Of a DNA stretch of 61,719 nt, positions 1-61,719 are shown one piece after another. The notes under the pieces were generated by a model, which was given only the letters and a program-made list of their open reading frames with translations, was not told where the DNA came from and made no database searches. How positions within the stretch are numbered: the stretch's first letter is position 1; each line of letters opens with the position of its first letter. Made by a program: the position numbers and the translations under genes. The DNA is from Flavobacteriaceae bacterium (GTDB lineage: Bacteria > Bacteroidota > Bacteroidia > Flavobacteriales > Flavobacteriaceae): NCBI GenBank assembly GCA_029268555.1, contig JAQWNN010000020.1, positions 1 through 61,719 on the forward strand, in the 5' to 3' direction.

Positions 1-450
1 GAATTTAGTTTGTTTCCCTCCCCTTTCAAAAATAATATTCAAATATTCTAATTGAGTTTCATTTATGTTTTCAAAAAGAGCAGCTGCTTCTTTCAGATGA
101 TTTAGGGTTGTTTCCCTTAAGTCCTCTAAGGTTGCAGGAGGCTTTAGAGCAGGCCTTAAAGAAGGGATGTTTTTCATTGTATTTAAAATGGTTTTACTCA
201 GGCCATAAATGTGCTGTATGGTTTCCATCATATTTTTTGCTTCACTTGTAGGGCGATAGCTTAGATCTTCGTCTCTAAGACCATCTGTAGCCCAATAATA
301 TCGAAACCCTAACCCTTGAATCATTCTACTGATTGAGGTCCCTGCTGAATATGATTCTGCTGGTGGTTGAATGGATGAAAAAGGAAGCTCTTGTGCCATT
401 GTGGTAAAGGATATTAAAAATATAAGACGTGTAATTCGAACGATATACAT
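1..450 (-). CDS. DinB-like family protein, secreted, 3' end outside the window
   Basis: This reading frame is open from the ATG (reverse complement of 448-450) to the window edge, giving 150 residues without a stop. It is absent from the ORF track because it is partial. The first 20 residues (MYIVRITRLIFLISFTTMAQ) look like a short signal peptide. The region from about residue 35, with GLGFRYYWATDGL, a DLSYRPTSEAKNM stretch and a following IQHIYGLS, resembles the DinB/YfiT four-helix putative metalloenzyme family common in Flavobacteriia; the His in IQHIYGL would be the first metal ligand. The other ligands lie beyond the edge. It is divergent from yciH with about 41 bp between starts. The role is unknown; family assignment is moderately sure. 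Confidence 0.6.
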   Translation of the reverse strand, partial: MYIVRITRLIFLISFTTMAQELPFSSIQPPAESYSAGTSISRMIQGLGFRYYWATDGLRDEDLSYRPTSEAKNMMETIQHIYGLSKTILNTMKNIPSLRPALKPPATLEDLRETTLNHLKEAAALFENINETQLEYLNIIFERGGKQTKF

Positions 451-491
451 GTCTTCTAAATTAGTATTTTAGCAGTAATTACCAATGCCTT

Positions 492-833
492 ATGTCCAAA
501 AAATTAAATAGTTTAGAAGCACTTGCAAATATCCAATTTAAAAACTTAGCTCCAGACCCAGAGCACTTTCCTAAACCTTTACCAGAATTTAAGGCTCAAG
601 AATTAGAAGCTCACTTCAGCAACAAAGGGCGCGCGGGAAAAACGGTTACTATAATTAGGGGATTTGAAGGCAGTATTGATGGGTTGAAAGTATTAGCTAA
701 GAAATTAAAACAAGCAGTTGGTGTAGGAGGAAGTGTAAAAAATAGTGAGATTATAATCCAGGGGAATTATCGGGAACAATTAATCACTATACTCAAAGAA
801 ATGGGACATCGTGTCAAACGGATTGGTGGTTGA
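492..833 (+). CDS. yciH: SUI1/eIF1-like translation initiation factor homolog
   Basis: A 113-residue protein with an SUI1 domain over about residues 45-113. The characteristic core is visible: GKTVTIIRGFEG, LAKKLKQAVGVGGSV, and the terminal QGNYREQLITILKEMGHRVKRIGG. The family is homologous to eukaryotic eIF1 and to E. coli YciH, which is thought to affect start-site discrimination during initiation; the bacterial role is not settled. Length is normal for the family. The ATG at 492 is the first in-frame start. The 3' end overlaps the convergent ung gene by 20 bp, so there is no room for an independent terminator between them. Confidence 0.9.
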   Translation: MSKKLNSLEALANIQFKNLAPDPEHFPKPLPEFKAQELEAHFSNKGRAGKTVTIIRGFEGSIDGLKVLAKKLKQAVGVGGSVKNSEIIIQGNYREQLITILKEMGHRVKRIGG

Positions 834-1527
834 AAGCCTTAAATTTGGTTTGGGTTGCTTCTCTCCATTGAATTGGTATAATACCCCTACCCTTTAAATA
901 ATCATTGCATTGACTGAAGTGTTTATTGCCAAACCAAAATCCACGGTTAGCACTTAAAGGAGAGGGATGCCCACTCGTAAGGATCAAATGTTTTTGTGTG
1001 TTGATAAGCTTAACTTTTTGTTTTGCAAAACCTCCCCATAATAGAAAAACTATGCCTTCTTTTTCTTTTGATAAATATTCGATTACTCGATCTGTAAAAG
1101 TTTCCCACCCTTTATTTTGATGGCTTCCTGCTTGGTGTGCACGAACTGTGAGGGTAGCATTTAATAAAAATACTCCCTGTGATGCCAAGTACTGTAAATT
1201 TCCGCTTTTAGGGACTGGGTAGTTGAGATCATTCTCAATCTCTTTAAAAATATTTTGCAATGACGGCGGATGGGCTATACCTTCTTCTACTGAAAAACAA
1301 AGACCATGTGCCTGACCTACTCCGTGGTAGGGGTCTTGACCTAAAATGACTACTTTTACTGCATCAAATGGACAATTGTCAAAAGCATTGAAAATAAGTG
1401 GACCGGGGGGGAAACAAGATGTCTTGCGATATTCATCTTTGATAAAAGAAATTAAATTTTTAAAGTAGGAGCTTACGAATTCTGAGTGCAATACCTTTTC
1501 CCAACTGGGATGTATTTTAACCTGCAT
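814..1527 (-). CDS. ung: Uracil-DNA glycosylase, family 1
   Basis: Removes uracil from DNA as the first step of base excision repair. At 237 residues it is close to the usual 220-230. The water-activating motif GQDPYHG is present with the catalytic Asp near residue 65, followed by the uracil-binding GLCFSV segment, and the DNA-intercalating loop motif HPSPLS lies near residue 187. The start ATG at 1527 gives a conventional N-terminus (MQVKIHPSWEKVL). It faces yciH and is divergent from mutS2, which begins 38 bp away. Nothing unusual is seen. Confidence 0.97.
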   Translation of the reverse strand: MQVKIHPSWEKVLHSEFVSSYFKNLISFIKDEYRKTSCFPPGPLIFNAFDNCPFDAVKVVILGQDPYHGVGQAHGLCFSVEEGIAHPPSLQNIFKEIENDLNYPVPKSGNLQYLASQGVFLLNATLTVRAHQAGSHQNKGWETFTDRVIEYLSKEKEGIVFLLWGGFAKQKVKLINTQKHLILTSGHPSPLSANRGFWFGNKHFSQCNDYLKGRGIIPIQWREATQTKFKAFNHQSV

Positions 1528-1535
1528 GAATTTAT

Positions 1536-1543
1536 TACTTTTG
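1536..1543 (+). promoter_or_regulatory. Candidate -7 promoter element for mutS2
   Basis: TACTTTTG matches the Bacteroidota housekeeping -7 consensus TANNTTTG. It lies 22 bp before the mutS2 ATG. No clean -33 TTTG was found; a TTTT stands about 18 bp upstream. Prediction by motif and position only. Confidence 0.45.
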
Positions 1544-1565
1544 TAGGGCTAAGTTAAGAAAAACC

Positions 1566-3743
1566 ATGGTTACCATTCCCGACAAAACTATTGAAGATTT
1601 AGAGTATTCAGAAGTACTTAGGCAGTGTGCTGATTTTGCAATAACTTCCATGGGAAAGAAAGTCATCTTTGGTTTAAAACCGCAAACTAATAACGCTGTT
1701 GTACTTAACAATTTGCAAATGACCTCTGAATATTGCGCCTCTTTTGATAATGAAAATCGAATTCCTAATCATGGATTTGAAGATATCTCATCCTACTTCA
1801 CTTTGCTAAAAATAGAGAATAGTGTACTGGAGTTAGAAGCGTTTCGAAATTTGGCTCAGAATACAGAAATAACTAATACTTTAATTCGTTTTTTAGGGAA
1901 ATTTAAAACCTACTACCCTACCCTTTATTCATTAACAGAGTCTCTATATGAAGAAAAAGAGATTAAACCTAGGGTCGATAGAGTGATCGATCGATTTGGC
2001 AAAGTGCGCAGTGATGCATCTGATAAACTTTACAATATCAGAAAACAAATGCAGCAATTAAAGGGGAAAATCAGTAGCAGCTTCAACAAGGCTCTCAGTC
2101 AATTCAGTAATGCCGATTATTTGGACGATATCCGTGAATCAGTAATTGAAAACCGACGTGTCTTGGCAGTGAAAGCAATGTATCGCCGAAAAGTTAAAGG
2201 TGCTATTATGGGAAGCTCAAAAACAGGAAGTATCGTTTTTATAGAGCCCGAAGCTACAAATGCTCAGACTAGAGAATTACAAAATCTTGAATTTGAAGAA
2301 GGAGAAGAGATTAAAAAGATTTTAAGTCAGTTAACTGATTTTTTTAGACCTTACCTCCCCTACCTTGAGCTTCAACACGTTTTTTTATTGGAGTTGGATA
2401 TTATCCATGCCAAATCGAGTTACGCTAAGGAAATTGATGGTATTCTTCCTGTAATTAATCAAGAAGATCGACAAATAGTTTATAAAAAAGCTTATCATCC
2501 ATTGTTATTACAAGCAAATAAATTGGAAAATAAGGTCACTCATCCTCAAGACTTGGACATGGACCCAGAAAATAGAATTATTGTCATATCAGGTCCTAAT
2601 GCAGGAGGCAAAAGTATTACTCTTAAAACGGTTGGTTTGTTACAGCTTATGCTCCAAAGCGGAATGTTAATTCCTGTTCATGAACGCTCTAAAGCAGTAT
2701 TATTTTCTCAGGTACTTACAGACATTGGCGACAACCAATCAATAGAAAATCATTTGAGTACCTATTCCTATCGACTCAAGAATATGAAGTATTTTTTGAG
2801 AAAATGCAACGCAAATACTCTTTTTTTAATAGATGAATTTGGGACAGGTTCTGACCCTGAATTGGGAGGTGCCTTGGCTGAAGTAATGTTAGAAAATTTT
2901 TATGAACGTAATGCTTTTGGACTTATTACCACACATTACTCCAACCTAAAGGCACTTGCGAATGAGCTTCCAGCTATGGTCAATGCCAATATGCAATTTG
3001 ACAATAAAACTCTTGAGCCTATTTTTAAATTGGTTATGGGTGAAGCAGGAAGTTCATTTACTTTTGAAGTAGCTCAAAAGAATGGACTGCCTTTTAGTTT
3101 AATAAATCGAGCAAAAAAGAAAATTGAGCGGGGAAAAGTTCGCTTTGATGCAACGATAGCAAAACTCCAAAAGGAGCGTTCTGCAATGATGAAAACAGGC
3201 CAGTCGTTGAAAGAGAAAGAAAGCAAAGCAAAAACGGAATCTGATAAAATGGAAAACATAAATGCGAAGCTCAAAGCAAAGCTAACCAGTTATCAAGAGC
3301 TTTTTGATCACAATCAGCGAATGATTGTATTGGGTAATAAATTCAATGAATTATCAGAACGTTATTTTATAAACAATAAAAAACGACCCCTAGTTGCAGA
3401 AGTACTCCGTTTAGTTGAAACCGAAAATGCAAAACGAAATCGTAAAACAGCTGCTGTAGCTAAAAAAGAACGTGAACAAAAGAAAAAGTTAAACGAGGAA
3501 GTTGAAAAGGACTTAGCAAAAGTACTTCAGGAAAATAAAAGACAAAAAAAACAACCCATGGTAGCAATAAAGTCAAAACCCAAGTTATATGTTGGAGATC
3601 AAGTACGTCTCTTTGATGGACGCTCTATAGGTAGTATTGATTCAATTGAGAAGCAAAAAGCTATTGTTAATTATGGTGCGTTTACCACCCAAGTAAGTTT
3701 AGATCTTCTTGAATTAGTCAAGTCTGTTAAAAAAGTCAAATGA
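1566..3743 (+). CDS. mutS2: MutS2-family ATPase without a C-terminal Smr domain
   Basis: A 725-residue MutS2-type protein. It has the MutS core clamp region, a Walker A GPNAGGKS near residue 344, a Walker B/signature DEFGTGSDPELGGALAE near 430, then a long charged coiled coil (about 510-660) and a KOW-like segment (LYVGDQVRLFDGRSIG) near the end. It stops there, whereas MutS2 of Bacillus is about 785 residues and ends in an Smr nuclease domain. Known roles of the family are suppression of homologous recombination and, in Bacillus, rescue of collided ribosomes. Without Smr the protein may act only as the ATPase/clamp. The stop overlaps the next gene's ATG (ATGA), indicating translational coupling. 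Confidence 0.9.
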   Translation: MVTIPDKTIEDLEYSEVLRQCADFAITSMGKKVIFGLKPQTNNAVVLNNLQMTSEYCASFDNENRIPNHGFEDISSYFTLLKIENSVLELEAFRNLAQNTEITNTLIRFLGKFKTYYPTLYSLTESLYEEKEIKPRVDRVIDRFGKVRSDASDKLYNIRKQMQQLKGKISSSFNKALSQFSNADYLDDIRESVIENRRVLAVKAMYRRKVKGAIMGSSKTGSIVFIEPEATNAQTRELQNLEFEEGEEIKKILSQLTDFFRPYLPYLELQHVFLLELDIIHAKSSYAKEIDGILPVINQEDRQIVYKKAYHPLLLQANKLENKVTHPQDLDMDPENRIIVISGPNAGGKSITLKTVGLLQLMLQSGMLIPVHERSKAVLFSQVLTDIGDNQSIENHLSTYSYRLKNMKYFLRKCNANTLFLIDEFGTGSDPELGGALAEVMLENFYERNAFGLITTHYSNLKALANELPAMVNANMQFDNKTLEPIFKLVMGEAGSSFTFEVAQKNGLPFSLINRAKKKIERGKVRFDATIAKLQKERSAMMKTGQSLKEKESKAKTESDKMENINAKLKAKLTSYQELFDHNQRMIVLGNKFNELSERYFINNKKRPLVAEVLRLVETENAKRNRKTAAVAKKEREQKKKLNEEVEKDLAKVLQENKRQKKQPMVAIKSKPKLYVGDQVRLFDGRSIGSIDSIEKQKAIVNYGAFTTQVSLDLLELVKSVKKVK

Positions 3744-4138
3744 AAAAAGTCATTATCTTTTATGACGGTTATTGTGTGCTATGTAATTCTTGGGTAAGAA
3801 AACTATGCCAATGGGATCGAAGTGATCGACTTCGCTTTGCTCCTTTAGATAGTCCCCTAGCAGACGAGATGTTTAAAAAAACAGGTTTTGATTCCTCTAC
3901 ATTGGATTCTGTACTTGTATGGGACCAACAAAGTAATCCTTTGGTAGAATCTGCTGCTGTTTATAGAGTTTTAAGAATGTTGGGAGGGTTTTCGCGCCTC
4001 GTTTTTATATTTAAACTAGTGCCAATTAAATTTCAAAATTGGATTTATAGATATATTGCAAAAAGAAGATATCGATGGTTTGGGAAAAACAAAACGTGTC
4101 CAATTCCCGAAGTTGATATAAGACATAAATTTTTATAA
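3740..4138 (+). CDS. DUF393 / DCC-motif putative thiol-disulfide oxidoreductase
   Basis: A 132-residue protein starting MKKVIIFYDGYCVLCNSWV. The DGxCxxC pattern (DGYCVLC, residues 9-15) defines the DCC family (DUF393), which is predicted to have a thioredoxin-like fold. A conserved Ser-Ala-Ala-Val-Tyr (SAAVYRVL) segment follows, and the protein ends with a basic region containing WFGKNKTCP. Function is known only by family prediction. The gene overlaps mutS2 by 4 bp (ATGA), so the two are probably co-transcribed, but no functional link is evident. Confidence 0.85.
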   Translation: MKKVIIFYDGYCVLCNSWVRKLCQWDRSDRLRFAPLDSPLADEMFKKTGFDSSTLDSVLVWDQQSNPLVESAAVYRVLRMLGGFSRLVFIFKLVPIKFQNWIYRYIAKRRYRWFGKNKTCPIPEVDIRHKFL

Positions 4139-4153
4139 TTTTAATTATGTATC

Positions 4154-4660
4154 ATGTAAAATCTAATAAAAACTTCAGTAAAAGAATTTAAAAAATTTAT
4201 TAGCCGAGGAAATGTTATCGATTTGGCAGTAGGTTTAATTTTAGCAACCTATTTTGGTGCCATAGTAAAATCAATAGTAAATGATATAATTATGCCCACC
4301 TTAGGTGTGCTCATTGGAGGAGTTGACTTTTCGTCATTAAAAATTATTGTTCAACAAGCTCACGATAATCAGGATGAAGTAGCGGTCAATTATGGAGTTT
4401 TCATAAATCATATTCTAACATTTTTGGTAGTTAGTGCTTCAATATTTATTGCTGTCAAATTATATAACAAGCTGCAGGATCAGCTTATTAAAGAGGAAAC
4501 TATACCAGTTTCAACTCCACCTTCAAAAGAGCAAGTTTTATTAACTGAAATTCGCGACCTACTAAAAAATAAATTACTTCAGCTTCCCAATAGATTTTCC
4601 TACAATCATAGAAACTGCTGCGTCACCAGTCACATTAACTATTGTCCTACACATATCTAA
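4154..4660 (+). pseudogene. mscL: Large-conductance mechanosensitive channel MscL, TAA at codon 2
   Basis: MscL is an osmotic release channel of the inner membrane. The ORF track begins at a TTG (4223), but family homology clearly extends upstream: KTSVKEFKKFISRGNVIDLAVG is the normal MscL N-terminus with the conserved RGNVIDLAVG. Reading back in frame gives ATG TAA AAT CTA ATA AAA, so the natural ATG (4154) is followed at once by a stop at 4157-4159. An A in place of the first T would give MKNLIKTSVKEF. TM1 is about residues 27-52 and TM2 lies around the LTFLVVSASIFIAVKLY segment. The reading frame also runs 87 bp into the convergent symporter gene after the usual end EIRDLLKN. The gene may be inactivated, use a weak downstream start, or contain a sequence error. 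Confidence 0.75.
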
Positions 4661-5836
4661 GGGACGATCAATTGCAAAAATTAAGGCCAAACCGGCTTCG
4701 GGTATACCTGCTTGAGCTAAAACAATCACAAGCATAACGATTCCCGCACTTGGAACCGCTGCAGTTCCAATAGAAGCTAAGGTTGCTGTAAATACAATGC
4801 CTAGTTGTGCACTTAAATTTAAATCCAAACCGAAGGCTTGTGCAATAAATACAGCTGCAACACCTTGATAAACAGATGTTCCGTCCATATTGATTGTGGC
4901 TCCAATAGGAAGCACAAAACTTGCAACTTCTTCGTCTACTCCAAGGTTTTCCTCAACACACTCCATTGTTACAGGCAAGGTTGCTGCACTTGAACTGGTA
5001 GAAAACGCAAGTAATTGTGCTGGGGCAATTCCTTTCATAAAAAAATCAATTTTTTTACCTGTAAGCACTCGAACTACTATTATGTAGAGAATAATCATTG
5101 CAACCAAACCCAAAAGCAATGTAATTGCATAAAGCGCAAGAGCTTGAAATAATTCTAAACTTGGTGCTTCGACAACCAAGGCTGCTAATAATGCAAATAC
5201 TCCATAAGGAGCTCCAAGCATAATTAAATCAATAAGTTTGAGGATAACTGCATTAAATGAATCAAAGAATTTTTTAATAGGTTTAATTTTTTTGAAGGGA
5301 AGTAAAATCATTCCTATTCCAAAAAACAATGCAAAAAAGATTACTTGTAACATGTTTCTATTGTTAGATGTTGCTAAAAATATATTGGAAGGAACCATTT
5401 CTACTAGTGCGTTAAGTGGTCCTGCTTCTTTTTGTTTGGCAGCGGCGGCTTGTTTTTCTTCTGTATTTGTAGAATATGCCTCAACAAGTTCATTACGAGT
5501 TTCAACACTGATTGATTTTCCAGGTTGAATTATATTAACCAAAATAAGACCAATAGTAACCGCGGTAAGTGTTGTAATTAAATAAGTTAATATAGTCCTA
5601 CCTCCCATTTGAGATAACTTGGAGATGTCCTTTAAATCAGAAACACCTTTAATAAGCGAAGCTAGAATCAAAGGCATCGCAATCAACTTAAGTAGATTAA
5701 TGAAAATAGTCCCAAAAGGTTTAATGTAATTTTTAATAAATTCAGAACCATTTGGAATAAAAGATAAGAATGCTCCAAAAAGAACACCTAAAGCCATACC
5801 AATTAAAATTTTCCAGTGTAAGGCAAGTTTTGTCAT
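4574..5836 (-). CDS. Dicarboxylate/amino acid:cation symporter (DAACS, GltP type)
   Basis: Inner-membrane sodium- or proton-coupled transporter of glutamate, aspartate or C4-dicarboxylates; the exact substrate cannot be read from sequence. Family signatures are present: the serine-rich reentrant loop (AFSTSSSAATLPVT), the NMDGT motif (TINMDGTSVYQG) and the terminal DRPLDMCRTIVNVTGDA segment. The ORF track starts at 5890 inside aroC, but MTKLALHWKILIGMALG, the conventional N-terminus, begins at 5836, 13 bp after the aroC stop; I prefer this start, giving 420 residues, the normal length. It is probably co-transcribed with aroC. It overlaps the mscL reading frame at its 3' end. Confidence 0.88.
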   Translation of the reverse strand: MTKLALHWKILIGMALGVLFGAFLSFIPNGSEFIKNYIKPFGTIFINLLKLIAMPLILASLIKGVSDLKDISKLSQMGGRTILTYLITTLTAVTIGLILVNIIQPGKSISVETRNELVEAYSTNTEEKQAAAAKQKEAGPLNALVEMVPSNIFLATSNNRNMLQVIFFALFFGIGMILLPFKKIKPIKKFFDSFNAVILKLIDLIMLGAPYGVFALLAALVVEAPSLELFQALALYAITLLLGLVAMIILYIIVVRVLTGKKIDFFMKGIAPAQLLAFSTSSSAATLPVTMECVEENLGVDEEVASFVLPIGATINMDGTSVYQGVAAVFIAQAFGLDLNLSAQLGIVFTATLASIGTAAVPSAGIVMLVIVLAQAGIPEAGLALIFAIDRPLDMCRTIVNVTGDAAVSMIVGKSIGKLK

Positions 5837-5849
5837 TTTCAATTTATAG

Positions 5850-6914
5850 CTAAATTTTATTTGTCCGTTTGAGTAGTTTGAAATCAGCAAGTACTAATGC
5901 TGCCATAGCTTCAACTATTGGAACCGCTCTAGGAACTACACATGGGTCATGTCTTCCTTTACCTTGTATCTCAACTGAATCACCCTTAGAATTAATCGTT
6001 TCTTGATTTTGCATAATGGTTGCAACAGGTTTAAAAGCAACGTTGAAATATATATCCATTCCGTTTGAAATTCCTCCTTGAATACCACCAGAATAATTTG
6101 TTTTTGTACTTCCGTCTGAATTAAATAAATCATTATGTTCACTTCCTTTTTTTTGAGTACCCAGAAATCCACTTCCGTACTCAAATCCCTTCACTGCATT
6201 AATTGAAAGCATAGCTTTACCTAGCTCAGCGTGTAATTTATTAAAAACAGGTTCTCCAAGCCCAGTAGGAACATTTTTAATTACACATGTTACTATACCT
6301 CCTATAGTATTTCCTTCTTTACGAATTCTTTTGATTAAACTTATCATTTCAGAGGCCATTTTACTATCTGGACAGCGAACAATATTTTCTTCTATTTTTG
6401 ATAGATCAACTTCTGAAGGGCTTGATTTTAATTTTAATGGCCCTACTGCGGAAACATAGGCATTTATCGTTAAAGGTGCTAAGAATTGCTTAGCAATAGA
6501 ACCTGCCACAACTCTACTTGCAGTTTCACGCGCAGAGCTTCTTCCTCCACCTCGATAGTCTCTTATGCCAAATTTTTCATCATAAACGTAATCAGCATGA
6601 GATGGACGATAGCTATTTTTAATATGAGAATAATCTTTAGATTTTTGATTTGTATTGTATATAGCAAAACCAATGGGAGTTCCTGTAGTTTTACCTTCAA
6701 AAATTCCAGAAAAAAAGTTAACTTCATCTGGTTCTTTTCTTTGTGTTACAATTGAAGATTGACCAGGTTTTCTTCGATCTAAGTCTTTTTGTATTTCATC
6801 TAAATCAATTTCAATTCCAGAAGGGCACCCATCGATAACACCACCAATTGATGGACCATGTGATTCTCCAAAAGTTGAAAGTTTAAATAGTGACCCAAAA
6901 ATATTACCAGACAT
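5850..6914 (-). CDS. aroC: Chorismate synthase
   Basis: Catalyses the last step of the shikimate pathway, EPSP to chorismate, using reduced FMN. At 354 residues it is full length. Signatures include the N-terminal [18 protein letters not shown], the central [16 protein letters not shown], and the C-terminal [20 protein letters not shown]. The ATG at 6914 gives the canonical start MSGNIFG. The dicarboxylate-type symporter follows after 13 bp. Another shikimate-pathway gene, aroK, lies far away at the other end of the window, so the pathway is not organised as one operon here. Confidence 0.97.
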
Positions 6915-6989
6915 ATTAATAAATATATTTATATCAAATATAAAGCTTTAAGGTTTATTTTGTATTTAAAAGTAGCTTAGAGTTTATTA

Positions 6990-8681
6990 TTAAGCCCAGT
7001 TTTTATTTTTACTTGTTTTTCCAATTCCAGCGTTAAATCCATTAGTAGGATCAAGTTCTTTATAAAAATCTTTTAACGATTGTTTTGCAGTATATTCATG
7101 TCCAACATTGTGTTCTGCAGGATATTCTGCACCTCTTTTATCATATATTTTTAAAAGTTCAGTTTTCAATTTTTCTCCATCAACACCTTTTTTCACTATA
7201 TAATTTTGGTGAAGCACATGACAAAATAAATGACCATAGTATAGCTTAATTTCGAACATCTCATCGATTTCTCTTGGCAGCTTCTCAAACCATTTCTTTT
7301 CGTTTCTAGGAAATGCAATGTCAAGTGACATCATTTCACCATGTCTTTTAGAATTAAGAATATGATACCTTCCAATTGCACTAGCAGATACAAACCTATG
7401 TAGAGATGCTTTTTTTGATTCAAAATCATTGCACTCAAAATAATCGCCATCACAATCTTCAAAAACTTTACTAAAATAATTCCTTGCCTCATTAATTCCT
7501 TCGTCTGACATCTCGATAATCCAATGATGTTTGTATAAATCTCTAAATTTTTCCATTCTTTTTGGTAAATGATTTGGAAAAAAATTACTTAAAAATTGCA
7601 TTAATCTGTCTGAGAAGTTATTGGGTAGAAATTTGAGTTTTCCCGCAATATTATCAACCTTTCTTTTTAGTTCAAATAAAGTTGGCAAAAATTTGGTGCC
7701 TAATCTCTCAATAACTAAAAAAGTGTCTTTACTGTATTTTTTTGCTGCGTCATAACAGTCTCTATGTAAATAATCGCCAAGTGTTGGAAGTGTTTTAAAT
7801 TTTGAAAGAATATCTCGACGTATTTTCCAAAAAACATCGGGATCATTACTGCCAACGTAGAACACTTTATTTTTAATTGGTGAAAGATAGGTGTCTAATC
7901 GAACAGCAAAAACTGCTATTTTTCCTGCACTTCCAGACGCTCCATGTAATAGTCTAATATCAGAATTAAATCTTGCTGGAGTGTTTTTATTAATTTGTCT
8001 GACAATTTTGGAGTATTTGTCATCAGATCCCAGTTTATTAGTATTTAGGATGTCTGATTTTTTATAATTTTGATTTTGAAGATTATCTAAAATTTCTTCT
8101 GGATTTGAACCTAAATTAATATCTAATTCATTAACAAGTTCTAACTTACCATCCTTATCAATTCTAGCATATAATGCCATTTCGGTGTATGACGGTCCTC
8201 TTTGAACTAAAGAACCTCCAGCATTATTACAAATTCCCCCAATGATTGACGCACCTATTGAGGTAGATCCAATTATTGAGTGAGGTTCTCTGCCTAAAGG
8301 TTTTAATTTTTTTTCTAAATCATACAGAGTACTTCCTGTTAAACCAACTATTTGTGAACCTTTATTAATAATATGAATACTGTTGATTCGCATTGTATTA
8401 AGAATCACTATAGGTCTATCATAGTTATCTCCAAAAGGAGTTGAACCACCAGTTAGACCAGTGTTAGCTGCTTGCATTATAACTATTATATTCTCTTTGA
8501 TACATATCTGCAAAATCTTCCATATATCAATCAATTTAACAGGTTTTAATACTGCTAATGCGTTTCCAGCTCCATAACGCCAACCTTTTGAATGTGGTAA
8601 TTTATTCCATTCTGAAGTAAGAACATTCTGATCTCCTATTAGTATTTTAAATTTATCAATAACATTTTTATTTTTCATCAT
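6990..8681 (-). CDS. dld: Quinone-dependent D-lactate dehydrogenase, membrane-associated
   Basis: FAD flavoprotein that oxidises D-lactate to pyruvate and passes electrons to quinone at the inner membrane. The 563 residues compare with 571 in E. coli Dld and match it along the whole length as I remember it: the FAD-binding MQAANTGLTGGSTP, LGREPHSIIGS, ICNNAGGSLVQRGPSYTEM, and the C-terminal membrane-binding part with YYGHLFCHVLHQNYIVKKGVD and RGAEYPAEHNVGH. MM at the start leaves a one-codon uncertainty. An inverted repeat lies just upstream (8690-8711). This E. coli-type enzyme is better known from Proteobacteria, so transfer is possible; base composition is not visibly different from the neighbours. 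Confidence 0.95.
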   Translation of the reverse strand: MMKNKNVIDKFKILIGDQNVLTSEWNKLPHSKGWRYGAGNALAVLKPVKLIDIWKILQICIKENIIVIMQAANTGLTGGSTPFGDNYDRPIVILNTMRINSIHIINKGSQIVGLTGSTLYDLEKKLKPLGREPHSIIGSTSIGASIIGGICNNAGGSLVQRGPSYTEMALYARIDKDGKLELVNELDINLGSNPEEILDNLQNQNYKKSDILNTNKLGSDDKYSKIVRQINKNTPARFNSDIRLLHGASGSAGKIAVFAVRLDTYLSPIKNKVFYVGSNDPDVFWKIRRDILSKFKTLPTLGDYLHRDCYDAAKKYSKDTFLVIERLGTKFLPTLFELKRKVDNIAGKLKFLPNNFSDRLMQFLSNFFPNHLPKRMEKFRDLYKHHWIIEMSDEGINEARNYFSKVFEDCDGDYFECNDFESKKASLHRFVSASAIGRYHILNSKRHGEMMSLDIAFPRNEKKWFEKLPREIDEMFEIKLYYGHLFCHVLHQNYIVKKGVDGEKLKTELLKIYDKRGAEYPAEHNVGHEYTAKQSLKDFYKELDPTNGFNAGIGKTSKNKNWA

Positions 8682-8689
8682 CTATGAAA

Positions 8690-8711
8690 AGTATTCTATT
8701 TATAGAATACT
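8690..8711. promoter_or_regulatory. Perfect 9-bp inverted repeat upstream of dld
   Basis: AGTATTCTA and TAGAATACT flank a 4-base TTTA spacer. The repeat ends 8 bp before the dld start codon and lies between the divergent dld and thioredoxin-lipoprotein genes. It has no U tract in the dld direction, so an operator or 5' UTR hairpin is more likely than a terminator. The binding protein is unknown. Confidence 0.45.
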
Positions 8712-8750
8712 AAAATAAGGATAAGTTCTCCATGTTTATTTACAATTACG

Positions 8751-8758
8751 TAAATTTG
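8751..8758 (+). promoter_or_regulatory. Candidate -7 promoter element for the thioredoxin lipoprotein
   Basis: TAAATTTG is an exact TANNTTTG match. A transcript starting 5-8 bp downstream would begin at or after the first in-frame ATG (8763), which favours the second ATG at 8778 as the true translation start. Confidence 0.45.
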
Positions 8759-8777
8759 TAAAATGATATTAAAATCC

Positions 8778-9890
8778 ATGGAAAATACAATTTTCAAATT
8801 TATTTTTACTCTTTCTTTAATTGTCTCTTGTGGGGACTCAACAAGTAATCTAAAAGTAAAAGGAACCACAGATTTAGAAAATGGTAGTAAAATATTTCAC
8901 GTTGTCGCAGATACTAATAACCAGCCTAAAGTCCTAGATACGCTAATTGTTAATGAAGGTGAGTTTAGTTTGATTACTGAAAACGAATTTCCCAATATCC
9001 ATTTTCTAAAAATTGAAGGACTACAAGGAACTTTTCCTTTTATTGCTGAAAAGGGTACAATTTTAATCGAGTTATTAAAAGACAATCTAGATTCTTCAAA
9101 AGCAAATGGCACTGTATCTAATGATGATTTTATGCAGTATAAATCTGAAACAAAAGTATACATTACTTCTCTTAATGCAATAGGGAATGATCTGCAACAA
9201 GCGGTAATTTTAAAAGATTCACTACTGGCTGACGATTTGAGGGACCAATATCAAGATGTTAGAGATCAGATTCAGGAATATGAATTAAATTTTCTTAAAT
9301 CGGCACCAAATTCATTTATATCAATTTTAATTTTGGAGCGTTTTATAGCAAATAATGCCATTCAAATTTCAGAAGCAAAAGAATTATTCGAGGGCTTTAG
9401 TAAACGAATAAAGAATACCCCTTCAGGTAAATCTGTTGGAGAAATTTTAAATCAAAGTCCAAAAGCTGAGGTTGGGCAGATAGCACCCTTTTTTGAAGGA
9501 CCTAACCCAGAAGGTGAAAGATTCAATTTAGAAGATAAATTAGGAAAAGTAACTATAATTGATTTTTGGGCAAGTTGGTGTAGACCTTGTCGTGTAGAAA
9601 ATCCCAATCTTGTTCGTATGTTCAACAAACACAAAAAGAATGGTCTACAAATTGTTGGTGTTTCTCTCGACCAAACCAAACCAAAATGGGTTCAGGCAAT
9701 TGCTGACGACGGATTAACATGGGAACATGTTTCTAATCTCAAATTTTGGAATGATCCAATTGCTAAACTATATCAGATATCAGCTATTCCAGCAACTTTT
9801 ATTTTAGACGAAAATGGAGTAATTCTTACCCGAAACCTAAGAGGACTTCAACTTGAACAAAAGATCGAAGAATTGTTTAGCTCAATGTAA
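8778..9890 (+). CDS. TlpA-like thioredoxin lipoprotein (DUF4369 plus redoxin domain)
   Basis: Predicted periplasmic or outer-membrane-anchored thiol-disulfide oxidoreductase. From the ATG at 8778 the protein is 370 residues and begins MENTIFKFIFTLSLIVSCGDS, a lipoprotein signal with lipobox LIVSC. Residues about 25-125 resemble the DUF4369 beta domain often found in Bacteroidota TlpA proteins. The thioredoxin domain starts near residue 235 and carries the active site WASWCRPCR, followed later by a cis-Pro segment SAIPATFILDENG. The longer ORF-track start (8763) would add MILKS ahead of the signal and falls too close to the predicted promoter. Partners cannot be inferred from the context. Confidence 0.88.
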   Translation: MENTIFKFIFTLSLIVSCGDSTSNLKVKGTTDLENGSKIFHVVADTNNQPKVLDTLIVNEGEFSLITENEFPNIHFLKIEGLQGTFPFIAEKGTILIELLKDNLDSSKANGTVSNDDFMQYKSETKVYITSLNAIGNDLQQAVILKDSLLADDLRDQYQDVRDQIQEYELNFLKSAPNSFISILILERFIANNAIQISEAKELFEGFSKRIKNTPSGKSVGEILNQSPKAEVGQIAPFFEGPNPEGERFNLEDKLGKVTIIDFWASWCRPCRVENPNLVRMFNKHKKNGLQIVGVSLDQTKPKWVQAIADDGLTWEHVSNLKFWNDPIAKLYQISAIPATFILDENGVILTRNLRGLQLEQKIEELFSSM

Positions 9891-9891
9891 A

Positions 9892-10545
9892 TTAAGTTTG
9901 TTTCCTGAACAATAAAACTCCTCCAACAACAATAGTCATACTTAATACACTTAGCATAAAAACTGAATTGTAAATTACATCAGGCATAACCAATAAAGTG
10001 ATTATAACTCCTCCTAATGCTCCACCAAAATGTGCAGCGTGGCCTATCCTATCATTTTGAGTTTTCATACCATATAAAGTATATAATAAATAACCAATTC
10101 CAAAAAGATAGCCAGGAATTGGGATTGGAATTAAAAAAAACATAAGTTCAATATCTGGATATAATAAAAGAGCACTGAATAAAATTCCTGTTACCGCACC
10201 ACTCGCTCCAACTGCTGAGTAATGATTATCTTTAAAATGAAAGTAATAACATAGAAAATTTCCTGCTAAAAGGCTACCTGTAAAGAGTAATAAAAATGTG
10301 ATTGTACCTAATATTCCAACGACAATATCCACAAAAAAATAAAATGTGAACATATTAAAAAGTATATGGTTAGTGTTAACATGAAGAAATCCTGAAGAAA
10401 GTAATCTATAATATTCACCAGTTTTTATACTACCTATGTTAAAACGATATTTTTCGAAAAAAGTATCGTTTTTAAAACCAATGAAGGTAAATATAACATT
10501 CAATCCAATAATCAGTAAACCTGCAGGAGGAAAGCTTTCTAACAT
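9892..10545 (-). CDS. Rhomboid family intramembrane serine protease
   Basis: A 217-residue polytopic membrane protein. The catalytic Ser lies in GASGAVTGI and the catalytic His in HAAHFGGALGG, which are the two hallmark motifs of rhomboid proteases. The N-terminal half contains SSGFLHVNTNHILFNMFTFYFF, the usual H-x-x-x-N segment in TM2. About six hydrophobic segments are visible, consistent with the bacterial 6-TM form. It follows the ALDH7 gene after 19 bp in the same direction, so it may be read through from the lysine cluster, but a functional link is not implied. Substrates are unknown. Confidence 0.92.
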   Translation of the reverse strand: MLESFPPAGLLIIGLNVIFTFIGFKNDTFFEKYRFNIGSIKTGEYYRLLSSGFLHVNTNHILFNMFTFYFFVDIVVGILGTITFLLLFTGSLLAGNFLCYYFHFKDNHYSAVGASGAVTGILFSALLLYPDIELMFFLIPIPIPGYLFGIGYLLYTLYGMKTQNDRIGHAAHFGGALGGVIITLLVMPDVIYNSVFMLSVLSMTIVVGGVLLFRKQT

Positions 10546-10564
10546 AAAATTTAAATAAAGTTAA

Positions 10565-12100
10565 TTAAATATCAAAAATAATTCCTTGGGATAAAGGAAG
10601 TTTTTTAGAATAGTTTATAGTGTTTGTTTGTCTTCGCATGTAGGCTTTCCAGGCATCTGATCCACTTTCGCGTCCACCTCCAGTTTCTTTTTCACCTCCA
10701 AAGGCTCCTCCAATTTCAGCACCAGATGTACCGATATTTATGTTGGCAATCCCACAGTCACTACCCCAATGTGCTAAAAAGGTTTCGGTCTCATTTATGT
10801 TCAGTGACATGATGGAAGAAGACAATCCTTGTTTGACTTCGTTTTGTATAGCTATTGCCTCTTCAACACCGCCATCGTATTTCATAATGAAAAGAATAGG
10901 CGCAAAGGTTTCCTGATGCACTATAGCAGCATCATGATCGATAATCACGACAGCTGGTTTTACATAACATCTACTTTCATAACCGTTACCATCTAATATT
11001 TCTCCAGGTACAAGCCACTTCCCTCCCTCTGCTTCAGCTTGAGCCAAAGCATTGGTATAAATTTTTACGGCATCCTCATCAATTAGTGGTCCTACATGAT
11101 TGTTTTCATCTAAGGGATTACCTATTCGCAATTGGGAATATGCTTTTTTAATACTCTTAGTAAAGGAATTGAAAATAGTTTCATGAACAATTATTCTTCG
11201 CGTAGAAGTACAGCGCTGTCCGCAAGTACCCACAGCACCAAACACAGCTGCCCTCATTGCAGTATCTAAATCAGCACTGGGCGTAATAATCATAGCGTTA
11301 TTCCCCCCTAGCTCTAATAAAGATTTTCCTAATCTAGCTCCTACACGTTGGGCTACATCCTTCCCCATTCTAGTAGATCCAGTAGCAGAAATCAATGCAA
11401 TGCGATGATCTTCAGTCATCCATTTTCCAATATCTGCGCCTCCTGATAAAATGGTTGATATTCCTTCAGGAAGTTTATTGTCATTCAATACTTCAGTAAC
11501 GATATTTTGACAGGCGATACCGCATAGTGGTGTTTTTTCACTAGGTTTCCAGATACATACATTTCCACAAACCCAAGCTAAAGCAACATTCCAGCTCCAC
11601 ACGGCCACTGGAAAGTTGAATGCAGAAATGATTCCTACTACACCTAAGGGATGGTATTGTTCATAGAGACGATGCAGTGGACGCTCAGAAGTCATGGTAA
11701 ATCCGTGCAATTGTCTTGAAAGGCCCACCGCAAAATCACAGATATCGATCATTTCCTGAACCTCACCCAGACCTTCTTGAAGTGACTTCCCCATTTCCCA
11801 AGACACCAATTGACCCAAGGCCTCTTTTTTCTCACGAAGCTTATTACCAAACTGACGGACCATTTCTCCTCTTTTAGGTGCAGGGATTTTCTGAAAAGTT
11901 AAATAGGCTTGTTCCGCTTTAGTAACGGCATTTTCATAATCCTCTACTCCAGCGACTTGAACGGTCCCAAGTAAACTTCCATCAACAGGACTGTAAGAAT
12001 CAATGGATATTCCTGATCCGTACCATAATCCTCCAGAATGGCATCCCATTTGACTAGGTTCTACATTCAATTCATTAAGTAATGTGTTGATTTGTTTCAT
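10565..12100 (-). CDS. amaB: Aldehyde dehydrogenase family 7, 2-aminoadipate-6-semialdehyde dehydrogenase
   Basis: A 511-residue NAD(P)-dependent aldehyde dehydrogenase. ELGGNNAMI contains the general-base Glu region and GTCGQRCTSTRR the catalytic Cys. The Asn-Asn in GGNNA and the flow of the sequence are those of ALDH7/antiquitin, which oxidises L-2-aminoadipate 6-semialdehyde (or its cyclic form) to 2-aminoadipate. The two genes upstream encode a lysine 6-dehydrogenase/saccharopine dehydrogenase-like protein and a DUF1338 (HglS) protein, which strongly supports lysine catabolism as the role. It begins 2 bp after the hglS stop. Assignment to ALDH7 is firm; substrate is inferred from family and context. 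Confidence 0.9.
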   Translation of the reverse strand: MKQINTLLNELNVEPSQMGCHSGGLWYGSGISIDSYSPVDGSLLGTVQVAGVEDYENAVTKAEQAYLTFQKIPAPKRGEMVRQFGNKLREKKEALGQLVSWEMGKSLQEGLGEVQEMIDICDFAVGLSRQLHGFTMTSERPLHRLYEQYHPLGVVGIISAFNFPVAVWSWNVALAWVCGNVCIWKPSEKTPLCGIACQNIVTEVLNDNKLPEGISTILSGGADIGKWMTEDHRIALISATGSTRMGKDVAQRVGARLGKSLLELGGNNAMIITPSADLDTAMRAAVFGAVGTCGQRCTSTRRIIVHETIFNSFTKSIKKAYSQLRIGNPLDENNHVGPLIDEDAVKIYTNALAQAEAEGGKWLVPGEILDGNGYESRCYVKPAVVIIDHDAAIVHQETFAPILFIMKYDGGVEEAIAIQNEVKQGLSSSIMSLNINETETFLAHWGSDCGIANINIGTSGAEIGGAFGGEKETGGGRESGSDAWKAYMRRQTNTINYSKKLPLSQGIIFDI

Positions 12101-12102
12101 GT

Positions 12103-13008
12103 TTATTTTATTAATTGAGAGGTAAATGTGCTTTCAAATATTTTATCTGCGTTCGCAGTTTCAAAACCCTCTCTTCGATGTTTTCGTTTTAAATTTGAAT
12201 GGTCTAGATCCGCAAACTCAGGTAATACATTTCGTTCAGCAAATTCTATATAACTACCAGCAATTTTTTTTATTTCTCCTTCTGTAAAGATAGCTTCTAC
12301 TTGGTTGGCAATAGAACTTGATTGCCTGAGTAAACCATCCTTGCTTATTTTAATTTCGCCTCCAGAATCATTTAATTTTATTCCGATAGATTTTAAAAAT
12401 ATATTGAATGCTTCGAGGGTATTATATTCTTGTGGGAGATCATGTACACTTATCGTATAATGGTTTAAATAATAGCGGTTATAAATAACCCAAGCTGCAT
12501 ATTCACTTTCAGTAAGTAAGATTTCATAATCATCTTTTGAAGGCAAAACCCATAATGGTGCTTGGAAAAAGTCAGCTACTTGCTTAACATCATTTAAATT
12601 CAATAAATCTACAGGGTCAGAAGTCACACTTTTAGTATATTTTTTGATTACTTGTTGTGCAGAAGCTGAAAGTAATTGAACTTTAAGTTCGCTTATAAAT
12701 ACTCTTGGGAGATCTGAGCTTGGTGGAGCATACCAATAAGCATCAAGTTTTTTTGCTTTAAAATGATAAAAATCCATTCGTGTGTACCCATGAGCCAAAA
12801 AGATTTTTTCAAATGATGTAATGCCTAGATTTGGGACCCCCATGGTGCGGAAGGCGATATGATCATTCACTACTCCGGTCTGATCATTGACCATAGCTCT
12901 TTCAATCATGGCCTCCGTAATTTTTCGAACATCGGGAACTCGTTCTTCATAGACATCGAAAAGAGCTTCTAATATTTGAGTCATCTTAGTACTGTTTTTG
13001 AATTTCAT
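12103..13008 (-). CDS. hglS: DUF1338 protein, 2-oxoadipate dioxygenase/decarboxylase (HglS-like)
   Basis: A 301-residue DUF1338 protein. HglS of Pseudomonas putida is an Fe(II) enzyme that converts 2-oxoadipate to D-2-hydroxyglutarate during lysine breakdown. The first part shows the family pattern VVNDHIAFRTMG, whose His is the expected first metal ligand. A second His-containing stretch (LNHYTISVHDL) and a later Glu (SYIEFAER) are good candidates for the other ligands, although I cannot place them by alignment. The protein is shorter than the roughly 460-residue P. putida enzyme and nearer to the compact DUF1338 forms. It lies between lysine dehydrogenase-like and ALDH7 genes. A 2-aminoadipate aminotransferase and a D-2-hydroxyglutarate dehydrogenase would be needed elsewhere. 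Confidence 0.82.
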   Translation of the reverse strand: MKFKNSTKMTQILEALFDVYEERVPDVRKITEAMIERAMVNDQTGVVNDHIAFRTMGVPNLGITSFEKIFLAHGYTRMDFYHFKAKKLDAYWYAPPSSDLPRVFISELKVQLLSASAQQVIKKYTKSVTSDPVDLLNLNDVKQVADFFQAPLWVLPSKDDYEILLTESEYAAWVIYNRYYLNHYTISVHDLPQEYNTLEAFNIFLKSIGIKLNDSGGEIKISKDGLLRQSSSIANQVEAIFTEGEIKKIAGSYIEFAERNVLPEFADLDHSNLKRKHRREGFETANADKIFESTFTSQLIK

Positions 13009-13026
13009 TGAAGGTAAATTTGATAT

Positions 13027-14097
13027 TTAGGTTAAAAATAAACTTCCTGTGGTAGTTTTCAAGAATTTATCAAAAGGAATTTCTTCCTGCTTTAAAAATC
13101 CCTTTTGAGGTAGTTTTTTAGAAGCAACCATTTCGATTACAGCAACTATGGAGGCTGCAGTAGTCCAAGAAATAGCACGCCACTTCTTGCCTCTGATTTC
13201 AATAGGATAGAATGCCTTATAATATTCTTTTCGAGAAAGTATACCATTTTGTATTCCTTCTACAATAGCATAGACATAAACGACATCTTCTTCTACTGGT
13301 GGTTTAGCATTGCTTAAGATACGCTCTAACTGATCTTTGTCATCTTTTAAAATAAGTTCATAAATTAAAAATTTCATTAGCTTACCATGTCCTGGATAAC
13401 GTATAGTTTTATAATTCAATGTATCCACTTTTCCTTCAAAAGTTTCACAAAGAGTTCCCAATCCTCCTGATGTTGTAAAAGCTTCAAATTCTTGTCCTTC
13501 TATGTTGATGTATTCAAAGCCTTCTAAGGAAGAGACAAGCTTTCTTTTGCCATTGTGAATTGCTTCAGCATCATTTATGTATTCATTGATTACCCCATGA
13601 GGAGACCAAGTGAAAGAATAAGCCATTTGTCCATTAGGATATCTTGGAAGAGCTCCGACACGGAGTTCTATATCACGTAAAGAATCGAAAGATACGCATA
13701 AATCATTACCAACAATCCCAATAAAACCAGGTGCTAATCCACACTGTGGTGCAAGTATATTTTTAGATGTTGAGTGAAGTCCTTGAATAAATTTCGTTGT
13801 TGAAACATCTTCAGTTAAATCAAAATAGTGAACCCCCAAATCGTGTGCAAGCTTTACAATAATTTTATTTAAATAATAAGGAAGTGCAGAAACAACAGCA
13901 TCATGTAATAAAATTTCTTTTTGAAGATATTTTATATTTGTAACATCAGCCTGCACAAATTCAAACGGATAATCATAATCGTAATAAGGTTTTTTATTAT
14001 CTAATGCTTTTACTTTAAAATTTTTACTCAATAGAATCCCAACAAGACTACCAACTTTGCCAATTCCTAACATTAATATTTTTTCCATATATAACAA
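13027..14097 (-). CDS. Lysine 6-dehydrogenase / saccharopine dehydrogenase-like protein
   Basis: A 356-residue NAD(P)-binding protein with an N-terminal Rossmann motif (MLGIGKVGSLVG). The catalytic half has CGLAPGFIGIVGNDL, EAFTTSGGLGTL and YKTIRYPGHGK, which match my memory of L-lysine 6-dehydrogenase of Geobacillus and the saccharopine dehydrogenase superfamily. Lysine 6-dehydrogenase makes 2-aminoadipate 6-semialdehyde directly from lysine; saccharopine dehydrogenase makes it from saccharopine. No lysine-ketoglutarate reductase domain is visible, which favours the direct enzyme or a separate LKR elsewhere. First gene of the lysine cluster. Translation from the second Met (MEKILMLG) is more natural than MLYMEK. 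Confidence 0.8.
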   Translation of the reverse strand: MLYMEKILMLGIGKVGSLVGILLSKNFKVKALDNKKPYYDYDYPFEFVQADVTNIKYLQKEILLHDAVVSALPYYLNKIIVKLAHDLGVHYFDLTEDVSTTKFIQGLHSTSKNILAPQCGLAPGFIGIVGNDLCVSFDSLRDIELRVGALPRYPNGQMAYSFTWSPHGVINEYINDAEAIHNGKRKLVSSLEGFEYINIEGQEFEAFTTSGGLGTLCETFEGKVDTLNYKTIRYPGHGKLMKFLIYELILKDDKDQLERILSNAKPPVEEDVVYVYAIVEGIQNGILSRKEYYKAFYPIEIRGKKWRAISWTTAASIVAVIEMVASKKLPQKGFLKQEEIPFDKFLKTTTGSLFLT

Positions 14098-14124
14098 ATT
14101 ATATTATTTATGTTTTATTCATAA

Positions 14125-14132
14125 CAAAAATA
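14125..14132 (-). promoter_or_regulatory. Candidate -7 promoter element of the lysine cluster
   Basis: The minus strand reads TATTTTTG, an exact TANNTTTG match, about 28 bp upstream of the first start codon of the three-gene cluster. No -33 TTTG was found at the usual distance. Confidence 0.4.
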
Positions 14133-14212
14133 CGAAGACTTATAGAAATTTGAAGTTAAAGTGAAAAGATTGAATAAAAAGTTTTAAACAATTATAATGG
14201 TTTAAAAAGAAC

Positions 14213-14220
14213 TAAATTTG
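14213..14220 (+). promoter_or_regulatory. Candidate -7 promoter element for the LpxL-like gene
   Basis: TAAATTTG is an exact TANNTTTG match 17 bp before the GTG start. With the opposing element at 14125-14132 it makes the 140-bp spacer a divergent promoter region. Confidence 0.4.
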
Positions 14221-14237
14221 AATTTTAAAATTGCTCT

Positions 14238-15122
14238 GTGAATGCCTTAATTTATTGCCTCGCATATCCTATACTATACATTATATCAAGATTACCATTT
14301 TTACTTTTATATATCCTTTCAGATGGTCTTTGCTTTATAATTTACCGTGTTTTTGGATATAGAAAAAAGGTGGTTCGTTCAAATTTGAAACTCACTTTTC
14401 CTAATTTAAACAAAAATGACTGTCGAGATATAGAAAGGAATTTTTATGGACATCTTGTTGACTTATTTTTAGAAATTATCAAATCCATGAGTATGAAAAA
14501 GCATGAGATGCTGGAACGTTTTCATGTTAAAAACATTGAGGTATTGACTCAATTTGAAAAAGAAGGGCGTTCAGCCTTTATTACTTGTGGTCATTATGCT
14601 AGCTGGGAGTGGATGATGTCTTTAGGTTATCATATGAGCCATTCAGGTTACGGAATTTACCGACCTATTAAGAACCCTTATTTTGATCGATTAATTAATC
14701 AAATTAGAAATCGTCATGACGCCTTTATGATTCCACAAAAGATAGCCGCTGATATTATTCGTGATAAGGAAAAAAAAAATGAACGAGGTGTGTATGGTTT
14801 TGCAAGTGATCAATCCCCTCGTCTTTCTTCTAAATCGTATTGGAGAACTTTTATGGGAATTAATGTGCCAGTTTTTACTGGAGCAGAACGTCTGGCCAGA
14901 GAATTAAATATTCCCGTAGTTTTTGGTAAAATAAGAAGGGTTAAACGCGGTTATTACGAGTTAGAGTTTAAGATTATTTCAAATCAATCAAAAGATACTC
15001 CCCAAAATCATATTACAGATATTTATACCGAATTGTTAGAGCTGCAAATTAGAGAGGAACCTTCTCAATACTTTTGGACACACAAACGCTTTAAACATGC
15101 AAGGCTTAAAAAAGGGCTTTAA
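14238..15122 (+). CDS. LpxL/HtrB-like lysophospholipid or lipid A acyltransferase
   Basis: A 294-residue membrane-associated acyltransferase. It begins with a hydrophobic segment (IYCLAYPILYIISRLPFLLLYILSDG), followed by VVRSNLKLTFPN, a family signature. TCGHYASWEWMMS carries the catalytic His of the HxxxxE-type site found in LpxL-type enzymes. Later blocks GVYGFASDQSP and FFWTHKRFKH-like YFWTHKRFKHA are typical of Bacteroidota members. The likely role is adding a secondary acyl chain to lipid A; other lipid acceptors cannot be excluded. The start is GTG at 14238 and no in-frame ATG fits better. The 3' end overlaps the convergent glmM by 17 bp. Confidence 0.87.
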   Translation: MNALIYCLAYPILYIISRLPFLLLYILSDGLCFIIYRVFGYRKKVVRSNLKLTFPNLNKNDCRDIERNFYGHLVDLFLEIIKSMSMKKHEMLERFHVKNIEVLTQFEKEGRSAFITCGHYASWEWMMSLGYHMSHSGYGIYRPIKNPYFDRLINQIRNRHDAFMIPQKIAADIIRDKEKKNERGVYGFASDQSPRLSSKSYWRTFMGINVPVFTGAERLARELNIPVVFGKIRRVKRGYYELEFKIISNQSKDTPQNHITDIYTELLELQIREEPSQYFWTHKRFKHARLKKGL

Positions 15123-16485
15123 TCTCTTTGTAAAATTCTGCAGCTAAAGCATCAGCCTCCTTTTGTGTTTTTGCTTCGGTATAAATTCGTATGATGGGTT
15201 CTGTGTTGGATTTTCTTAGATGTATCCAGCTTTGCTCAAAGTCAATTTTCAAACCGTCAACAGAATTAACTCGTTCATTAGAATAATTGTGTTCTAGGTC
15301 TTTCAAAATTTTATTCACATCAGTGCCTTTTTGTAAGCTAATTTTATTTTTACTCATATAATAATTAGAATAAGAAGCTTTGAGTACGGAAACAGGGACT
15401 TTTCGCTCAACTAATAGGGATAAAAACAATACAACGCCAACTAAGGCATCTCTTCCATAATGAGATTCAGGATAGATCACTCCACCATTACCTTCACCAC
15501 CAATAACGGCATTTGATTTTTTCATCTCAGCAACTACATTCACTTCTCCAACTGCACTCGCAGTATGGTTTTGCCCATATGATTTAGCGAGATCAGCCAA
15601 GGCTCTTGTTGAGGATAAATTGGAGACTGTTGAGCCGGGATTTTTTCCTAAAATGAAGTCAGCACATGCAACTAAGGTATATTCTTCTCCAAATAATTCT
15701 CCTTTTTCATCTACAAAAACAAGACGATCCACGTCCGGATCAACTGCAATTCCAAAATCAGCTTGGTGGATCACTACGGCTTCACATAAATCGGTCAAAT
15801 GCTCTTTTAAAGGCTCAGGGTTGTGAGGAAAATCTCCATTAGGCTCACAATGTATCCTAATTACATCAAGACCCAGCGAATCAAGCAAGGCGGGAATGGC
15901 GATTCCTCCAGATGAATTAACCCCATCAACAACAACTTTAAATGAAGTTTTTTTTATTTTATCTGTCAATGCGTATTTCATTACCAAGCAGTATTTTATA
16001 TGCTTTTCTATGGCGTTATTATGATTACTAATTTTCCCCAAATCTTCAATCGAAGCATATTCAAAAGATTCATTAGCGGCATAATCCAAAACTTGTGCCC
16101 CATCCTCTGCATCTATAAACTCTCCTTTTTTATTCAATAATTTTAATGCATTCCAGTGTTTCGGATTGTGACTTGCAGTCAACATAATACCACCGTGTGC
16201 ACTTTCCATCGGAACTAAAAGTGCAACTGTTGGGGTTGTTGACAATCCTAAATCAATCACATTAACACCCATACCTATTAGTGTTTCATTCACTAAGGCA
16301 TGAACCATTGAACCTGAAATTCTAGCATCTCTACCTGTTACCACAGTCAACTTTCCTCTTTGGGCTAAGGTCAGCCATTGAGCATAAGCACTCGTATATC
16401 GGACTATATCTAAAGGACTTAGATTTGATCCAGATTTACCTCCAATTGTACCACGAATTCCTGAGATTGATTTTATTAATGCCAT
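15106..16485 (-). CDS. glmM: Phosphoglucosamine mutase-like phosphohexomutase
   Basis: Interconverts glucosamine-6-phosphate and glucosamine-1-phosphate for UDP-GlcNAc synthesis. The 459 residues include the active-site phosphoserine motif TASHNPKHWNALKLLN, the metal loop DPDVDRLVF, the sugar-binding GGEGNGG, and the phosphate-binding RKSNTEPIIRIYTE near the C-terminus. The EGNGG loop is that of PGM/PMM/GlmM enzymes; in Flavobacteriia this paralogue is annotated as GlmM, but phosphomannomutase activity cannot be excluded. The start MALIKSISGIRGTIGG at 16485 is canonical. It is divergent from acpH across a 235-bp AT-rich gap. Confidence 0.88.
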   Translation of the reverse strand: MALIKSISGIRGTIGGKSGSNLSPLDIVRYTSAYAQWLTLAQRGKLTVVTGRDARISGSMVHALVNETLIGMGVNVIDLGLSTTPTVALLVPMESAHGGIMLTASHNPKHWNALKLLNKKGEFIDAEDGAQVLDYAANESFEYASIEDLGKISNHNNAIEKHIKYCLVMKYALTDKIKKTSFKVVVDGVNSSGGIAIPALLDSLGLDVIRIHCEPNGDFPHNPEPLKEHLTDLCEAVVIHQADFGIAVDPDVDRLVFVDEKGELFGEEYTLVACADFILGKNPGSTVSNLSSTRALADLAKSYGQNHTASAVGEVNVVAEMKKSNAVIGGEGNGGVIYPESHYGRDALVGVVLFLSLLVERKVPVSVLKASYSNYYMSKNKISLQKGTDVNKILKDLEHNYSNERVNSVDGLKIDFEQSWIHLRKSNTEPIIRIYTEAKTQKEADALAAEFYKEIKALF

Positions 16486-16720
16486 TAAATTTTATTTTAA
16501 TCAATCTTGCTAAGTTAAAAGATTCAAAACTTAGAAATTGAATTCAGTATTTATTATTTTTTATAAAATTAGTTATATTGATTAGATTGAGAGCATTTAA
16601 TTTAAAGTCTAAATCTTTTTAATTTATTAGTTTAATAATTGATAGAAGTATATTTTTAAGTTTACACTTAATAACTATCTTGGTTTATTTGAAATTAGAT
16701 ATATATTAGTTAAAAATCTA
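16486..16720. other. AT-rich divergent intergenic region, longest gap in the window
   Basis: The gap between glmM (minus) and acpH (plus) is 235 bp and very AT rich. No tRNA, terminator or exact TANNTTTG element was recognised, and no ORF with family resemblance was seen. It presumably holds both promoters. Confidence 0.4.
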
Positions 16721-17311
16721 TTGTTTTTGAATTTTTTGGCTCATGTATTTTTATCCGGTGATGACTTTCCCCTTGCTGTTGGTAATCTAATTGCTGATCA
16801 AGTAAAGGTAAAAGAAGTTCAAAACTATCCTATCCAGATTCAAAACGGAATTAGACTCCACAGGGCTATAGACCATTTCACAGACACACATCCCCTTTTC
16901 AAAGAATGTGTAACTGAACTTTTTCCAATCTATAGACATTACAGTAGAGTTATTGTTGATATGTATTTTGATCATTTTTTGGCAGTGCATTGGAATAGCT
17001 TTCATCCACTAACATTAAAAGATTTTTCAACCTTATTTTATAATCGATTAAGAAATTCTGATGTTGAATTTTCAGATAAGCTCAATCGATTCATAGATTC
17101 ATTAATCACTTTCAATTGGTTTGAGCAGTACAGAAGTGTTGAGGGGTTAAAAAACATAATGACTCATATGGATAAGCGTACTAGATTTAATTCAAATTTT
17201 GGAAAATCAACTGCCGAATTAATTCAAAAATATTCCTATTTTGAAAATCAATTCTTAAAGTTCATTAAACCCATAATTACTTTTAGTAAATTAAAAGCAT
17301 CTCAACTATGA
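16721..17311 (+). CDS. acpH: Acyl carrier protein phosphodiesterase-like protein
   Basis: A 196-residue DUF479 protein related to E. coli AcpH, which removes the 4'-phosphopantetheine arm from holo-ACP. The N-terminus NFLAHVFLSGDDFPLAVGNLIAD and the block GIRLHRAIDHFTDTHP are the family hallmarks, with the conserved His and Asp residues of the HD-like fold; IVDMYFDHFLAVHW follows. No ATG precedes the homology, so the start is TTG, either at 16721 or at 16727 (LNFLAH). It ends with an ATGA overlap onto ggt, so the two are translationally coupled although functionally unrelated as far as known. Confidence 0.88.
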   Translation: MFLNFLAHVFLSGDDFPLAVGNLIADQVKVKEVQNYPIQIQNGIRLHRAIDHFTDTHPLFKECVTELFPIYRHYSRVIVDMYFDHFLAVHWNSFHPLTLKDFSTLFYNRLRNSDVEFSDKLNRFIDSLITFNWFEQYRSVEGLKNIMTHMDKRTRFNSNFGKSTAELIQKYSYFENQFLKFIKPIITFSKLKASQL

Positions 17312-18984
17312 CAAAAATTCAGTTTTTCAGTTTTCTTTTTAGCTTTAATTTAATTTTAATTTCTTGTAGCTCAGAAAAACCGATTAGAGGTGCAGTGGTA
17401 AGTGCTCGAGAAGAGGCCTCAAAAATTGGAGTAGCAATTATGGCTAAAGGAGGAAACGCTTTTGATGCTATGATTGCAACTGATCTAGCCTTGACAGTTT
17501 GTTACCCGAATGCAGGCAATATCGCTGGAGGTGGTTTCTTGGTCTATCGACTTGATAATGCTGAAATTGGTAGCCTAGATTATCGTGAAAAAGCTCCCTC
17601 TGCTGCAAGTGCAGAAATGTACTTGGATGAAGATGGGAATGTTATTCCTGAAAAAAGTACTTCAGGAGGTATGGCAGTTGGTGTCCCTGGTACCGTAGCA
17701 GGTCTTGAAGCTATTCATGAAAAATTCGGAAAACTTCCATGGGAAGATTTGGTAAAACCGGCTATTGATTTAGCTAATAAAGGATATCGTGTCACTGCTA
17801 AACAGCAACTTAGTTTTGAGGATAAAAAAGAAGAATTTATTAAGATAAATGGTAAAAATACATTCTATGCTAAAGATTTTAAAACTAATGATTGGGTCAA
17901 GAATAAAGCTCTTGGTTCTACCCTAGAAAGAATTGCTAGAAAAGGAAGTGCTGGGTTTTACAAAGGAGTAAATGCAGAAGCAATGATCGAACGTATCAAC
18001 GAAACTGGAGGAGTTATGACTTTAGAAGACTTAATATCTTATAGACCTGTTTGGAGAGATCCGATTCATTTTAAGTATGATGACCTTGATATTTATTCGA
18101 TGGGTCCTCCATCAAGTGGAGGAATTTGCTTAGCACAAATTATGAAAATGATTGAGCCTTTCAATATAGAGCAATATGCTCAAAATTCTTCAGCGGCAAT
18201 ACAGATTGTTGTTGAGGCCGAGCGTCGATCCTACGCTGATCGAAGTTTGTATTTAGGTGATCCGGACTTTATTAATATCCCCCAGGATAGTTTATTGGAT
18301 AAGGTTTATTTATCTGATCGCATGTCGAGCTTTAATTTCGATCAAGCAAGTAAATCTTCAGATATAAATCCTGGAACAATTATTTGGAATGAAAGTGAAC
18401 AAACTACACACTATTCTATTTTAGATCCCATGGGGAATGCTGTAGCAGTAACTACTACACTCAATGGGAGTTATGGCTCTAAAGTATTTGTAGAATCAGG
18501 AGGCTATTTTTTGAATAATGAAATGGATGACTTCAGCAGTAAACCTGGATTTCCGAATATGTTTGGTCTTATCGGTGGAAAAGCAAATGCAATTGCTCCA
18601 GAAAAACGAATGTTAAGTGCAATGACACCAACTATAGTTGAGAAAAATGGTAAACTATCTATGATAGTTGGTACTCCAGGAGGATCAACTATTATTACGT
18701 CAGTCCTACAAACGATATTGAATGTATATGAATTTGGGATGAGCATACAAGAGGCAGTAAGAGCTCCTCGTTTTCACCACCAGTGGCTACCAGATATAGT
18801 TGTTCTGGAGCCAAAACAGTTTGATTCATTATTGATTCAAAAACTTCAGACCAAGGGATATGATATAAAAGAGGAATACTCTCGTATAATTGGAAGAGTA
18901 GATGCTATTCATTTGTCAGAAGAGAATGTTATTTCTATGGGTGCAGATCCTAGAGGAGATGATACGGCAGAACCACTTTATTAA
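17308..18984 (+). CDS. ggt: Gamma-glutamyltranspeptidase, lipoprotein form
   Basis: Ntn-hydrolase that cleaves the gamma-glutamyl bond of glutathione and related compounds. The 558 residues start with a lipoprotein signal (FSFNLILISCSS), suggesting anchoring in the periplasm or at the outer membrane rather than a soluble periplasmic form. The large-subunit blocks KGGNAFDAMIATDLAL and GNIAGGGFLVYR are present. The autoprocessing nucleophile is the Thr in EQTTHYSILDPMGNAVAVT, and the oxyanion or substrate blocks GSYGS and MTPTIV follow. Length is normal for a two-subunit precursor. It is coupled to acpH by a 4-bp overlap. Confidence 0.94.
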   Translation: MTKIQFFSFLFSFNLILISCSSEKPIRGAVVSAREEASKIGVAIMAKGGNAFDAMIATDLALTVCYPNAGNIAGGGFLVYRLDNAEIGSLDYREKAPSAASAEMYLDEDGNVIPEKSTSGGMAVGVPGTVAGLEAIHEKFGKLPWEDLVKPAIDLANKGYRVTAKQQLSFEDKKEEFIKINGKNTFYAKDFKTNDWVKNKALGSTLERIARKGSAGFYKGVNAEAMIERINETGGVMTLEDLISYRPVWRDPIHFKYDDLDIYSMGPPSSGGICLAQIMKMIEPFNIEQYAQNSSAAIQIVVEAERRSYADRSLYLGDPDFINIPQDSLLDKVYLSDRMSSFNFDQASKSSDINPGTIIWNESEQTTHYSILDPMGNAVAVTTTLNGSYGSKVFVESGGYFLNNEMDDFSSKPGFPNMFGLIGGKANAIAPEKRMLSAMTPTIVEKNGKLSMIVGTPGGSTIITSVLQTILNVYEFGMSIQEAVRAPRFHHQWLPDIVVLEPKQFDSLLIQKLQTKGYDIKEEYSRIIGRVDAIHLSEENVISMGADPRGDDTAEPLY

Positions 18985-19020
18985 TTCTTTTTCTTTGGTG
19001 AAAAAACTGCAATAAAACCT

Positions 19021-19028
19021 TACTTTTG
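19021..19028 (+). promoter_or_regulatory. Candidate promoter of uvrA
   Basis: TACTTTTG matches TANNTTTG and lies 13 bp before the uvrA ATG. A TTTG at 18994-18997 stands 23 bp upstream, slightly longer than the usual -33/-7 spacing. A short leader is implied. Confidence 0.5.
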
Positions 19029-19041
19029 CAGCTAATTTACT

Positions 19042-21897
19042 ATGAAGGGTAAGAAAAATACTATTCGCATTGAAGGTGCGCGGGTTCACAATTTGAAGAA
19101 TATCGATCTTGATATTCCAAGAAATGAGTTAGTTGTAATAACTGGTCTTTCTGGTAGTGGAAAATCTTCTTTGGCATTTGATACAATTTACGCAGAGGGG
19201 CAGCGTCGTTATATGGAAACTTTTTCAGCTTATGTAAGACAATTCCTAGGAAATATGGAACGTCCTGATGTAGATAAGATAGATGGACTCTCTCCAGTAA
19301 TTGCTATAGAACAAAAAACAACGTCAAAAAGTCCGCGGTCAACAGTTGGAACAATCACCGAATTATATGATTATATAAGGCTCCTCTTCGCCCGAGTTGG
19401 AACAGCATATAGTTATGTGTCTAATCAAAAAATGGTAAGTTACACTGAGGAACAAATTCAAAACCTTATAGTGAATGATTACTTTGGTGAAAAAGTCATT
19501 CTTTTAGCACCCGTAATAAAATCTAGAAAAGGACATTATAGAGAACTTTTTGATTCGCTTTCCAGGCAAGGATTTTCAAAAGTTAGAATTGATGGTCAGG
19601 TGTTTGATCTGACCCCTGGAATGAAAGTAGATCGATATAAAACTCATGATATTGAATTGGTCATCGATCGCTTTACAGTTAAAAAAGATGAAGAATTTTT
19701 GAAACGGCTGAATGACTCATTAATTACATCGCTTCATTACGGTCAAGGAATAATGATGGTAATGGAATTAAAAGAAAATAAAGTACGCTATTTTAGTAGA
19801 AATTTAATGTGTCCTACATCAGGTATTGCATACCCTATACCTGAACCAAACACCTTTTCATTTAATTCCCCAAAAGGGATGTGTCCTAGCTGTAATGGTC
19901 TTGGCATTCAACATAAGGTAAACTTAAAGAAAATCATTCCAGATGATTCAATTTCTATTATACAAGGTGGTTTAGCACCTTTGGGGACTAAGAAATCAAG
20001 TTGGACTTACAGGCAAATTGAAACCATTGCCAAATGTTATGACTTTTCTTTGACAGACCCCATCAATAAAATTCCAAAAAGGGGAATGGAAGTAATTTTA
20101 AAAGGAAGTCAGGAGAAATTTGATATCCCTTCTACCAATTTGGGGATTACTCGGTCCTATAAAATTGATTTTGAAGGATTGGAACACTATATTGAATCCT
20201 CTTATGAGGAAGCTGCTACTGCAAGTATAAAGCGTTGGGCATCCAGTTATATGGAGAGTTATAAATGTAATAGCTGTAAAGGTTCTCGTTTGCGAAAAGA
20301 AGCTTTGTTTTTTAAATTGAACAATGCCAATATTGCAAATTTGGTTAGTATGGATCTACAGGACTTGTTCGTGTGGATTTCTGAATTAGATTCTTTTTTA
20401 AATGAAAATGAAAATAAAATAGCTAAAGAAATTCTGAAGGAAATTCGTGTCCGACTTCAATTTTTACTTGATGTTGGATTAGATTATTTACAATTAAATC
20501 GTTCCTCAAAGTCACTCTCTGGTGGAGAAGCACAACGAATTCGCTTAGCAACCCAGATAGGGTCTCAACTGGTTGGAGTACTTTACATCTTAGATGAACC
20601 GAGTATTGGCTTACATCAAAGGGATAACGATAGACTAATTCACTCACTTATGGCATTACGCGACCTAGGTAATTCTGTTTTAGTGGTGGAGCATGATAAA
20701 GAAATTATGTTGCGTGCAGATTATTTGATTGATATGGGGCCCTATGCAGGTAAAAATGGAGGAGAAATCATTTCTCAAGGCAAGCCAGAGGAAATATTAA
20801 ATGAACAAACTCTAACTAACCAGTATTTAACTGGTGATTTGCGTATTGAAATTCCTAAAGATCGCAGAAAAGGAAACGGTAAGTCAATCAAACTTTTTGG
20901 ATGTAAAGGCAATAATTTAAAAAATATTGATGTTAAGTTTCCCCTAGGATTGATGATCGGTGTAACAGGGGTCTCAGGGAGCGGAAAATCAACTCTTGTA
21001 AATGAAACCCTTTACCCTATATTAAATAAACATATTTTTAATGGTGTAAAGGTTCCATTAAAATACGACGAAATAAGAGGACTAAAGCATATCGACAAAG
21101 TAGTGGATATTAATCAAAGTGCTATCGGAAGGACACCAAGGAGTAATCCCGCAACATATTGTGGAGTGTTTAGTGAAATACGAAATTTGTTCACCTTGAC
21201 TCCTGAAGCTCAAATACGAGGATATAAACCAGGACGTTTTAGTTTCAATGTAGTTGGAGGTCGCTGTGAAACATGTCAAGGTGGAGGTATGAAAGTGATT
21301 GAAATGAATTTTTTACCTGATGTATATGTAGAATGTGAAAATTGCCAAGGGAGAAGGTTTAATCGTGAAACTTTGGAAATTAGATACAAAGGAAAGTCCA
21401 TTTCTGATGTACTTAACATGTCAATAAACCAAGCATGTGATTTTTTTGAAGCTATTCCTAAGATTTATCGAAAGCTAAAAATGATTCAGGATGTTGGATT
21501 AGGATACATTACTCTTGGTCAGTCATCCACTACCTTATCTGGCGGTGAAGCACAGCGAATAAAATTAGCAAGTGAACTTTCCAAAAAAGACACTGGAAAA
21601 ACATTTTACATCTTAGATGAACCAACTACTGGACTTCATTTTGAAGATATTCGAGTGCTTTTAGATGTACTTAACCGATTGGTTAATAAAGGAAATACAG
21701 TATTAATTATAGAGCATAATCTTGACGTAATTAAACAAGTAGATCATGTGATTGATATTGGTCCAGAAGGGGGACGAAAGGGAGGAGAATTAATCTTCAA
21801 TGGAAAAACGGATAACTTGGTAAATATTAATAGAAGTCATACAGCTCGTTTTTTAGCTCGAGAATTAAAAGACAATTCAAAACTTATTACTATATGA
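19042..21897 (+). CDS. uvrA: Excinuclease ABC subunit A
   Basis: DNA damage recognition ATPase of nucleotide excision repair. The 951 residues show two ABC ATPase modules: Walker A GLSGSGKSSLAFDT near residue 35 and GVSGSGKST near 650, with signature motifs LSGGEAQRI in both halves and Walker B segments ILDEPSIGLH and ILDEPTTGLH. Zinc-finger cysteines appear in YKCNSCKGSR and in the CETC and CENC pairs near residue 740. The length is the family norm. Its stop overlaps the next small ORF by 4 bp (ATGA). Confidence 0.97.
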   Translation: MKGKKNTIRIEGARVHNLKNIDLDIPRNELVVITGLSGSGKSSLAFDTIYAEGQRRYMETFSAYVRQFLGNMERPDVDKIDGLSPVIAIEQKTTSKSPRSTVGTITELYDYIRLLFARVGTAYSYVSNQKMVSYTEEQIQNLIVNDYFGEKVILLAPVIKSRKGHYRELFDSLSRQGFSKVRIDGQVFDLTPGMKVDRYKTHDIELVIDRFTVKKDEEFLKRLNDSLITSLHYGQGIMMVMELKENKVRYFSRNLMCPTSGIAYPIPEPNTFSFNSPKGMCPSCNGLGIQHKVNLKKIIPDDSISIIQGGLAPLGTKKSSWTYRQIETIAKCYDFSLTDPINKIPKRGMEVILKGSQEKFDIPSTNLGITRSYKIDFEGLEHYIESSYEEAATASIKRWASSYMESYKCNSCKGSRLRKEALFFKLNNANIANLVSMDLQDLFVWISELDSFLNENENKIAKEILKEIRVRLQFLLDVGLDYLQLNRSSKSLSGGEAQRIRLATQIGSQLVGVLYILDEPSIGLHQRDNDRLIHSLMALRDLGNSVLVVEHDKEIMLRADYLIDMGPYAGKNGGEIISQGKPEEILNEQTLTNQYLTGDLRIEIPKDRRKGNGKSIKLFGCKGNNLKNIDVKFPLGLMIGVTGVSGSGKSTLVNETLYPILNKHIFNGVKVPLKYDEIRGLKHIDKVVDINQSAIGRTPRSNPATYCGVFSEIRNLFTLTPEAQIRGYKPGRFSFNVVGGRCETCQGGGMKVIEMNFLPDVYVECENCQGRRFNRETLEIRYKGKSISDVLNMSINQACDFFEAIPKIYRKLKMIQDVGLGYITLGQSSTTLSGGEAQRIKLASELSKKDTGKTFYILDEPTTGLHFEDIRVLLDVLNRLVNKGNTVLIIEHNLDVIKQVDHVIDIGPEGGRKGGELIFNGKTDNLVNINRSHTARFLARELKDNSKLITI

Positions 21898-22175
21898 AAA
21901 AAATAAAATCGAAAAATAGAAACGAGATTAAATCAAACGACTGTTGGACGTTATTTAAAATCATGAGTGAGTTTGTTGTTAATTATGAAACACTAATCTT
22001 TATTGGGACTTGCAAATCAATATTTGACTCAATAATTTTTAAAAACCAACAGGCTTATATGATTAACTTTGAAATTAAAGAAAAAAGTATAAGTCATGAA
22101 GATTTAAATATATTTGATTTCGTTAATATTAATAAAGAAGCATTGGGCTTTACAAACTATTTTTCTATTAAATAA
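21894..22175 (+). pseudogene. Likely internally deleted LOG-family (TIGR00730) gene remnant
   Basis: A 93-residue ORF with no complete domain. The first part, NEIKSNDCWTLFKIMSEFV then YETLIFIGTCKSIF, resembles the N-terminus of Bacteroidota LOG-family Rossmann proteins as I remember them (NDSWxIFKIMxEFV...IGPCVSIFGSARTK). The last part, KSISHEDLNIFDFVN, resembles their C-terminus (SPEDLNLFxxVD). About 150 residues between them, including the catalytic PGGxGTxxE region, are absent. LOG proteins hydrolyse nucleotide 5'-monophosphates to free bases. The ORF overlaps uvrA by 4 bp, as a real downstream gene would. It is probably non-functional as an enzyme, but the retained open frame leaves a new small protein possible. 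Confidence 0.55.
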
Positions 22176-22196
22176 AACTTTAAGTCAAATTTCTAA

Positions 22197-25052
22197 ATGT
22201 ATAAAGGATATTATTTTAATGGATTTCTAATTATTTTTTTGAGTTTAAATAGCTTTGTAATTGGTCAGACCAATTATAAACTCAATGTAAGTTTAAATTT
22301 AGAAGAGGAAACACTAGTAGTCTCTCAAACAATCGAATATACAAATACTAGTAACGAAGATCTGAATTCACTATTTCTTTTAGATTGGGCAAACTCATAT
22401 CAAGGTGCGCCTGCACCACTGGCAAAACATTTAGCTAATCAATTTAATCGAAGTTTTTACATTAAAAAAAATAGTAAACTTGGTTTTACAAAAATAAAAA
22501 GTTTAAACGGAGAATCAATTTTTAATTGGTCCCGACTCCCTGATCAATTAGATATAATTAAGATCGATTTAAACAAAAAATTACCCATTGGAAAGCTAAT
22601 TAAAATTCAAATAGAGTATTTGGTAAAAATTCCAGATGATAAGTTTACGGGTGTCGGAATCAATTCGACTAATGGGATTTTACTTCGTGACTTGTTTTTG
22701 TCTTTGGCTCCACGATATAATGGAAAATGGTTATTGAATAGTAATCTTGGATTTCGAGATTACAGCAATAATCCAAGTAATTATCAATTTATTTGGGAAT
22801 ATCCTGCTAACTATGATTTGCTTAGCAATCTAAATGAGATATCTAACGACACAAATTCATCAAGCTATCATAAAACCACTATTTTTAAGGATAAAAACAT
22901 TACCAGTCCAGAATTCGTTTTTGACTTAAAAAAATCTTTTAAAACAATTAAAATCAATGATCAGTTTTCAATTGTAACAGATATTCTTTCGAGTAAAAAT
23001 GTTGAAGTTGATATTGAAAAGTCTATTAAAAAAATAGATGGATTTACAAGGCAAATATTAAGTTCAATAACAAATAAAAAACTACTTATTTTAAGAAAAG
23101 ATTATTCAAAAAACCCTATTGTTGGCATTAGCCAAGCTCTGGCTTTTCTGAACCCCTTCCCTGATGATTTTATATATGAAACTCGTTTTATGAAAGCATA
23201 CTTAGCTTCTTATTTGAATGAGTTATTCATTATTAACAAGCGTAAAAAACATTGGATAACAGGAGGAATTCAGACTTACGTAATGATGAAATATGTAGAA
23301 GCTTTTTTCCCAAAAAGCAAGTTTCTTGGGGACTTATATAAATTTAAAGTACTAGGCATACGCCCTTTTAAAAATTATAGTGCGGCACATATCGGATTTA
23401 ATGAAAGTTTTTCATTTATGTCAGAATTTGGTGAGCATGCAAATAATCAGCAGCAAGATACTCTAAGTAAAGATAAATTAACCAAATCAAATGAACTTTA
23501 TACTATTCCTTATCATACAGGTTCTGGATTAATATATTTAGATAAATACCTTGGGGATGACATTTTAAATCAAAGCTTAAAGGCTTTCTCTGAGAAAAAA
23601 GGAAGTAAATCATTAAGTGAAATTCTTGAGGATAAAACAGAAAAAGAAACAGAATGGTTTTTTAATACCTATTTGACAGATCGTGAGGCATATGACTTCC
23701 TTATAAGTAATGTAATAAAAGGTAAAGACTCTATTCGTATGACTGTGAAAGAAGTAAATAAAAAAGCTGTTCCATTTAAACTTGATTTAATAAAAAAGGA
23801 TTCTCTTATTAGTGAAAAATGGATCTTTCACAGAGGAAAAGACACTATAATTGATTTAAAGACTCAAAATGCCGACTTTATTGCAATCAATTCTAATCGT
23901 TTTCTGCCTGAAAAAAACAGGTCTAATAATTGGAAATATATAAAATCTAAATCAGGTTTTAAACCTTTAAAACTTACATTTTATGGAGATAGTGAAAATC
24001 TGAAACGAAATCAACTATTCTACCACCCCATTTCAGACTTTAACGCATATGATGGATTTACAGGAGGTTTGCGTATCTATAATACCCGTGTTAAAAATCA
24101 ACCTTTTGAAATTGATTTACATCCTCAATATTCCTTAAAAGAAAAATCGATGGTTGGTTTTTTTAGAACCCGTTATCGTTTTATTAAACACAAAAGCAAG
24201 AACTACTTAAATCAAGTTTTTTTAACAGGAAAAAGCTATCATTACAATACCAATTTGAGATATACCTCTCTACAGCCTTCGTTTTCAATGTATTTTAGGC
24301 CTTTTGATTTACGTTCTAACAAAAGGCAATTACTTAATATTTCTTGGTTTAATGTATTCCGTGATAGAGACCCTGAAGTCCAAGTTACTCCCGATTATAG
24401 TGTCTTGAATATTCTTCATCGTTATAATAATTCCGACGCAGTTAACGTTTTTACGACAAATTCAAATTTTGAAGCTTCAGGTAAATTTGGAAAAATATAT
24501 TTTAGTAGCAATTACAGAAAATTATTCCCTAGTGGTCGTCAATTCGCAGTTCGTTTTTTTACAGGGAAGTTTTTGTGGTATAATGTTAGTAATTCTGATG
24601 GAAATTTCTTTGATTTTAACCTGAACAGATCACCAGATTATTTATTTCGTTATGATTATTTGGGAAGATCAGAGGATTCTGGAATTTATAGCCAACAATT
24701 TATTCCGGCTGAAGGAGGTTTTAAAGCTTTTTTTGATGATGAGTCTACAAATGATGATGAATCTTCAGCAAATGACTATATGGCTTCGATAAATGCATCT
24801 ATTGGAATTTGGAAATGGGTTGAATTTTATGGAGATATTGGGATTCTTAAAAAACGTTCACAATCTCCTGTCGGCTATTTTGATTCAGGCTTTAAGTTTA
24901 GTTTAGTTCCTGATTATTTTGAAATCTTTTTCCCTTTTTATTCATCAAATGGGTTTGAACCCACTCAATCTAGATACGCAACTAAAATTAGATTTATTTT
25001 TACTCCTAGACTAAGTACATTAGGTAGTTTATTCTCACGTAAGTGGTTTTAA
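22197..25052 (+). CDS. M1-peptidase-like secreted protein lacking the zinc site, with barrel-like C-terminus
   Basis: A 951-residue exported protein (signal near FLIIFLSLNSFVIGQ). Residues about 25-500 follow the architecture of M1 aminopeptidases, including an N-terminal beta domain and a segment where the zinc helix should be. The HExxH motif is not there; the equivalent region reads MKAYLASYLNELF and the downstream NEG element reads TGGIQTYV. The C-terminal 300 residues are rich in alternating aromatic strands (RTRYRF, YHYNTNLRY, MYFRPFDL), end in an aromatic residue (RKWF), and look like an outer-membrane beta-barrel or surface-antigen region. Presumably a surface pseudoenzyme. I recall similar proteins in other Flavobacteriia, so the loss may be a family trait. 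Confidence 0.65.
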   Translation: MYKGYYFNGFLIIFLSLNSFVIGQTNYKLNVSLNLEEETLVVSQTIEYTNTSNEDLNSLFLLDWANSYQGAPAPLAKHLANQFNRSFYIKKNSKLGFTKIKSLNGESIFNWSRLPDQLDIIKIDLNKKLPIGKLIKIQIEYLVKIPDDKFTGVGINSTNGILLRDLFLSLAPRYNGKWLLNSNLGFRDYSNNPSNYQFIWEYPANYDLLSNLNEISNDTNSSSYHKTTIFKDKNITSPEFVFDLKKSFKTIKINDQFSIVTDILSSKNVEVDIEKSIKKIDGFTRQILSSITNKKLLILRKDYSKNPIVGISQALAFLNPFPDDFIYETRFMKAYLASYLNELFIINKRKKHWITGGIQTYVMMKYVEAFFPKSKFLGDLYKFKVLGIRPFKNYSAAHIGFNESFSFMSEFGEHANNQQQDTLSKDKLTKSNELYTIPYHTGSGLIYLDKYLGDDILNQSLKAFSEKKGSKSLSEILEDKTEKETEWFFNTYLTDREAYDFLISNVIKGKDSIRMTVKEVNKKAVPFKLDLIKKDSLISEKWIFHRGKDTIIDLKTQNADFIAINSNRFLPEKNRSNNWKYIKSKSGFKPLKLTFYGDSENLKRNQLFYHPISDFNAYDGFTGGLRIYNTRVKNQPFEIDLHPQYSLKEKSMVGFFRTRYRFIKHKSKNYLNQVFLTGKSYHYNTNLRYTSLQPSFSMYFRPFDLRSNKRQLLNISWFNVFRDRDPEVQVTPDYSVLNILHRYNNSDAVNVFTTNSNFEASGKFGKIYFSSNYRKLFPSGRQFAVRFFTGKFLWYNVSNSDGNFFDFNLNRSPDYLFRYDYLGRSEDSGIYSQQFIPAEGGFKAFFDDESTNDDESSANDYMASINASIGIWKWVEFYGDIGILKKRSQSPVGYFDSGFKFSLVPDYFEIFFPFYSSNGFEPTQSRYATKIRFIFTPRLSTLGSLFSRKWF

Positions 25053-25130
25053 GCTATAATTTCAAAATAGGTTTTCGTTTAATCATTTGGAGTTTAAAGA
25101 ATATTATTTTTTGTATTTTCGTGCCATCTT

Positions 25131-27539
25131 ATGAACATTAAAAATTCTGAGAATGATTTGAAAATAAGCTTTAAGGCTTTTAAGAAAAAAGTCCTAAAGG
25201 ATTATCAGCTAGCTGTTCTTAGTAGGGAATGTAGTTTGTTGGGCCGCCGCGAAGTATTCTCTGGCAAAGGAAAATTTGGAATTTTTGGAGACGGCAAAGA
25301 ATTGCCCCAATTGGTCATGAATCACTTTTTTCAAAATGGTGATTATAGGTCTGGTTATTATAGAGATCAAACGCTACTTATGGCTCAGGGTTTACTATCG
25401 ATTTCAAATATTTTTGCCGCTTTGTATGCAGATCTTGACTTATCGAGGGAGCCAATGTCAGGTGGGCGACAAATGGGTGGCCACTTTACAACTGCAAGCA
25501 GAGATAAAAACGGAAAATGGTTAGAAGTTGTTAAATTAAAAAACCATAGTGCAGATGTTTCACCAACTGGTTCACAAATGCCACGTCTTTTAGGTTTAGC
25601 TCTAGCCTCTAAAATTTATAGATCTTATTCCACTAAAAATCAAAAAAAGTTTTCAAATAATGGAAATGAAATAGCCTGGGGGACTATTGGAAATGCAAGT
25701 ACAAGTGAAGGAATGTTTTTTGAAACAATCAATGCTGCTGGTGTTATGCAAGTTCCAATGGTATTAAGTATTTGGGACGATGGATATGGAATTTCTGTTT
25801 CCAATAAGGACCAAACAACCAAAGGAAGTATTTCTGAAGCGCTTAATGGTTTTCAAAGAACTGAAACCAAAGAAGGATTTGAAATCATAGAAGTAAAAGG
25901 TTGGGATTATTTAGCCTTAATAGATGCTTATCAGATTGGATCTCAAATAGCACGAAATGAACATGTACCTGTTTTGATTCATGTAACAGAACTTACCCAG
26001 CCCCTAGGACATTCTTCATCAGGTTCCCATGAACGATACAAGTCTAAAAACCGTTTGGAGTGGGAGAAAGAATATGATTGTAATTTAAAAATGCGTAATT
26101 GGATTCTAAATGAAGGTTTTGCTAAAGAATCTGAACTTGTTCAAATAGAGGATGCTGCTATAAAGGAAGTGAAATTAGCAAGGAGAACAGCTTGGGAAGC
26201 TTATCGAAGGCCTATTTTAAGCGAAAAGGGGAAACTTATAGGCTTTTTACCAGAACTCAAAAAACATACGCACAATGACCCTAAACTTCAATTAATTTTT
26301 TCCAAGCTAAATCAAGTAAACGAACTTGGATTTAAAGATATTATTTCAGCAGGTAGACAAATAAAGAGAATTATAAGTAAACAAAAAAATAGTAATCTCA
26401 CTTCATTTGATAAATGGCTCAGCTCTTTAACTTTTGACATGAAAGAAAAAATATCTTCTCATCTTTACACAGTTTCAAAAAAGGAATTGATGGACTTTAA
26501 GCCAACTCATACTTCTTATAATAATCAAGAAAGATTAGTTGATGGGAGAGTAATTATTAGAGATAATTTTGATGCACTTTTCAAAAAATATGATTCACTC
26601 ATAATTTTTGGTGAAGATGTGGGTAAGATCGGAGATGTAAATCAAGGTTTGGAAGGACTTCAAAAAAAGTATGGAAGTATTCGAATAGCTGATACTGGTA
26701 TTAGGGAAGCTACTATTGCTGGCCAAGGTATTGGGTTGGCGCTAAGAGGATTCCGTCCAATAGCAGAAATTCAATATTTAGATTATATTTTATATTCAAT
26801 TCAAATATTAAGTGATGATTTAGCCTCAATGAATTATAGAACTGTAGGTCAGCAAATTGCACCACTAATAATTAGAACGAGGGGACATCGTTTAGAGGGG
26901 ATTTGGCATTCAGGATCCCAAATGGGTGGTATGATTCATTTGCTTCGTGGAATACATATTCTTGTACCCAGAAACATGACGCAAGCAGCTGGTTTCTATA
27001 ATACTTTAATGCAAATTGAACAACCTGCAATTGTTATTGAGTGCTTGAATGGTTATAGACTGAAAGAAGTTTTACCAAACAACTTGGGTGAATTTACTGT
27101 TCCATTAGGAAAAATTGATGTCCTACGAACAGGAAAAGACCTTACTGTTGTCTCTTATGGTTCTACACTCAGAATTGTTCAGGATGCTTCAAATCGACTA
27201 TCTCAAGAGGGAATTGAAATAGAAATTATTGATATTCAATCTTTAATTCCATTTGATCTAAAAAAAGAAATATGTTTAAGTATAGCAAAAACCAACAAAG
27301 TATTAATTATTGACGAAGATGTACCCGGCGGGGGAAGCTCTTATATTCTTCAACAACTGATTGAAAAACAAAACATATTTTCATTACTAGATAGCGCACC
27401 TAAACTTCTTTCGGCTAAAGCGCACCGTCCTGCATATGGAGGTGATGGTGATTATTTCTCTAAGCCTTCTGAGGATGACATATTTGAAGAGGTTTGTAAA
27501 ATTATGAATGAAAACGATCCAGAACAATTTCCGCTCTAG
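25131..27539 (+). CDS. 2-oxo acid dehydrogenase E1, fused alpha and beta subunits
   Basis: Thiamine-diphosphate E1 of a branched-chain 2-oxo acid (or pyruvate) dehydrogenase complex, with alpha and beta parts in one 802-residue chain. The alpha half (about 1-440) has the ThDP-binding pattern GTIGNASTSEG and a nearby WDDGYGISVSN. The beta half (about 460-800) has FGEDVGKIGDVNQG, DTGIREATIAGQG and GRDLTVVSYG-like GKDLTVVSYG. Such fusions are typical of Bacteroidota. Substrate preference cannot be read here; 2-oxoisovalerate is the usual annotation. No E2 or E3 gene is adjacent. A near-consensus -7 element TATTTTCG lies at 25114-25121, with TTTG 24 bp upstream. Confidence 0.9.
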   Translation: MNIKNSENDLKISFKAFKKKVLKDYQLAVLSRECSLLGRREVFSGKGKFGIFGDGKELPQLVMNHFFQNGDYRSGYYRDQTLLMAQGLLSISNIFAALYADLDLSREPMSGGRQMGGHFTTASRDKNGKWLEVVKLKNHSADVSPTGSQMPRLLGLALASKIYRSYSTKNQKKFSNNGNEIAWGTIGNASTSEGMFFETINAAGVMQVPMVLSIWDDGYGISVSNKDQTTKGSISEALNGFQRTETKEGFEIIEVKGWDYLALIDAYQIGSQIARNEHVPVLIHVTELTQPLGHSSSGSHERYKSKNRLEWEKEYDCNLKMRNWILNEGFAKESELVQIEDAAIKEVKLARRTAWEAYRRPILSEKGKLIGFLPELKKHTHNDPKLQLIFSKLNQVNELGFKDIISAGRQIKRIISKQKNSNLTSFDKWLSSLTFDMKEKISSHLYTVSKKELMDFKPTHTSYNNQERLVDGRVIIRDNFDALFKKYDSLIIFGEDVGKIGDVNQGLEGLQKKYGSIRIADTGIREATIAGQGIGLALRGFRPIAEIQYLDYILYSIQILSDDLASMNYRTVGQQIAPLIIRTRGHRLEGIWHSGSQMGGMIHLLRGIHILVPRNMTQAAGFYNTLMQIEQPAIVIECLNGYRLKEVLPNNLGEFTVPLGKIDVLRTGKDLTVVSYGSTLRIVQDASNRLSQEGIEIEIIDIQSLIPFDLKKEICLSIAKTNKVLIIDEDVPGGGSSYILQQLIEKQNIFSLLDSAPKLLSAKAHRPAYGGDGDYFSKPSEDDIFEEVCKIMNENDPEQFPL

Positions 27540-27543
27540 TATG

Positions 27544-28551
27544 CTAGAGAGTAAACAAACGAAGCAATAATATCTCTAGAATTTCATTGGAACCTGAATT
27601 AACTCCAAAAATCCCCTTGTTTTTAAGATCTGCTTCAAAAATATATCGCATTGCATCACAAATTTCCCGGACGCTAAATCGTTTTGCTGCAGCTTCATAT
27701 TCTTTTATAAAATATGGTGAAATCCCTATAGAACCAAAAGCACTTTTAGAATCATCTACTACAGTCTTTAATATTAATAGTTTTTGAAAATACGAATGAA
27801 GCGAAGAGAGCACTAACACCAGAGGATATGTTTTTTGATTTCTATTTAAATATTGAGTAATTTGAAAAGCCAAAGAAAATTTACCTAAACCAATTGCTTT
27901 CTGTAATTCAAAGGTATTGAATATCTTGCTTATTCCGACATATTTTTCAATAGCACCCTTATCAATAATTTCATTTTTTTGAACAACTAGTTTTATTTTT
28001 TTTAACTCATCTGAAAGCCTACTTAGATTGGCACCAACATATGAAGAGAGGAGTTCAATTGCTGTGGGTGTGAGATTTAATTGAAGTGATCTTGCGTGAT
28101 CACTTATCCACTTAGTAATCTGATTTTCATATAAGGGTCTAACTGTTAAAACTTCGCCCATTTTCTCAACGGCCTTAAAGAGCTTTTTTCGCTTATCAAA
28201 CGCCTTATGCATGTAACATAAAACTACAATGGATTGATTTAATGGTTTGGTTGCATAAAAAGCGAGTTCATCGAATGTGGATGAAGACATTTGTTGTGCT
28301 TCCTTAACCACAACAAGATTGTATTTTGCTATCATCGGATAGCGTTTAGCCGTTTCTATCACCTCTGAAGCATTAGCTTCTTTTCCAAAAAACAATGTAA
28401 AATCAAAATTTCTAGATGCCTCATCAACCAATTTAGAAATTAGGGAGGCAAGAACAGCGTCTAAATAATAAGATTCGGTTCCCGATAATAAATAAAAAGG
28501 GGAAAATTGATCTTTTTCAATTTTTGAAAGTAGCGTGAAGAACGCTTGCAT
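27544..28551 (-). CDS. holA: DNA polymerase III delta subunit
   Basis: Clamp-loader wrench subunit that opens the beta sliding clamp. The 335 residues start FFTLLSKIEKDQFSPFYLLSGTESYYLDAVLASL, matching the typical delta N-terminus with LLSGTE-type P-loop relic, followed by FFGKEANASEVIETAKRYPMIAKYNLVVVKEAQQM. The C-terminal part FELQKAIGLGKFSLAFQITQYLNRNQKTYPLVLVLSSL-type helices is the collar domain. Its partner clamp gene dnaN is in this window at 40 kb but not linked. It is convergent with the E1 gene (4-bp gap) and divergent from the HsdR_N gene. Confidence 0.92.
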   Translation of the reverse strand: MQAFFTLLSKIEKDQFSPFYLLSGTESYYLDAVLASLISKLVDEASRNFDFTLFFGKEANASEVIETAKRYPMIAKYNLVVVKEAQQMSSSTFDELAFYATKPLNQSIVVLCYMHKAFDKRKKLFKAVEKMGEVLTVRPLYENQITKWISDHARSLQLNLTPTAIELLSSYVGANLSRLSDELKKIKLVVQKNEIIDKGAIEKYVGISKIFNTFELQKAIGLGKFSLAFQITQYLNRNQKTYPLVLVLSSLHSYFQKLLILKTVVDDSKSAFGSIGISPYFIKEYEAAAKRFSVREICDAMRYIFEADLKNKGIFGVNSGSNEILEILLLRLFTL

Positions 28552-28579
28552 ATAATAAAATTTATTGCACTTTTACAAT

Positions 28580-29029
28580 ATGCAGAAACTGAATTTTCCT
28601 ACCTATAAAGTACAACTCAAAAATAGGGAAAATAAACCCTATATTTTTGACCAAATACGTAAAAAATGGTTACTATGTACATCAGAAGAATGGGTCCGTA
28701 TTCACTGTCTTAATTATTTTATCCAGACCCTTGGGTATCCTGCTTCTTGGATTAAAGTAGAAAATGTGATTAATCTATACGATACAAGAAAAAGATTTGA
28801 TCTAATGATTATGGATCCCAATCAAGGCAACTTAATTTTAGTAGAATGTAAATCCCCAAATATTCTGATAAACCAAAATGTTTTTGATCAAATTGCTCGA
28901 TATAACCTTATAGTTGGTAGTCGTTATATGATGCTTACAAATGGAATGAATCACTATTTTTGCACTATGGATTACATTAACAAAAAGTACCAATTCATTA
29001 AAGAATTGCCAAAATACAAGTCCCATTGA
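28580..29029 (+). CDS. Orphan HsdR_N-type PD-(D/E)xK nuclease-like protein
   Basis: Resembles the type I restriction enzyme R protein N-terminal domain (HSDR_N_2). Taking the second Met (28580, MQKLNFPTYK) gives 149 residues; the ORF track adds MHFYN. The fold's catalytic pattern is visible as FDLMIMDP, then LILVECKSP, the D...ExK signature. No methylase, specificity subunit or helicase gene accompanies it, so it is not a restriction system. The family is widespread as a solitary gene next to holA in Flavobacteriia as far as I recall, suggesting a housekeeping nucleic-acid role, but function is unknown. The stop overlaps the next ATG by one base (TGATG). Confidence 0.78.
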   Translation: MQKLNFPTYKVQLKNRENKPYIFDQIRKKWLLCTSEEWVRIHCLNYFIQTLGYPASWIKVENVINLYDTRKRFDLMIMDPNQGNLILVECKSPNILINQNVFDQIARYNLIVGSRYMMLTNGMNHYFCTMDYINKKYQFIKELPKYKSH

Positions 29030-30036
29030 TGAAATCAACTGCAGTAGTTTTATTAAATTATAATGGATTAAAGCTTTTAAAAAAGTTTCTTCCTGTAGCA
29101 ATTAAAAACAGTAAAAATGCATCAATTTTCATCATAGACAATGGCTCTACAGACGATTCTGTTTTATGGACTAAAGCTACCTATCCAAATGTTGAATGTA
29201 TTGTTCTTGATAGCAATAAAGGTTATGCAGGAGGATATAATGAAGGCTAAAAAAATATAAAAGCTGAAATTTATGCTTTGGTAAATACCGATGTAGAGCT
29301 TACATTAAATTGGCTTCCTCCATTATTAAATCGTTTTGATTCAAATTCTGAAACAGTAGTCGTTCAGCCTCATATATTAAATTATAACAGAAGAACTCAC
29401 TTCGATTATGCGGGAGCTGCTGGGGGCTATATCGATTCACTGGGTATTCCCTTTTGTCGTGGCAGGATTTTAAATCAATGCGAAGAAGACAACAACCAAT
29501 ACAACGAAACCGTTCCAATATTTTGGGCAAGTGGAGCCTGTTTTTTAATTCGGAGCAATACATTTTGGGAATTTGGAGGTTTTGATACCAATTTCTTTGC
29601 GCATCAAGAAGAGATTGATTTATGCTGGAGAATTTTCAATGCAGGTTATACTATTGAGGCTTTAGGTCAGTCTAAAGTATACCATATAGGAGGTGCTACA
29701 CTACCCTCTTCACCCAGAAAAATCTATTTAAATCATAGAAATTCTTTAATTATGTGCACAAAAAACCTACCTGATAATAAGCTTTATAGTACTTTATTAA
29801 AAAAATTATTGTTGGATGGTATAATAGGTATTATCTATTTCATGAAATTTAATTTTAAAGCAACTTTCTCAATAATTAAGGCGCATTTTTCGTTCTATAA
29901 AATGTTTAAAGCCAATTATTTACTGCGTAATAATCAGAAGAAAAGCGACAAATACTTTCTTAGAAAGAATGTAATTATTGATTATTTTCTATTCAGACGG
30001 TTAAATTTCAAGGAATTAGACAAAAATTATAAATAA
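29029..30036 (+). pseudogene. Glycosyltransferase family 2, interrupted by an in-frame TAA
   Basis: The two ORFs 29026-29250 and 29278-30036 are in the same frame and form one GT2 protein of about 335 residues. The N-terminal piece has AVVLLNYNG, IIDNGSTDDS and NKGYAGGYNEG, ending at TAA 29248-29250. The second piece continues KNIKAEIYALVNTDVELTLNWL, containing the metal-binding NTDVE, then FWASGACFLIRS and FFAHQEEIDLCWRIFNAGY. The expected residue at the stop is commonly Leu (NEGL), and TTA to TAA is a single change. GT2 members of this type extend rhamnosyl or other surface glycans. Both halves are needed for activity, so unless the stop is an error the gene is dead or rescued by read-through. 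ATG 29029 is preferred to the TTG at 29026. Confidence 0.85.
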
Positions 30037-30080
30037 ATTTCTTTTTATTTGTAAAATAATATTTAAAACATAATATAGAT

Positions 30081-30932
30081 ATGAAAAAAGCGATCGCTTT
30101 AATGATTTCAGGAATTTTATTGTCTTCCTGTGTATCTCAAAAAAAGTTCACAGAACTTGAGGAACTTCAACAAAACACAAAAAATTTATTAGATTCAGCC
30201 ACAGTTAAACTTAATACGTGCAATGAAGATAAAGAAGCAGCTCTTGCTTCTCTTGCTACACTTGAAGAACAAAACATGTTTTTGAAAGCTAATAATCAAG
30301 ATTTAATTAATAACATAGGTAATCTAACAACTCTTTCCCAAAAAGGAGCTGAAAATCTTGAAATGTCTTTAGAAAGTATGAAAGAAAAAGACATACGTAT
30401 ACAAAGGATGCAAGATGCCGTTACCAAAAAAGACTCTGTAACGCTTGCTTTAGTAACAAGTCTTAAAGGCGTGTTAGGAAACATGAGTGATGAGGACATT
30501 GAAATCAACGTGGAAAAAGGCGTAGTATACGTATCTATTTCTGATAAACTTCTATTTAGAAGCGGTAGTTATACTGTAACTTCAAAAGCTAAAGAAATAT
30601 TAGGAAAAGTTGCAAAAGTTGTAAATGATAAGCCAGAACTTGAGTTTATGGTTGAAGGGCACACTGATAACGTACCAATTAAAATTGAAGGTATCGTTGA
30701 TAACTGGGACCTTTCTGTAAAACGTGCAACTGCTGTGGTACGTATTCTTGAAAATAATTTTGATGTTGCGCCAGCACGTATGACTGCAGCAGGTAGAAGC
30801 TATTATATCCCAGTAGCCGATAATGATACTTCTGCAAATCGTGCTAAAAACAGACGTACTCGTATTATAGTACTTCCTAAATTAGATCAATTTTACGATT
30901 TAATCGAACAGGGAATGAAAGCAGCTCAATAA
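30081..30932 (+). CDS. OmpA-family lipoprotein with coiled coil
   Basis: A 283-residue envelope protein. The N-terminus MKKAIALMISGILLSSCVSQKKF carries a lipobox (LLSSC). Residues about 25-120 are heptad-rich coiled coil. The C-terminal OmpA/MotB domain includes LLFRSGSYTVTSKAKEILGKVA, VEGHTDNVPI, WDLSVKRATAVVRIL and ANRAKNRRTRIIVLP, the peptidoglycan-binding signature with its conserved Asp and Arg. The protein likely tethers the outer membrane to the cell wall. It is a monocistronic unit: a strong hairpin terminator lies 22 bp after the stop. Confidence 0.93.
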   Translation: MKKAIALMISGILLSSCVSQKKFTELEELQQNTKNLLDSATVKLNTCNEDKEAALASLATLEEQNMFLKANNQDLINNIGNLTTLSQKGAENLEMSLESMKEKDIRIQRMQDAVTKKDSVTLALVTSLKGVLGNMSDEDIEINVEKGVVYVSISDKLLFRSGSYTVTSKAKEILGKVAKVVNDKPELEFMVEGHTDNVPIKIEGIVDNWDLSVKRATAVVRILENNFDVAPARMTAAGRSYYIPVADNDTSANRAKNRRTRIIVLPKLDQFYDLIEQGMKAAQ

Positions 30933-30953
30933 GACACTTTGATAAATAATTTT

Positions 30954-30980
30954 AAAGCTACCTTCGGGTAGCTTTTTTTT
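30954..30980 (+). terminator. Rho-independent terminator after the OmpA-like gene
   Basis: Stems AAAGCTACC (30954-30962) and GGTAGCTTT (30967-30975) pair perfectly around a TTCG tetraloop, followed by a continuous T run to 30980. It sits 22 bp past the OmpA-like stop codon. Confidence 0.92.
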
Positions 30981-31037
30981 GACCTGAATTCCACTTTATA
31001 AAGTTTATAATGAAATTTGAAGCATTATATTAGTTAT

Positions 31038-31688
31038 ATGAATATTAAGACTAAAACCAAAGATCTTATTAATAATATCCCATCAAACGTTACCTTGGTA
31101 GCTGTTTCAAAAACAAAGTCAGTAGAAGAAATAGCTCTGTCCTACGAGGCGGGGCAACATGTTTTTGGTGAAAATAAAATTCAAGAGATGGCTTTAAAAT
31201 GGGAAGCTCTGCCCAAGGATATATCATGGCATATGATTGGTCATGTACAAACAAACAAAGTAAAGTACATGTCACGTTTTGTTGATCTAATTCATGGAGT
31301 TGACAGTTATAAATTGCTTAAAGAAATCCAAAAGCAAGCCTATAAGAATGACAGAATTATTTCGTGTTTAGTTCAAATTCGTATTGCTGAAGAAGAGACA
31401 AAATTTGGGCTTCCACCAGATCAATTGAATACACTTTTGGAAGATTCGAAAATCTTTAAAAACGTCAAAATTGTTGGATTGATGGGTATGGCAACCTTCA
31501 CAGAGGATAAAGATCAAATCGCTTCTGAATTTAAATTATTAAAGCGTTTATTTGATAAAACAAATGAAAAGTTGCCAGATATGAAAATTCTTTCTATGGG
31601 AATGAGTGGTGATTATAAGATTGCTATAGAATGTGGTTCAAACATGGTCCGTATCGGTAGTAAAATTTTCGGAGTTCGAAATTACTAA
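31038..31688 (+). CDS. yggS: YggS/PLPBP family pyridoxal phosphate homeostasis protein
   Basis: Small cytosolic PLP-binding protein of the alanine racemase fold without known catalytic activity; it buffers PLP and affects amino-acid and keto-acid pools. The PLP Lys lies in LVAVSKTKSVEEI; further blocks FGENKIQE, WHMIGHVQTNK, GLMGMATFTED and MKILSMGMSGDYKIAIECGSNMVRIGSKIFG are all family signatures. The ORF track starts at a TTG (31017); the ATG at 31038 (MNIKTKTKDLI) gives 216 residues, nearer the family norm. It follows the OmpA terminator, so it starts a new unit, and the exonuclease gene follows after 2 bp. Confidence 0.94.
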   Translation: MNIKTKTKDLINNIPSNVTLVAVSKTKSVEEIALSYEAGQHVFGENKIQEMALKWEALPKDISWHMIGHVQTNKVKYMSRFVDLIHGVDSYKLLKEIQKQAYKNDRIISCLVQIRIAEEETKFGLPPDQLNTLLEDSKIFKNVKIVGLMGMATFTEDKDQIASEFKLLKRLFDKTNEKLPDMKILSMGMSGDYKIAIECGSNMVRIGSKIFGVRNY

Positions 31689-31690
31689 AT

Positions 31691-33061
31691 ATGTACGCCA
31701 TTCTTGATATTGAGACCACCGGAGGCAAGTATGATGAAGAAGGTATAACAGAAATTGCTATATACAAACATGATGGTGAATCAATAACTGATCAGTTTAG
31801 TAGTCTAGTAAATCCTCAAATCAAAATCCAACCTTTTGTACAAAAATTAACAGGTATATCATCAAAAATGCTAAAAAATGCACCGAAATTTTATGAAATA
31901 GCCAAACGTATAGTTCAAATTACAGATGGATGTATTATCGTAGCACATAATGCTTCATTTGACTATCGGATTTTACAGACTGAATTTAGAAGATTGGGCT
32001 TTCCTTTTGAGCGTAAATCTTTGTGTACTGTGTCACTATCAAAAATTCTTTTACCAGATCAACCTGCCTATAGCTTAGGGAAATTGGTGCGAAATTTAGG
32101 TATCCCCTTTTCAGATCAACATCGAGCAATAGGAGACGCTAAAGTGACAGTAAAATTATTTGAACTTCTAATGGAAAAGGACACTCAAAAAAACATTTTA
32201 AAGATGTATGTTAGTTCAGAGCAACCAAACAAAGTTCCTTCTAAGTATTTAGAAATTATTGACAAACTTCCCTCTGAAATGGGAGTCTATTATATCCACA
32301 ATTTAAAAAACGAAATCATCTATATTGGAAAGAGTAATAATATTAAGAAAAAAATTTTATATCATTTAACAGCTAAATCTAAAAAGTCTGGAGTTATTCA
32401 AAAGGAAATTTGCTCAGTAACTTATGCGCTCGTTGGTGATGAACTGATAACATTCCTCAAAGAACAAAATGAAATTAAGGCAAATTCACCAAAACTAAAT
32501 AAAGCATTGAGATACAGGACTTATCCTTTAGGTATTCGATTAGAAGAAAGAAAAGAGTATCCGAAACTAATTATTGAACAAGTTATTGAAGAGACAAGTT
32601 ATCTAAGTGTCTTTAAAAATGTTAAAAATGCTAAAAAAGCTCTTTTTAATTGGGCTAATACTTTTGGACTGTGCCTAAAAAAAACTAGTATCGCAAGAAA
32701 TATATCGGGTCCTTGCTCTAATTATGGTATAGATAAATGTGAGAGTGTTTGTATTAGCAAGGAATCGGCATTTCTTTACAGGGGTAGAATTCATAATCTA
32801 TTGAAAAGTCTTCAATATCCATTTTCAAATTTCATTATTGTTTCAAGAGGTAGAAAATCAGGTGAGTCTTCTTTTGTATTTATTGAAAATGATATTTTTA
32901 AAGGATATGGATATTTTGATCTTAATCATCAAATTAAAAATAATGAGCAAATAAAATCCCGCCTTGTTAATATGGAAGATAATTTAGATACCCAAAAAAT
33001 AATACGTAGCTTCTTAGATAGTAAAAAATATAATAAGTTGATTAATTTGGATGCCATCTAA
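31691..33061 (+). CDS. DnaQ-like 3'-5' exonuclease fused to a GIY-YIG domain
   Basis: A 456-residue two-domain nuclease. Residues 1-165 are a DEDDh exonuclease: ILDIETTGG (Asp-Glu), NASFDYRIL and HRAIGDAKVT (His-Asp). Residues about 197-270 are a GIY-YIG nuclease, GVYYIHNLKNEIIYIGKSNNIKK, as in UvrC. The remainder resembles the Cho/UvrC-like linker seen in fused Bacteroidota and actinobacterial proteins, with a Cys cluster (GPCSNYGIDKCESVC). The role is likely DNA repair, possibly nicking and trimming at lesions; it is not the replicative epsilon subunit by architecture. It follows yggS by 2 bp and precedes the channel gene by 24 bp. Confidence 0.88.
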   Translation: MYAILDIETTGGKYDEEGITEIAIYKHDGESITDQFSSLVNPQIKIQPFVQKLTGISSKMLKNAPKFYEIAKRIVQITDGCIIVAHNASFDYRILQTEFRRLGFPFERKSLCTVSLSKILLPDQPAYSLGKLVRNLGIPFSDQHRAIGDAKVTVKLFELLMEKDTQKNILKMYVSSEQPNKVPSKYLEIIDKLPSEMGVYYIHNLKNEIIYIGKSNNIKKKILYHLTAKSKKSGVIQKEICSVTYALVGDELITFLKEQNEIKANSPKLNKALRYRTYPLGIRLEERKEYPKLIIEQVIEETSYLSVFKNVKNAKKALFNWANTFGLCLKKTSIARNISGPCSNYGIDKCESVCISKESAFLYRGRIHNLLKSLQYPFSNFIIVSRGRKSGESSFVFIENDIFKGYGYFDLNHQIKNNEQIKSRLVNMEDNLDTQKIIRSFLDSKKYNKLINLDAI

Positions 33062-33085
33062 AGACACTAAATTTAACCCATAGCT

Positions 33086-33898
33086 ATGAAAAAATGGAAA
33101 CATAGACTTCATGAGATCATCTTCGAAGCCGACACACCGGCTGGAAAACTTTTTGATGTGCTACTACTTATTACCATTTTACTTAGTGTACTTTTTGTTG
33201 CATTCGAAAGCGTTAACTCAATTGATGAAATCTATCACAATTATCTTAATTGGGCGGAATGGATTATAACTATTCTATTTTCTGTTGAATACATTTTGAG
33301 AATTATTAGTGTAAGAAAACCTTTAAAGTATATTTTTAGCTTTTATGGAATTATAGACCTATTGTCTATCCTACCAATGTACCTCTCATTTATTATTACT
33401 GGAACCAATAGCCTTTTATCTCTAAAAACATTGAGGCTTTTAAGAGTATTTAGAATTTTAAAATTATCGAGATATATTAATGAATCTAATATTTTATTTA
33501 AGGCTCTTAATGCAAGTAAAATAAAAATTTTAGTTTTTATTTTTTCTATTTTGATTTTATGTATCATTTTTGGCACCCTAATGTATTTAATTGAGGATGA
33601 GTCAAGTGGATTCACTAGTATTCCAAGAAGTATTTACTGGTGTATAGTTACATTAACCACAGTTGGTTATGGTGACATAGCGCCACAAAGTCCGTTAGGT
33701 CAATTTCTTGCATCCATGATAATGATCATGGGCTATGGCATTATAGCTGTTCCTACTGGCATTGTGACTTCAGAAATGTCTAAGCAAAAGCCATTTGATA
33801 CCAATACCCAAGTCTGCCCAAATTGTCTAAATTCATCCCATAAAGAAGGTGCAATATTTTGCCACTATTGTGGAAAAACCTTAAATAATGTTAACTAA
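33086..33898 (+). CDS. Voltage-gated potassium channel with C-terminal zinc ribbon
   Basis: A 270-residue inner-membrane channel with six predicted TM segments. The S4 voltage sensor is the basic repeat LKTLRLLRVFRILKLSRY (about residues 113-130). The selectivity filter TTVGYGD lies near residue 191 between the pore helix and S6. After S6 the cytosolic tail holds CPNCLNSSHKEGAIFCHYCG, a four-cysteine zinc ribbon (about 244-263). This tail is not part of the classical Kv core and may serve in assembly or sensing. The gene overlaps miaA by 11 bp and lies within a dense plus-strand run; a functional link to tRNA modification is not implied. Confidence 0.92.
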   Translation: MKKWKHRLHEIIFEADTPAGKLFDVLLLITILLSVLFVAFESVNSIDEIYHNYLNWAEWIITILFSVEYILRIISVRKPLKYIFSFYGIIDLLSILPMYLSFIITGTNSLLSLKTLRLLRVFRILKLSRYINESNILFKALNASKIKILVFIFSILILCIIFGTLMYLIEDESSGFTSIPRSIYWCIVTLTTVGYGDIAPQSPLGQFLASMIMIMGYGIIAVPTGIVTSEMSKQKPFDTNTQVCPNCLNSSHKEGAIFCHYCGKTLNNVN

Positions 33899-34790
33899 AA
33901 CATTAATCTACATTGCCGGTCCAACAGGAGTAGGGAAAACAAAAACTAGTATTGCTTTAGCTAAAGCATTTAATACTGAAATTATTTCTTGCGACTCAAG
34001 ACAGTTTTATAAAGAAATGAAAATTGGTTCTGCCATTCCTACAAATGAAGAGTTGTCAGCAGTTAAACATCACTTTATCCAATCTAAATCGATAATAGAT
34101 AGCTACACAGTTGCAGATTTTGAAAAGGAAGCCATTGAAACTATTGAGAATATTTTTAAAGAAAAAAATATTATAATTATGGTTGGTGGATCTGGAATGT
34201 ATGCAGATGCTGTTATGTTTGGAATGGATAAATTTCCTGAAATTACGCAAGATACAAGAGATCAACTCTTAGTATTCTACGAAACTCATGGCTTAAAAGG
34301 ACTTCATGAATTACTTCGAGAAAAAGATCCCAAATATTACACCCAAGTTGATATCAATAATCCCGCTCGGCTTCTTAGATCATTAGAGGTAAGCATAGCT
34401 TCAAATAAGCCTTATTCTTCATTCTTAGGACAAGAACGCGAACCCAGAAGTTTCATTTCTAAAATGATAATTCTTCATTGTCCAAGAATAAGCTTATACG
34501 AGAAAATAAATAATCGTGTTGATCAAATGATTGAATCTGGTTTAGAAAATGAAGCTCGTTCATTAATTCCTTTCAAAAAAAATTCTGCACTACGAACTAT
34601 AGGTTATAAAGAACTTTTTTCATATTTTAATAAAGATTGTACTTTAGATGAAGCTGTGAAAGAAATCAAAAAAAATACACGCAGGTTTGCAAAAAGGCAA
34701 ATTACTTGGTTCAAAAAATATGATAATGCTCTATGTTTTCCAGCAAATACCCCTATCAATGAAATTTATGAGCTGTTAAAAAGTAAATAA
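33888..34790 (+). CDS. miaA: tRNA dimethylallyltransferase
   Basis: Transfers a dimethylallyl group to A37 of tRNAs that read UNN codons. The 300 residues contain the P-loop AGPTGVGKTKTS, the ISCDSRQFYKEMKIGSA block, VGGSGMYADAV, RLLRSLEV and the C-terminal NTRRFAKRQITWFKK, all family landmarks. Full length. The ATG lies within the channel gene, giving an 11-bp overlap. It is convergent with purC (2-bp gap). Confidence 0.96.
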   Translation: MLTKTLIYIAGPTGVGKTKTSIALAKAFNTEIISCDSRQFYKEMKIGSAIPTNEELSAVKHHFIQSKSIIDSYTVADFEKEAIETIENIFKEKNIIIMVGGSGMYADAVMFGMDKFPEITQDTRDQLLVFYETHGLKGLHELLREKDPKYYTQVDINNPARLLRSLEVSIASNKPYSSFLGQEREPRSFISKMIILHCPRISLYEKINNRVDQMIESGLENEARSLIPFKKNSALRTIGYKELFSYFNKDCTLDEAVKEIKKNTRRFAKRQITWFKKYDNALCFPANTPINEIYELLKSK

Positions 34791-34792
34791 GA

Positions 34793-35749
34793 CTAAGTTT
34801 TTTGATTAAAATAACCAAATACATTAGACTTGATTCTGTTTTCAATATCACTCAAATCAGCTTTAATGAATTTCTTACCCGTGATTTTTTCGTACAATTC
34901 GATATACCTTTCTGAAATGGATTGAATGCGTTCCTCTTTCATTTCAGGAAGTTGCTGTCCATCCAGTCCCTGAAAACCTTCACTTATTAGCCATTGTCGA
35001 ACAAATTCTTTAGATAGTTGCTTTTGAGGCAATCCTTCTTCTTGTCTTTTAGAATAACCATCTTCATAAAAAAATCGAGACGAATCAGGAGTATGGATTT
35101 CATCAATTAAAATAATTTTACCATCAGCTGTTCTTCCAAACTCATATTTAGTATCTACCAAGATCAAACCTTGTTTTTTGGCAATTTCTGTTCCACGTTG
35201 AAAAAGTTCTCGTGTGAATTTTTCCAATTGTACATAATCCGATTCCCTTACAATTCCCTGTTTTATAATTTCTTCTCTAGAAATATCTTCATCATGGCCC
35301 TCTTTGGCCTTGGTTGCAGGAGTGATGATTGGTGTTTCAAACCGATCATTTTCTTTCATTCCATCAGGCATACTTACTCCACAGAGCGTCCGTCCACCTA
35401 ACTTATAAATTCTAGACGCATGGCCTGATAGATAACCTCTAATGACCATTTCAACCTTAAAAGGGATACATGATTTTCCTAGTGCTATATTTGGATCTGG
35501 TATCGCTTCCAGCCAATTAGGAACAATATCGGAAGTGGCTTCCATCATTTGAGCTGCAATTTGATTTAGAATTTGCCCTTTATAGGGGATCCCTTTTGGA
35601 AGTACTACATCAAAAGCCGATAAGCGATCCGTTGACACCATAAGTAGTAGATTATTTTTTAATAGGTAAACCTCCCGAACTTTTCCAATGTATTTAGATT
35701 GTAAATCTTTCAAATGGAGGTCAGTTTGCATAATTGTTTTATTCATCAT
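34793..35749 (-). CDS. purC: Phosphoribosylaminoimidazole-succinocarboxamide (SAICAR) synthase
   Basis: ATP-dependent step of de novo purine synthesis that joins CAIR and aspartate. At 318 residues it is the longer Bacteroidota/eukaryote-like form. Blocks [77 protein letters not shown] are all diagnostic. The start is MMNKTIMQ; the first ATG overlaps the phoH stop by one base (TGATG), and an internal Met (MQTDLHLK) is possible. Co-transcription with phoH is likely. Confidence 0.95.
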
Positions 35750-36701
35750 CAGCTATCGTGTTCTATAGTTTTATAAGCATCTATAATTTTCTTGACCAAT
35801 GGATGTCGAATTACATCTTTATCATCGAGATAAATTATTTCTATTTCTGCAGTATTTTTTAGAATCAAAAGTGATTCTTTTAAACCTGAAATCATTCGCC
35901 TGGGTAAATCAATTTGACCTGGGTCACCAGTCAAAAGAAACTTTGCATTTTTTCCCATACGCGTTAAAAACATTTTCATTTGTGCGTGGGTAGTATTTTG
36001 TGCTTCATCTAATATTACAAAAGCATTATCCAATGTACGACCCCTCATAAAAGCTAAAGGCGCAATTTGAATCGTTCCCTTTTCAATATAACTCTGAAGT
36101 TTTGCAACTGAATCATATCACGAAGGGCATCATACAATGGTTGCATGTAAGGATCTAACTTTTCATTTAAATCTCCTGGTAAAAATCCCAAGTTTTCACC
36201 TGCTTCAACTGCTGGACGAGTCAAAATTATTTGCTTTACCTGTTTTTGTTTTAAAGCTTTAACCGCCAAAGCAACCCCTGTATATGTCTTACCTGTTCCT
36301 GCTGGACCTACAGCAAAAACCATGTCATTTTTGTTCATTGACTCTACAAGTCGTTTTTGATTAAAAGTTTTAGCTTTTATTATTTTTCCCCCTACACCAT
36401 GAAGAATTTGACTTTCTGTACCTCCGTTAAGCTCTTGATTATTCTCATTACCATCAAGAACTATACGTTCAATTATTTCATCATTTAGAATATTGAATTT
36501 TCCAAAATGAGCGATGAGAATATCAACCCTTTTACTAAATTCTTTAAGTATTGTTTTTTCCCCATATGCCTTCAGAGTATTCCCGCGTGCAACAATTTTA
36601 ATTTTTGGAAAATAAGTCCGTAGTTTTTCGATGTTTGTGTTTTGATCACCAAAAAACTCTTGGGGATTAACTTCTGAAAGGTCGATTTTTATATCATTCA
36701 A
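35749..36701 (-). pseudogene. phoH: PhoH-family ATPase, single-base frameshift
   Basis: The ORFs 36054-36701 and 35749-36048 are two halves of one PhoH-like ATPase of about 317 residues. The first half has the Walker A AVGPAGTGKTYTGV, RPAVEAGENLGFLPGDLNEKLDPY and LYDALRDMI, then turns to nonsense. The second begins MRGRTLDNAFVILDEAQNTT, with LLTGDPGQIDLP. Translating the gap in the other frame gives VAKLQSYIEKGTIQIAPLAFMRGR, the normal linking sequence, so one base is missing near 36108-36114. The region has no homopolymer. PhoH proteins are RNA-related ATPases with incompletely known function. The frameshift may be an assembly error or real loss. Confidence 0.88.
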
Positions 36702-36800
36702 AGGATACTCTGTTAAAATGAATTATTTTTACTAATTGTAAGATGTGTTGAATATAAAAATAGAATATTTTTACTTAAATCATTAGACAAAAAGAATTTT

Positions 36801-37631
36801 ATGGTCCTTGTAACATTAACTACAGATTTTGGATATAAGGATTATTCTATTTCCGTAATTAAAGCAGCGTTATTTCAACAAATTCCTAATGTGAATACAA
36901 TTGATATTTCTCATGAAATAAGTCCATATAACCACTCAGAAACTGCATACATACTCAAAAATGCGTATAAAGTATTCCCAAAAGGAAGTATTCATATTGT
37001 AGGTGTTGAGTCAGAATACAATCCGGAAAATATTCATATCGTTATGCAACTTGAGGGACACTTTTTTATTGGCGCTGACAACGGAATTTTTTCATTGATA
37101 AAAGAGGATAAAAAAGCTGAAAAAATAGTAGCAATCAATATAAATCGTAAAGAAAGCAGTTCATTTCCAGTCCTTGATGTATTCGTTCAAGTTGCTGCTC
37201 ATATTGCAAGAAAGGGTACATTAGAGGTTATTGGTAGTTCCGTAAAGCAGATCAAAGAGCTAACTAATATAAAACCTGTTATCAGTCAAAATGGTAATCA
37301 AATTAAGGGTAGTGTTATTTATATTGATAATTACGGGAATGTGATCACAAATATCACACAAAAACTCTTTAAAGAAGTTGGGAAATCCAGAGCATTTACA
37401 ATAAATGCGCGAACTGTAAAGTTTAAGGAAATACATAATAGTTACAGTCAATCAATTGACTTTACTCTACCCAAAGAAAATCGTGAAGAAGATGGTAAAA
37501 AACTGGCTTTATTTAATGCCTCAGGTCATTTAGAACTTGCTATATACAAAAGCAATCCAGATACAGTAGGAAGTGCAAGTTCACTTTTTGGACTTGAGTA
37601 TAGGGATTTAATTAGTATCCAATTTGATTAG
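36801..37631 (+). CDS. SAM hydroxide adenosyltransferase (DUF62 family)
   Basis: A 276-residue protein of the SAM_HAT family, which hydrolyses S-adenosylmethionine to adenosine and methionine. The N-terminal VTLTTDFGYKDYSISVIKAAL has the conserved Asp of the SAM pocket; DISHEISPYNHSETAYIL and FIGADNGIFSL follow, and the C-terminal beta-barrel part carries GSVIYIDNYGNVITNI. Fluorinase and chlorinase relatives share this fold, but the family is generally a hydrolase and nothing here suggests halogenation. The ATG at 36801 is clear. gldF follows 1 bp after the stop, placing this gene first in a SAM hydrolase-gldF-gldG run. Confidence 0.92.
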   Translation: MVLVTLTTDFGYKDYSISVIKAALFQQIPNVNTIDISHEISPYNHSETAYILKNAYKVFPKGSIHIVGVESEYNPENIHIVMQLEGHFFIGADNGIFSLIKEDKKAEKIVAININRKESSSFPVLDVFVQVAAHIARKGTLEVIGSSVKQIKELTNIKPVISQNGNQIKGSVIYIDNYGNVITNITQKLFKEVGKSRAFTINARTVKFKEIHNSYSQSIDFTLPKENREEDGKKLALFNASGHLELAIYKSNPDTVGSASSLFGLEYRDLISIQFD

Positions 37632-37632
37632 T

Positions 37633-38364
37633 ATGTGGAGCATCGCTAAAAGAGAATTACGTTTGTACTTTGGACAACTAACAGGATTTTTACTTGTCGC
37701 TGGTTATCTCCTAATAACAGGTCTAATCCTCTGGCTTTTTGATACTCCATATAACTTGCTCAATACAGAATTAGCTAGTTATTCCTCATTCTTTGAATTT
37801 ACACCCATTTTATTTCTCTTTTTAATTCCTGCCTTAAGTATGCGAAGTTTTTCTGAAGAGTTTACTCAAGGGACATTTGAATTGTTAATTACAAAACCTC
37901 TAAGTCCAACCCAAATATTTGGTGGTAAACTTATTGGTGTAATGTTGGTTTTGTCTATGATTTTAATACCTACCATACTCCATGCATTTGCTTTAGATAA
38001 CTTACTTCAATTGGATTCAAAATTAGATTGGGGCATTATTCTGAGCTCCTATTTTGCCTTGTTCTTTTTAGGAAATTTATTTGTGATTACAAGCATATGT
38101 TCTTCTCTTCTGTTCCAAAGTCAAGTAGCTTCATTTATAGTTTCTGTTTTAGGATGTTTTATTCATTTTTACTTCTGGTCTTTTTTAGCAGATTTAAGTC
38201 AAAATTTATACCTGTATCAGTGGATCAATAATCTAAGTGCTCAAATGCATTATATTGGACTAAGTCGTGGTTTAATTACCCTTGAAGGTATTCTTTATTT
38301 TATTGGCGTTTCTATTTCTTTTTTCCTAATAGGCACTCAACTCATTTTAAAAAAGAAGAGCTAA
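37633..38364 (+). CDS. gldF: Gliding motility ABC transporter permease GldF
   Basis: A 243-residue inner-membrane permease with six hydrophobic segments and the ABC-2 pattern seen in GldF (SIAKRELRLYFGQLTGFLLVAGYLL; SFSEEFTQGTFELLITKPLSPTQIFGGKL). In Flavobacterium johnsoniae GldA, GldF and GldG form an ABC-type complex required for gliding motility in some strains. The ORF track start (37624, TTG) overlaps the previous gene; the ATG at 37633 gives MWSIAKREL, the better start. gldG follows directly (stop 38364, ATG 38365). The ATPase GldA is not in the window, as is common. Confidence 0.93.
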   Translation: MWSIAKRELRLYFGQLTGFLLVAGYLLITGLILWLFDTPYNLLNTELASYSSFFEFTPILFLFLIPALSMRSFSEEFTQGTFELLITKPLSPTQIFGGKLIGVMLVLSMILIPTILHAFALDNLLQLDSKLDWGIILSSYFALFFLGNLFVITSICSSLLFQSQVASFIVSVLGCFIHFYFWSFLADLSQNLYLYQWINNLSAQMHYIGLSRGLITLEGILYFIGVSISFFLIGTQLILKKKS

Positions 38365-40017
38365 ATGCTAACCTATAAAAAACCCATTTTTATATTGTCG
38401 CTAACGTTATTATTTATTGGAATATTTCAGCAAATTACGTTTCAAAAAGATCTAACAGCTGACAAGCGATACAGTTTGTCGGAAACAAGCATCTTACAAT
38501 TAAAAGCATTAGATGAACCCGTTCGTATTGATATTTTCCTTAATGGTAAATTGCCTGGTTTATATAGAGACTTCTGGAGAGAATTAAATATTATTCTCAA
38601 TCAAATGCAATTTTACTCCGATAAATTAATAATTCAATTCAACAATCCATTAGAAATTGATTCTAATGAAAGGGCTATTGCAGAAATGGAAGGTTATGGA
38701 ATGAAGCCTGAAATAGTAATTGAAAAAAAAGATGGTCAACGAAGTGAAAGTATTGTATTTCCTTGGATGATAGTCAACTCTGGGAATGTTTCAGAGCGTG
38801 TTTTTTTATTAGATAAACAATTTGGAGATACCGAACGTAATAAAATTACTCGTTCAATTCAACAGATTGAATATTTAATTTTAGATGGTATACGTAGAGT
38901 CACATTAAAAGAAAAATCAAATTTAGCTGTATTAACTTCACATCAAACATCTAAAAATATAAAATTGGCAGATTTGCTTCAGTCACTTAAGCCCTATTAT
39001 AACTTGGCCTCTTTTAATCTAAAAAACCATGAGAATACCCCCCTTCAAAGCTTGAATAACCTTAAAAGATTTGATGCTCTGATAGTAAGTAATCCAAATG
39101 AACCATTTAGTAAAAAAGAAAAATATATTTTAGACCAATATGAATTATATGGAGGTGGAATTCTTTGGATGATTAATGGAATAGCAATAAGCCGTGACAG
39201 TTTGTTCAATAATTCGGGTAAAGCCTATGGATTTCCCTTGGAATTAAATTTAGACGATTATTTTTTTGTTCGAGGTATACGACTAAATAAAATCCTGGTT
39301 AAAGATCTTTATAGTGCGCCTTTAGTTTTGGCTACAGGAAATCAAAACAATACCCAATACATTCCATACCCTTGGCCTTATTTTCCCTTACATATACCTG
39401 AATCAAATTTGATTGGGCAAAGCGTGGGTCCAGTTCTAACACAATTTGCAAGTTCGCTGGATTCATTAGAGAATAGTTTGAATAAAACAGTCTTATTAAA
39501 AACCTCAGCATTTACTAAAACAGCAGGGGTTCCTGTATTACTTTTATTAGAAGAGGCTACCAAAAAAATTCAGCCAAGTAAATATAATGAGCCCTCAAAA
39601 ATCCTTGGAATTTTGGCAGAAGGAACTGGTAAATCACTTTTTTTAAATAGAGTTAAACCTTTTGTTTACAATAAACATCAAGATAAAGGAGGTTACAAAA
39701 GCATTATTTTTGGAGATGGAAGTATTGGGGAGAATCAGATAGAAAGGGGTGCTCCTCTTAATTTAGGCTATGATAAATGGACAAGTAATTACTATGCAAA
39801 TAAACAGCTTCTAATAAATTCTATTCATTATTTAACTGGAAATCAAGAAGGACTAATAATACGACAAAAAAAATGGAATTTTGCCTACCTAGATCCACAA
39901 AAAATTAATTCCAAAGGCATCTTTTGGAAAATGATCATAATATTAAGTCCAATATTAATTTCGTTACTTTTTGGATTGTTTATTCAAAAAGGAAGAAGTA
40001 AACATATGATGAATTAA
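38365..40017 (+). CDS. gldG: Gliding motility ABC transporter substrate-binding-like protein GldG
   Basis: A 550-residue protein anchored by an N-terminal TM segment (ILSLTLLFIGIFQQITF) and a C-terminal one (IIILSPILISLLFGLF), with a large periplasmic domain between them. Characteristic blocks are DLTADKRYSLSETSILQLKALDEPVRIDIFLNGKLPG and YELYGGGILWMINGI, and the region GDGSIGENQIERG. GldG works with GldF. It abuts gldF with no spacer. A 133-bp gap with a perfect palindrome separates it from dnaN. Confidence 0.92.
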   Translation: MLTYKKPIFILSLTLLFIGIFQQITFQKDLTADKRYSLSETSILQLKALDEPVRIDIFLNGKLPGLYRDFWRELNIILNQMQFYSDKLIIQFNNPLEIDSNERAIAEMEGYGMKPEIVIEKKDGQRSESIVFPWMIVNSGNVSERVFLLDKQFGDTERNKITRSIQQIEYLILDGIRRVTLKEKSNLAVLTSHQTSKNIKLADLLQSLKPYYNLASFNLKNHENTPLQSLNNLKRFDALIVSNPNEPFSKKEKYILDQYELYGGGILWMINGIAISRDSLFNNSGKAYGFPLELNLDDYFFVRGIRLNKILVKDLYSAPLVLATGNQNNTQYIPYPWPYFPLHIPESNLIGQSVGPVLTQFASSLDSLENSLNKTVLLKTSAFTKTAGVPVLLLLEEATKKIQPSKYNEPSKILGILAEGTGKSLFLNRVKPFVYNKHQDKGGYKSIIFGDGSIGENQIERGAPLNLGYDKWTSNYYANKQLLINSIHYLTGNQEGLIIRQKKWNFAYLDPQKINSKGIFWKMIIILSPILISLLFGLFIQKGRSKHMMN

Positions 40018-40048
40018 ATGTTGATAAGTTTGTTTTAGGAATCAAAGC

Positions 40049-40068
40049 ATTTCAAATATATTTGAAAT
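40049..40068. repeat. Perfect 20-bp palindrome in the gldG-dnaN gap
   Basis: ATTTCAAATATATTTGAAAT is its own reverse complement. It contains TATATTTG (40057-40064), an exact TANNTTTG match 87 bp before the dnaN ATG, and a TTTG at 40029-40032 lies 24 bp upstream of it. It may be an operator over the dnaN promoter, or a chance AT-rich palindrome. Confidence 0.5.
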
Positions 40069-40150
40069 AATGTTTATTGCCTGATAATTCACATATTTAA
40101 TACCAAATAAATATTTTGTTTCAAAAAATTTAATTAATACCTCATTATAA

Positions 40151-41269
40151 ATGAAATTTATCGTTTCAAGTGCAGCACTTCTTAAAGAACTTCAAATGCT
40201 GGGAGGAGTAATAAATAGCACGAATACCCTGCCAATTTTAGATAACTTCTTGTTTGAAACTAACGGAAGTAATTTAACCCTTTCAGCATCGGATTTGGAA
40301 ACAACCTTTTTAACTCGATTGACTGTAGAATCAGAAAGTAATAGTTCATTAGCATTGCCTGCACGTTTGTTGTTGGATACGCTTAAAACATTTCCAGAAC
40401 AACCCTTGACGTTTATCAAAACTCAAAAAAATACAGTTGAAATCATTGCCAATAATGGTAAATATGCTGTTGCTTATGTTCCTGGTGAAGAGTTTCCAAA
40501 ACTAGCTCAATTATCAGATTCAAAAACTACAACTGTTCAGTCTAACCTTATGTACAATGCAATTAATAATACATTGTTTGCGAGCGGGAATGACGATTTA
40601 AGACCTGTGATGAGTGGTGTATTCTTTCAGTTTTCAAATACTGGTTTGACATTTGTAGCTACTGACGCCCATAAACTTGTGAAATACACAAGGAGAGATT
40701 CTATATCTGATATTGTTTCAGAATTTATTATGCCCAAAAAACCTTTACAACTTCTCAAAGGTATTTTGCAAGATGTTACAGGTGAAATTACTATTCAATA
40801 CAACGAAACAAATGCGCAATTTGCTTTTGGAGATTCAATTCTTACTTGTAGATTAATTGATGGAAAATATCCGAATTATGAGGCAGTTATTCCAAAAGAA
40901 AATCCAAACCAAATGCAAGTAAATCGTGTCAATTTCTTAAATTCTGTCCGTCGTGTAAGCATTTTCGCAAATAAAACAACACATCAAATACGCTTAAAAA
41001 TTGCTGGAACAGCACTTCAAATATCTGCCGAAGACTTCGACTATAGTAATAGTGCTGAGGAACGCATAGATTGTGAATACCAAGGAGACGACATCCAAAT
41101 TGGATTCAATTCAAGGTTTCTAATAGAAATGCTTAATAATATGGAGTGTGATCAGGTAAAATTATCTATGTCACTTCCGAATAGAGCAGGAATTCTAACA
41201 CCAATGGATAATACAACGGAAGGTGAAGATGTAACTTTACTTGTAATGCCTGTAATGCTCAATGATTGA
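40151..41269 (+). CDS. dnaN: DNA polymerase III beta sliding clamp
   Basis: Ring-shaped processivity clamp of the replicative polymerase. The 372 residues show the three-domain clamp layout: MKFIVSSAALLKELQMLGGVI, NTLPILDNFLFE, then TDAHKLVKY, LIDGKYPNYEAVIP, and the C-terminal DNTTEGEDVTLLVMPVML, which is the end of the binding cleft. Full length. dnaA is not adjacent, so the gene is not in the classical dnaA-dnaN origin order, and no oriC was seen. Confidence 0.96.
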   Translation: MKFIVSSAALLKELQMLGGVINSTNTLPILDNFLFETNGSNLTLSASDLETTFLTRLTVESESNSSLALPARLLLDTLKTFPEQPLTFIKTQKNTVEIIANNGKYAVAYVPGEEFPKLAQLSDSKTTTVQSNLMYNAINNTLFASGNDDLRPVMSGVFFQFSNTGLTFVATDAHKLVKYTRRDSISDIVSEFIMPKKPLQLLKGILQDVTGEITIQYNETNAQFAFGDSILTCRLIDGKYPNYEAVIPKENPNQMQVNRVNFLNSVRRVSIFANKTTHQIRLKIAGTALQISAEDFDYSNSAEERIDCEYQGDDIQIGFNSRFLIEMLNNMECDQVKLSMSLPNRAGILTPMDNTTEGEDVTLLVMPVMLND

Positions 41270-41290
41270 GTCAAAATATCAGTTAAACTA

Positions 41291-42541
41291 CTAGACTACC
41301 TTCACTGATTCTGAAAGTCTTTTGTAAGTTCCGTTCTCAAGTTTTTCACGAATTCCAGCAAATGCCTTCAAAGTGATCTGAACATCTTCTAATGTATGAG
41401 AAGCTGTTGGAATCAAACGCAGTAAAATTAATCCTTTTGGTATCACTGGGTAAACAACAATAGAACAAAATATTCCATAGTTTTCACGTAAATCTTTTAC
41501 TAGAGCCATTGCCTCTGGTATACTTCCTTTTAAGTAAACTGGAGTTACACAACTTTGAGTAGTTCCTATATCAAATCCTTTCTCTTTAAGACCATTTTGT
41601 AAGGCGTTTACATTTTCCCAAAGTTTAGCTTTAAATTCTGGTCGTGTACGTAATATATCCAAACGTTTTAAAGCACCTTTTACTAACTGCATCTGAAGAG
41701 ACTTAGCAAACATTTGTGAACGCATGTTGTATTTCAAATAATCAATAATCTGTGTATCCGATGCTACAAATGCACCTGTAGAGGCCATTGATTTCGCAAA
41801 AGTTGCAAAATAAACATCAATCTGGTCCTGAATTCCTTGTTCATCACCTGCACCTTTTCCATCTTTTCCTAAGGTACCAAAACCGTGTGCATCATCAACT
41901 AAAAAACGGAAGTTATATCTTTTCTTCAGGGCTACTATTTCTTTCAATTTACCTTGCTCACCACGCATTCCAAAAACTCCCTCTGAAATGACCAGTATTC
42001 CTCCACCTGTTTGATCAGCAACCTTGGTAGCACGTTGCAAATTCTTTTCAAGACTTTCTACATCATTATGTTTATAAGTGAAGCGTTTCCCTAAATGTAA
42101 GCGAACTCCATCAATAATACAGGCATGTGCATCTACATCATAGACAATAACATCGTCTTTACCCACGAGTGTATCAACGGTTGATAAAATACCTTGATAC
42201 CCAAAATTCAAAAGATATGCAGACTCCTTTTCTACAAAAGAAGCAAGTTCGTTTTCCAATTGTTCATGAAGTTCAGTATGACCCGACATCATTCTTGCTC
42301 CCATAGGATATGCTGATCCAAATTCAGCTGCTGCATCTGCATCAACTTTTCTTATTTCAGGTAAATTAGCAAGGCCTAAGTAGTCATTTACACTCCATGT
42401 AATGACTTCTTTACCCATAAATTTCATTCGGTTAGAGATCGGTCCTTCCAGTTTAGGAAAAACAAAATAACCTTCCGCCTGAGAGGCCCACTTTCCTAAA
42501 GGACCTTTGTTCTCATGTATTCTCTCAAATAAATCTCTCAT
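41291..42541 (-). CDS. Alpha-oxoamine synthase, probable cysteate fatty acyltransferase (sulfonolipid)
   Basis: A 416-residue PLP enzyme of the alpha-oxoamine synthase family (relatives: AONS, KBL, serine palmitoyltransferase). Landmarks are [28 protein letters not shown], the PLP-contacting [10 protein letters not shown], and the Schiff-base Lys in [14 protein letters not shown]. Serine palmitoyltransferase and cysteate acyltransferase look alike. The gene upstream, overlapping by 4 bp, is a cysteine-synthase-like enzyme that matches cysteate synthase in this context, so I favour condensation of cysteate with an acyl thioester to make capnine-type sulfonolipid bases. The choice over serine rests on the operon partner. 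Convergent with dnaN, 21 bp apart. Confidence 0.78.
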
Positions 42542-43593
42542 TTTTTTGAAGATTGATCATTTATATATTCAATATTTTTGTGTGATTGATTCTCTGCATC
42601 AAAAAAGCCTTGCTCTGCCATCCATTTTTCACTATAAATCTTACTCATATATCGAGAACCATGATCTGGAAAAATGACGACAACATGACTGGTTTTTTTG
42701 AAATAATTTTGTTTGGCCAACTGATGTACAGCCTGCATAGCAGCTCCGGAAGTGTAACCTACGAACATTCCTTCAGATCTAGTAATACTCCTTGCAGTAT
42801 GTGCGCTATCTTCATCTGTAACTTTCTCAAACCTATCGATTAAATCAAAATATGTAGAAGTAGGAATTAAATTTTTCCCAAGACCCTCAATTCTATATGG
42901 ATATATTTCATTTGGATCTAACTCATTTGTTTCGTGGTATTTCTTTAACACTGATCCATACGCATCTACACCGACAATTTTAATTCTAGGGTTTTGTTTT
43001 TTTAAAAACTTTGCACATCCTGAAATAGTTCCACCAGTACCGCTACTAGCAACAAGATGGGAGATTTTACCTTCAGTTTGCTTCCAAATCTCGGGTCCAG
43101 TAAAACGGTAATGTGCATCTACATTTAGCTCGTTGAAATATTGATTAATGTATACTGAATCATTTATTTCTGAATGCAATCTTTTTGCAACTTCATAATA
43201 TGACCTTGGATCATCAGTAGAAACATTTGCAGGACAGACATGAACCTGTGCTCCCATAGCACTTAGCATATTGATTTTATCAATCGATGATTTTGAACTT
43301 ACAGCCAGTATACAATTATATCCTTTAATCATTGAGACCATTGCCAGACTAAATCCAGTATTCCCAGAAGTAGTTTCTATTATGGTATCTCCAGGTTTTA
43401 AAACACCACGACGCTCTGCTTCCTCTATAATGTGAATAGCTATTCTATCCTTGTTCGAATGCCCAGGATTAAACGCTTCAAATTTTGCGAAAAATTTACC
43501 ATCATAACCTGCAACACAATTTTTTAATTTAATGAGAGGTGTATTACCTATCAATTCAAGAATGTTTTGATAGGTATTAAACGAATGGTTCAT
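42538..43593 (-). CDS. Cysteine-synthase-fold PLP enzyme, probable cysteate synthase
   Basis: A 351-residue fold type II PLP enzyme. [10 protein letters not shown] and [17 protein letters not shown] (PLP Lys in the SNKDR motif, where cysteine synthases have SVKDR), [10 protein letters not shown], and [16 protein letters not shown] are visible, with an extended C-terminus ([10 protein letters not shown]). Bacteroidota cysteate synthases convert O-phosphoserine and sulfite to cysteate, the first step of capnine synthesis; they sit beside the acyltransferase, as here (ATGA overlap of 4 bp). A cystathionine beta-synthase or ordinary cysteine synthase role is the alternative. Family is sure, substrate is inferred from the pair. 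Confidence 0.75.
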
Positions 43594-43634
43594 ACTTTAT
43601 TTCTAATAAGATAGTGCAAATTTAATAAAAAAAA

Positions 43635-45773
43635 TTAGTCTAACTTTCCTTCCAATTGTAAGATAAAAGTGTATTGTTTGGCAGTATCCTTTAAGGCGTC
43701 AAATCGACCTGATGCTCCACTATGTCCAGCTTCCATATTAGTATTCAAAAGTAAAACATTTTTATCAGTCTTTAGATCACGAAGCTTTGCGACCCATTTA
43801 GCTGGTTCCCAATACTGAACCTGTGAGTCATGATATCCTGCAGTAACCAACATATTAGGATATTCTTGAGATTCTATATTATCGTAAGGTGAATAGGAAA
43901 TCATATAATCATAATAGTCTTTATCATTCGGATTTCCCCATTCATCAAATTCTCCAGTAGTTAAGGGTATCGTTTCATCTAGCATGGTCGTCATGACATC
44001 TACAAAAGGAACACGAGCAACTACACTACGATAAAGTTCCGGCGCCTGATTAACAACCACACCCATTATAAGTCCACCAGCAGAACCGCCTATCGCATGG
44101 AGATGCTCAGTACTTGTCATTTTTGAGTTAATTAAAAAGCGAGATACATCTATAAAGTCGTAAAAAGTATTCTTCTTTTTTAATAGCTTACCATTTTCAT
44201 ACCATTGTCTGCCTAGATATTCCCCGCCTCTAACATGTGCAATTGCGAAAATAAAGCCGCGATCTAGCAAACTTAATCGGCTACTATCAAACCCAGGATC
44301 CATAATTGCACCATATGAACCATAAGCATAAAGATAAAGAGGTGTGTCCTTTGAAGGCGAAGTTTTTTTATGGTACACTAGTGATATAGGAATCTTAATT
44401 CCATCTCTTGCATTGGCCCATATACGCTCTTCTTTATAATTTTCTGGACTGAAGTTAGTGTCTATAACCTCCTGTTGCTTTAGTAAAACCTTTTCCTTAG
44501 TTTCCATATCAAACTCATAAACACTTCTTGGGGAGCTTAAAGAAGTGAACCCAAAACGAAATTTAACCGTATCAAAATTAGGGTTGTAATAACCATACAG
44601 ACTGTAAGTCTCACTTTCAACTGGCAGAAAATAGTCTAAATCCTCATCCCAACGTTGGATCCGGATTGAAGTCAATCCATTTTCACGTTGAGTTGTGACA
44701 AAGTGGTCCTTGAATATTTCAAAATCCTCAAGTAAAACATCTTCTCGGTGTGGAATCAAATCTTCCCATTGACTCAATTCTGGTTTTGAAATTGGTGCTT
44801 TAGAAATTTTTTTATTTGTAGCCCCATTATGGTTATTTAAAATATAAAAATTATCTTGGTATTGCGCAACACTATATTCGAGTCCTCGTGTTCTAGGTTG
44901 AATTGTTTTAAATTTCCCAAGAGGATTCGTAGCATCCAAAAATTGATATTCTGTTGTAAGGGTACTATAGGAGTAAATCATAATGTACTCGTGGGATTTA
45001 CTCTCTCCTACTCCTACAGAAAAAGTTTGATCTTTTTCATGAAAAATCAATTTATCTCTATCAGTAGCAGCATCAATGTTATGTCTATAAATCCATTCTG
45101 ATCGCAAGGTTTCTACATTCTTTTTGGTATAAAAGAAATGCTGGTTGTCCAGAGCCCATGCCGTTCCTCCTGATGTATTTTTAATTTTTGTTTCCAAGAT
45201 CTCTCCACTCAATAAATCCTTTACATAGAGTGTATATTTTCTTCTAGATTCTATATCAATACCATAAATCACTTTAGTATTGTCTGGACTGACATTCATC
45301 CCAACTAACCTGAAATAGTCATTGCCTTCAGCCATTTTATTGCAGTCAAAAATAATTTCTTCAACAGCAGTCAATGAATCTTTTTTTCGAGTATAGATGG
45401 GATATTGTTTACCCTTTTCAAAACGAGTGATATACCAGTATTCATTATAGAAATAAGGAACTGAATTATCTTCTTCTTTAATTCGATTTTTTAATTCAAT
45501 AAAAAGATCATCTCTAAATGATTCAGTATCCTTAGTCATTTTTTGATAATAATCGTTTTCTCTTTCTAGGTAATCAATCACCTCAGGATTATCACGCTCA
45601 CGCAACCAATAATATGGGTCAATTCTGATATCGTCGTGTGTTTTTAATTGAAAAGGTGATTTTTCAGCTAATGGTGGCTGAAGGCTGGTGTCAAAATCCA
45701 TAGGGGTATTTTTTTTACATGCTGAGATTGATACTGTAAAAATCAGTATTAGAATAAATCTTTTGCAGTTCAT
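43635..45773 (-). CDS. S9 family prolyl oligopeptidase / oligopeptidase B-like lipoprotein
   Basis: A 712-residue serine peptidase with a seven-bladed propeller and an alpha/beta hydrolase domain. The N-terminus MNCKRFILILIFTVSISACKKN is a lipoprotein signal, so it is exported. The propeller domain starts DPYYWLRERDNPEVIDYLERENDYY, typical of oligopeptidase B. The catalytic Ser is in GGSAGGLIMG (about residue 560), the Asp in the DEWGNPND/AGYHDSQV region and the His in EAGHSGASGRFD. Cleavage after basic residues is expected from the oligopeptidase B relation. It follows ltaE by 1 bp, in a three-gene minus-strand run with the zinc metalloprotease. Confidence 0.93.
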   Translation of the reverse strand: MNCKRFILILIFTVSISACKKNTPMDFDTSLQPPLAEKSPFQLKTHDDIRIDPYYWLRERDNPEVIDYLERENDYYQKMTKDTESFRDDLFIELKNRIKEEDNSVPYFYNEYWYITRFEKGKQYPIYTRKKDSLTAVEEIIFDCNKMAEGNDYFRLVGMNVSPDNTKVIYGIDIESRRKYTLYVKDLLSGEILETKIKNTSGGTAWALDNQHFFYTKKNVETLRSEWIYRHNIDAATDRDKLIFHEKDQTFSVGVGESKSHEYIMIYSYSTLTTEYQFLDATNPLGKFKTIQPRTRGLEYSVAQYQDNFYILNNHNGATNKKISKAPISKPELSQWEDLIPHREDVLLEDFEIFKDHFVTTQRENGLTSIRIQRWDEDLDYFLPVESETYSLYGYYNPNFDTVKFRFGFTSLSSPRSVYEFDMETKEKVLLKQQEVIDTNFSPENYKEERIWANARDGIKIPISLVYHKKTSPSKDTPLYLYAYGSYGAIMDPGFDSSRLSLLDRGFIFAIAHVRGGEYLGRQWYENGKLLKKKNTFYDFIDVSRFLINSKMTSTEHLHAIGGSAGGLIMGVVVNQAPELYRSVVARVPFVDVMTTMLDETIPLTTGEFDEWGNPNDKDYYDYMISYSPYDNIESQEYPNMLVTAGYHDSQVQYWEPAKWVAKLRDLKTDKNVLLLNTNMEAGHSGASGRFDALKDTAKQYTFILQLEGKLD

Positions 45774-45774
45774 C

Positions 45775-46797
45775 TTAGTTTAATTTAGTTAACGTTGCCA
45801 ACACGTAATCGTGTTGTTCATCTGTATAATCTCGGTGGGTAACCATTCTTAATTTTCCCTTTCCAAGGGAAATAAAAAAGATGCCTTTTGTTCTCATTTT
45901 TTGTATGAATTCATTTTCGTCTTCACTTGATATTAAGGAGAAAATTACAATATTTGTTTCAACTGGAGCTACATGATCAACTAAAGCTGATGTCTTAAGA
46001 GTTTGAGCAATTTCATGGGCTTTTATATGGTCATTTTTTAAATCACCCCGATGATTCTTAATTGCGTAACTTGCTGCTGCTGCCAGATATCCAGCTTGAC
46101 GCATACCGCCTCCTAATACTTTGCGAATCCTCAGCGCTTCTTCAATATCTGATTTTGAACCTAAGAGCACAGAACCTACCGGACATCCTAAGCCTTTACT
46201 GAAACATAAGGAAATTGTGTTAAATACATTTCCGTAATCTTTTGGGCTTCTTTTGGTGACTTCCAACGCATTCCAAAGCCTAGCCCCATCGAGATGTAAT
46301 GCCAATTCATTAAGATCACAAAGTTCTTTAATTTTTTTAATTTCTAAAAAATCATAAATCGCGCCTCCACCCTTGTTGGTGGTGTTTTCAAGACTTACTA
46401 AAGTAGATTTTGGACTGTGATAAAAATCTGGAGGATTAATGGCATCTGAAATTAAATCAGCTGAAATTCTTCCCCGATCACCTTCAAGTAATCGACAAGA
46501 AACTCCTGAGTTAAAACTTACACCACCACCTTCGTAATGATAAACATGAGAATAATGATCACAGATCAATTGTTCTCCAGGTTGAGTATGTAATTTAATT
46601 GCCGTCTGATTAGTCATAGTCCCTGAAGGAAAAAAAAGGGCAGATTCCTTTCCAAAAAGTAAGGCGACCTCTTCTTCTAGGATATTCACAGAAGGGTCTT
46701 CTTTAAAAACATCATCCCCCACTGGAGCTGAAAACATAGCATCCAGCATTCCTTTAGATGGTTGTGTTACGGTATCACTAATTAAGTTTACTTGCAT
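45775..46797 (-). CDS. ltaE: Low-specificity L-threonine aldolase
   Basis: PLP enzyme cleaving L-threonine (or allo-threonine) to glycine and acetaldehyde. Landmarks: [59 protein letters not shown] and the PLP Lys in [15 protein letters not shown]. The ORF track start (46809, MMTN) overlaps the metalloprotease stop; the ATG at 46797 (MQVNLISD) starts 1 bp after that stop and gives 340 residues, the usual length. Co-transcribed with the flanking peptidase genes. Confidence 0.94.
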
Positions 46798-46798
46798 A

Positions 46799-49234
46799 TT
46801 AGTCATCACAAGAAAAAGATCCTATAGGAGAACCATCAGGTAATCTTTTGGATACAGGTGGAACAAAATCATTCGGGTTTTCAAAATAATTATCAATTTC
46901 CGTACGGTAAAAATCCCAAAATCTAAGGTTTGTCTGTCCAGCGATCCATTGATCTAAACTAATCAATTCTTGATGAATCATTGCCTTAACGATAAAATTT
47001 GACTCTATATTCTGACCTAAATACATTATTTGTTTTAAAAGATTAATTTTTACAATTTCATTAAGTTGCTGTTCATGACCATTACGATACCTAACTTTAA
47101 AATGTGATGTTATCAATGAATTTAAAGTTTCCTTGAGTCCTAATTGATTTGAATCAAATCCATACTGAGTAACTAGACGATTAGAGCGTTCTGGATGTAG
47201 AATCATCCCCAAAAAAGCATTGCTAAGACTGTGTGCAATACCTAAATAATCAAAAGCTACACCACTTTGAGAAAGGAAGTTCTCTCTAGTTCTTGGATTA
47301 GAAAAAGATCTGGGTGGTAGTAAAGTCCTAAGATGGTCAGGAATTTTTAAGGCTACTGGCATCAAAACATTAGAATAGGCTTTTAAAGCATTACGTTGAG
47401 TAGTTGCATCTACCACTTTAGTTTTGTATTCTATTGAACCTTTTACCCCATAATCATAATCTATCCCCCCAATTAATTTAACAACTGCCTCAACCTGATA
47501 ACGATGAAGAAGGTACATTGGCACCATTCGATCTTCAAGTGAACTATATGGCTCACCATCTCTTAAATGATCTAAAGAAAGTTTATTAAGTGCAATTTCT
47601 CTTATTTTAAGTAATTTATTTAATTCTTCATAAGCTACTCTTCCATTATCCCATAAATGTGCAGTAGGGTGGGCGCCACCAATAGGACGTGCATCATAAT
47701 CAGTAATAAATCGATGTCCCTCTAATAAACTTTTTTCAATAATTTGATTTAATGCCTTATCCTCATCAACTTCATCAGGAAAATCACTGTAGGCGAAAGC
47801 TACACTGACCTTGTCCCAGTCTCCTATTCCAGTTTCATAAGCTTTTGAATAGTCTATTTTACCTTGGTTTAAGCTTAAATTTGGATGAGGGTAATCCATC
47901 ACTGAAGTTCTGTTGTTAGCACTTGCGACAAAGTTATGAGCAAAACCTAGAGTATGTCCTATTTCATGAGCTGAAAGTTGACGAATGCGAGACAAAGCTA
48001 AATCTAGAGCTTTTTCGCTCTTGTCATTATCTTTAGTAAAAGGTGCTTCTGTTAAGCCCAAAGCAATCATAAAGTCTTGGCGAATACGAAGGCTTCCCAG
48101 ACTAACATGTCCTTTAATGATTTCTCCTGTTCTGGGATCGGAAACACTTGAGCCGTAACTCCACCCCCGTGTCGATCTGTGAATCCATTGGATTACATTA
48201 TAACGGACATCTAAAGGGTCTACATTATCAGGTAATATTTTAACCTGAAAGGCATCTTTAAAACCAATACTCTCAAATGCCTGATTCCACCAAAGTCCTC
48301 CTTCAAGTAAAGCGGAACGAACAGGCTCTGGTGTTCCGCTATCAACATAATATATTATAGGTTGTACAGCTTCACTAACCAAAGCTATTGGGTCTTTTTT
48401 TTCTAAACGATGACGATATATTACTTGTTTTTTAGTTGACATACTCACAGGAGTGGTGTAGTCGTAATAGGTCATTGCATTTACTCCTGAACGAGGATCA
48501 AATGTTCGTGTTTTATAATTATTATCAGGCAAAGCAACAAAAGAATAATGTTGATGAACAGTCACTGAGTTTGGTGAAGGTGTTACATCCCTTAACTTAC
48601 TCCCAGGATTTTCCCCAGAAAATGTTATTAACATGTCAAATTCAATATTTTGAGGAAAGGCTTTTGTTCTTTCCAAATAGATTGCTGAACGATTTTTGTC
48701 AACTTTGAAAAGACCTTCTCCAAGATTCTCAAGTCTTTTGGAGACACCATGAGCATCTTCCAATAAAAATGGAGTCAAATCAATGAGGTGGCCGTCAGTC
48801 AAATTCTTAACAATAGGAAAACCAAATAAAACAGACTTTGCAAAGGCTTCCTTAATGGAACGCTGTTCTAAAGGATTATCAGAACTAGATCGATATCTTA
48901 AATTAGGTTGAATCAATAATAATTTATTGCCTGATTTAGAAAAATAAACAACACGTTCATTTCCTAATTGTCAGCGATCTAATCCTATATCATTATTTCC
49001 TATTCCCTGACTCAGACTATTTACGTATAAAAATTCTTGCTCAGTTTGTGTAACTTTTAAATATATTTTATCCATGTCTTCATGATAATAAAAATCAAAA
49101 TATCCTTTAAAGGATTTTGATTGCTCTATTATGGAGAGGTTTTTGGGATCGTTATCTCTACTTTTTTTTGATTGGGCGTGAACATTACACATAAACAATA
49201 TAAAACTCAATGCAACAACAAACACTCTATTCAT
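46799..49234 (-). pseudogene. Exported zinc-dependent metalloprotease, in-frame TGA near residue 88
   Basis: The ORFs 48971-49273 and 46799-48916 are in the same frame and separated by a TGA at 48971-48973. The combined protein is about 811 residues. The N-terminal piece carries a signal peptide (MNRVFVVALSFILFMCNVHAQ) and runs LYVNSLSQGIGNNDIGLDR, after which the frame continues QLGNERVVYFSKSGNKLLLIQPNL. The expected residue at the stop is Gly (GGA to TGA, one change), as I recall LDRGQLG in relatives. The zinc site is HEIGHTLGFAHN with a downstream Met-turn-like SVMDYPHP, in the DUF5117/DUF4953 type of Bacteroidota metalloprotease. Otherwise intact, so the stop may be an error or a recent mutation. 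Confidence 0.87.
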
Positions 49235-49377
49235 ATAATTTTCTTTTAGTAGAGTTAAAACTAGTAAAAACAATTGAGACCCATTTAGTGAAGAATTAAA
49301 ATTATTAACCGATAAATATAGTTTTTAACAAAAATATATTTTGAATTAAACTTGAAGGCTTAAACATATTATTCTTC

Positions 49378-49385
49378 TATTTTTG
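49378..49385 (+). promoter_or_regulatory. Candidate promoter of prfB
   Basis: TATTTTTG is an exact TANNTTTG match, 15 bp before the prfB ATG. A TTG at 49352-49354 stands 23 bp upstream. Confidence 0.5.
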
Positions 49386-49400
49386 TGAAAAGCCTTGGAC

Positions 49401-50505
49401 ATGATTACAAACGAGCAATACAAAGACCTATTGGACCGACTGGGTTCCTTAAGGCGATATCTTTGACGTTGATGCGAAAGAAATTGAAATTCAAAATCAA
49501 GAGGAGAAAACCTTAGCACCTAACTTTTGGGATAACCCAAAAAAAGCAGAATTACACATTAAACAAATGCGGGAACTCAAAAAATGGGTAACCGATTATA
49601 ATTTTCTAAAAAATGGAATAGAGGATTTAGAAATCCTAATGGATTTTGAAAAAAGTGGTGATGCAGAAACTGAAGAGGTAAGATCCCATTATCAAACTAT
49701 TCTTTTTCGTCTAGAGGATGTCGAATTTCGAAACATGCTTTCAGAAGAAGGCGATGATCTAAGTGCAGTCCTTCAAATTACCGCTGGTGCAGGAGGAACT
49801 GAAAGTTGTGATTGGGCTGCTATGTTAATGCGTATGTATTTAATGTGGGGTGAAAAGAAAGGGTTTAAACTTAAAGAACTTAATAATCAAGCAGGAGACG
49901 TAGCAGGAATTAAAACAGTGACCCTAGAAATTGAAGGAAATTATGCTTTCGGATGGCTCAAGGGTGAGAATGGGGTTCACCGATTGGTTCGTATTTCTCC
50001 TTTTGATAGCAATGCGAAGCGACATACTTCCTTTGCTTCAGTTTATATTTATCCATTAGTTGATGAAAGTATTGAAATTGACATCAGCAGTGCAGATTAC
50101 ACTTGGGAAACCATGCGTGCCAGCGGAGCTGGAGGTCAAAATGTAAACAAGGTAGAAACCGCAGTTCGACTCAGACACCATCCCACCGGAATTATTATTG
50201 AAAACTCTGAGACCCGTTCACAACTTGAAAACAAAAATAAGGCCATGCAACTATTGCGTTCTCAATTGTATGAGATTGAATTGCAGAAAAAGATGATAGC
50301 AAGAGATGAAATTGAAGCTTCAAAAAAGAAAATAGAATGGGGCTCTCAGATTAGGAATTACGTGATGCACCCTTATAAATTAGTTAAAGATATTCGTTCA
50401 AAACATGAAATGACAGATGTTGAAGGAGTTATGGATGGTCAAATTGATCCATTTTTAAAGGCTTACCTAATGTCAGTTGGTCAAGAAACTAAAGATAAAT
50501 TATGA
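49401..50505 (+). CDS. prfB: Peptide chain release factor 2 with programmed +1 frameshift
   Basis: RF2 terminates at UGA and UAA. The ORF track shows only 49567-50505, but the gene begins at ATG 49401: codons 1-21 end in CTT, then in-frame TGA (49464-49466) followed by C. Shifting +1 from CTT to GAC GTT GAT joins the main frame. Upstream is TTAAGGCGATATCTTTGAC, close to the E. coli site with AGG acting as the Shine-Dalgarno-like stimulator. The product is about 367 residues. RF2 markers are the tripeptide SPF ([14 protein letters not shown]) and GGQ in [19 protein letters not shown]. The frameshift provides autoregulation: low RF2 leads to slow stop decoding and more shifting. Translation is coupled to the HAD gene by a 4-bp overlap. 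Confidence 0.97.
49451..49467 (+). promoter_or_regulatory. RF2 programmed +1 frameshift site
   Basis: AAGGCGATATCTTTGAC holds an AGG Shine-Dalgarno-like element, the slippery CTT, the in-frame TGA and a following C. The spacing of AGG to CTT is as in the E. coli site. In a phylum that rarely uses Shine-Dalgarno for initiation, retention of the stimulator is notable. Confidence 0.93.
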
Positions 50506-51119
50506 ATACGATAAGAAATGTCATTTTTGACCTGGGAGGAGTACTCATCGATTGGAATCCAGAATATGTCTACCTAGATGTTTTTGATGGAAACAAAAAA
50601 AAAATGCAATGGTTTTTTGATGAAATCTGTACTTTTGACTGGAATGAAAATCAAGATGCAGGCTATCCTTTAGAGCAAGCTCAATCTGATCGAATTAAAC
50701 TTTTTCCAAAATACGAGGAATGGATTCGAATATATTACGACCGCTGGGAAGAAATGCTTGGTGGTCCAATTGATGGAACAGTTACCATTTTAAAAAAACT
50801 GGTTTCAAATCCAAAATATAAAATTTTTGCATTAACTAACTGGAGTGCAGAGACATTCCCTGTTGCACTTAAGCGATTTGATTTTTTACATTTATTTGAA
50901 GGTATTGTTGTTTCAGGTACCGAAAAAACACGTAAACCTTTTTTAGATATTTATCAGATTACCCTTGATCGTTATCAATTGGATCCGAAAAAATCACTTT
51001 TTATAGACGATAACAAACGGAATATTGAGGCAGCAGACAAATTGGGAATACAAACAATTCATTTTCAAAGCTCAATTCAATTAAAGTCGTCGATTAAATA
51101 CATGGGAATAGAAATTTAA
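50502..51119 (+). CDS. HAD-family hydrolase (subfamily IA)
   Basis: A 205-residue phosphatase-type HAD protein. Motif I is [11 protein letters not shown] with the nucleophilic Asp, motif II is the Thr/Ser region [12 protein letters not shown], motif III includes the Lys in [11 protein letters not shown], and motif IV is [13 protein letters not shown]. Similar proteins (YihX-like, haloacid-dehalogenase-like) dephosphorylate small sugar phosphates; the substrate here is unknown. The start overlaps the prfB stop (ATGA). Confidence 0.9.
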
Positions 51120-51123
51120 TAGT

Positions 51124-51651
51124 TTGAAGTCTTTTAAATTAAATATTCGCCCTACACAAAAAACTGAATTAAAAACCCTTCATTCTATTTCAGTCAAAAC
51201 CTTTAAAGAGACTTTTGAAGACCAAAATACTGAAGAAAATATGGCTATTTATTTAAAAAATCAGCTAAGTCAAGAGCGAATTAACAAGGAATTTGAAAAT
51301 TTAAATACCGTCTTTTACTTTGCTTATTACAATGAAGTGTTAGTCGGGTATTTAAAATTGAATTTTAACGAAGCTCAAACGGAAGCTGTCCTAAACGGTG
51401 AGGGTTATGAAATTCAACGATTCTATATTCTAAGATTTTATCAAAAAAAAAGGTTGGGATCCCAGCTTCTTGAACAAGCAATAAAAATTGGAAGAAATAA
51501 GGGCTACAAATTTATGTGGCTAGGTGTATGGGAATTGAATTATAAAGCACTTAAATTTTACAAGAAGAAAAAATTTGAAGTTTTTGATTCACACAATTTC
51601 CAATTGGGAGATGAAAAACAAACTGATATTTTAATGAAGTTAAAAATATAA
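51124..51651 (+). CDS. GNAT family N-acetyltransferase
   Basis: A 175-residue GNAT protein. The N-terminal half has LKLNFNEAQTEAVLNGEGYEIQRFYILRFYQKKRLGSQLLEQAIKIG, where the RFYQKKRLGSQL stretch is the acetyl-CoA pyrophosphate-binding motif A (QxxGxG-like). The C-terminal block MWLGVWELNYKALKFYKKKKFE is motif B. Acceptor unknown. No ATG precedes the homology, so TTG at 51124 is the likely start (MKSFKLNIRPT). It follows the HAD gene by 4 bp and is convergent with dnaB (1-bp gap). Confidence 0.88.
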   Translation: MKSFKLNIRPTQKTELKTLHSISVKTFKETFEDQNTEENMAIYLKNQLSQERINKEFENLNTVFYFAYYNEVLVGYLKLNFNEAQTEAVLNGEGYEIQRFYILRFYQKKRLGSQLLEQAIKIGRNKGYKFMWLGVWELNYKALKFYKKKKFEVFDSHNFQLGDEKQTDILMKLKI

Positions 51652-51652
51652 G

Positions 51653-53188
51653 CTAAAAGGGTGAGCTTGCATCATCTTCTCCCTCATTTCCATCAAAGAC
51701 ATCATCTGGATTAGGTATAATACTATCCGAAATATAAGTTTCATTAGGATTCATTTTTGACTGAAACTCAAATGGAGAGTCAAATGTCTCTATATCTTCA
51801 AACTTTCCTAAATGGCCAATAAATTTAAGTCGAATGTTATTTAAACCACCATTTCTGTGTTTTGCTATAATTAACTCTGCTTGTCCTTCCGATGGAGAAT
51901 GATCATCATCATCCCATTCATCTATGTTATAGTATTCAGGACGATAAATAAAAGACACTATATCCGCATCTTGTTCTATTGCTCCAGATTCTCGCAAATC
52001 GGATAGCATTGGCCGCTTGGTTCCACCTCGAGTTTCTACTGCCCTAGATAGTTGTGAAAGAGCAATAACAGGTATGTCAAGTTCTTTGGCTAAAGCTTTA
52101 AGGTTTCTTGATATGGTAGATATTTCCTGCTCTCTATTTCCATATTTATTATTGGATGATCCTGCAGTCATCAACTGTAGGTAATCTACTATAATTAACT
52201 TGATACCATGCTGAGAAGATAATCTACGAGCTTTAGCTCGCAAATCAAAAATAGAAAGTGAAGGAGTATCATCGATGAAAAGGGGTGCTTTTTCTAAATC
52301 AGTAATCTTAATATTAAGCTGTTGCCATTCATGATCAGCTAATTTACCTGTACGAAGTTTTTCAGAAGACAATCCTGTTTCAGAGGAAATTAATCTCGTA
52401 ATTAACTGTATAGAGGACATTTCTAATGAAAAGAATGCTACTGGAATCTGTTTTATTACAGCAATATTTCTTGCCATGGAAAGTGTCAAAGCAGTTTTAC
52501 CCATACCAGGACGTGCCGCAATAATAATCAAATCACTTGGTTGCCATCCCGATGTGAGTTTGTCTAATTTTTCAAAACCAGTACTTATCCCACTGAGTCC
52601 ATCTTGTCTAGAAATTTCTTCAATCTTTTTTTTGGCCTCCATAACTAAATTTTGAGCTGATTTAGAAGAGTTTTTAATGTTACCTTGTGTAACATCATAC
52701 AGTTTTGATTCAGCCTCATCTAGCAAGTCAAATACGTCTGTTGACTCTTTATAGGAACTTTCAATTATTTCATTAGAAATTCTAATTAAACTTCTTTGAA
52801 TGAACTTTTGTAAAATGATTCGAGCATGAAATTCAATGTGGGCAGAAGAGGCAACACGCTGAGATAATTGAACTAAATAAAACTCTCCTCCAACACTCTC
52901 TAATTTTTCTTTTTTTCTAAGTTGAGATGAAACCGTTAAAAGGTCTATTGGTTGTGAGTCTTGAAAAAGTTGAAAAATTGCTTCAAAAATAGTTTGATGT
53001 GCTTTTTTATAAAAAGCTTCTGGTTGAATTAAATCAATAACTTCATCTACTCCTTTTTTATCTATAAGCATTGCACCTAATACAGCCTCTTCAAGTTCAA
53101 GAGCTTGAGGAGGAATTTTACCCTGTTGAAGATTTATAACCGTAGAATTCTGACGCTTTGACAAATTTATAGATTGCTTTTTTTCCAT
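51653..53188 (-). CDS. dnaB: Replicative DNA helicase
   Basis: Hexameric fork helicase. The 511 residues include the N-terminal domain starting GKIPPQALELEEAVLGAMLIDKKGVDEV, the Walker A AARPGMGKTALTLSMARN, Walker B LIIVDYLQLM and the ALSQLSRAVE arginine-finger area, with RESGAIEQDADIVSFIYRPEYY. There is no intein. The C-terminal tail is acidic (EGEDDASSPF), which may bind partners. The start MEKKQSINLSKRQ is the first of the frame. Monocistronic by appearance, 118 bp from accA. Confidence 0.97.
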   Translation of the reverse strand: MEKKQSINLSKRQNSTVINLQQGKIPPQALELEEAVLGAMLIDKKGVDEVIDLIQPEAFYKKAHQTIFEAIFQLFQDSQPIDLLTVSSQLRKKEKLESVGGEFYLVQLSQRVASSAHIEFHARIILQKFIQRSLIRISNEIIESSYKESTDVFDLLDEAESKLYDVTQGNIKNSSKSAQNLVMEAKKKIEEISRQDGLSGISTGFEKLDKLTSGWQPSDLIIIAARPGMGKTALTLSMARNIAVIKQIPVAFFSLEMSSIQLITRLISSETGLSSEKLRTGKLADHEWQQLNIKITDLEKAPLFIDDTPSLSIFDLRAKARRLSSQHGIKLIIVDYLQLMTAGSSNNKYGNREQEISTISRNLKALAKELDIPVIALSQLSRAVETRGGTKRPMLSDLRESGAIEQDADIVSFIYRPEYYNIDEWDDDDHSPSEGQAELIIAKHRNGGLNNIRLKFIGHLGKFEDIETFDSPFEFQSKMNPNETYISDSIIPNPDDVFDGNEGEDDASSPF

Positions 53189-53306
53189 AAGTCTAAATTA
53201 CATTCTTTGAATAAATTTACACTACATCTTAATTACAGAATATACCCTAAGTATAAAGAGTAAATGTTTATAACTACTACTATTGTGTTAACAACCTAAA
53301 AAATCA

Positions 53307-54261
53307 TTATCCCTTATAATTCCCCATCTTGATAAATTTATCACGACGTTGTTCAATTCTTTTTTTAGAACTAAGTTTCTCTAATTTTTTGAGAGAAAGC
53401 ATCAATTCTTTTCTAACAGTTTGAAAAATTTCATTATGATCATAATGCGCACCCCCAAAAGGCTCTTTAATGATTTTATCGATTAATTTTAATTTAAGCA
53501 TGTGTTTAGGAGTTAATTTTAAAGCTTCAGCAGCAGTTTCTTTGTACTCCCAACTGCGCCATAATATTGAAGAACATGATTCAGGTGAAATGACGGAGTA
53601 CCAGGTATTTTCTAACATAAATATTTTATCCCCAACACCAATTCCCAGCGCTCCTCCAGAAGCTCCTTCACCAATTATTACAACAATTATTGGGACTGAA
53701 ATAGACATCATTTCAAAGATATTTCTAGCAATTGCCTCTCCCTGTCCACGTTCTTCTGCTTCCATCCCAGGAAAAGCACCAGGAGTATCTATAAAGGTTA
53801 CAATTGGAATCCCAAATTTATCTGCTGATTTCATTAATCTTAAAGCTTTTCTGTAACCCTCTGGATTTGCCATTCCAAAGTTTCGGTACTGGCGTGTTTT
53901 GGTATTATAACCTTTTTGGGTTCCAACAAACATGAAAGATTGATCTTCAATTTTTCCAAGCCCGCCAATCATTGCCTTGTCATCCAGAACATTTCGGTCA
54001 CCGTGCATTTCAAGGAAAGAGTCTTGACATAATGCTTTAATATAGTCAAGCGTGTAAGGCCTAGAAGGATGTCTCGAAAGCTGGACTCGTTGCCAAGCAG
54101 AAAGATTACCGTAGATCTCTTTTTTTTTTTTCTTTAAGTTTCTTCTGAATTTGCTCGCAAGTCTCAGTAACATCAATATTACTCTCATTACCGATGAGTT
54201 TGCATTTGTTTAACTGGTCATTTAATTCCTTAATAGGTAATTCAAACTCTAAATACTCCAT
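53307..54261 (-). pseudogene. accA: Acetyl-CoA carboxylase carboxyltransferase alpha, frameshift in an A12 run
   Basis: The ORFs 54106-54300 and 53307-54188 are parts of one AccA. The natural start is ATG 54261 ([17 protein letters not shown]). The frame runs through [10 protein letters not shown] and shifts in a run of 12 A (plus-strand T run 54120-54131); with 11 A the reading would continue [27 protein letters not shown]. The rest is normal: DPRAGTPG-like [62 protein letters not shown]. The combined length of 955 bp equals 317 codons, stop and one extra base. AccA is essential for fatty-acid synthesis, so sequence error or slippage is more likely than true loss. Confidence 0.93.
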
Positions 54262-54311
54262 AAATTTATTTGTTAAAGCAAATTTAAAAATTCTTTGCAA
54301 TTGACTTTAAT

Positions 54312-55196
54312 CTATATTATTTGTTTTTGCTTCTTATAAATTCCATTTAACAAAATAGATCCTAATATAATAATAAACCCTGCGTAAAATCGAAAACTCA
54401 TTAACTCTTCCTCACCCCAAATAGCAAGGGAAAGTAGAATACCGTATAGTGGCTCTAAATTAATAATAAGCATTACTGTAAAAGGGGATAAATGCTGCAT
54501 AACTTTAATCGAAATATTAAACGCATAGGATGTACAAACCCAAGCAATCATTAAAATCCAAAGAATATCCAATTGTTTTAACTCAAAATCCACGACGCTA
54601 TATTTTCCTGAAAGAAGCACGAACGAAATCCCAATAACAGCTCCCACTAATAGTTCGTAAAAGGAAAGTGTAATTGCACGACCTTGTTTGACCATTTGTG
54701 AATTTAAAATAGTAAAAACAGAAGAAAGAAAAGCAGAAATCAAAGCAATACTAATTCCATACAAATTCTCATATTCAGCCTGAAAAATTAGACTAACTCC
54801 AAGCACAATTAACCCACCAAAAAGTAATTCGTAGACCAAAACCCTCCGTTTGTTAAATAATGGTTCAATGATGGCTGTAATGAATGCACCTGTAGCCATC
54901 ATACTTAAAGTCAATGAAACTCCAGCAACTTTTATGGCATGAAAAAAAGTAACCCAGTGCAGCCCAATAATAACACCTCCATAAAATACTTTTAACCAGA
55001 GAGAACGGTCTAATTTAAAATAAGAACGATGAAAAATAGCAAAATAAAATGCAAGACCCATGCTTGCTAAGACCATTCTATATATTACAAGAGGAATAGC
55101 TTCTAAAGAACAAAGTGCGCCAAAAATAGATGAAAATCCAAATATGACTACAATAAAATGAAAGTATATTATACTTTTTGCCCTAACGTCTTGCAT
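54312..55196 (-). CDS. EamA/DMT-family transporter
   Basis: Ten-TM drug/metabolite transporter superfamily member with two EamA repeats. From the ATG at 55196 (MQDVRAKSIIYFHFIVVIFG) it has 294 residues; the ORF-track start at 55235 lies 39 bp further inside the LptF/G gene. The second repeat includes FTILNSQMVKQG and NLEPLYGILLSLAIWGEE, typical of this family. The substrate cannot be predicted. It overlaps the LptF/G gene by 14 bp and is likely co-transcribed. Confidence 0.85.
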   Translation of the reverse strand: MQDVRAKSIIYFHFIVVIFGFSSIFGALCSLEAIPLVIYRMVLASMGLAFYFAIFHRSYFKLDRSLWLKVFYGGVIIGLHWVTFFHAIKVAGVSLTLSMMATGAFITAIIEPLFNKRRVLVYELLFGGLIVLGVSLIFQAEYENLYGISIALISAFLSSVFTILNSQMVKQGRAITLSFYELLVGAVIGISFVLLSGKYSVVDFELKQLDILWILMIAWVCTSYAFNISIKVMQHLSPFTVMLIINLEPLYGILLSLAIWGEEELMSFRFYAGFIIILGSILLNGIYKKQKQII

Positions 55197-56256
55197 GGCG
55201 GAGTAAAAAGAAAGCAAGTATTCCAAAAATACCAAGTGGTAGCCAAGCTGCTAATGAAGGTGGGAATGTAGATTTACTGACCAGCACACCAAAAATCTTA
55301 TCAAAAAATATAAAGAGAAAGCCAAGAGTGATTCCGAATGCAAGATTTACACCCATCCCCCCTCTTCTCTTGAAAGAGGCTACTGCAACAGCTATCAAAG
55401 TTAAAATAAATGCAGATATGGGAATACTCCAGCGCTTATGACGTACCAACAAATGATTGTTTATCAAACTAGACCCACGATCTATTTCATCTTCAATAAA
55501 TTGGTTCAATTCTTTATAAGTAAGAGTTTCGGCTATATAGTTTACAGGTGCTAAGTCGTTAATTTCAAAATCAAAAATTGTGTCTTTTCTAGATATTTTT
55601 TCATAACGCTCTCGATCACCATCAAAAATGCGTTTACTGTAATTTGATAATCGAAAACTGGAATCCCTATCAATCCAACGTATTCGTTCCGAATGAATTT
55701 TAAATTCTAATTTATTCCCTTTAAAATGTTCTAATGTGAAATTTGTAGCTCTTTTACGAACTGGATCGTAATTGTTGACATATATAAATTCATTATCACT
55801 TATTTGTAAAAATACTTGATCTGTATTTCTAGCTTCTTTTTTTACAATGTATTTATATCTAAAATCATTAAAACCTAGGTTAGATTTTGGAACAACATAC
55901 ATTCCTGCAAAAAATGCAAATACAGCGATGAAACTTGCTGCAAGTAAAAAAGGCCTAAGATATCTAAAAAAAGAAATTCCAGAACTCAAAATAGCTATTA
56001 CCTCAGTGTTATTAGCAAGTTTAGAAGTAAACCAAATGACAGATAAAAATAAAAAAATAGGAAACAGCAAATTAGCAAAGTACCAAGTGAAGTCCAAATA
56101 GTAATCTGCTATGGTTAATAGGGGAACTTCTTTTTCTTTAAACTTATCAATTTTTTCTGCTAAATCTACCATAATACCAATTGGTATAAAAAGCAAAATC
56201 ATTACTAAAAAAGTGCCAATATAACGTTTGATGATATAAAAATCAATCAGTTTCAT
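55183..56256 (-). CDS. LptF/LptG-type lipopolysaccharide export permease
   Basis: A 357-residue YjgP/YjgQ family permease. TM segments at the N-terminus (YIGTFLVMILLFIPIGIMVDL; FPIFLFLSVIWFTSKLA) and the C-terminus (WSIPISAFILTLIAVAVASF; ... ILAFFLLRHARR) flank a periplasmic jelly-roll domain. These permeases pass LPS from the inner membrane to the Lpt bridge. The other half of the LptFG pair is not here. Whether it is LptF or LptG cannot be decided by eye. It starts 2 bp after the tgt stop. Confidence 0.9.
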   Translation of the reverse strand: MKLIDFYIIKRYIGTFLVMILLFIPIGIMVDLAEKIDKFKEKEVPLLTIADYYLDFTWYFANLLFPIFLFLSVIWFTSKLANNTEVIAILSSGISFFRYLRPFLLAASFIAVFAFFAGMYVVPKSNLGFNDFRYKYIVKKEARNTDQVFLQISDNEFIYVNNYDPVRKRATNFTLEHFKGNKLEFKIHSERIRWIDRDSSFRLSNYSKRIFDGDRERYEKISRKDTIFDFEINDLAPVNYIAETLTYKELNQFIEDEIDRGSSLINNHLLVRHKRWSIPISAFILTLIAVAVASFKRRGGMGVNLAFGITLGFLFIFFDKIFGVLVSKSTFPPSLAAWLPLGIFGILAFFLLRHARR

Positions 56257-56258
56257 TA

Positions 56259-57389
56259 TTAGATTCTAGGTTGCATTTGACTTATCATTTTTGTTTTCCA
56301 CTTGGTAAAAGATCCGGCTAAGATATGTTTTCTAGCTTCGCGGACCAACCAAATATAAAAGCTCAAGTTGTGCAAAGTTGCAATTTGTTTCCCTAGCATT
56401 TCATTTATTGAAAATAAATGTCTTAAATAAGCTTTATTATAATCTAAATCTACAAAACAATAACCCGAAGGGTCAATAGGTGAAAAGTCGTTTTCCCATT
56501 TTTTATTCCTAATATTTATTGTTCCCTCAGCGGTAAATAACATTCCATTTCGTCCATTTCTTGCAGGCAATACACAATCAAACATATCAACACCAAGGGC
56601 AATATTTTCTAATAGATTTATGGGTGTGCCCACTCCCATTAAATAACGCGGTTTATCTTTTGGTAAGATACTACAAACTTCATCAGTCATTGCATACATT
56701 TCTTCAGCTGGTTCACCAACAGATAAGCCCCCGATTGCGTTTGCTGGTGCATCCATTGAGGCAATAAAATAAGCTGACTCTTTTCTTAAGTCTTTAAAAA
56801 CACTCCCTTGAATTATAGGAAATAAAGTCTGCTCATAGTCATATAGATATGGTAATGATTTATTGGCCTTAAAACATCGTTTTAACCACCGATGAGTTCG
56901 CTCCATCGAATTTTTTGCATAAATATATTCACAAGGGTAAGGTGTGCACTCATCAAATGCCATGATAATGTCAGCACCAATAGCTCTTTGTATTTCAATT
57001 GCCTTTTCTGGTGTGAAAAAATGGTATGAACCGTCAATATGAGATTTAAACTTTACCCCTTCCTCTTTAATTTTTCTATTTGCTGAGAGAGAATATACTT
57101 GATAACCTCCAGAGTCTGTTAAAATTGGTTTATCCCATCCCATAAAAGCATGTAAACCACCTGCTTCTTTTAAAATTTCTATCCCAGGACGTAAGTATAA
57201 ATGATAAGTATTCCCAAGAATAATATCAGGATTAATATCCTTTTTTAATTCACGTTGATGAACACCCTTTACAGCTGCAGAAGTTCCTACTGGCATAAAG
57301 ATGGGAGTTTCAATTTGACCGTGATTAGTAGAAATTATCCCAGCTCTAGCTTGGGAATTGATATCTGTTGCGGTAAGTTCATATTTCAT
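56259..57389 (-). CDS. tgt: Queuine/preQ1 tRNA-ribosyltransferase with a degenerate zinc site
   Basis: Exchanges G34 for preQ1 in GUN tRNAs. Motifs: TPIFMPVGTSAAVKGV, DIILGNTYHLYLRPG, the catalytic Asp in TDSGGYQVYS, DMFDCVLPARNGRNGMLF. The usual zinc ligands CxCxxC before the AYLHHL segment read SGYCFVDL here, so two of three cysteines are lost; the His in ATLHN is retained. I recall the same in other Bacteroidota, so this is probably lineage-wide and not a defect. The start ATG 57389 (MKYELTATD, 376 residues) fits better than the ORF-track start. Confidence 0.93.
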   Translation of the reverse strand: MKYELTATDINSQARAGIISTNHGQIETPIFMPVGTSAAVKGVHQRELKKDINPDIILGNTYHLYLRPGIEILKEAGGLHAFMGWDKPILTDSGGYQVYSLSANRKIKEEGVKFKSHIDGSYHFFTPEKAIEIQRAIGADIIMAFDECTPYPCEYIYAKNSMERTHRWLKRCFKANKSLPYLYDYEQTLFPIIQGSVFKDLRKESAYFIASMDAPANAIGGLSVGEPAEEMYAMTDEVCSILPKDKPRYLMGVGTPINLLENIALGVDMFDCVLPARNGRNGMLFTAEGTINIRNKKWENDFSPIDPSGYCFVDLDYNKAYLRHLFSINEMLGKQIATLHNLSFYIWLVREARKHILAGSFTKWKTKMISQMQPRI

Positions 57390-57508
57390 TGGTTTAAAGA
57401 TACTATTATACAAGAATAATAAAGCCTATTTTCAATTGTTAATTAACTCTTTAACTTTCTACATAAAAAGAGTAATAGAAAGTTTACATTTATCGAAAAT
57501 TTAAAAAT

Positions 57509-58354
57509 ATGATTGAAAATCACTCTTTAGAAAGTATTACTTCTCAAATACGTCGTGATATTTTAAGGATGGTTCATAAAGTAAACTCAGGACACCCAGG
57601 GGGATCTTTAGGTTGTACTGAATTTTTTGTAGCACTTTATTTTGAAATTATGAAGCATGATTGTGCCTTTTCAATGAATGGTAAAAATGAAGATCTTTTC
57701 TTTTTATCCAATGGACACATTTCACCAGTATTCTATAGTACTTTGGCTCGATGTGGATATTTTCCTGTAAAGGAATTAAACACCTTTAGGTTAATTAACT
57801 CAAGGCTTCAAGGTCATCCCACTACTCATGAAGGTCTACCAGGAATTCGTGTTGCCTCAGGTTCTTTAGGACAAGGGCTTTCAGTTGCAATTGGTGCAGC
57901 ACTTTCAAAAAAATTAAACAATGATCCTAATACTGTTTATGTCCTCATGGGAGATGGGGAATTACAGGAGGGTCAAAATTGGGAAGCATTAATGTATGCT
58001 GCTGGAAATGATGTGGACAATCTCATCGCAACGATAGACCTTAATGGAAAACAAATTGATGGAAGTACGGAAGATGTTCTTAGTTTAGGTGATGTCAGCG
58101 ATAAATTTGAAGCTTTTGGATGGGATGTTTTGGAATTGAAAGAGGGTAATTCATTGGTGCGAATTATTGAAATTCTTAATGTAGCAAAAAGTAAATTGGG
58201 TAATAAAAAGCCTGTAGCAATTTTAATGAAAACTGAGATGGGTAACGGAGTTAGCTTTATGATGCATACTCATGCTTGGCATGGTAAAGCTCCAAATGAT
58301 GAGCAATTAGCTATAGCACTTTCAGAAAATAAAGAAACATTAGGCGACTACTAA
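57509..58354 (+). CDS. Transketolase, N-terminal (ThDP-binding) subunit
   Basis: A 281-residue N-terminal half of a split transketolase. HPGGSLGCTEFF, GHISPVFYSTLA, GSLGQGLSVAIGAAL and VLMGDGELQEGQNWEALMYA (the GDGE..N ThDP/Mg motif) are diagnostic. The C-terminal half is the next gene, 9 bp downstream. Together they give a two-subunit enzyme moving two-carbon units in the pentose phosphate pathway, as known from several Bacteroidota and Archaea. The homologous parts of DXP synthase are excluded by the pattern SGHPGGSLG. Confidence 0.94.
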   Translation: MIENHSLESITSQIRRDILRMVHKVNSGHPGGSLGCTEFFVALYFEIMKHDCAFSMNGKNEDLFFLSNGHISPVFYSTLARCGYFPVKELNTFRLINSRLQGHPTTHEGLPGIRVASGSLGQGLSVAIGAALSKKLNNDPNTVYVLMGDGELQEGQNWEALMYAAGNDVDNLIATIDLNGKQIDGSTEDVLSLGDVSDKFEAFGWDVLELKEGNSLVRIIEILNVAKSKLGNKKPVAILMKTEMGNGVSFMMHTHAWHGKAPNDEQLAIALSENKETLGDY

Positions 58355-58363
58355 AACAAAAAA

Positions 58364-59317
58364 ATGAAAGAGTATATAAATCAAGGTAGTAACGATACAA
58401 GATCAGGCTTTGGAGAGGGTTTAACTGAATTAGGAAGGTCACATCCTAATGTGGTAGCTCTTTGCGCAGACTTAATAGGATCTTTAAAAATGCAAACTTT
58501 TATTGATGAAAATCCAGAACGTTTTTTTCAAATAGGGATTGCAGAGGCTAATATGATGGGAATTGCAGCAGGATTAACTATTGGAGGGAAAATTCCTTTT
58601 ACAGGAACTTTTGCAAATTTTTCAACTGGAAGAGTTTACGATCAGATTCGTCAGTCCATCGCTTATTCCGGCAAAAATGTAAAAATATGTGCTTCACATG
58701 CTGGTATTACATTAGGTGAAGATGGTGCTACTCATCAAATTCTTGAGGATATTGGGATGATGAAAATGCTTCCCGGTATGACAGTCATTAATTCTTGTGA
58801 TTTTAATCAGACCAAAGCTGCAACTCTAGCAATTGCTGATTTTGAAGGCCCAGTATACCTTCGCTTTGGAAGACCAAAAGTGGCCAATTTTACAACCCCT
58901 GAAAATGGATTTGAGATCGGTAAAGGGATTCTACTTCAGCCCGGCTCTGATGTAACTATAGTGGCTACAGGACATCTTGTTTGGGAAGCTTTAGAAGCTG
59001 CAAAAGATTTAAATAGAATGGGGGTCAAAGCTGAAATAATTAATATCCATACAATTAAACCTCTTGACAAAAAAATAATTTTAAACTCTGTTAAAAAAAC
59101 GGGATGTATAGTAACTGCTGAAGAACATAACTTTATTGGTGGTTTGGGAGAAAGTATAGCAGGTATGCTTTCTAGAAATCACCCTACTCCTCATGAATTT
59201 GTTGCTACGGATGACTGCTTTGGTGAATCGGGAACTCCAGCCCAACTTATGGAAAAGTATGGACTCAATAAAAATTCAATTAAAAGTAAAGTGAAAAGCA
59301 TTCTCAAAAAAAAATAA
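58364..59317 (+). CDS. Transketolase, C-terminal subunit
   Basis: A 317-residue partner with the pyrimidine-binding and C-terminal domains. RSGFGEGLTELGRSHPNVVALCADLIGS, ERFFQIGIAEANMMGIAAGL (catalytic Glu in IAEANM), FANFSTGRVYDQIRQSIAYSG, THQILEDIGMMKMLPGM and VYLRFGRP are family blocks. It ends with the regulatory-type domain (IVATGHLVWEALEAA). It begins 9 bp after the N-terminal subunit and would form an alpha2beta2 enzyme. It faces the FKBP gene. Confidence 0.94.
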   Translation: MKEYINQGSNDTRSGFGEGLTELGRSHPNVVALCADLIGSLKMQTFIDENPERFFQIGIAEANMMGIAAGLTIGGKIPFTGTFANFSTGRVYDQIRQSIAYSGKNVKICASHAGITLGEDGATHQILEDIGMMKMLPGMTVINSCDFNQTKAATLAIADFEGPVYLRFGRPKVANFTTPENGFEIGKGILLQPGSDVTIVATGHLVWEALEAAKDLNRMGVKAEIINIHTIKPLDKKIILNSVKKTGCIVTAEEHNFIGGLGESIAGMLSRNHPTPHEFVATDDCFGESGTPAQLMEKYGLNKNSIKSKVKSILKKK

Positions 59318-59350
59318 TTTAAGCAGTTTAAAAGTACATGCTTTGATTAA

Positions 59351-60145
59351 TTAGTCAGCATCTAAGTAATCCGGAACACCGTCTTGATCTGTATCGTCCG
59401 GTGAGCCATCTCCATCATTATCATATTCTTCAGCGGATAGAATTCCATCATCATCGTGATCTGTTTGATTCACTAAATACAATTTTATTTTAAATATCAA
59501 AGGAGAATAAGGTGGAACTGAGCCAGCAGTTTGATTAAAATACCCCAAACCTGAAGGAAAAAATAATGCTCCCTGACCGTATCCAAAAAAATTAACAGTA
59601 TTGTCATCATTAACAGTAAAATTTCCTGATTTAAATTTAGATGCTCCTTCTCTAAATCCCCTCACAACTTGTGTTAAATCAAACCATATTGGTGATTTTG
59701 AAGAGTCGAAAGAATATCCGTTTAACAAAGTTCCTTCATAAGCAAGATATGTAGAATCAGAAGTGGCGGGGTTTATCCCTTTACCTTCATTTGCAATAAG
59801 ATAGTATAAGTTATGATCTACATAAGTATCTTCCGATGTTTGAATTCTGACTATTTCCTTTTTAACCTGACTAATCAAGGGAGTTTTAGATATATTTTCT
59901 CCGCTAATGGTATCAAAAATCAATTCATTATTGTATTCTGTATTTAGAAAATCATCATAATTATAAAAGTGAGTTGATAGAAAGTCCTCCAGACTTTGAT
60001 CGTCAACAGTAGACTGCTCTTGAATATCTCTTGGTGGTTCAACTTCATTGTCTTCTTTTTTACATGATACAATTAAGAGTAGTAATGTTAGTGTCAAGAA
60101 TGAGAAAATTTTCAATATCAATTTTTTAAGGACTGTAAGATACAA
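59351..60145 (-). CDS. FKBP-type peptidyl-prolyl isomerase lipoprotein with acidic calcium-binding-like tail
   Basis: A 264-residue exported lipoprotein (signal LTLTLLLLIVSCKK, lipobox IVSC). The middle part (about 100-225) resembles FKBP-type PPIases of Bacteroidota: AYEGTLLNGYSFDSSKSPIWFDLTQVVRGFREGASKF and FFPSGLGYFNQTAGSVPPYSPLIFKIKLYLV. The end is DHDDDGILSAEEYDNDGD followed by further DxDxDG repeats, a thrombospondin type-3-like Ca2+-binding array. The active-site residues are partly conserved. It may help fold outer-membrane or secreted proteins. A gliding-linked paralogue (GldI) exists in relatives; this is not clearly that one. Confidence 0.87.
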   Translation of the reverse strand: MYLTVLKKLILKIFSFLTLTLLLLIVSCKKEDNEVEPPRDIQEQSTVDDQSLEDFLSTHFYNYDDFLNTEYNNELIFDTISGENISKTPLISQVKKEIVRIQTSEDTYVDHNLYYLIANEGKGINPATSDSTYLAYEGTLLNGYSFDSSKSPIWFDLTQVVRGFREGASKFKSGNFTVNDDNTVNFFGYGQGALFFPSGLGYFNQTAGSVPPYSPLIFKIKLYLVNQTDHDDDGILSAEEYDNDGDGSPDDTDQDGVPDYLDAD

Positions 60146-60187
60146 TTTTACTTTATTTTTGATTAAATTATTAATTAAGTTTTAAGC

Positions 60188-60568
60188 ATGCGAATTGATC
60201 AATATCTGTGGTTTATTAGATTATTTAAGTCTAGAAACATAGCATTAAATGCATGTAAAAAGGGGCAAGTCTTTATTAACGATCAAACAGTAAAAGCGTC
60301 TAGAGAGGTCCTCCCCTTGGATCAAATAAAGGTTCGTAAAGATCAAATATGGCGTCAAATTGAAGTTATTGCATTACCCAAAAGTAGGGTTGGGGCCAAA
60401 CTTGTTGGACTATATTGTATTGAACGAATAGACAATCTAGATGCAGAACTCAATAAGATGCAACAATTAGCTTCCCATGCAAATCGTGAACCAGGTAGTG
60501 GGCGTCCTACAAAGAAAGAAAGAAGGGAATTGGATGATTTATCTAAAGAAGACTTAATTGAAGATTAA
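60188..60568 (+). CDS. hslR: S4-domain RNA-binding protein, HslR-like
   Basis: A 126-residue protein with an N-terminal S4 RNA-binding domain: MRIDQYLWFIRLFKSRNIALNACKKGQVFINDQTVKASREVLPLDQIKVRK. The C-terminal tail is basic and charged (GSGRPTKKERRELDDLSKEDLIED). HslR (heat shock protein 15) binds stalled 50S ribosomal subunits with nascent chains in E. coli. Length and layout fit. It is divergent from the FKBP gene (42 bp) and followed by the phosphoribosyltransferase gene after 22 bp. Confidence 0.88.
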   Translation: MRIDQYLWFIRLFKSRNIALNACKKGQVFINDQTVKASREVLPLDQIKVRKDQIWRQIEVIALPKSRVGAKLVGLYCIERIDNLDAELNKMQQLASHANREPGSGRPTKKERRELDDLSKEDLIED

Positions 60569-60590
60569 ATTTAATCAGTAAATTTATGCT

Positions 60591-61094
60591 ATGGTTATAT
60601 ACGGAGATAAAATAAAGACAGTTGATCAAATTCAATCAAGTATAACAAGAATTGCATACCAAATTTACGAGAATAATATTAATGAAAATGAACTTGTAAT
60701 CGTTGGAATTGCTCCAAGGGGAAGTGAGCTAGCAAAGGCATTAAAAAATGCACTTGAAAGTTTTAGTAATTTGAAAATTATTTATGGGGTATTGGACATT
60801 AATAAAGAGAATCCACGTGATTCTTTAGAATGTAATCTTTTACTATCTCAAATAGAAAATAAATCAATTGTTATTGTTGATGATGTTCTAAACACAGGAA
60901 ATACTCTAATCTATGCAGTTAATTATTTTTTAACTATTTCTGTTAAACAAATTAAAACTGCTGTTATGGTTAATAGAAACCATAAAAAATTTCCTATTAA
61001 AGCAGATTTCAAAGGAATATCTCTATCAACTTCAACTAATGAACATGTTACTGTTGTTTTACAGGGCGAAAAAGGCGGTATTTTTTTAAGATAA
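60591..61094 (+). CDS. PyrR-like type I phosphoribosyltransferase
   Basis: A 167-residue PRTase. The PRPP-binding motif is IVIVDDVLNTGNTLIYAV, and the upstream block VIVGIAPRGSELAKALKNAL is also family-like. The C-terminal part IKTAVMVNRNHKKFPIKADFKGISLSTSTNEHVTV follows the PyrR layout (LVDRGHRELPIRADFVGKN...). PyrR regulates the pyr operon and has uracil phosphoribosyltransferase activity; no pyr genes or attenuator are near, so regulatory function is uncertain and substrate unknown. Convergent overlap of 9 bp with aroK. Confidence 0.82.
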   Translation: MVIYGDKIKTVDQIQSSITRIAYQIYENNINENELVIVGIAPRGSELAKALKNALESFSNLKIIYGVLDINKENPRDSLECNLLLSQIENKSIVIVDDVLNTGNTLIYAVNYFLTISVKQIKTAVMVNRNHKKFPIKADFKGISLSTSTNEHVTVVLQGEKGGIFLR

Positions 61095-61610
61095 CTTCTG
61101 TTGAATCTCAACAACTATTTTCTTCAATGTTTTTTTGTCAGTTTTAATTTGAAAATGAGCTCTTTTATAAAATAAATTTCTTTCAAATAAATGCTTTGCG
61201 ATAAATTCTTTAATATCATCAATGTTTTTAATATGGGACAGTATGGGTCTTGTTTGATTCTCATTTTTTAGTCGGTTAGCAAGGATGTCAATTCCAGCAT
61301 TTAGGTATAAACTTTTCACATCATTGTGACTAACTATATAATCCATAGTGTCATAATAACAAGGTGTCTCTCCCCCTAGAGATAGAACTATTTGCTTAGA
61401 ACTATCTAAAAGTAATTCCAAATACTTTCTTTCTTGAGCCCTGAAGTACAATTCTCCTTTAGTTTGGAAAATTTTTGAAACAGAAAGTCCTTCCTTTTTT
61501 TCTATAAACTTATCTAAATCGATAAACGAATAATTTAGGGCTTTTGCGAGTAGACCACCTATAGTCGTTTTACCACTTCCCATGTACCCTAAGAGAACAA
61601 TTTTATACAA
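61086..61610 (-). CDS. aroK: Shikimate kinase
   Basis: Phosphorylates shikimate at the 3-hydroxyl with ATP. A 174-residue P-loop kinase: GYMGSGKTTIGGLLAKALNY (Walker A), FIDLDKFIEKKEGLSVSKIF with shikimate-contacting Asp, ALGGGTPCY-like SLGGETPCY, and RPILSHI with the catalytic loop Arg. Note GGE rather than GGG in the glycine-rich block. The start is TTG at 61610 (MYKIVLLGYMG). The 87-bp gap upstream leads to a tRNA gene on the other strand. Confidence 0.92.
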   Translation of the reverse strand: MYKIVLLGYMGSGKTTIGGLLAKALNYSFIDLDKFIEKKEGLSVSKIFQTKGELYFRAQERKYLELLLDSSKQIVLSLGGETPCYYDTMDYIVSHNDVKSLYLNAGIDILANRLKNENQTRPILSHIKNIDDIKEFIAKHLFERNLFYKRAHFQIKTDKKTLKKIVVEIQQKLS

Positions 61611-61678
61611 AATAATATTTTTATAAAGAGCATGTAAATTTATAGTAAATCAATGGGGTTAAATACATATTTGATAAT

Positions 61679-61686
61679 TATATTTG
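61679..61686 (+). promoter_or_regulatory. Candidate -7 promoter element of the tRNA gene
   Basis: TATATTTG is an exact TANNTTTG match 11 bp before the predicted tRNA 5' end. No clear -33 element was found. Confidence 0.4.
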
Positions 61687-61697
61687 CAGGCTCTGAA

Positions 61698-61719
61698 GAT
61701 TCGGTAGCTCAGTTGGTAG
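61698..61719 (+). tRNA. tRNA, 5' portion only, cut by the window end
   Basis: GATTCGG (acceptor) followed by TA, GCTC (D-stem) and AGTTGGTAG (D-loop) is the standard start of a tRNA. The anticodon lies beyond the edge, so identity is unknown; I cannot safely choose among Lys, Asn, Asp and others with similar 5' ends. Confidence 0.85.

Follow-up and report, generated by a model that had tools for sequence, protein, structure and literature searches.

An M1 pseudopeptidase joined to a probably Omp85-type outer-membrane barrel in Flavobacteriaceae

What does a peptidase fold do at the outer membrane once its active site has been replaced? The question is raised by an intact open reading frame (positions 22197 to 25052, forward strand, 951 amino acid residues, no internal stop) in a 61,719-nucleotide contig of a Flavobacteriaceae bacterium, referred to below, as a whole, as the window. 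The source genome (1.55 Mb) is 75% complete, and its other contigs encode ordinary, barrel-less M1 peptidases, e.g., one of 614 residues. The closest homologues of the protein among named records come from uncultured marine Flavobacteriaceae. The original prediction, made from the DNA alone, described a surface protein with the layout of an M1 peptidase but no HExxH motif, fused to a barrel-like region and lying beside the remnant of a LOG (lysine decarboxylase-like) gene.

All features of the protein are encoded on the forward strand. It starts with a signal peptide (residues 1 to 23; positions 22197 to 22265), modeled as a hydrophobic helix at residues 6 to 21. Gln24, which opens the mature part, is conserved in relatives and is predicted to be exposed, in line with the Bacteroidetes Q-rule for mature N termini (PMC10653852). 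Next come an M1-type N-terminal β domain (residues 24 to 262; positions 22266 to 22982), delineated by the strands of the model and by Foldseek alignment to IRAP/ERAP over ~610 columns, and the former catalytic, thermolysin-like domain (residues 263 to 500; positions 22983 to 23696), recognized from homologue alignment, the model, and Foldseek. A linker domain that is all-β in the DSSP assignment of the model (residues 501 to 574; positions 23697 to 23918) leads to the C-terminal 16-strand barrel region (residues 575 to 951; positions 23919 to 25049). The protein shows neither a lipobox nor a signal domain for type IX secretion. Scans for promoters, terminators, and repeats around the gene returned nothing above chance.

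As a single query, the window protein has no match in Pfam, in NCBIfam, or, by phmmer, among PDB sequences, and a profile built solely from homologues lacking the zinc site (hereafter dead) finds no PDB match by sequence either. The M1 relationship becomes visible only with a mixed profile, which includes homologues that retain the site (active), or through the predicted fold. Full-length homologues with matching size and layout range from 83% down to ~20% identity, and the distant ones with a complete M1 site match the peptidase family M1 (Pfam ID PF01433) with E values of 1e-14 to 1e-21. One active homologue, L061, aligns with the window protein over 621 columns (26% identity, E value of 2e-52), spanning both the former active site and the barrel. 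The AlphaFold2 model of the full protein, computed from an alignment of 19 sequences, has a pLDDT of 75 and a pTM of 0.71; its best Foldseek matches in the PDB are the M1 aminopeptidases IRAP and ERAP (E value of 7e-18, probability of 1.00). Alignment and predicted fold together make the M1 homology of the N-terminal part firm, as the original prediction had proposed from the layout.

The alignment with homologues carrying HEVGH...WMDEG is ungapped from residue 328 on, so the positions of the former zinc site can be assigned with certainty. Where active homologues have the strings GGMEYP, HEVGHNWFYG, and SNERxHPWMDEG, the window protein has NPIVGIS, KAYLASYLNE, and INKRKKHWITGG. The HExxH-x18-E site is replaced by K333-A334-Y-L-A337 (residues 333 to 337, KAYLA; positions 23193 to 23207) and by Gly356 (positions 23262 to 23264), which takes the place of the third zinc ligand, WMDEG having become WITGG. 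Residues 305 to 316, KNPIVGISQALA (positions 23109 to 23144), align with the exopeptidase motif GGMEYP, and with NPIVGIS at this place the GxMEN-type motif is absent. Relative to active homologues, the substitutions are H333K, E334A, H337A, E356G, and E348K, Glu348 being the Glu of the NER motif. Judging from these aligned residues, none of the three zinc ligands remains, and both the general base Glu and the Glu of the exopeptidase motif are gone. The suspected replacement of the zinc ligands and of the motif Glu is thereby confirmed, with KAYLA, Lys348, and Gly356 in their places.

This loss has a clear phyletic pattern. M1-barrel proteins of ~1,000 residues occur widely in Bacteroidia, and almost all of them are active by sequence. 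The first set of 119 homologues comprises 61 active and 58 dead proteins by zinc-site residues. On a tree built without residues 300 to 372, only 2 changes between the active and dead states are needed, versus a mean of 29.8 with shuffled labels. One change separates Flavobacteriaceae and their relatives; the other concerns L128 alone. L128 (positions 1508 to 4588, reverse strand), from another family of the class, has apparently lost its zinc site independently (RMVAN...WLNEG, VDRSYP). Close to the first change lie three long-branched members of the order Flavobacteriales with partly decayed sites (L059, L062, and L065), which are possible active-to-dead intermediates; L059 retains DExxQ and the third Glu. 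Apart from L128, the zinc site appears to have been lost once, early in Flavobacteriales, although how many losses occurred near the base is uncertain, given a quickly built tree and the length of these three branches.

Within Flavobacteriaceae, all proteins examined (~50 genera) are dead, among them all 31 sequences from 30 genera added after the first set, one genome (G398) contributing two paralogues, L145 and L146. Eight more full-length homologues that lie outside the family, some in other classes of the phylum, are all active. In the 61 family genera, matches to the active profile over its N-terminal half all score below those of true active full-length proteins. A full-length M1-barrel frame is present in at least 57 of these 61 genera by a hand count of the listed matches, and orthologues are found in 34 of 37 genomes of the window's own genus, the other three being 54 to 58% complete. 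In one genome (G190), the gene (L160) is in two frames, split near the active site, which may reflect a sequencing error or decay. At the level of the class, 284 of 296 genomes have a match, an upper bound for the fusion since the weak matches include plain M1 peptidases.

The dead form is under purifying selection, with an overall dN/dS of ~0.1 against the nearest relatives. In the comparison with L032, the most constrained stretches are residues 263 to 420 of the former catalytic domain (dN/dS of 0.033) and the barrel (0.044); constraint is weaker in the N-terminal β domain (0.20 in this comparison; range, 0.11 to 0.20). The former active site has acquired residues of its own. A replacement motif, NPx(Y)GLNQLP (NPxYGLNQLP), occupies the GGMEYP position in 45 of 47 dead Flavobacteriaceae proteins. 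The first zinc position is taken by Lys333, with 98% conservation in dead proteins of the family; Arg349 and Trp353 are common to the dead and active clades. Because the cleft was rebuilt and then conserved, these patterns suggest a putative binding site. Descent from an M1 peptidase-barrel fusion and retention by purifying selection are established by the sequence comparisons, and the window protein, with active homologues, lost catalytic residues, and a gene kept by selection, is by the same evidence an M1 pseudopeptidase.

The predicted structure of the remaining part of the protein bears out the proposed C-terminal outer-membrane barrel. Both AlphaFold2 models, that of the full protein and that of the barrel alone (pLDDT of 69), contain 16 strands, arranged as 11 strands, a loop of ~65 residues, and 5 more strands; the confidence is modest and the last strand uncertain. 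Structure prediction thus recovers both the M1 fold and the barrel. The top 50 Foldseek matches of the barrel in the PDB are all Omp85 proteins (yeast Sam50, TamA, BamA, and FhaC), with a best E value of 3e-8 and a TM score of ~0.44. In both models and in the profile alignment, strands 11 and 12 are connected by a long loop (residues 796 to 860, YLGRSE..G..SQQ...GGFK; positions 24582 to 24776) at the position of the Omp85 loop L6, and strand 13 (EFYGDIGI; positions 24822 to 24845) is in HHalign the counterpart of the Omp85 F-x-D-x-G strand. The long loop contains LGR; the arginine of the (V/I)RG(F/Y) motif is not conserved.

Could this resemblance be structural convergence, with the pseudopeptidase as described but the barrel of an unrelated 16-strand type? 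The Omp85 model of Pfam (PF01103) fails to find the M1-barrel gene at E values up to 10, although it does detect BamA and TamL in the genomes concerned; the profile of the dead clade alone gives a weak match to TamL (13.7%, E value of 0.002) and hardly any to BamA; and the models, as stated, are of modest confidence. Against this, HHalign of 69 active-clade barrels with 24 TamL-type barrels of Bacteroidota gives a probability of 89.6% (E value of 1.9e-6; 71 to 92% for random half-samples of the profile), and the match extends from strand 10 to strand 14, so that a sequence signal is present in the signature region from loop L6 to strand 13. The signal is absent from the control barrels FadL, PorP_SprF, and OMP_b-brl_2 (0.2 to 5.1%), from reversed Omp85 profiles (at most 0.3%), and from shuffled profiles (0.8% for the best of 60 column shuffles). 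Earlier HHalign runs in global mode or with a small TamL set yielded weaker values, and a pooled, heterogeneous set of "metallo" Omp85 proteins aligned poorly and was dropped from the profile comparison. Convergence is therefore considered unlikely, and the barrel, on profile and model evidence, is Omp85-like and probably a divergent member of the Omp85-type 16-strand barrels (BamA/TamA/Sam50 class). No POTRA domain is visible: the linker at residues 501 to 574 is predicted to be all-β, without the β-α-α-β-β pattern. Omp85 subfamilies without POTRA domains do exist (PMC4104836).

The likely placement of the M1 domain follows from the type of barrel. In Omp85 barrels, both ends are periplasmic, and a domain N-terminal to the barrel is normally periplasmic as well. 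The M1 domain, which precedes an Omp85-like barrel and has an analogue in the enzyme domain of PlpD, is most likely periplasmic, too, located below the barrel in the place of the POTRA domains. The tentatively favored reading, to which we give slightly less than an even chance, is that it is a non-catalytic polypeptide-binding domain in the POTRA place of an Omp85-like barrel, serving the handling of outer-membrane proteins. The gene descends from an M1 peptidase-barrel fusion of the kind widespread in the outer membrane of Bacteroidia, and the M1 domain would hang into the periplasm where POTRA domains would sit. In the flavobacterial form, the old substrate cleft, rebuilt around NPxYGLNQLP, Lys333, Arg349, and Trp353, may hold polypeptide segments without cutting them and hand or present them to the barrel. 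The role of the protein would be that of an accessory factor, or of a scaffold, in the assembly or export of outer-membrane proteins; the active relatives would act on periplasmic polypeptides by trimming or sensing them, and the flavobacterial form would be limited to binding. None of the conserved neighbors of the gene points to a pathway.

The original prediction had instead put the peptidase-like part on the surface, in a receptor or an export component. In a receptor, the barrel would be an ordinary anchor or pore, and the dead M1 domain would face the outside, where it would bind peptides from the environment or ligands of hosts or phages. Both the pseudopeptidase and the barrel are real, and the N-terminal β domain, with the dN/dS values given above, is one of the more rapidly evolving regions, which is common for exposed parts. 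However, a domain ahead of the barrel normally resides in the periplasm, as do the N-terminal domains of the Omp85 proteins that this barrel resembles, and the missing lipobox and type IX signal domain also speak against surface display. A surface location thus finds no support, and a surface receptor, although possible, is improbable and less likely than assistance in assembly or export; the export half of the earlier proposal now belongs, given the Omp85-like barrel, among the better readings.

A different form of export, in which the barrel would carry the M1 domain that precedes it out to the surface or into the medium, was the original model for the patatin-Omp85 (type Vd) proteins (PMC4104836), whose domain order is identical. 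PlpD is the most thoroughly studied protein with an enzyme domain fused to an Omp85 barrel; its enzyme domain, long thought to be exported, nevertheless stays in the periplasm (PMC11116518), and neither a processing site nor a POTRA domain has been identified in the M1-barrel protein, which makes this route very unlikely.

Slightly less credible still is continued enzymatic activity, through a rebuilt metal site or other chemistry, e.g., with Lys333 as a catalytic residue. Besides the conservation of Lys333, this idea could draw on Tyr439, which is 91% conserved and aligned with the tyrosine of the active-clade motif IVY, and on His352 and His440, which are invariant in the window's genus. These two histidines, however, are specific to that genus, and within residues 25 to 570 of the 47 dead Flavobacteriaceae proteins, no His, Cys, or Glu reaches 80% conservation, whereas the active set has many such residues. 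A replacement metal site, including the zinc site from other residues that would contradict the original prediction, is therefore unlikely family-wide; the two histidines make an exception at the level of the genus conceivable.

The gene neighborhood offers the last alternative and some evidence on descent. In Flavobacteriaceae, the order is a gene that we take, from its sequence, to be uvrA, followed by LOG, the M1-barrel gene, and a 2-oxo acid dehydrogenase E1 gene (alpha-beta fusion; positions 25131 to 27539, forward strand, in the window). The LOG remnant (93 residues; positions 21894 to 22175, forward strand) keeps both ends of the gene and has lost ~126 central codons in frame, with the catalytic motifs; intact LOG genes encode 226 to 254 residues. 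An intact relative matches PF03641 at an E value of 4e-35, and the remnant lacks the region of its PGGxGTxxE motif. LOG is intact in most genus-mates and absent in L020 to L024, L029, L003, and L004. The remnant noted in the original prediction is indeed adjacent and on the same strand, yet several genus-mates have lost this conserved neighbor while keeping an intact M1-barrel gene. The two genes therefore have no functional tie, and no special link with LOG can be upheld. That the M1-barrel gene has itself lost its function and is decaying, as is the internally deleted LOG gene beside it, would fit the lost active site and is given virtually no credence, being contradicted by the full-length frames across the family, the low overall dN/dS, and the strongest conservation in the barrel and the old catalytic domain.

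The E1 gene adjoins the M1-barrel gene in most dead relatives and also follows the active homologue L060, which supports vertical descent. In the active clades, the gene is usually found next to genes for a TlpA-like thiol-disulfide lipoprotein and an LpxH-like phosphatase. As seen in L084, L094, L117, and ~30 similar loci, active genes often have gatB and the TlpA-like lipoprotein gene upstream and an LpxH-like UDP-2,3-diacylglucosamine diphosphatase gene downstream. Farther along the window, positions 28565 to 29029 hold a lone HSDR_N_2 open reading frame, similar to the N terminus of type I restriction enzymes; it is probably not a restriction enzyme, since in relatives it is conserved beside DNA polymerase III delta.

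The protein combines an M1 pseudopeptidase with what is probably an undescribed Omp85 architecture: no description of an M1-Omp85 fusion or of a bacterial M1 pseudopeptidase-barrel was found in the open-licence literature. A broader proposal, possible but rather doubtful, is that of an unrecognized M1-Omp85 subfamily across most Bacteroidia, with the M1 domain in place of POTRAs, the Flavobacteriaceae form being a non-catalytic chain-binding module with its own cleft motif that acts as an additional factor of outer-membrane protein assembly or export. In 2025, unexpected parts were found in the outer-membrane biogenesis machinery of Bacteroidota (PMC12611786, PMC12578637), and an M1 fold on an Omp85-like barrel, present in most lineages of Bacteroidia and a pseudoenzyme on one branch, would be a further, unstudied candidate for that process. 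The active/dead split is a natural experiment, one scaffold with and without catalysis, and occurs in culturable genera such as Flavobacterium, so that the role of the cleft can be addressed by gene removal and complementation.

Among known systems, membership in the described BAM complex of Bacteroidota was considered and rejected. Its components BamG, BamH, BamM, and BamP are described differently, comprising a FadL-like barrel, surface lipoproteins, and a periplasmic protein, and the word peptidase appears in neither BAM paper. With the TamL/Omp85 lipoproteins and the Omp85/TpsB proteins (BamA, TamA, Sam50, FhaC), the barrel shares 16 predicted strands, the long loop between strands 11 and 12, the LG(R/P) and F-x-D-x-G elements, and similarity in fold and profile; unlike them, the protein has no POTRA domain, lipobox, PF01103 match, or conserved arginine in loop L6, and carries an M1 domain at the N terminus instead. 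PlpD (patatin-Omp85, type Vd) likewise places an enzyme-type domain N-terminal to an Omp85 barrel, but that domain is a patatin lipase and is accompanied by POTRA, whereas here it has the M1 fold, is dead in the Flavobacteriaceae clade, and comes with no POTRA seen. The "metallo" subfamily, one of the ten Omp85 subfamilies of Heinz and Lithgow (2014), also joins a metal-enzyme domain to an Omp85 barrel without POTRA domains; in this metalloprotease class, the domain is calcineurin-like (PF00149) and not M1, and the terms M1, peptidase, and aminopeptidase are all absent from the text (PMC4104836). With the active M1 family (PF01433; IRAP/ERAP, aminopeptidase N), the N-terminal 500 residues share the fold but not the zinc ligands, the general base Glu, the Glu of GxMEN, or a PF01433 match. 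The yeast M1 relative Tma108 differs in being cytosolic and ribosome-associated and in keeping most of its active-site residues, whereas the whole site is gone in the window protein; because its substrate pocket is thought to bind nascent chains and not to cleave them (PMC11266112), it provides a precedent for chain binding without cutting.

Follow-up and report, generated by a model that had tools for sequence, protein, structure and literature searches.

The in-frame TGA found at positions 48971-48973 (minus strand) of the DNA analyzed here, a window of 61,719 nucleotides from the draft assembly of a marine Flavobacteriaceae bacterium (GCA_029268555.1, hereafter G000; 65 contigs, 75% complete), is most probably a consensus base error. 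The raised rate of lesions in this assembly, together with an invariant glycine at the equivalent position of the relatives and a gene that is otherwise under constraint, makes such an error the simplest account of the stop. The proposed situation is that of a single wrong consensus base, its identity as the faulty letter being inferred from comparison, inside a gene that is otherwise intact and encodes an exported zinc metalloprotease. Codon 88 would most likely encode Gly in the organism, which would thus make the complete exported enzyme of 811 residues, and the stop would play no part in its biology.

An open frame across a TGA codon in a metalloprotease gene

The gene occupies positions 46799..49234 on the minus strand (811 codons plus stop) and, once the TGA is read through, forms a single frame of 811 residues from 49234 to 46799 with no other internal stop. 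Its N-terminus carries a signal-peptide-like segment, and the product is predicted to be an exported protein. The preliminary description of this DNA, which had called the product a zinc metalloprotease, is borne out by Pfam matches to DUF4953 (PF16313, Met-zincin; 215.6 bits against a cut-off of 24.2), which place the protein in this family, and to DUF5117 (PF17148; 140.6 bits, above the gathering score of 27), whereas a weak match to DUF5118 falls under its cut-off (20 against 27). Downstream of the TGA, the active-site motif HEIGHTLGFAH (residues 423-433; 47936..47968, minus strand) is intact and satisfies the zincin pattern HEXXHXXGXXH, from which a proteolytic activity can be predicted. 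Sequence searches found full-length homologues, none of them with a solved structure, and the protein had no NCBIfam match. In the open literature searched, neither DUF5117 nor DUF4953 is named by any paper. The family is an ordinary and widely conserved one.

Around the stop, the minus strand reads GGA TTA GAT CGC TGA CAA TTA GGA AAT GAA CGT. A product ending at the TGA would have 87 residues, and not the 88 given previously, since the stop itself is codon 88. The equivalent codon encodes Gly in every one of the 86 distinct relatives compared (31 of them from the same genus, with identities down to about 43%), which agrees with the residue expected in the preliminary description and with the comparison of the LDRGQLG-type motif that it proposed. 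All four Gly codons are in use at this site among the 86, and the nearest relatives have GGA, GGT or GGG; the presence of GGA in near relatives places the TGA one substitution away from a sense codon. The surrounding residues, NND.GLDRGQLG, are nearly invariant, and the TGA is the only departure of this protein from the family-invariant columns in that set of relatives.

The tblastn alignments with relatives pass through the stop and extend over the whole length of the gene at 65-83% identity within the genus, ruling out a chance alignment across the TGA. Among the 100 related genomes searched, a full-length homologue was found in nearly all those of the same genus, and none of the full-length copies contains an internal stop, so that G000 is the only assembly with one; a stop at the same place, as expected for a conserved programmed read-through, was sought in these full-length relatives and not found. 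The metalloprotease is absent or fragmentary in a few members of the genus, whose genomes are incomplete drafts, and only 62 of the 100 genomes matched it at all, many of them through distant paralogues.

Compared with the nearest relative (L003), the part of the gene downstream of the stop shows a dN of 0.081 and a dS of 0.76, and the part upstream a dN of 0.064 and a dS of 0.48, with about the same ratio. When outgroups were used to assign the amino-acid changes (up to 699 sites), 29-39 were specific to this gene and 28-38 to L003, which are equal within noise. These equal numbers of lineage changes, together with a normal constraint, indicate that the gene has not drifted over any measurable part of its branch. 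Judging from these rates, the stop would be either very recent or absent from the organism. An old pseudogene was rejected, given the absence of a second lesion, a dN/dS of about 0.1 and the equal relative rates. The earlier view of the TGA as the only lesion of the gene, with the remainder intact, is upheld by the 811-residue frame and by the selection acting on it.

ORF-breaking lesions across the assembly

Single-site breaks were also found in other conserved genes of the window, including accA, which puts the quality of the sequence under suspicion. The window was compared with the corresponding regions of four relatives (G035, G011, G036 and G021), each being tested with the ORFs of the others, and a lesion of the window was counted when a conserved frame kept open by at least three relatives was broken. 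This screen gave four ORF-breaking lesions in 57.8 kb of homologous frames. Besides the TGA of the metalloprotease, they are an in-frame TAA at 29248..29250 (plus strand), at a position that is Leu in three relatives, in a glycosyltransferase-like gene (29014-30036); a split of phoH (35752..36707, minus strand; a single frame of 318 aa in relatives) by a one-base frameshift near 36096-36111; and a frameshift at an A12 run (54120-54131) that splits accA, the gene for a carboxyltransferase subunit (53310..54303, minus strand). In a sample of 53.9 kb from other contigs of G000, the comparison with G001 revealed two more frameshifts: one at an A12 run of truA (L160:9175-9198; contig C39 near 27175) and a one-base loss in a Na+/H+ antiporter gene (L164:6148-6151; contig C13 near 21150). 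A further case at L160:16420 (prmA/clpS), which looked like a frameshift, proved to be the boundary of two genes and was discarded.

The identical screen detected no lesions in 274.6 kb of the four relatives, nor did the reverse screen in 110.5 kb of G001; the ambiguous cases flagged in relatives were opened, and all of them corresponded to antisense ORFs, regions upstream of starts or gene boundaries. Altogether, six lesions, one of them in accA, were counted in about 112 kb of G000, versus none in about 385 kb of the five relatives. Under an equal per-base frequency of lesions, the probability of all six falling in G000 would be (111.7/496.8)^6, or about 1e-4, a figure that assumes independent lesions and depends on the authors' reading of the flagged cases.

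As accA encodes an essential subunit of the acetyl-CoA carboxylase, a real null is improbable in its case. A12 runs, which hold two of the six lesions, are also subject to genuine length variation or transcriptional slippage. The accA lesion is a candidate for either a length error or transcriptional slippage, and, since slippage could rescue an A12 run, accA by itself offers no proof of error. More generally, the two A12 runs leave room for some of the companion lesions, which may not all be errors. In any case, as this draft splits several conserved genes, its single stops and frameshifts should not be taken as pseudogenes or recoding without the reads.

The single-site lesions in other conserved genes of the window, that of the essential accA among them, had been missed in the preliminary description. 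A 93-aa ORF at 21894-22175 (plus strand) matches just the first 68-75 residues of a protein of 231-254 aa in G011 and G036; this is probably a lineage difference, as G035 also seems to lack the remainder.

UGA decoding and alternative readings of the stop

The divergent neighbour of the metalloprotease gene is prfB (49401..50505, plus strand), encoding release factor 2. Within its positions 49401-49470, prfB contains a classical programmed +1 frameshift site, AGG..TATCTTTGAC (with TATCTTTGAC at 49458), an ordinary feature that is conserved in the genus, and the retention of this UGA site indicates that UGA terminates translation here. The genes for both RF1 and RF2 were found, TGA ends 10 of the 52 ORFs of the window, and the tRNA-Trp among the recovered tRNAs has the anticodon CCA. 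No suppressor tRNA with a UCA anticodon was present among the recovered tRNAs, and neither SelA nor tRNA-Sec exceeded the cut-off; because the genome is 75% complete, these three absences are merely supportive. By these features, UGA works as a normal stop in this genome.

A real nonsense mutation, either very recent or segregating at the strain level, would leave a null allele that yields a secreted stub of 87 residues, with the downstream part of the protease not made or not exported. One substitution would be enough for it, and a young event fits the absence of both further lesions and relaxed selection; moreover, not every member of the order has the exported protease, as the number of matching genomes indicates, and its absence from or fragmentation in a few incomplete drafts of the genus suggests that a real loss might be survivable. 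However, the same-genus homologues covering the region are all intact, and sequence error better explains why lesions are so numerous in the assembly, with the essential accA among the affected genes, so that a genuine nonsense allele is clearly less likely than an error, although it is the next most probable reading. Far less probable is a real stop tolerated through UGA read-through by a near-cognate tRNA-Trp, which would give some full-length protease and had been put forward in the preliminary description as a possible rescue. The base following the stop is C, and UGAC is a weak termination context, used by the neighbouring prfB frameshift itself; the constraint also persists beyond the stop. 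Yet this constraint reflects a history shared with the relatives, none of which has Trp or a stop at the site, where Gly is universal, and the recovered tRNAs do not include one with a UCA anticodon. As the CAA TTA that follows the stop encodes a conserved Gln-Leu, this context is not a selected read-through signal. Neither the proposed rescue nor any functional read-through, which is very unlikely, found positive support, and the published work retrieved on UGA read-through is mainly eukaryotic. The more elaborate version, in which leaky UGA decoding would supply useful amounts of full protease and be possibly tuned by RF2 from the UGA-autoregulated prfB, is barely credible.

Recoding of the UGA, either by selenocysteine insertion or by a genome-wide reassignment, would account for the open frame across the TGA, and for nothing else. 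Against a selenoprotein, all relatives have Gly instead of Cys or Sec at the site, and neither SelA nor tRNA-Sec was recovered over the cut-off, an absence that is weak alone in so incomplete a genome. Against a reassigned code stand the frameshift site of prfB, the presence of both release factors, the CCA anticodon of tRNA-Trp and the use of TGA at ORF ends. Recoding, which is extremely improbable, is already contradicted by the Gly at the site and by the normal use of UGA as a stop. An equally remote reading implies internal re-initiation downstream of the stop, giving rise to a separate catalytic polypeptide. Start-like codons are available for it (TTG at 48916 and ATG at 48634), but they are codons within the conserved protein, visual inspection shows no obvious ribosome-binding site for them, a polypeptide begun there would have no signal peptide, and in no relative is the gene split at this place.

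Comparison with known systems

Assembly errors are reported to introduce spurious frameshifts and stop codons into drafts built from long reads (PMC12007338). G000, which may differ from such drafts in platform and coverage, likewise shows single-base stops and frameshifts in several conserved genes, above the level of its relatives. Genes subject to recoding or read-through, such as those of selenoproteins or with leaky UGA codons, have a frame that stays open beyond the TGA, as is the case here. Unlike them, the site in this gene does not correspond to a conserved stop, Cys, Sec or Trp, and dedicated machinery was not found. The closest likeness is with the exported DUF4953/DUF5117 zinc metalloproteases of Bacteroidota, which have in common with this gene the domain order, the HEXXHXXGXXH motif, the length, the LDRGQLG-type N-terminal motif and, in relatives, the synteny with prfB, the sole difference being the TGA at codon 88.
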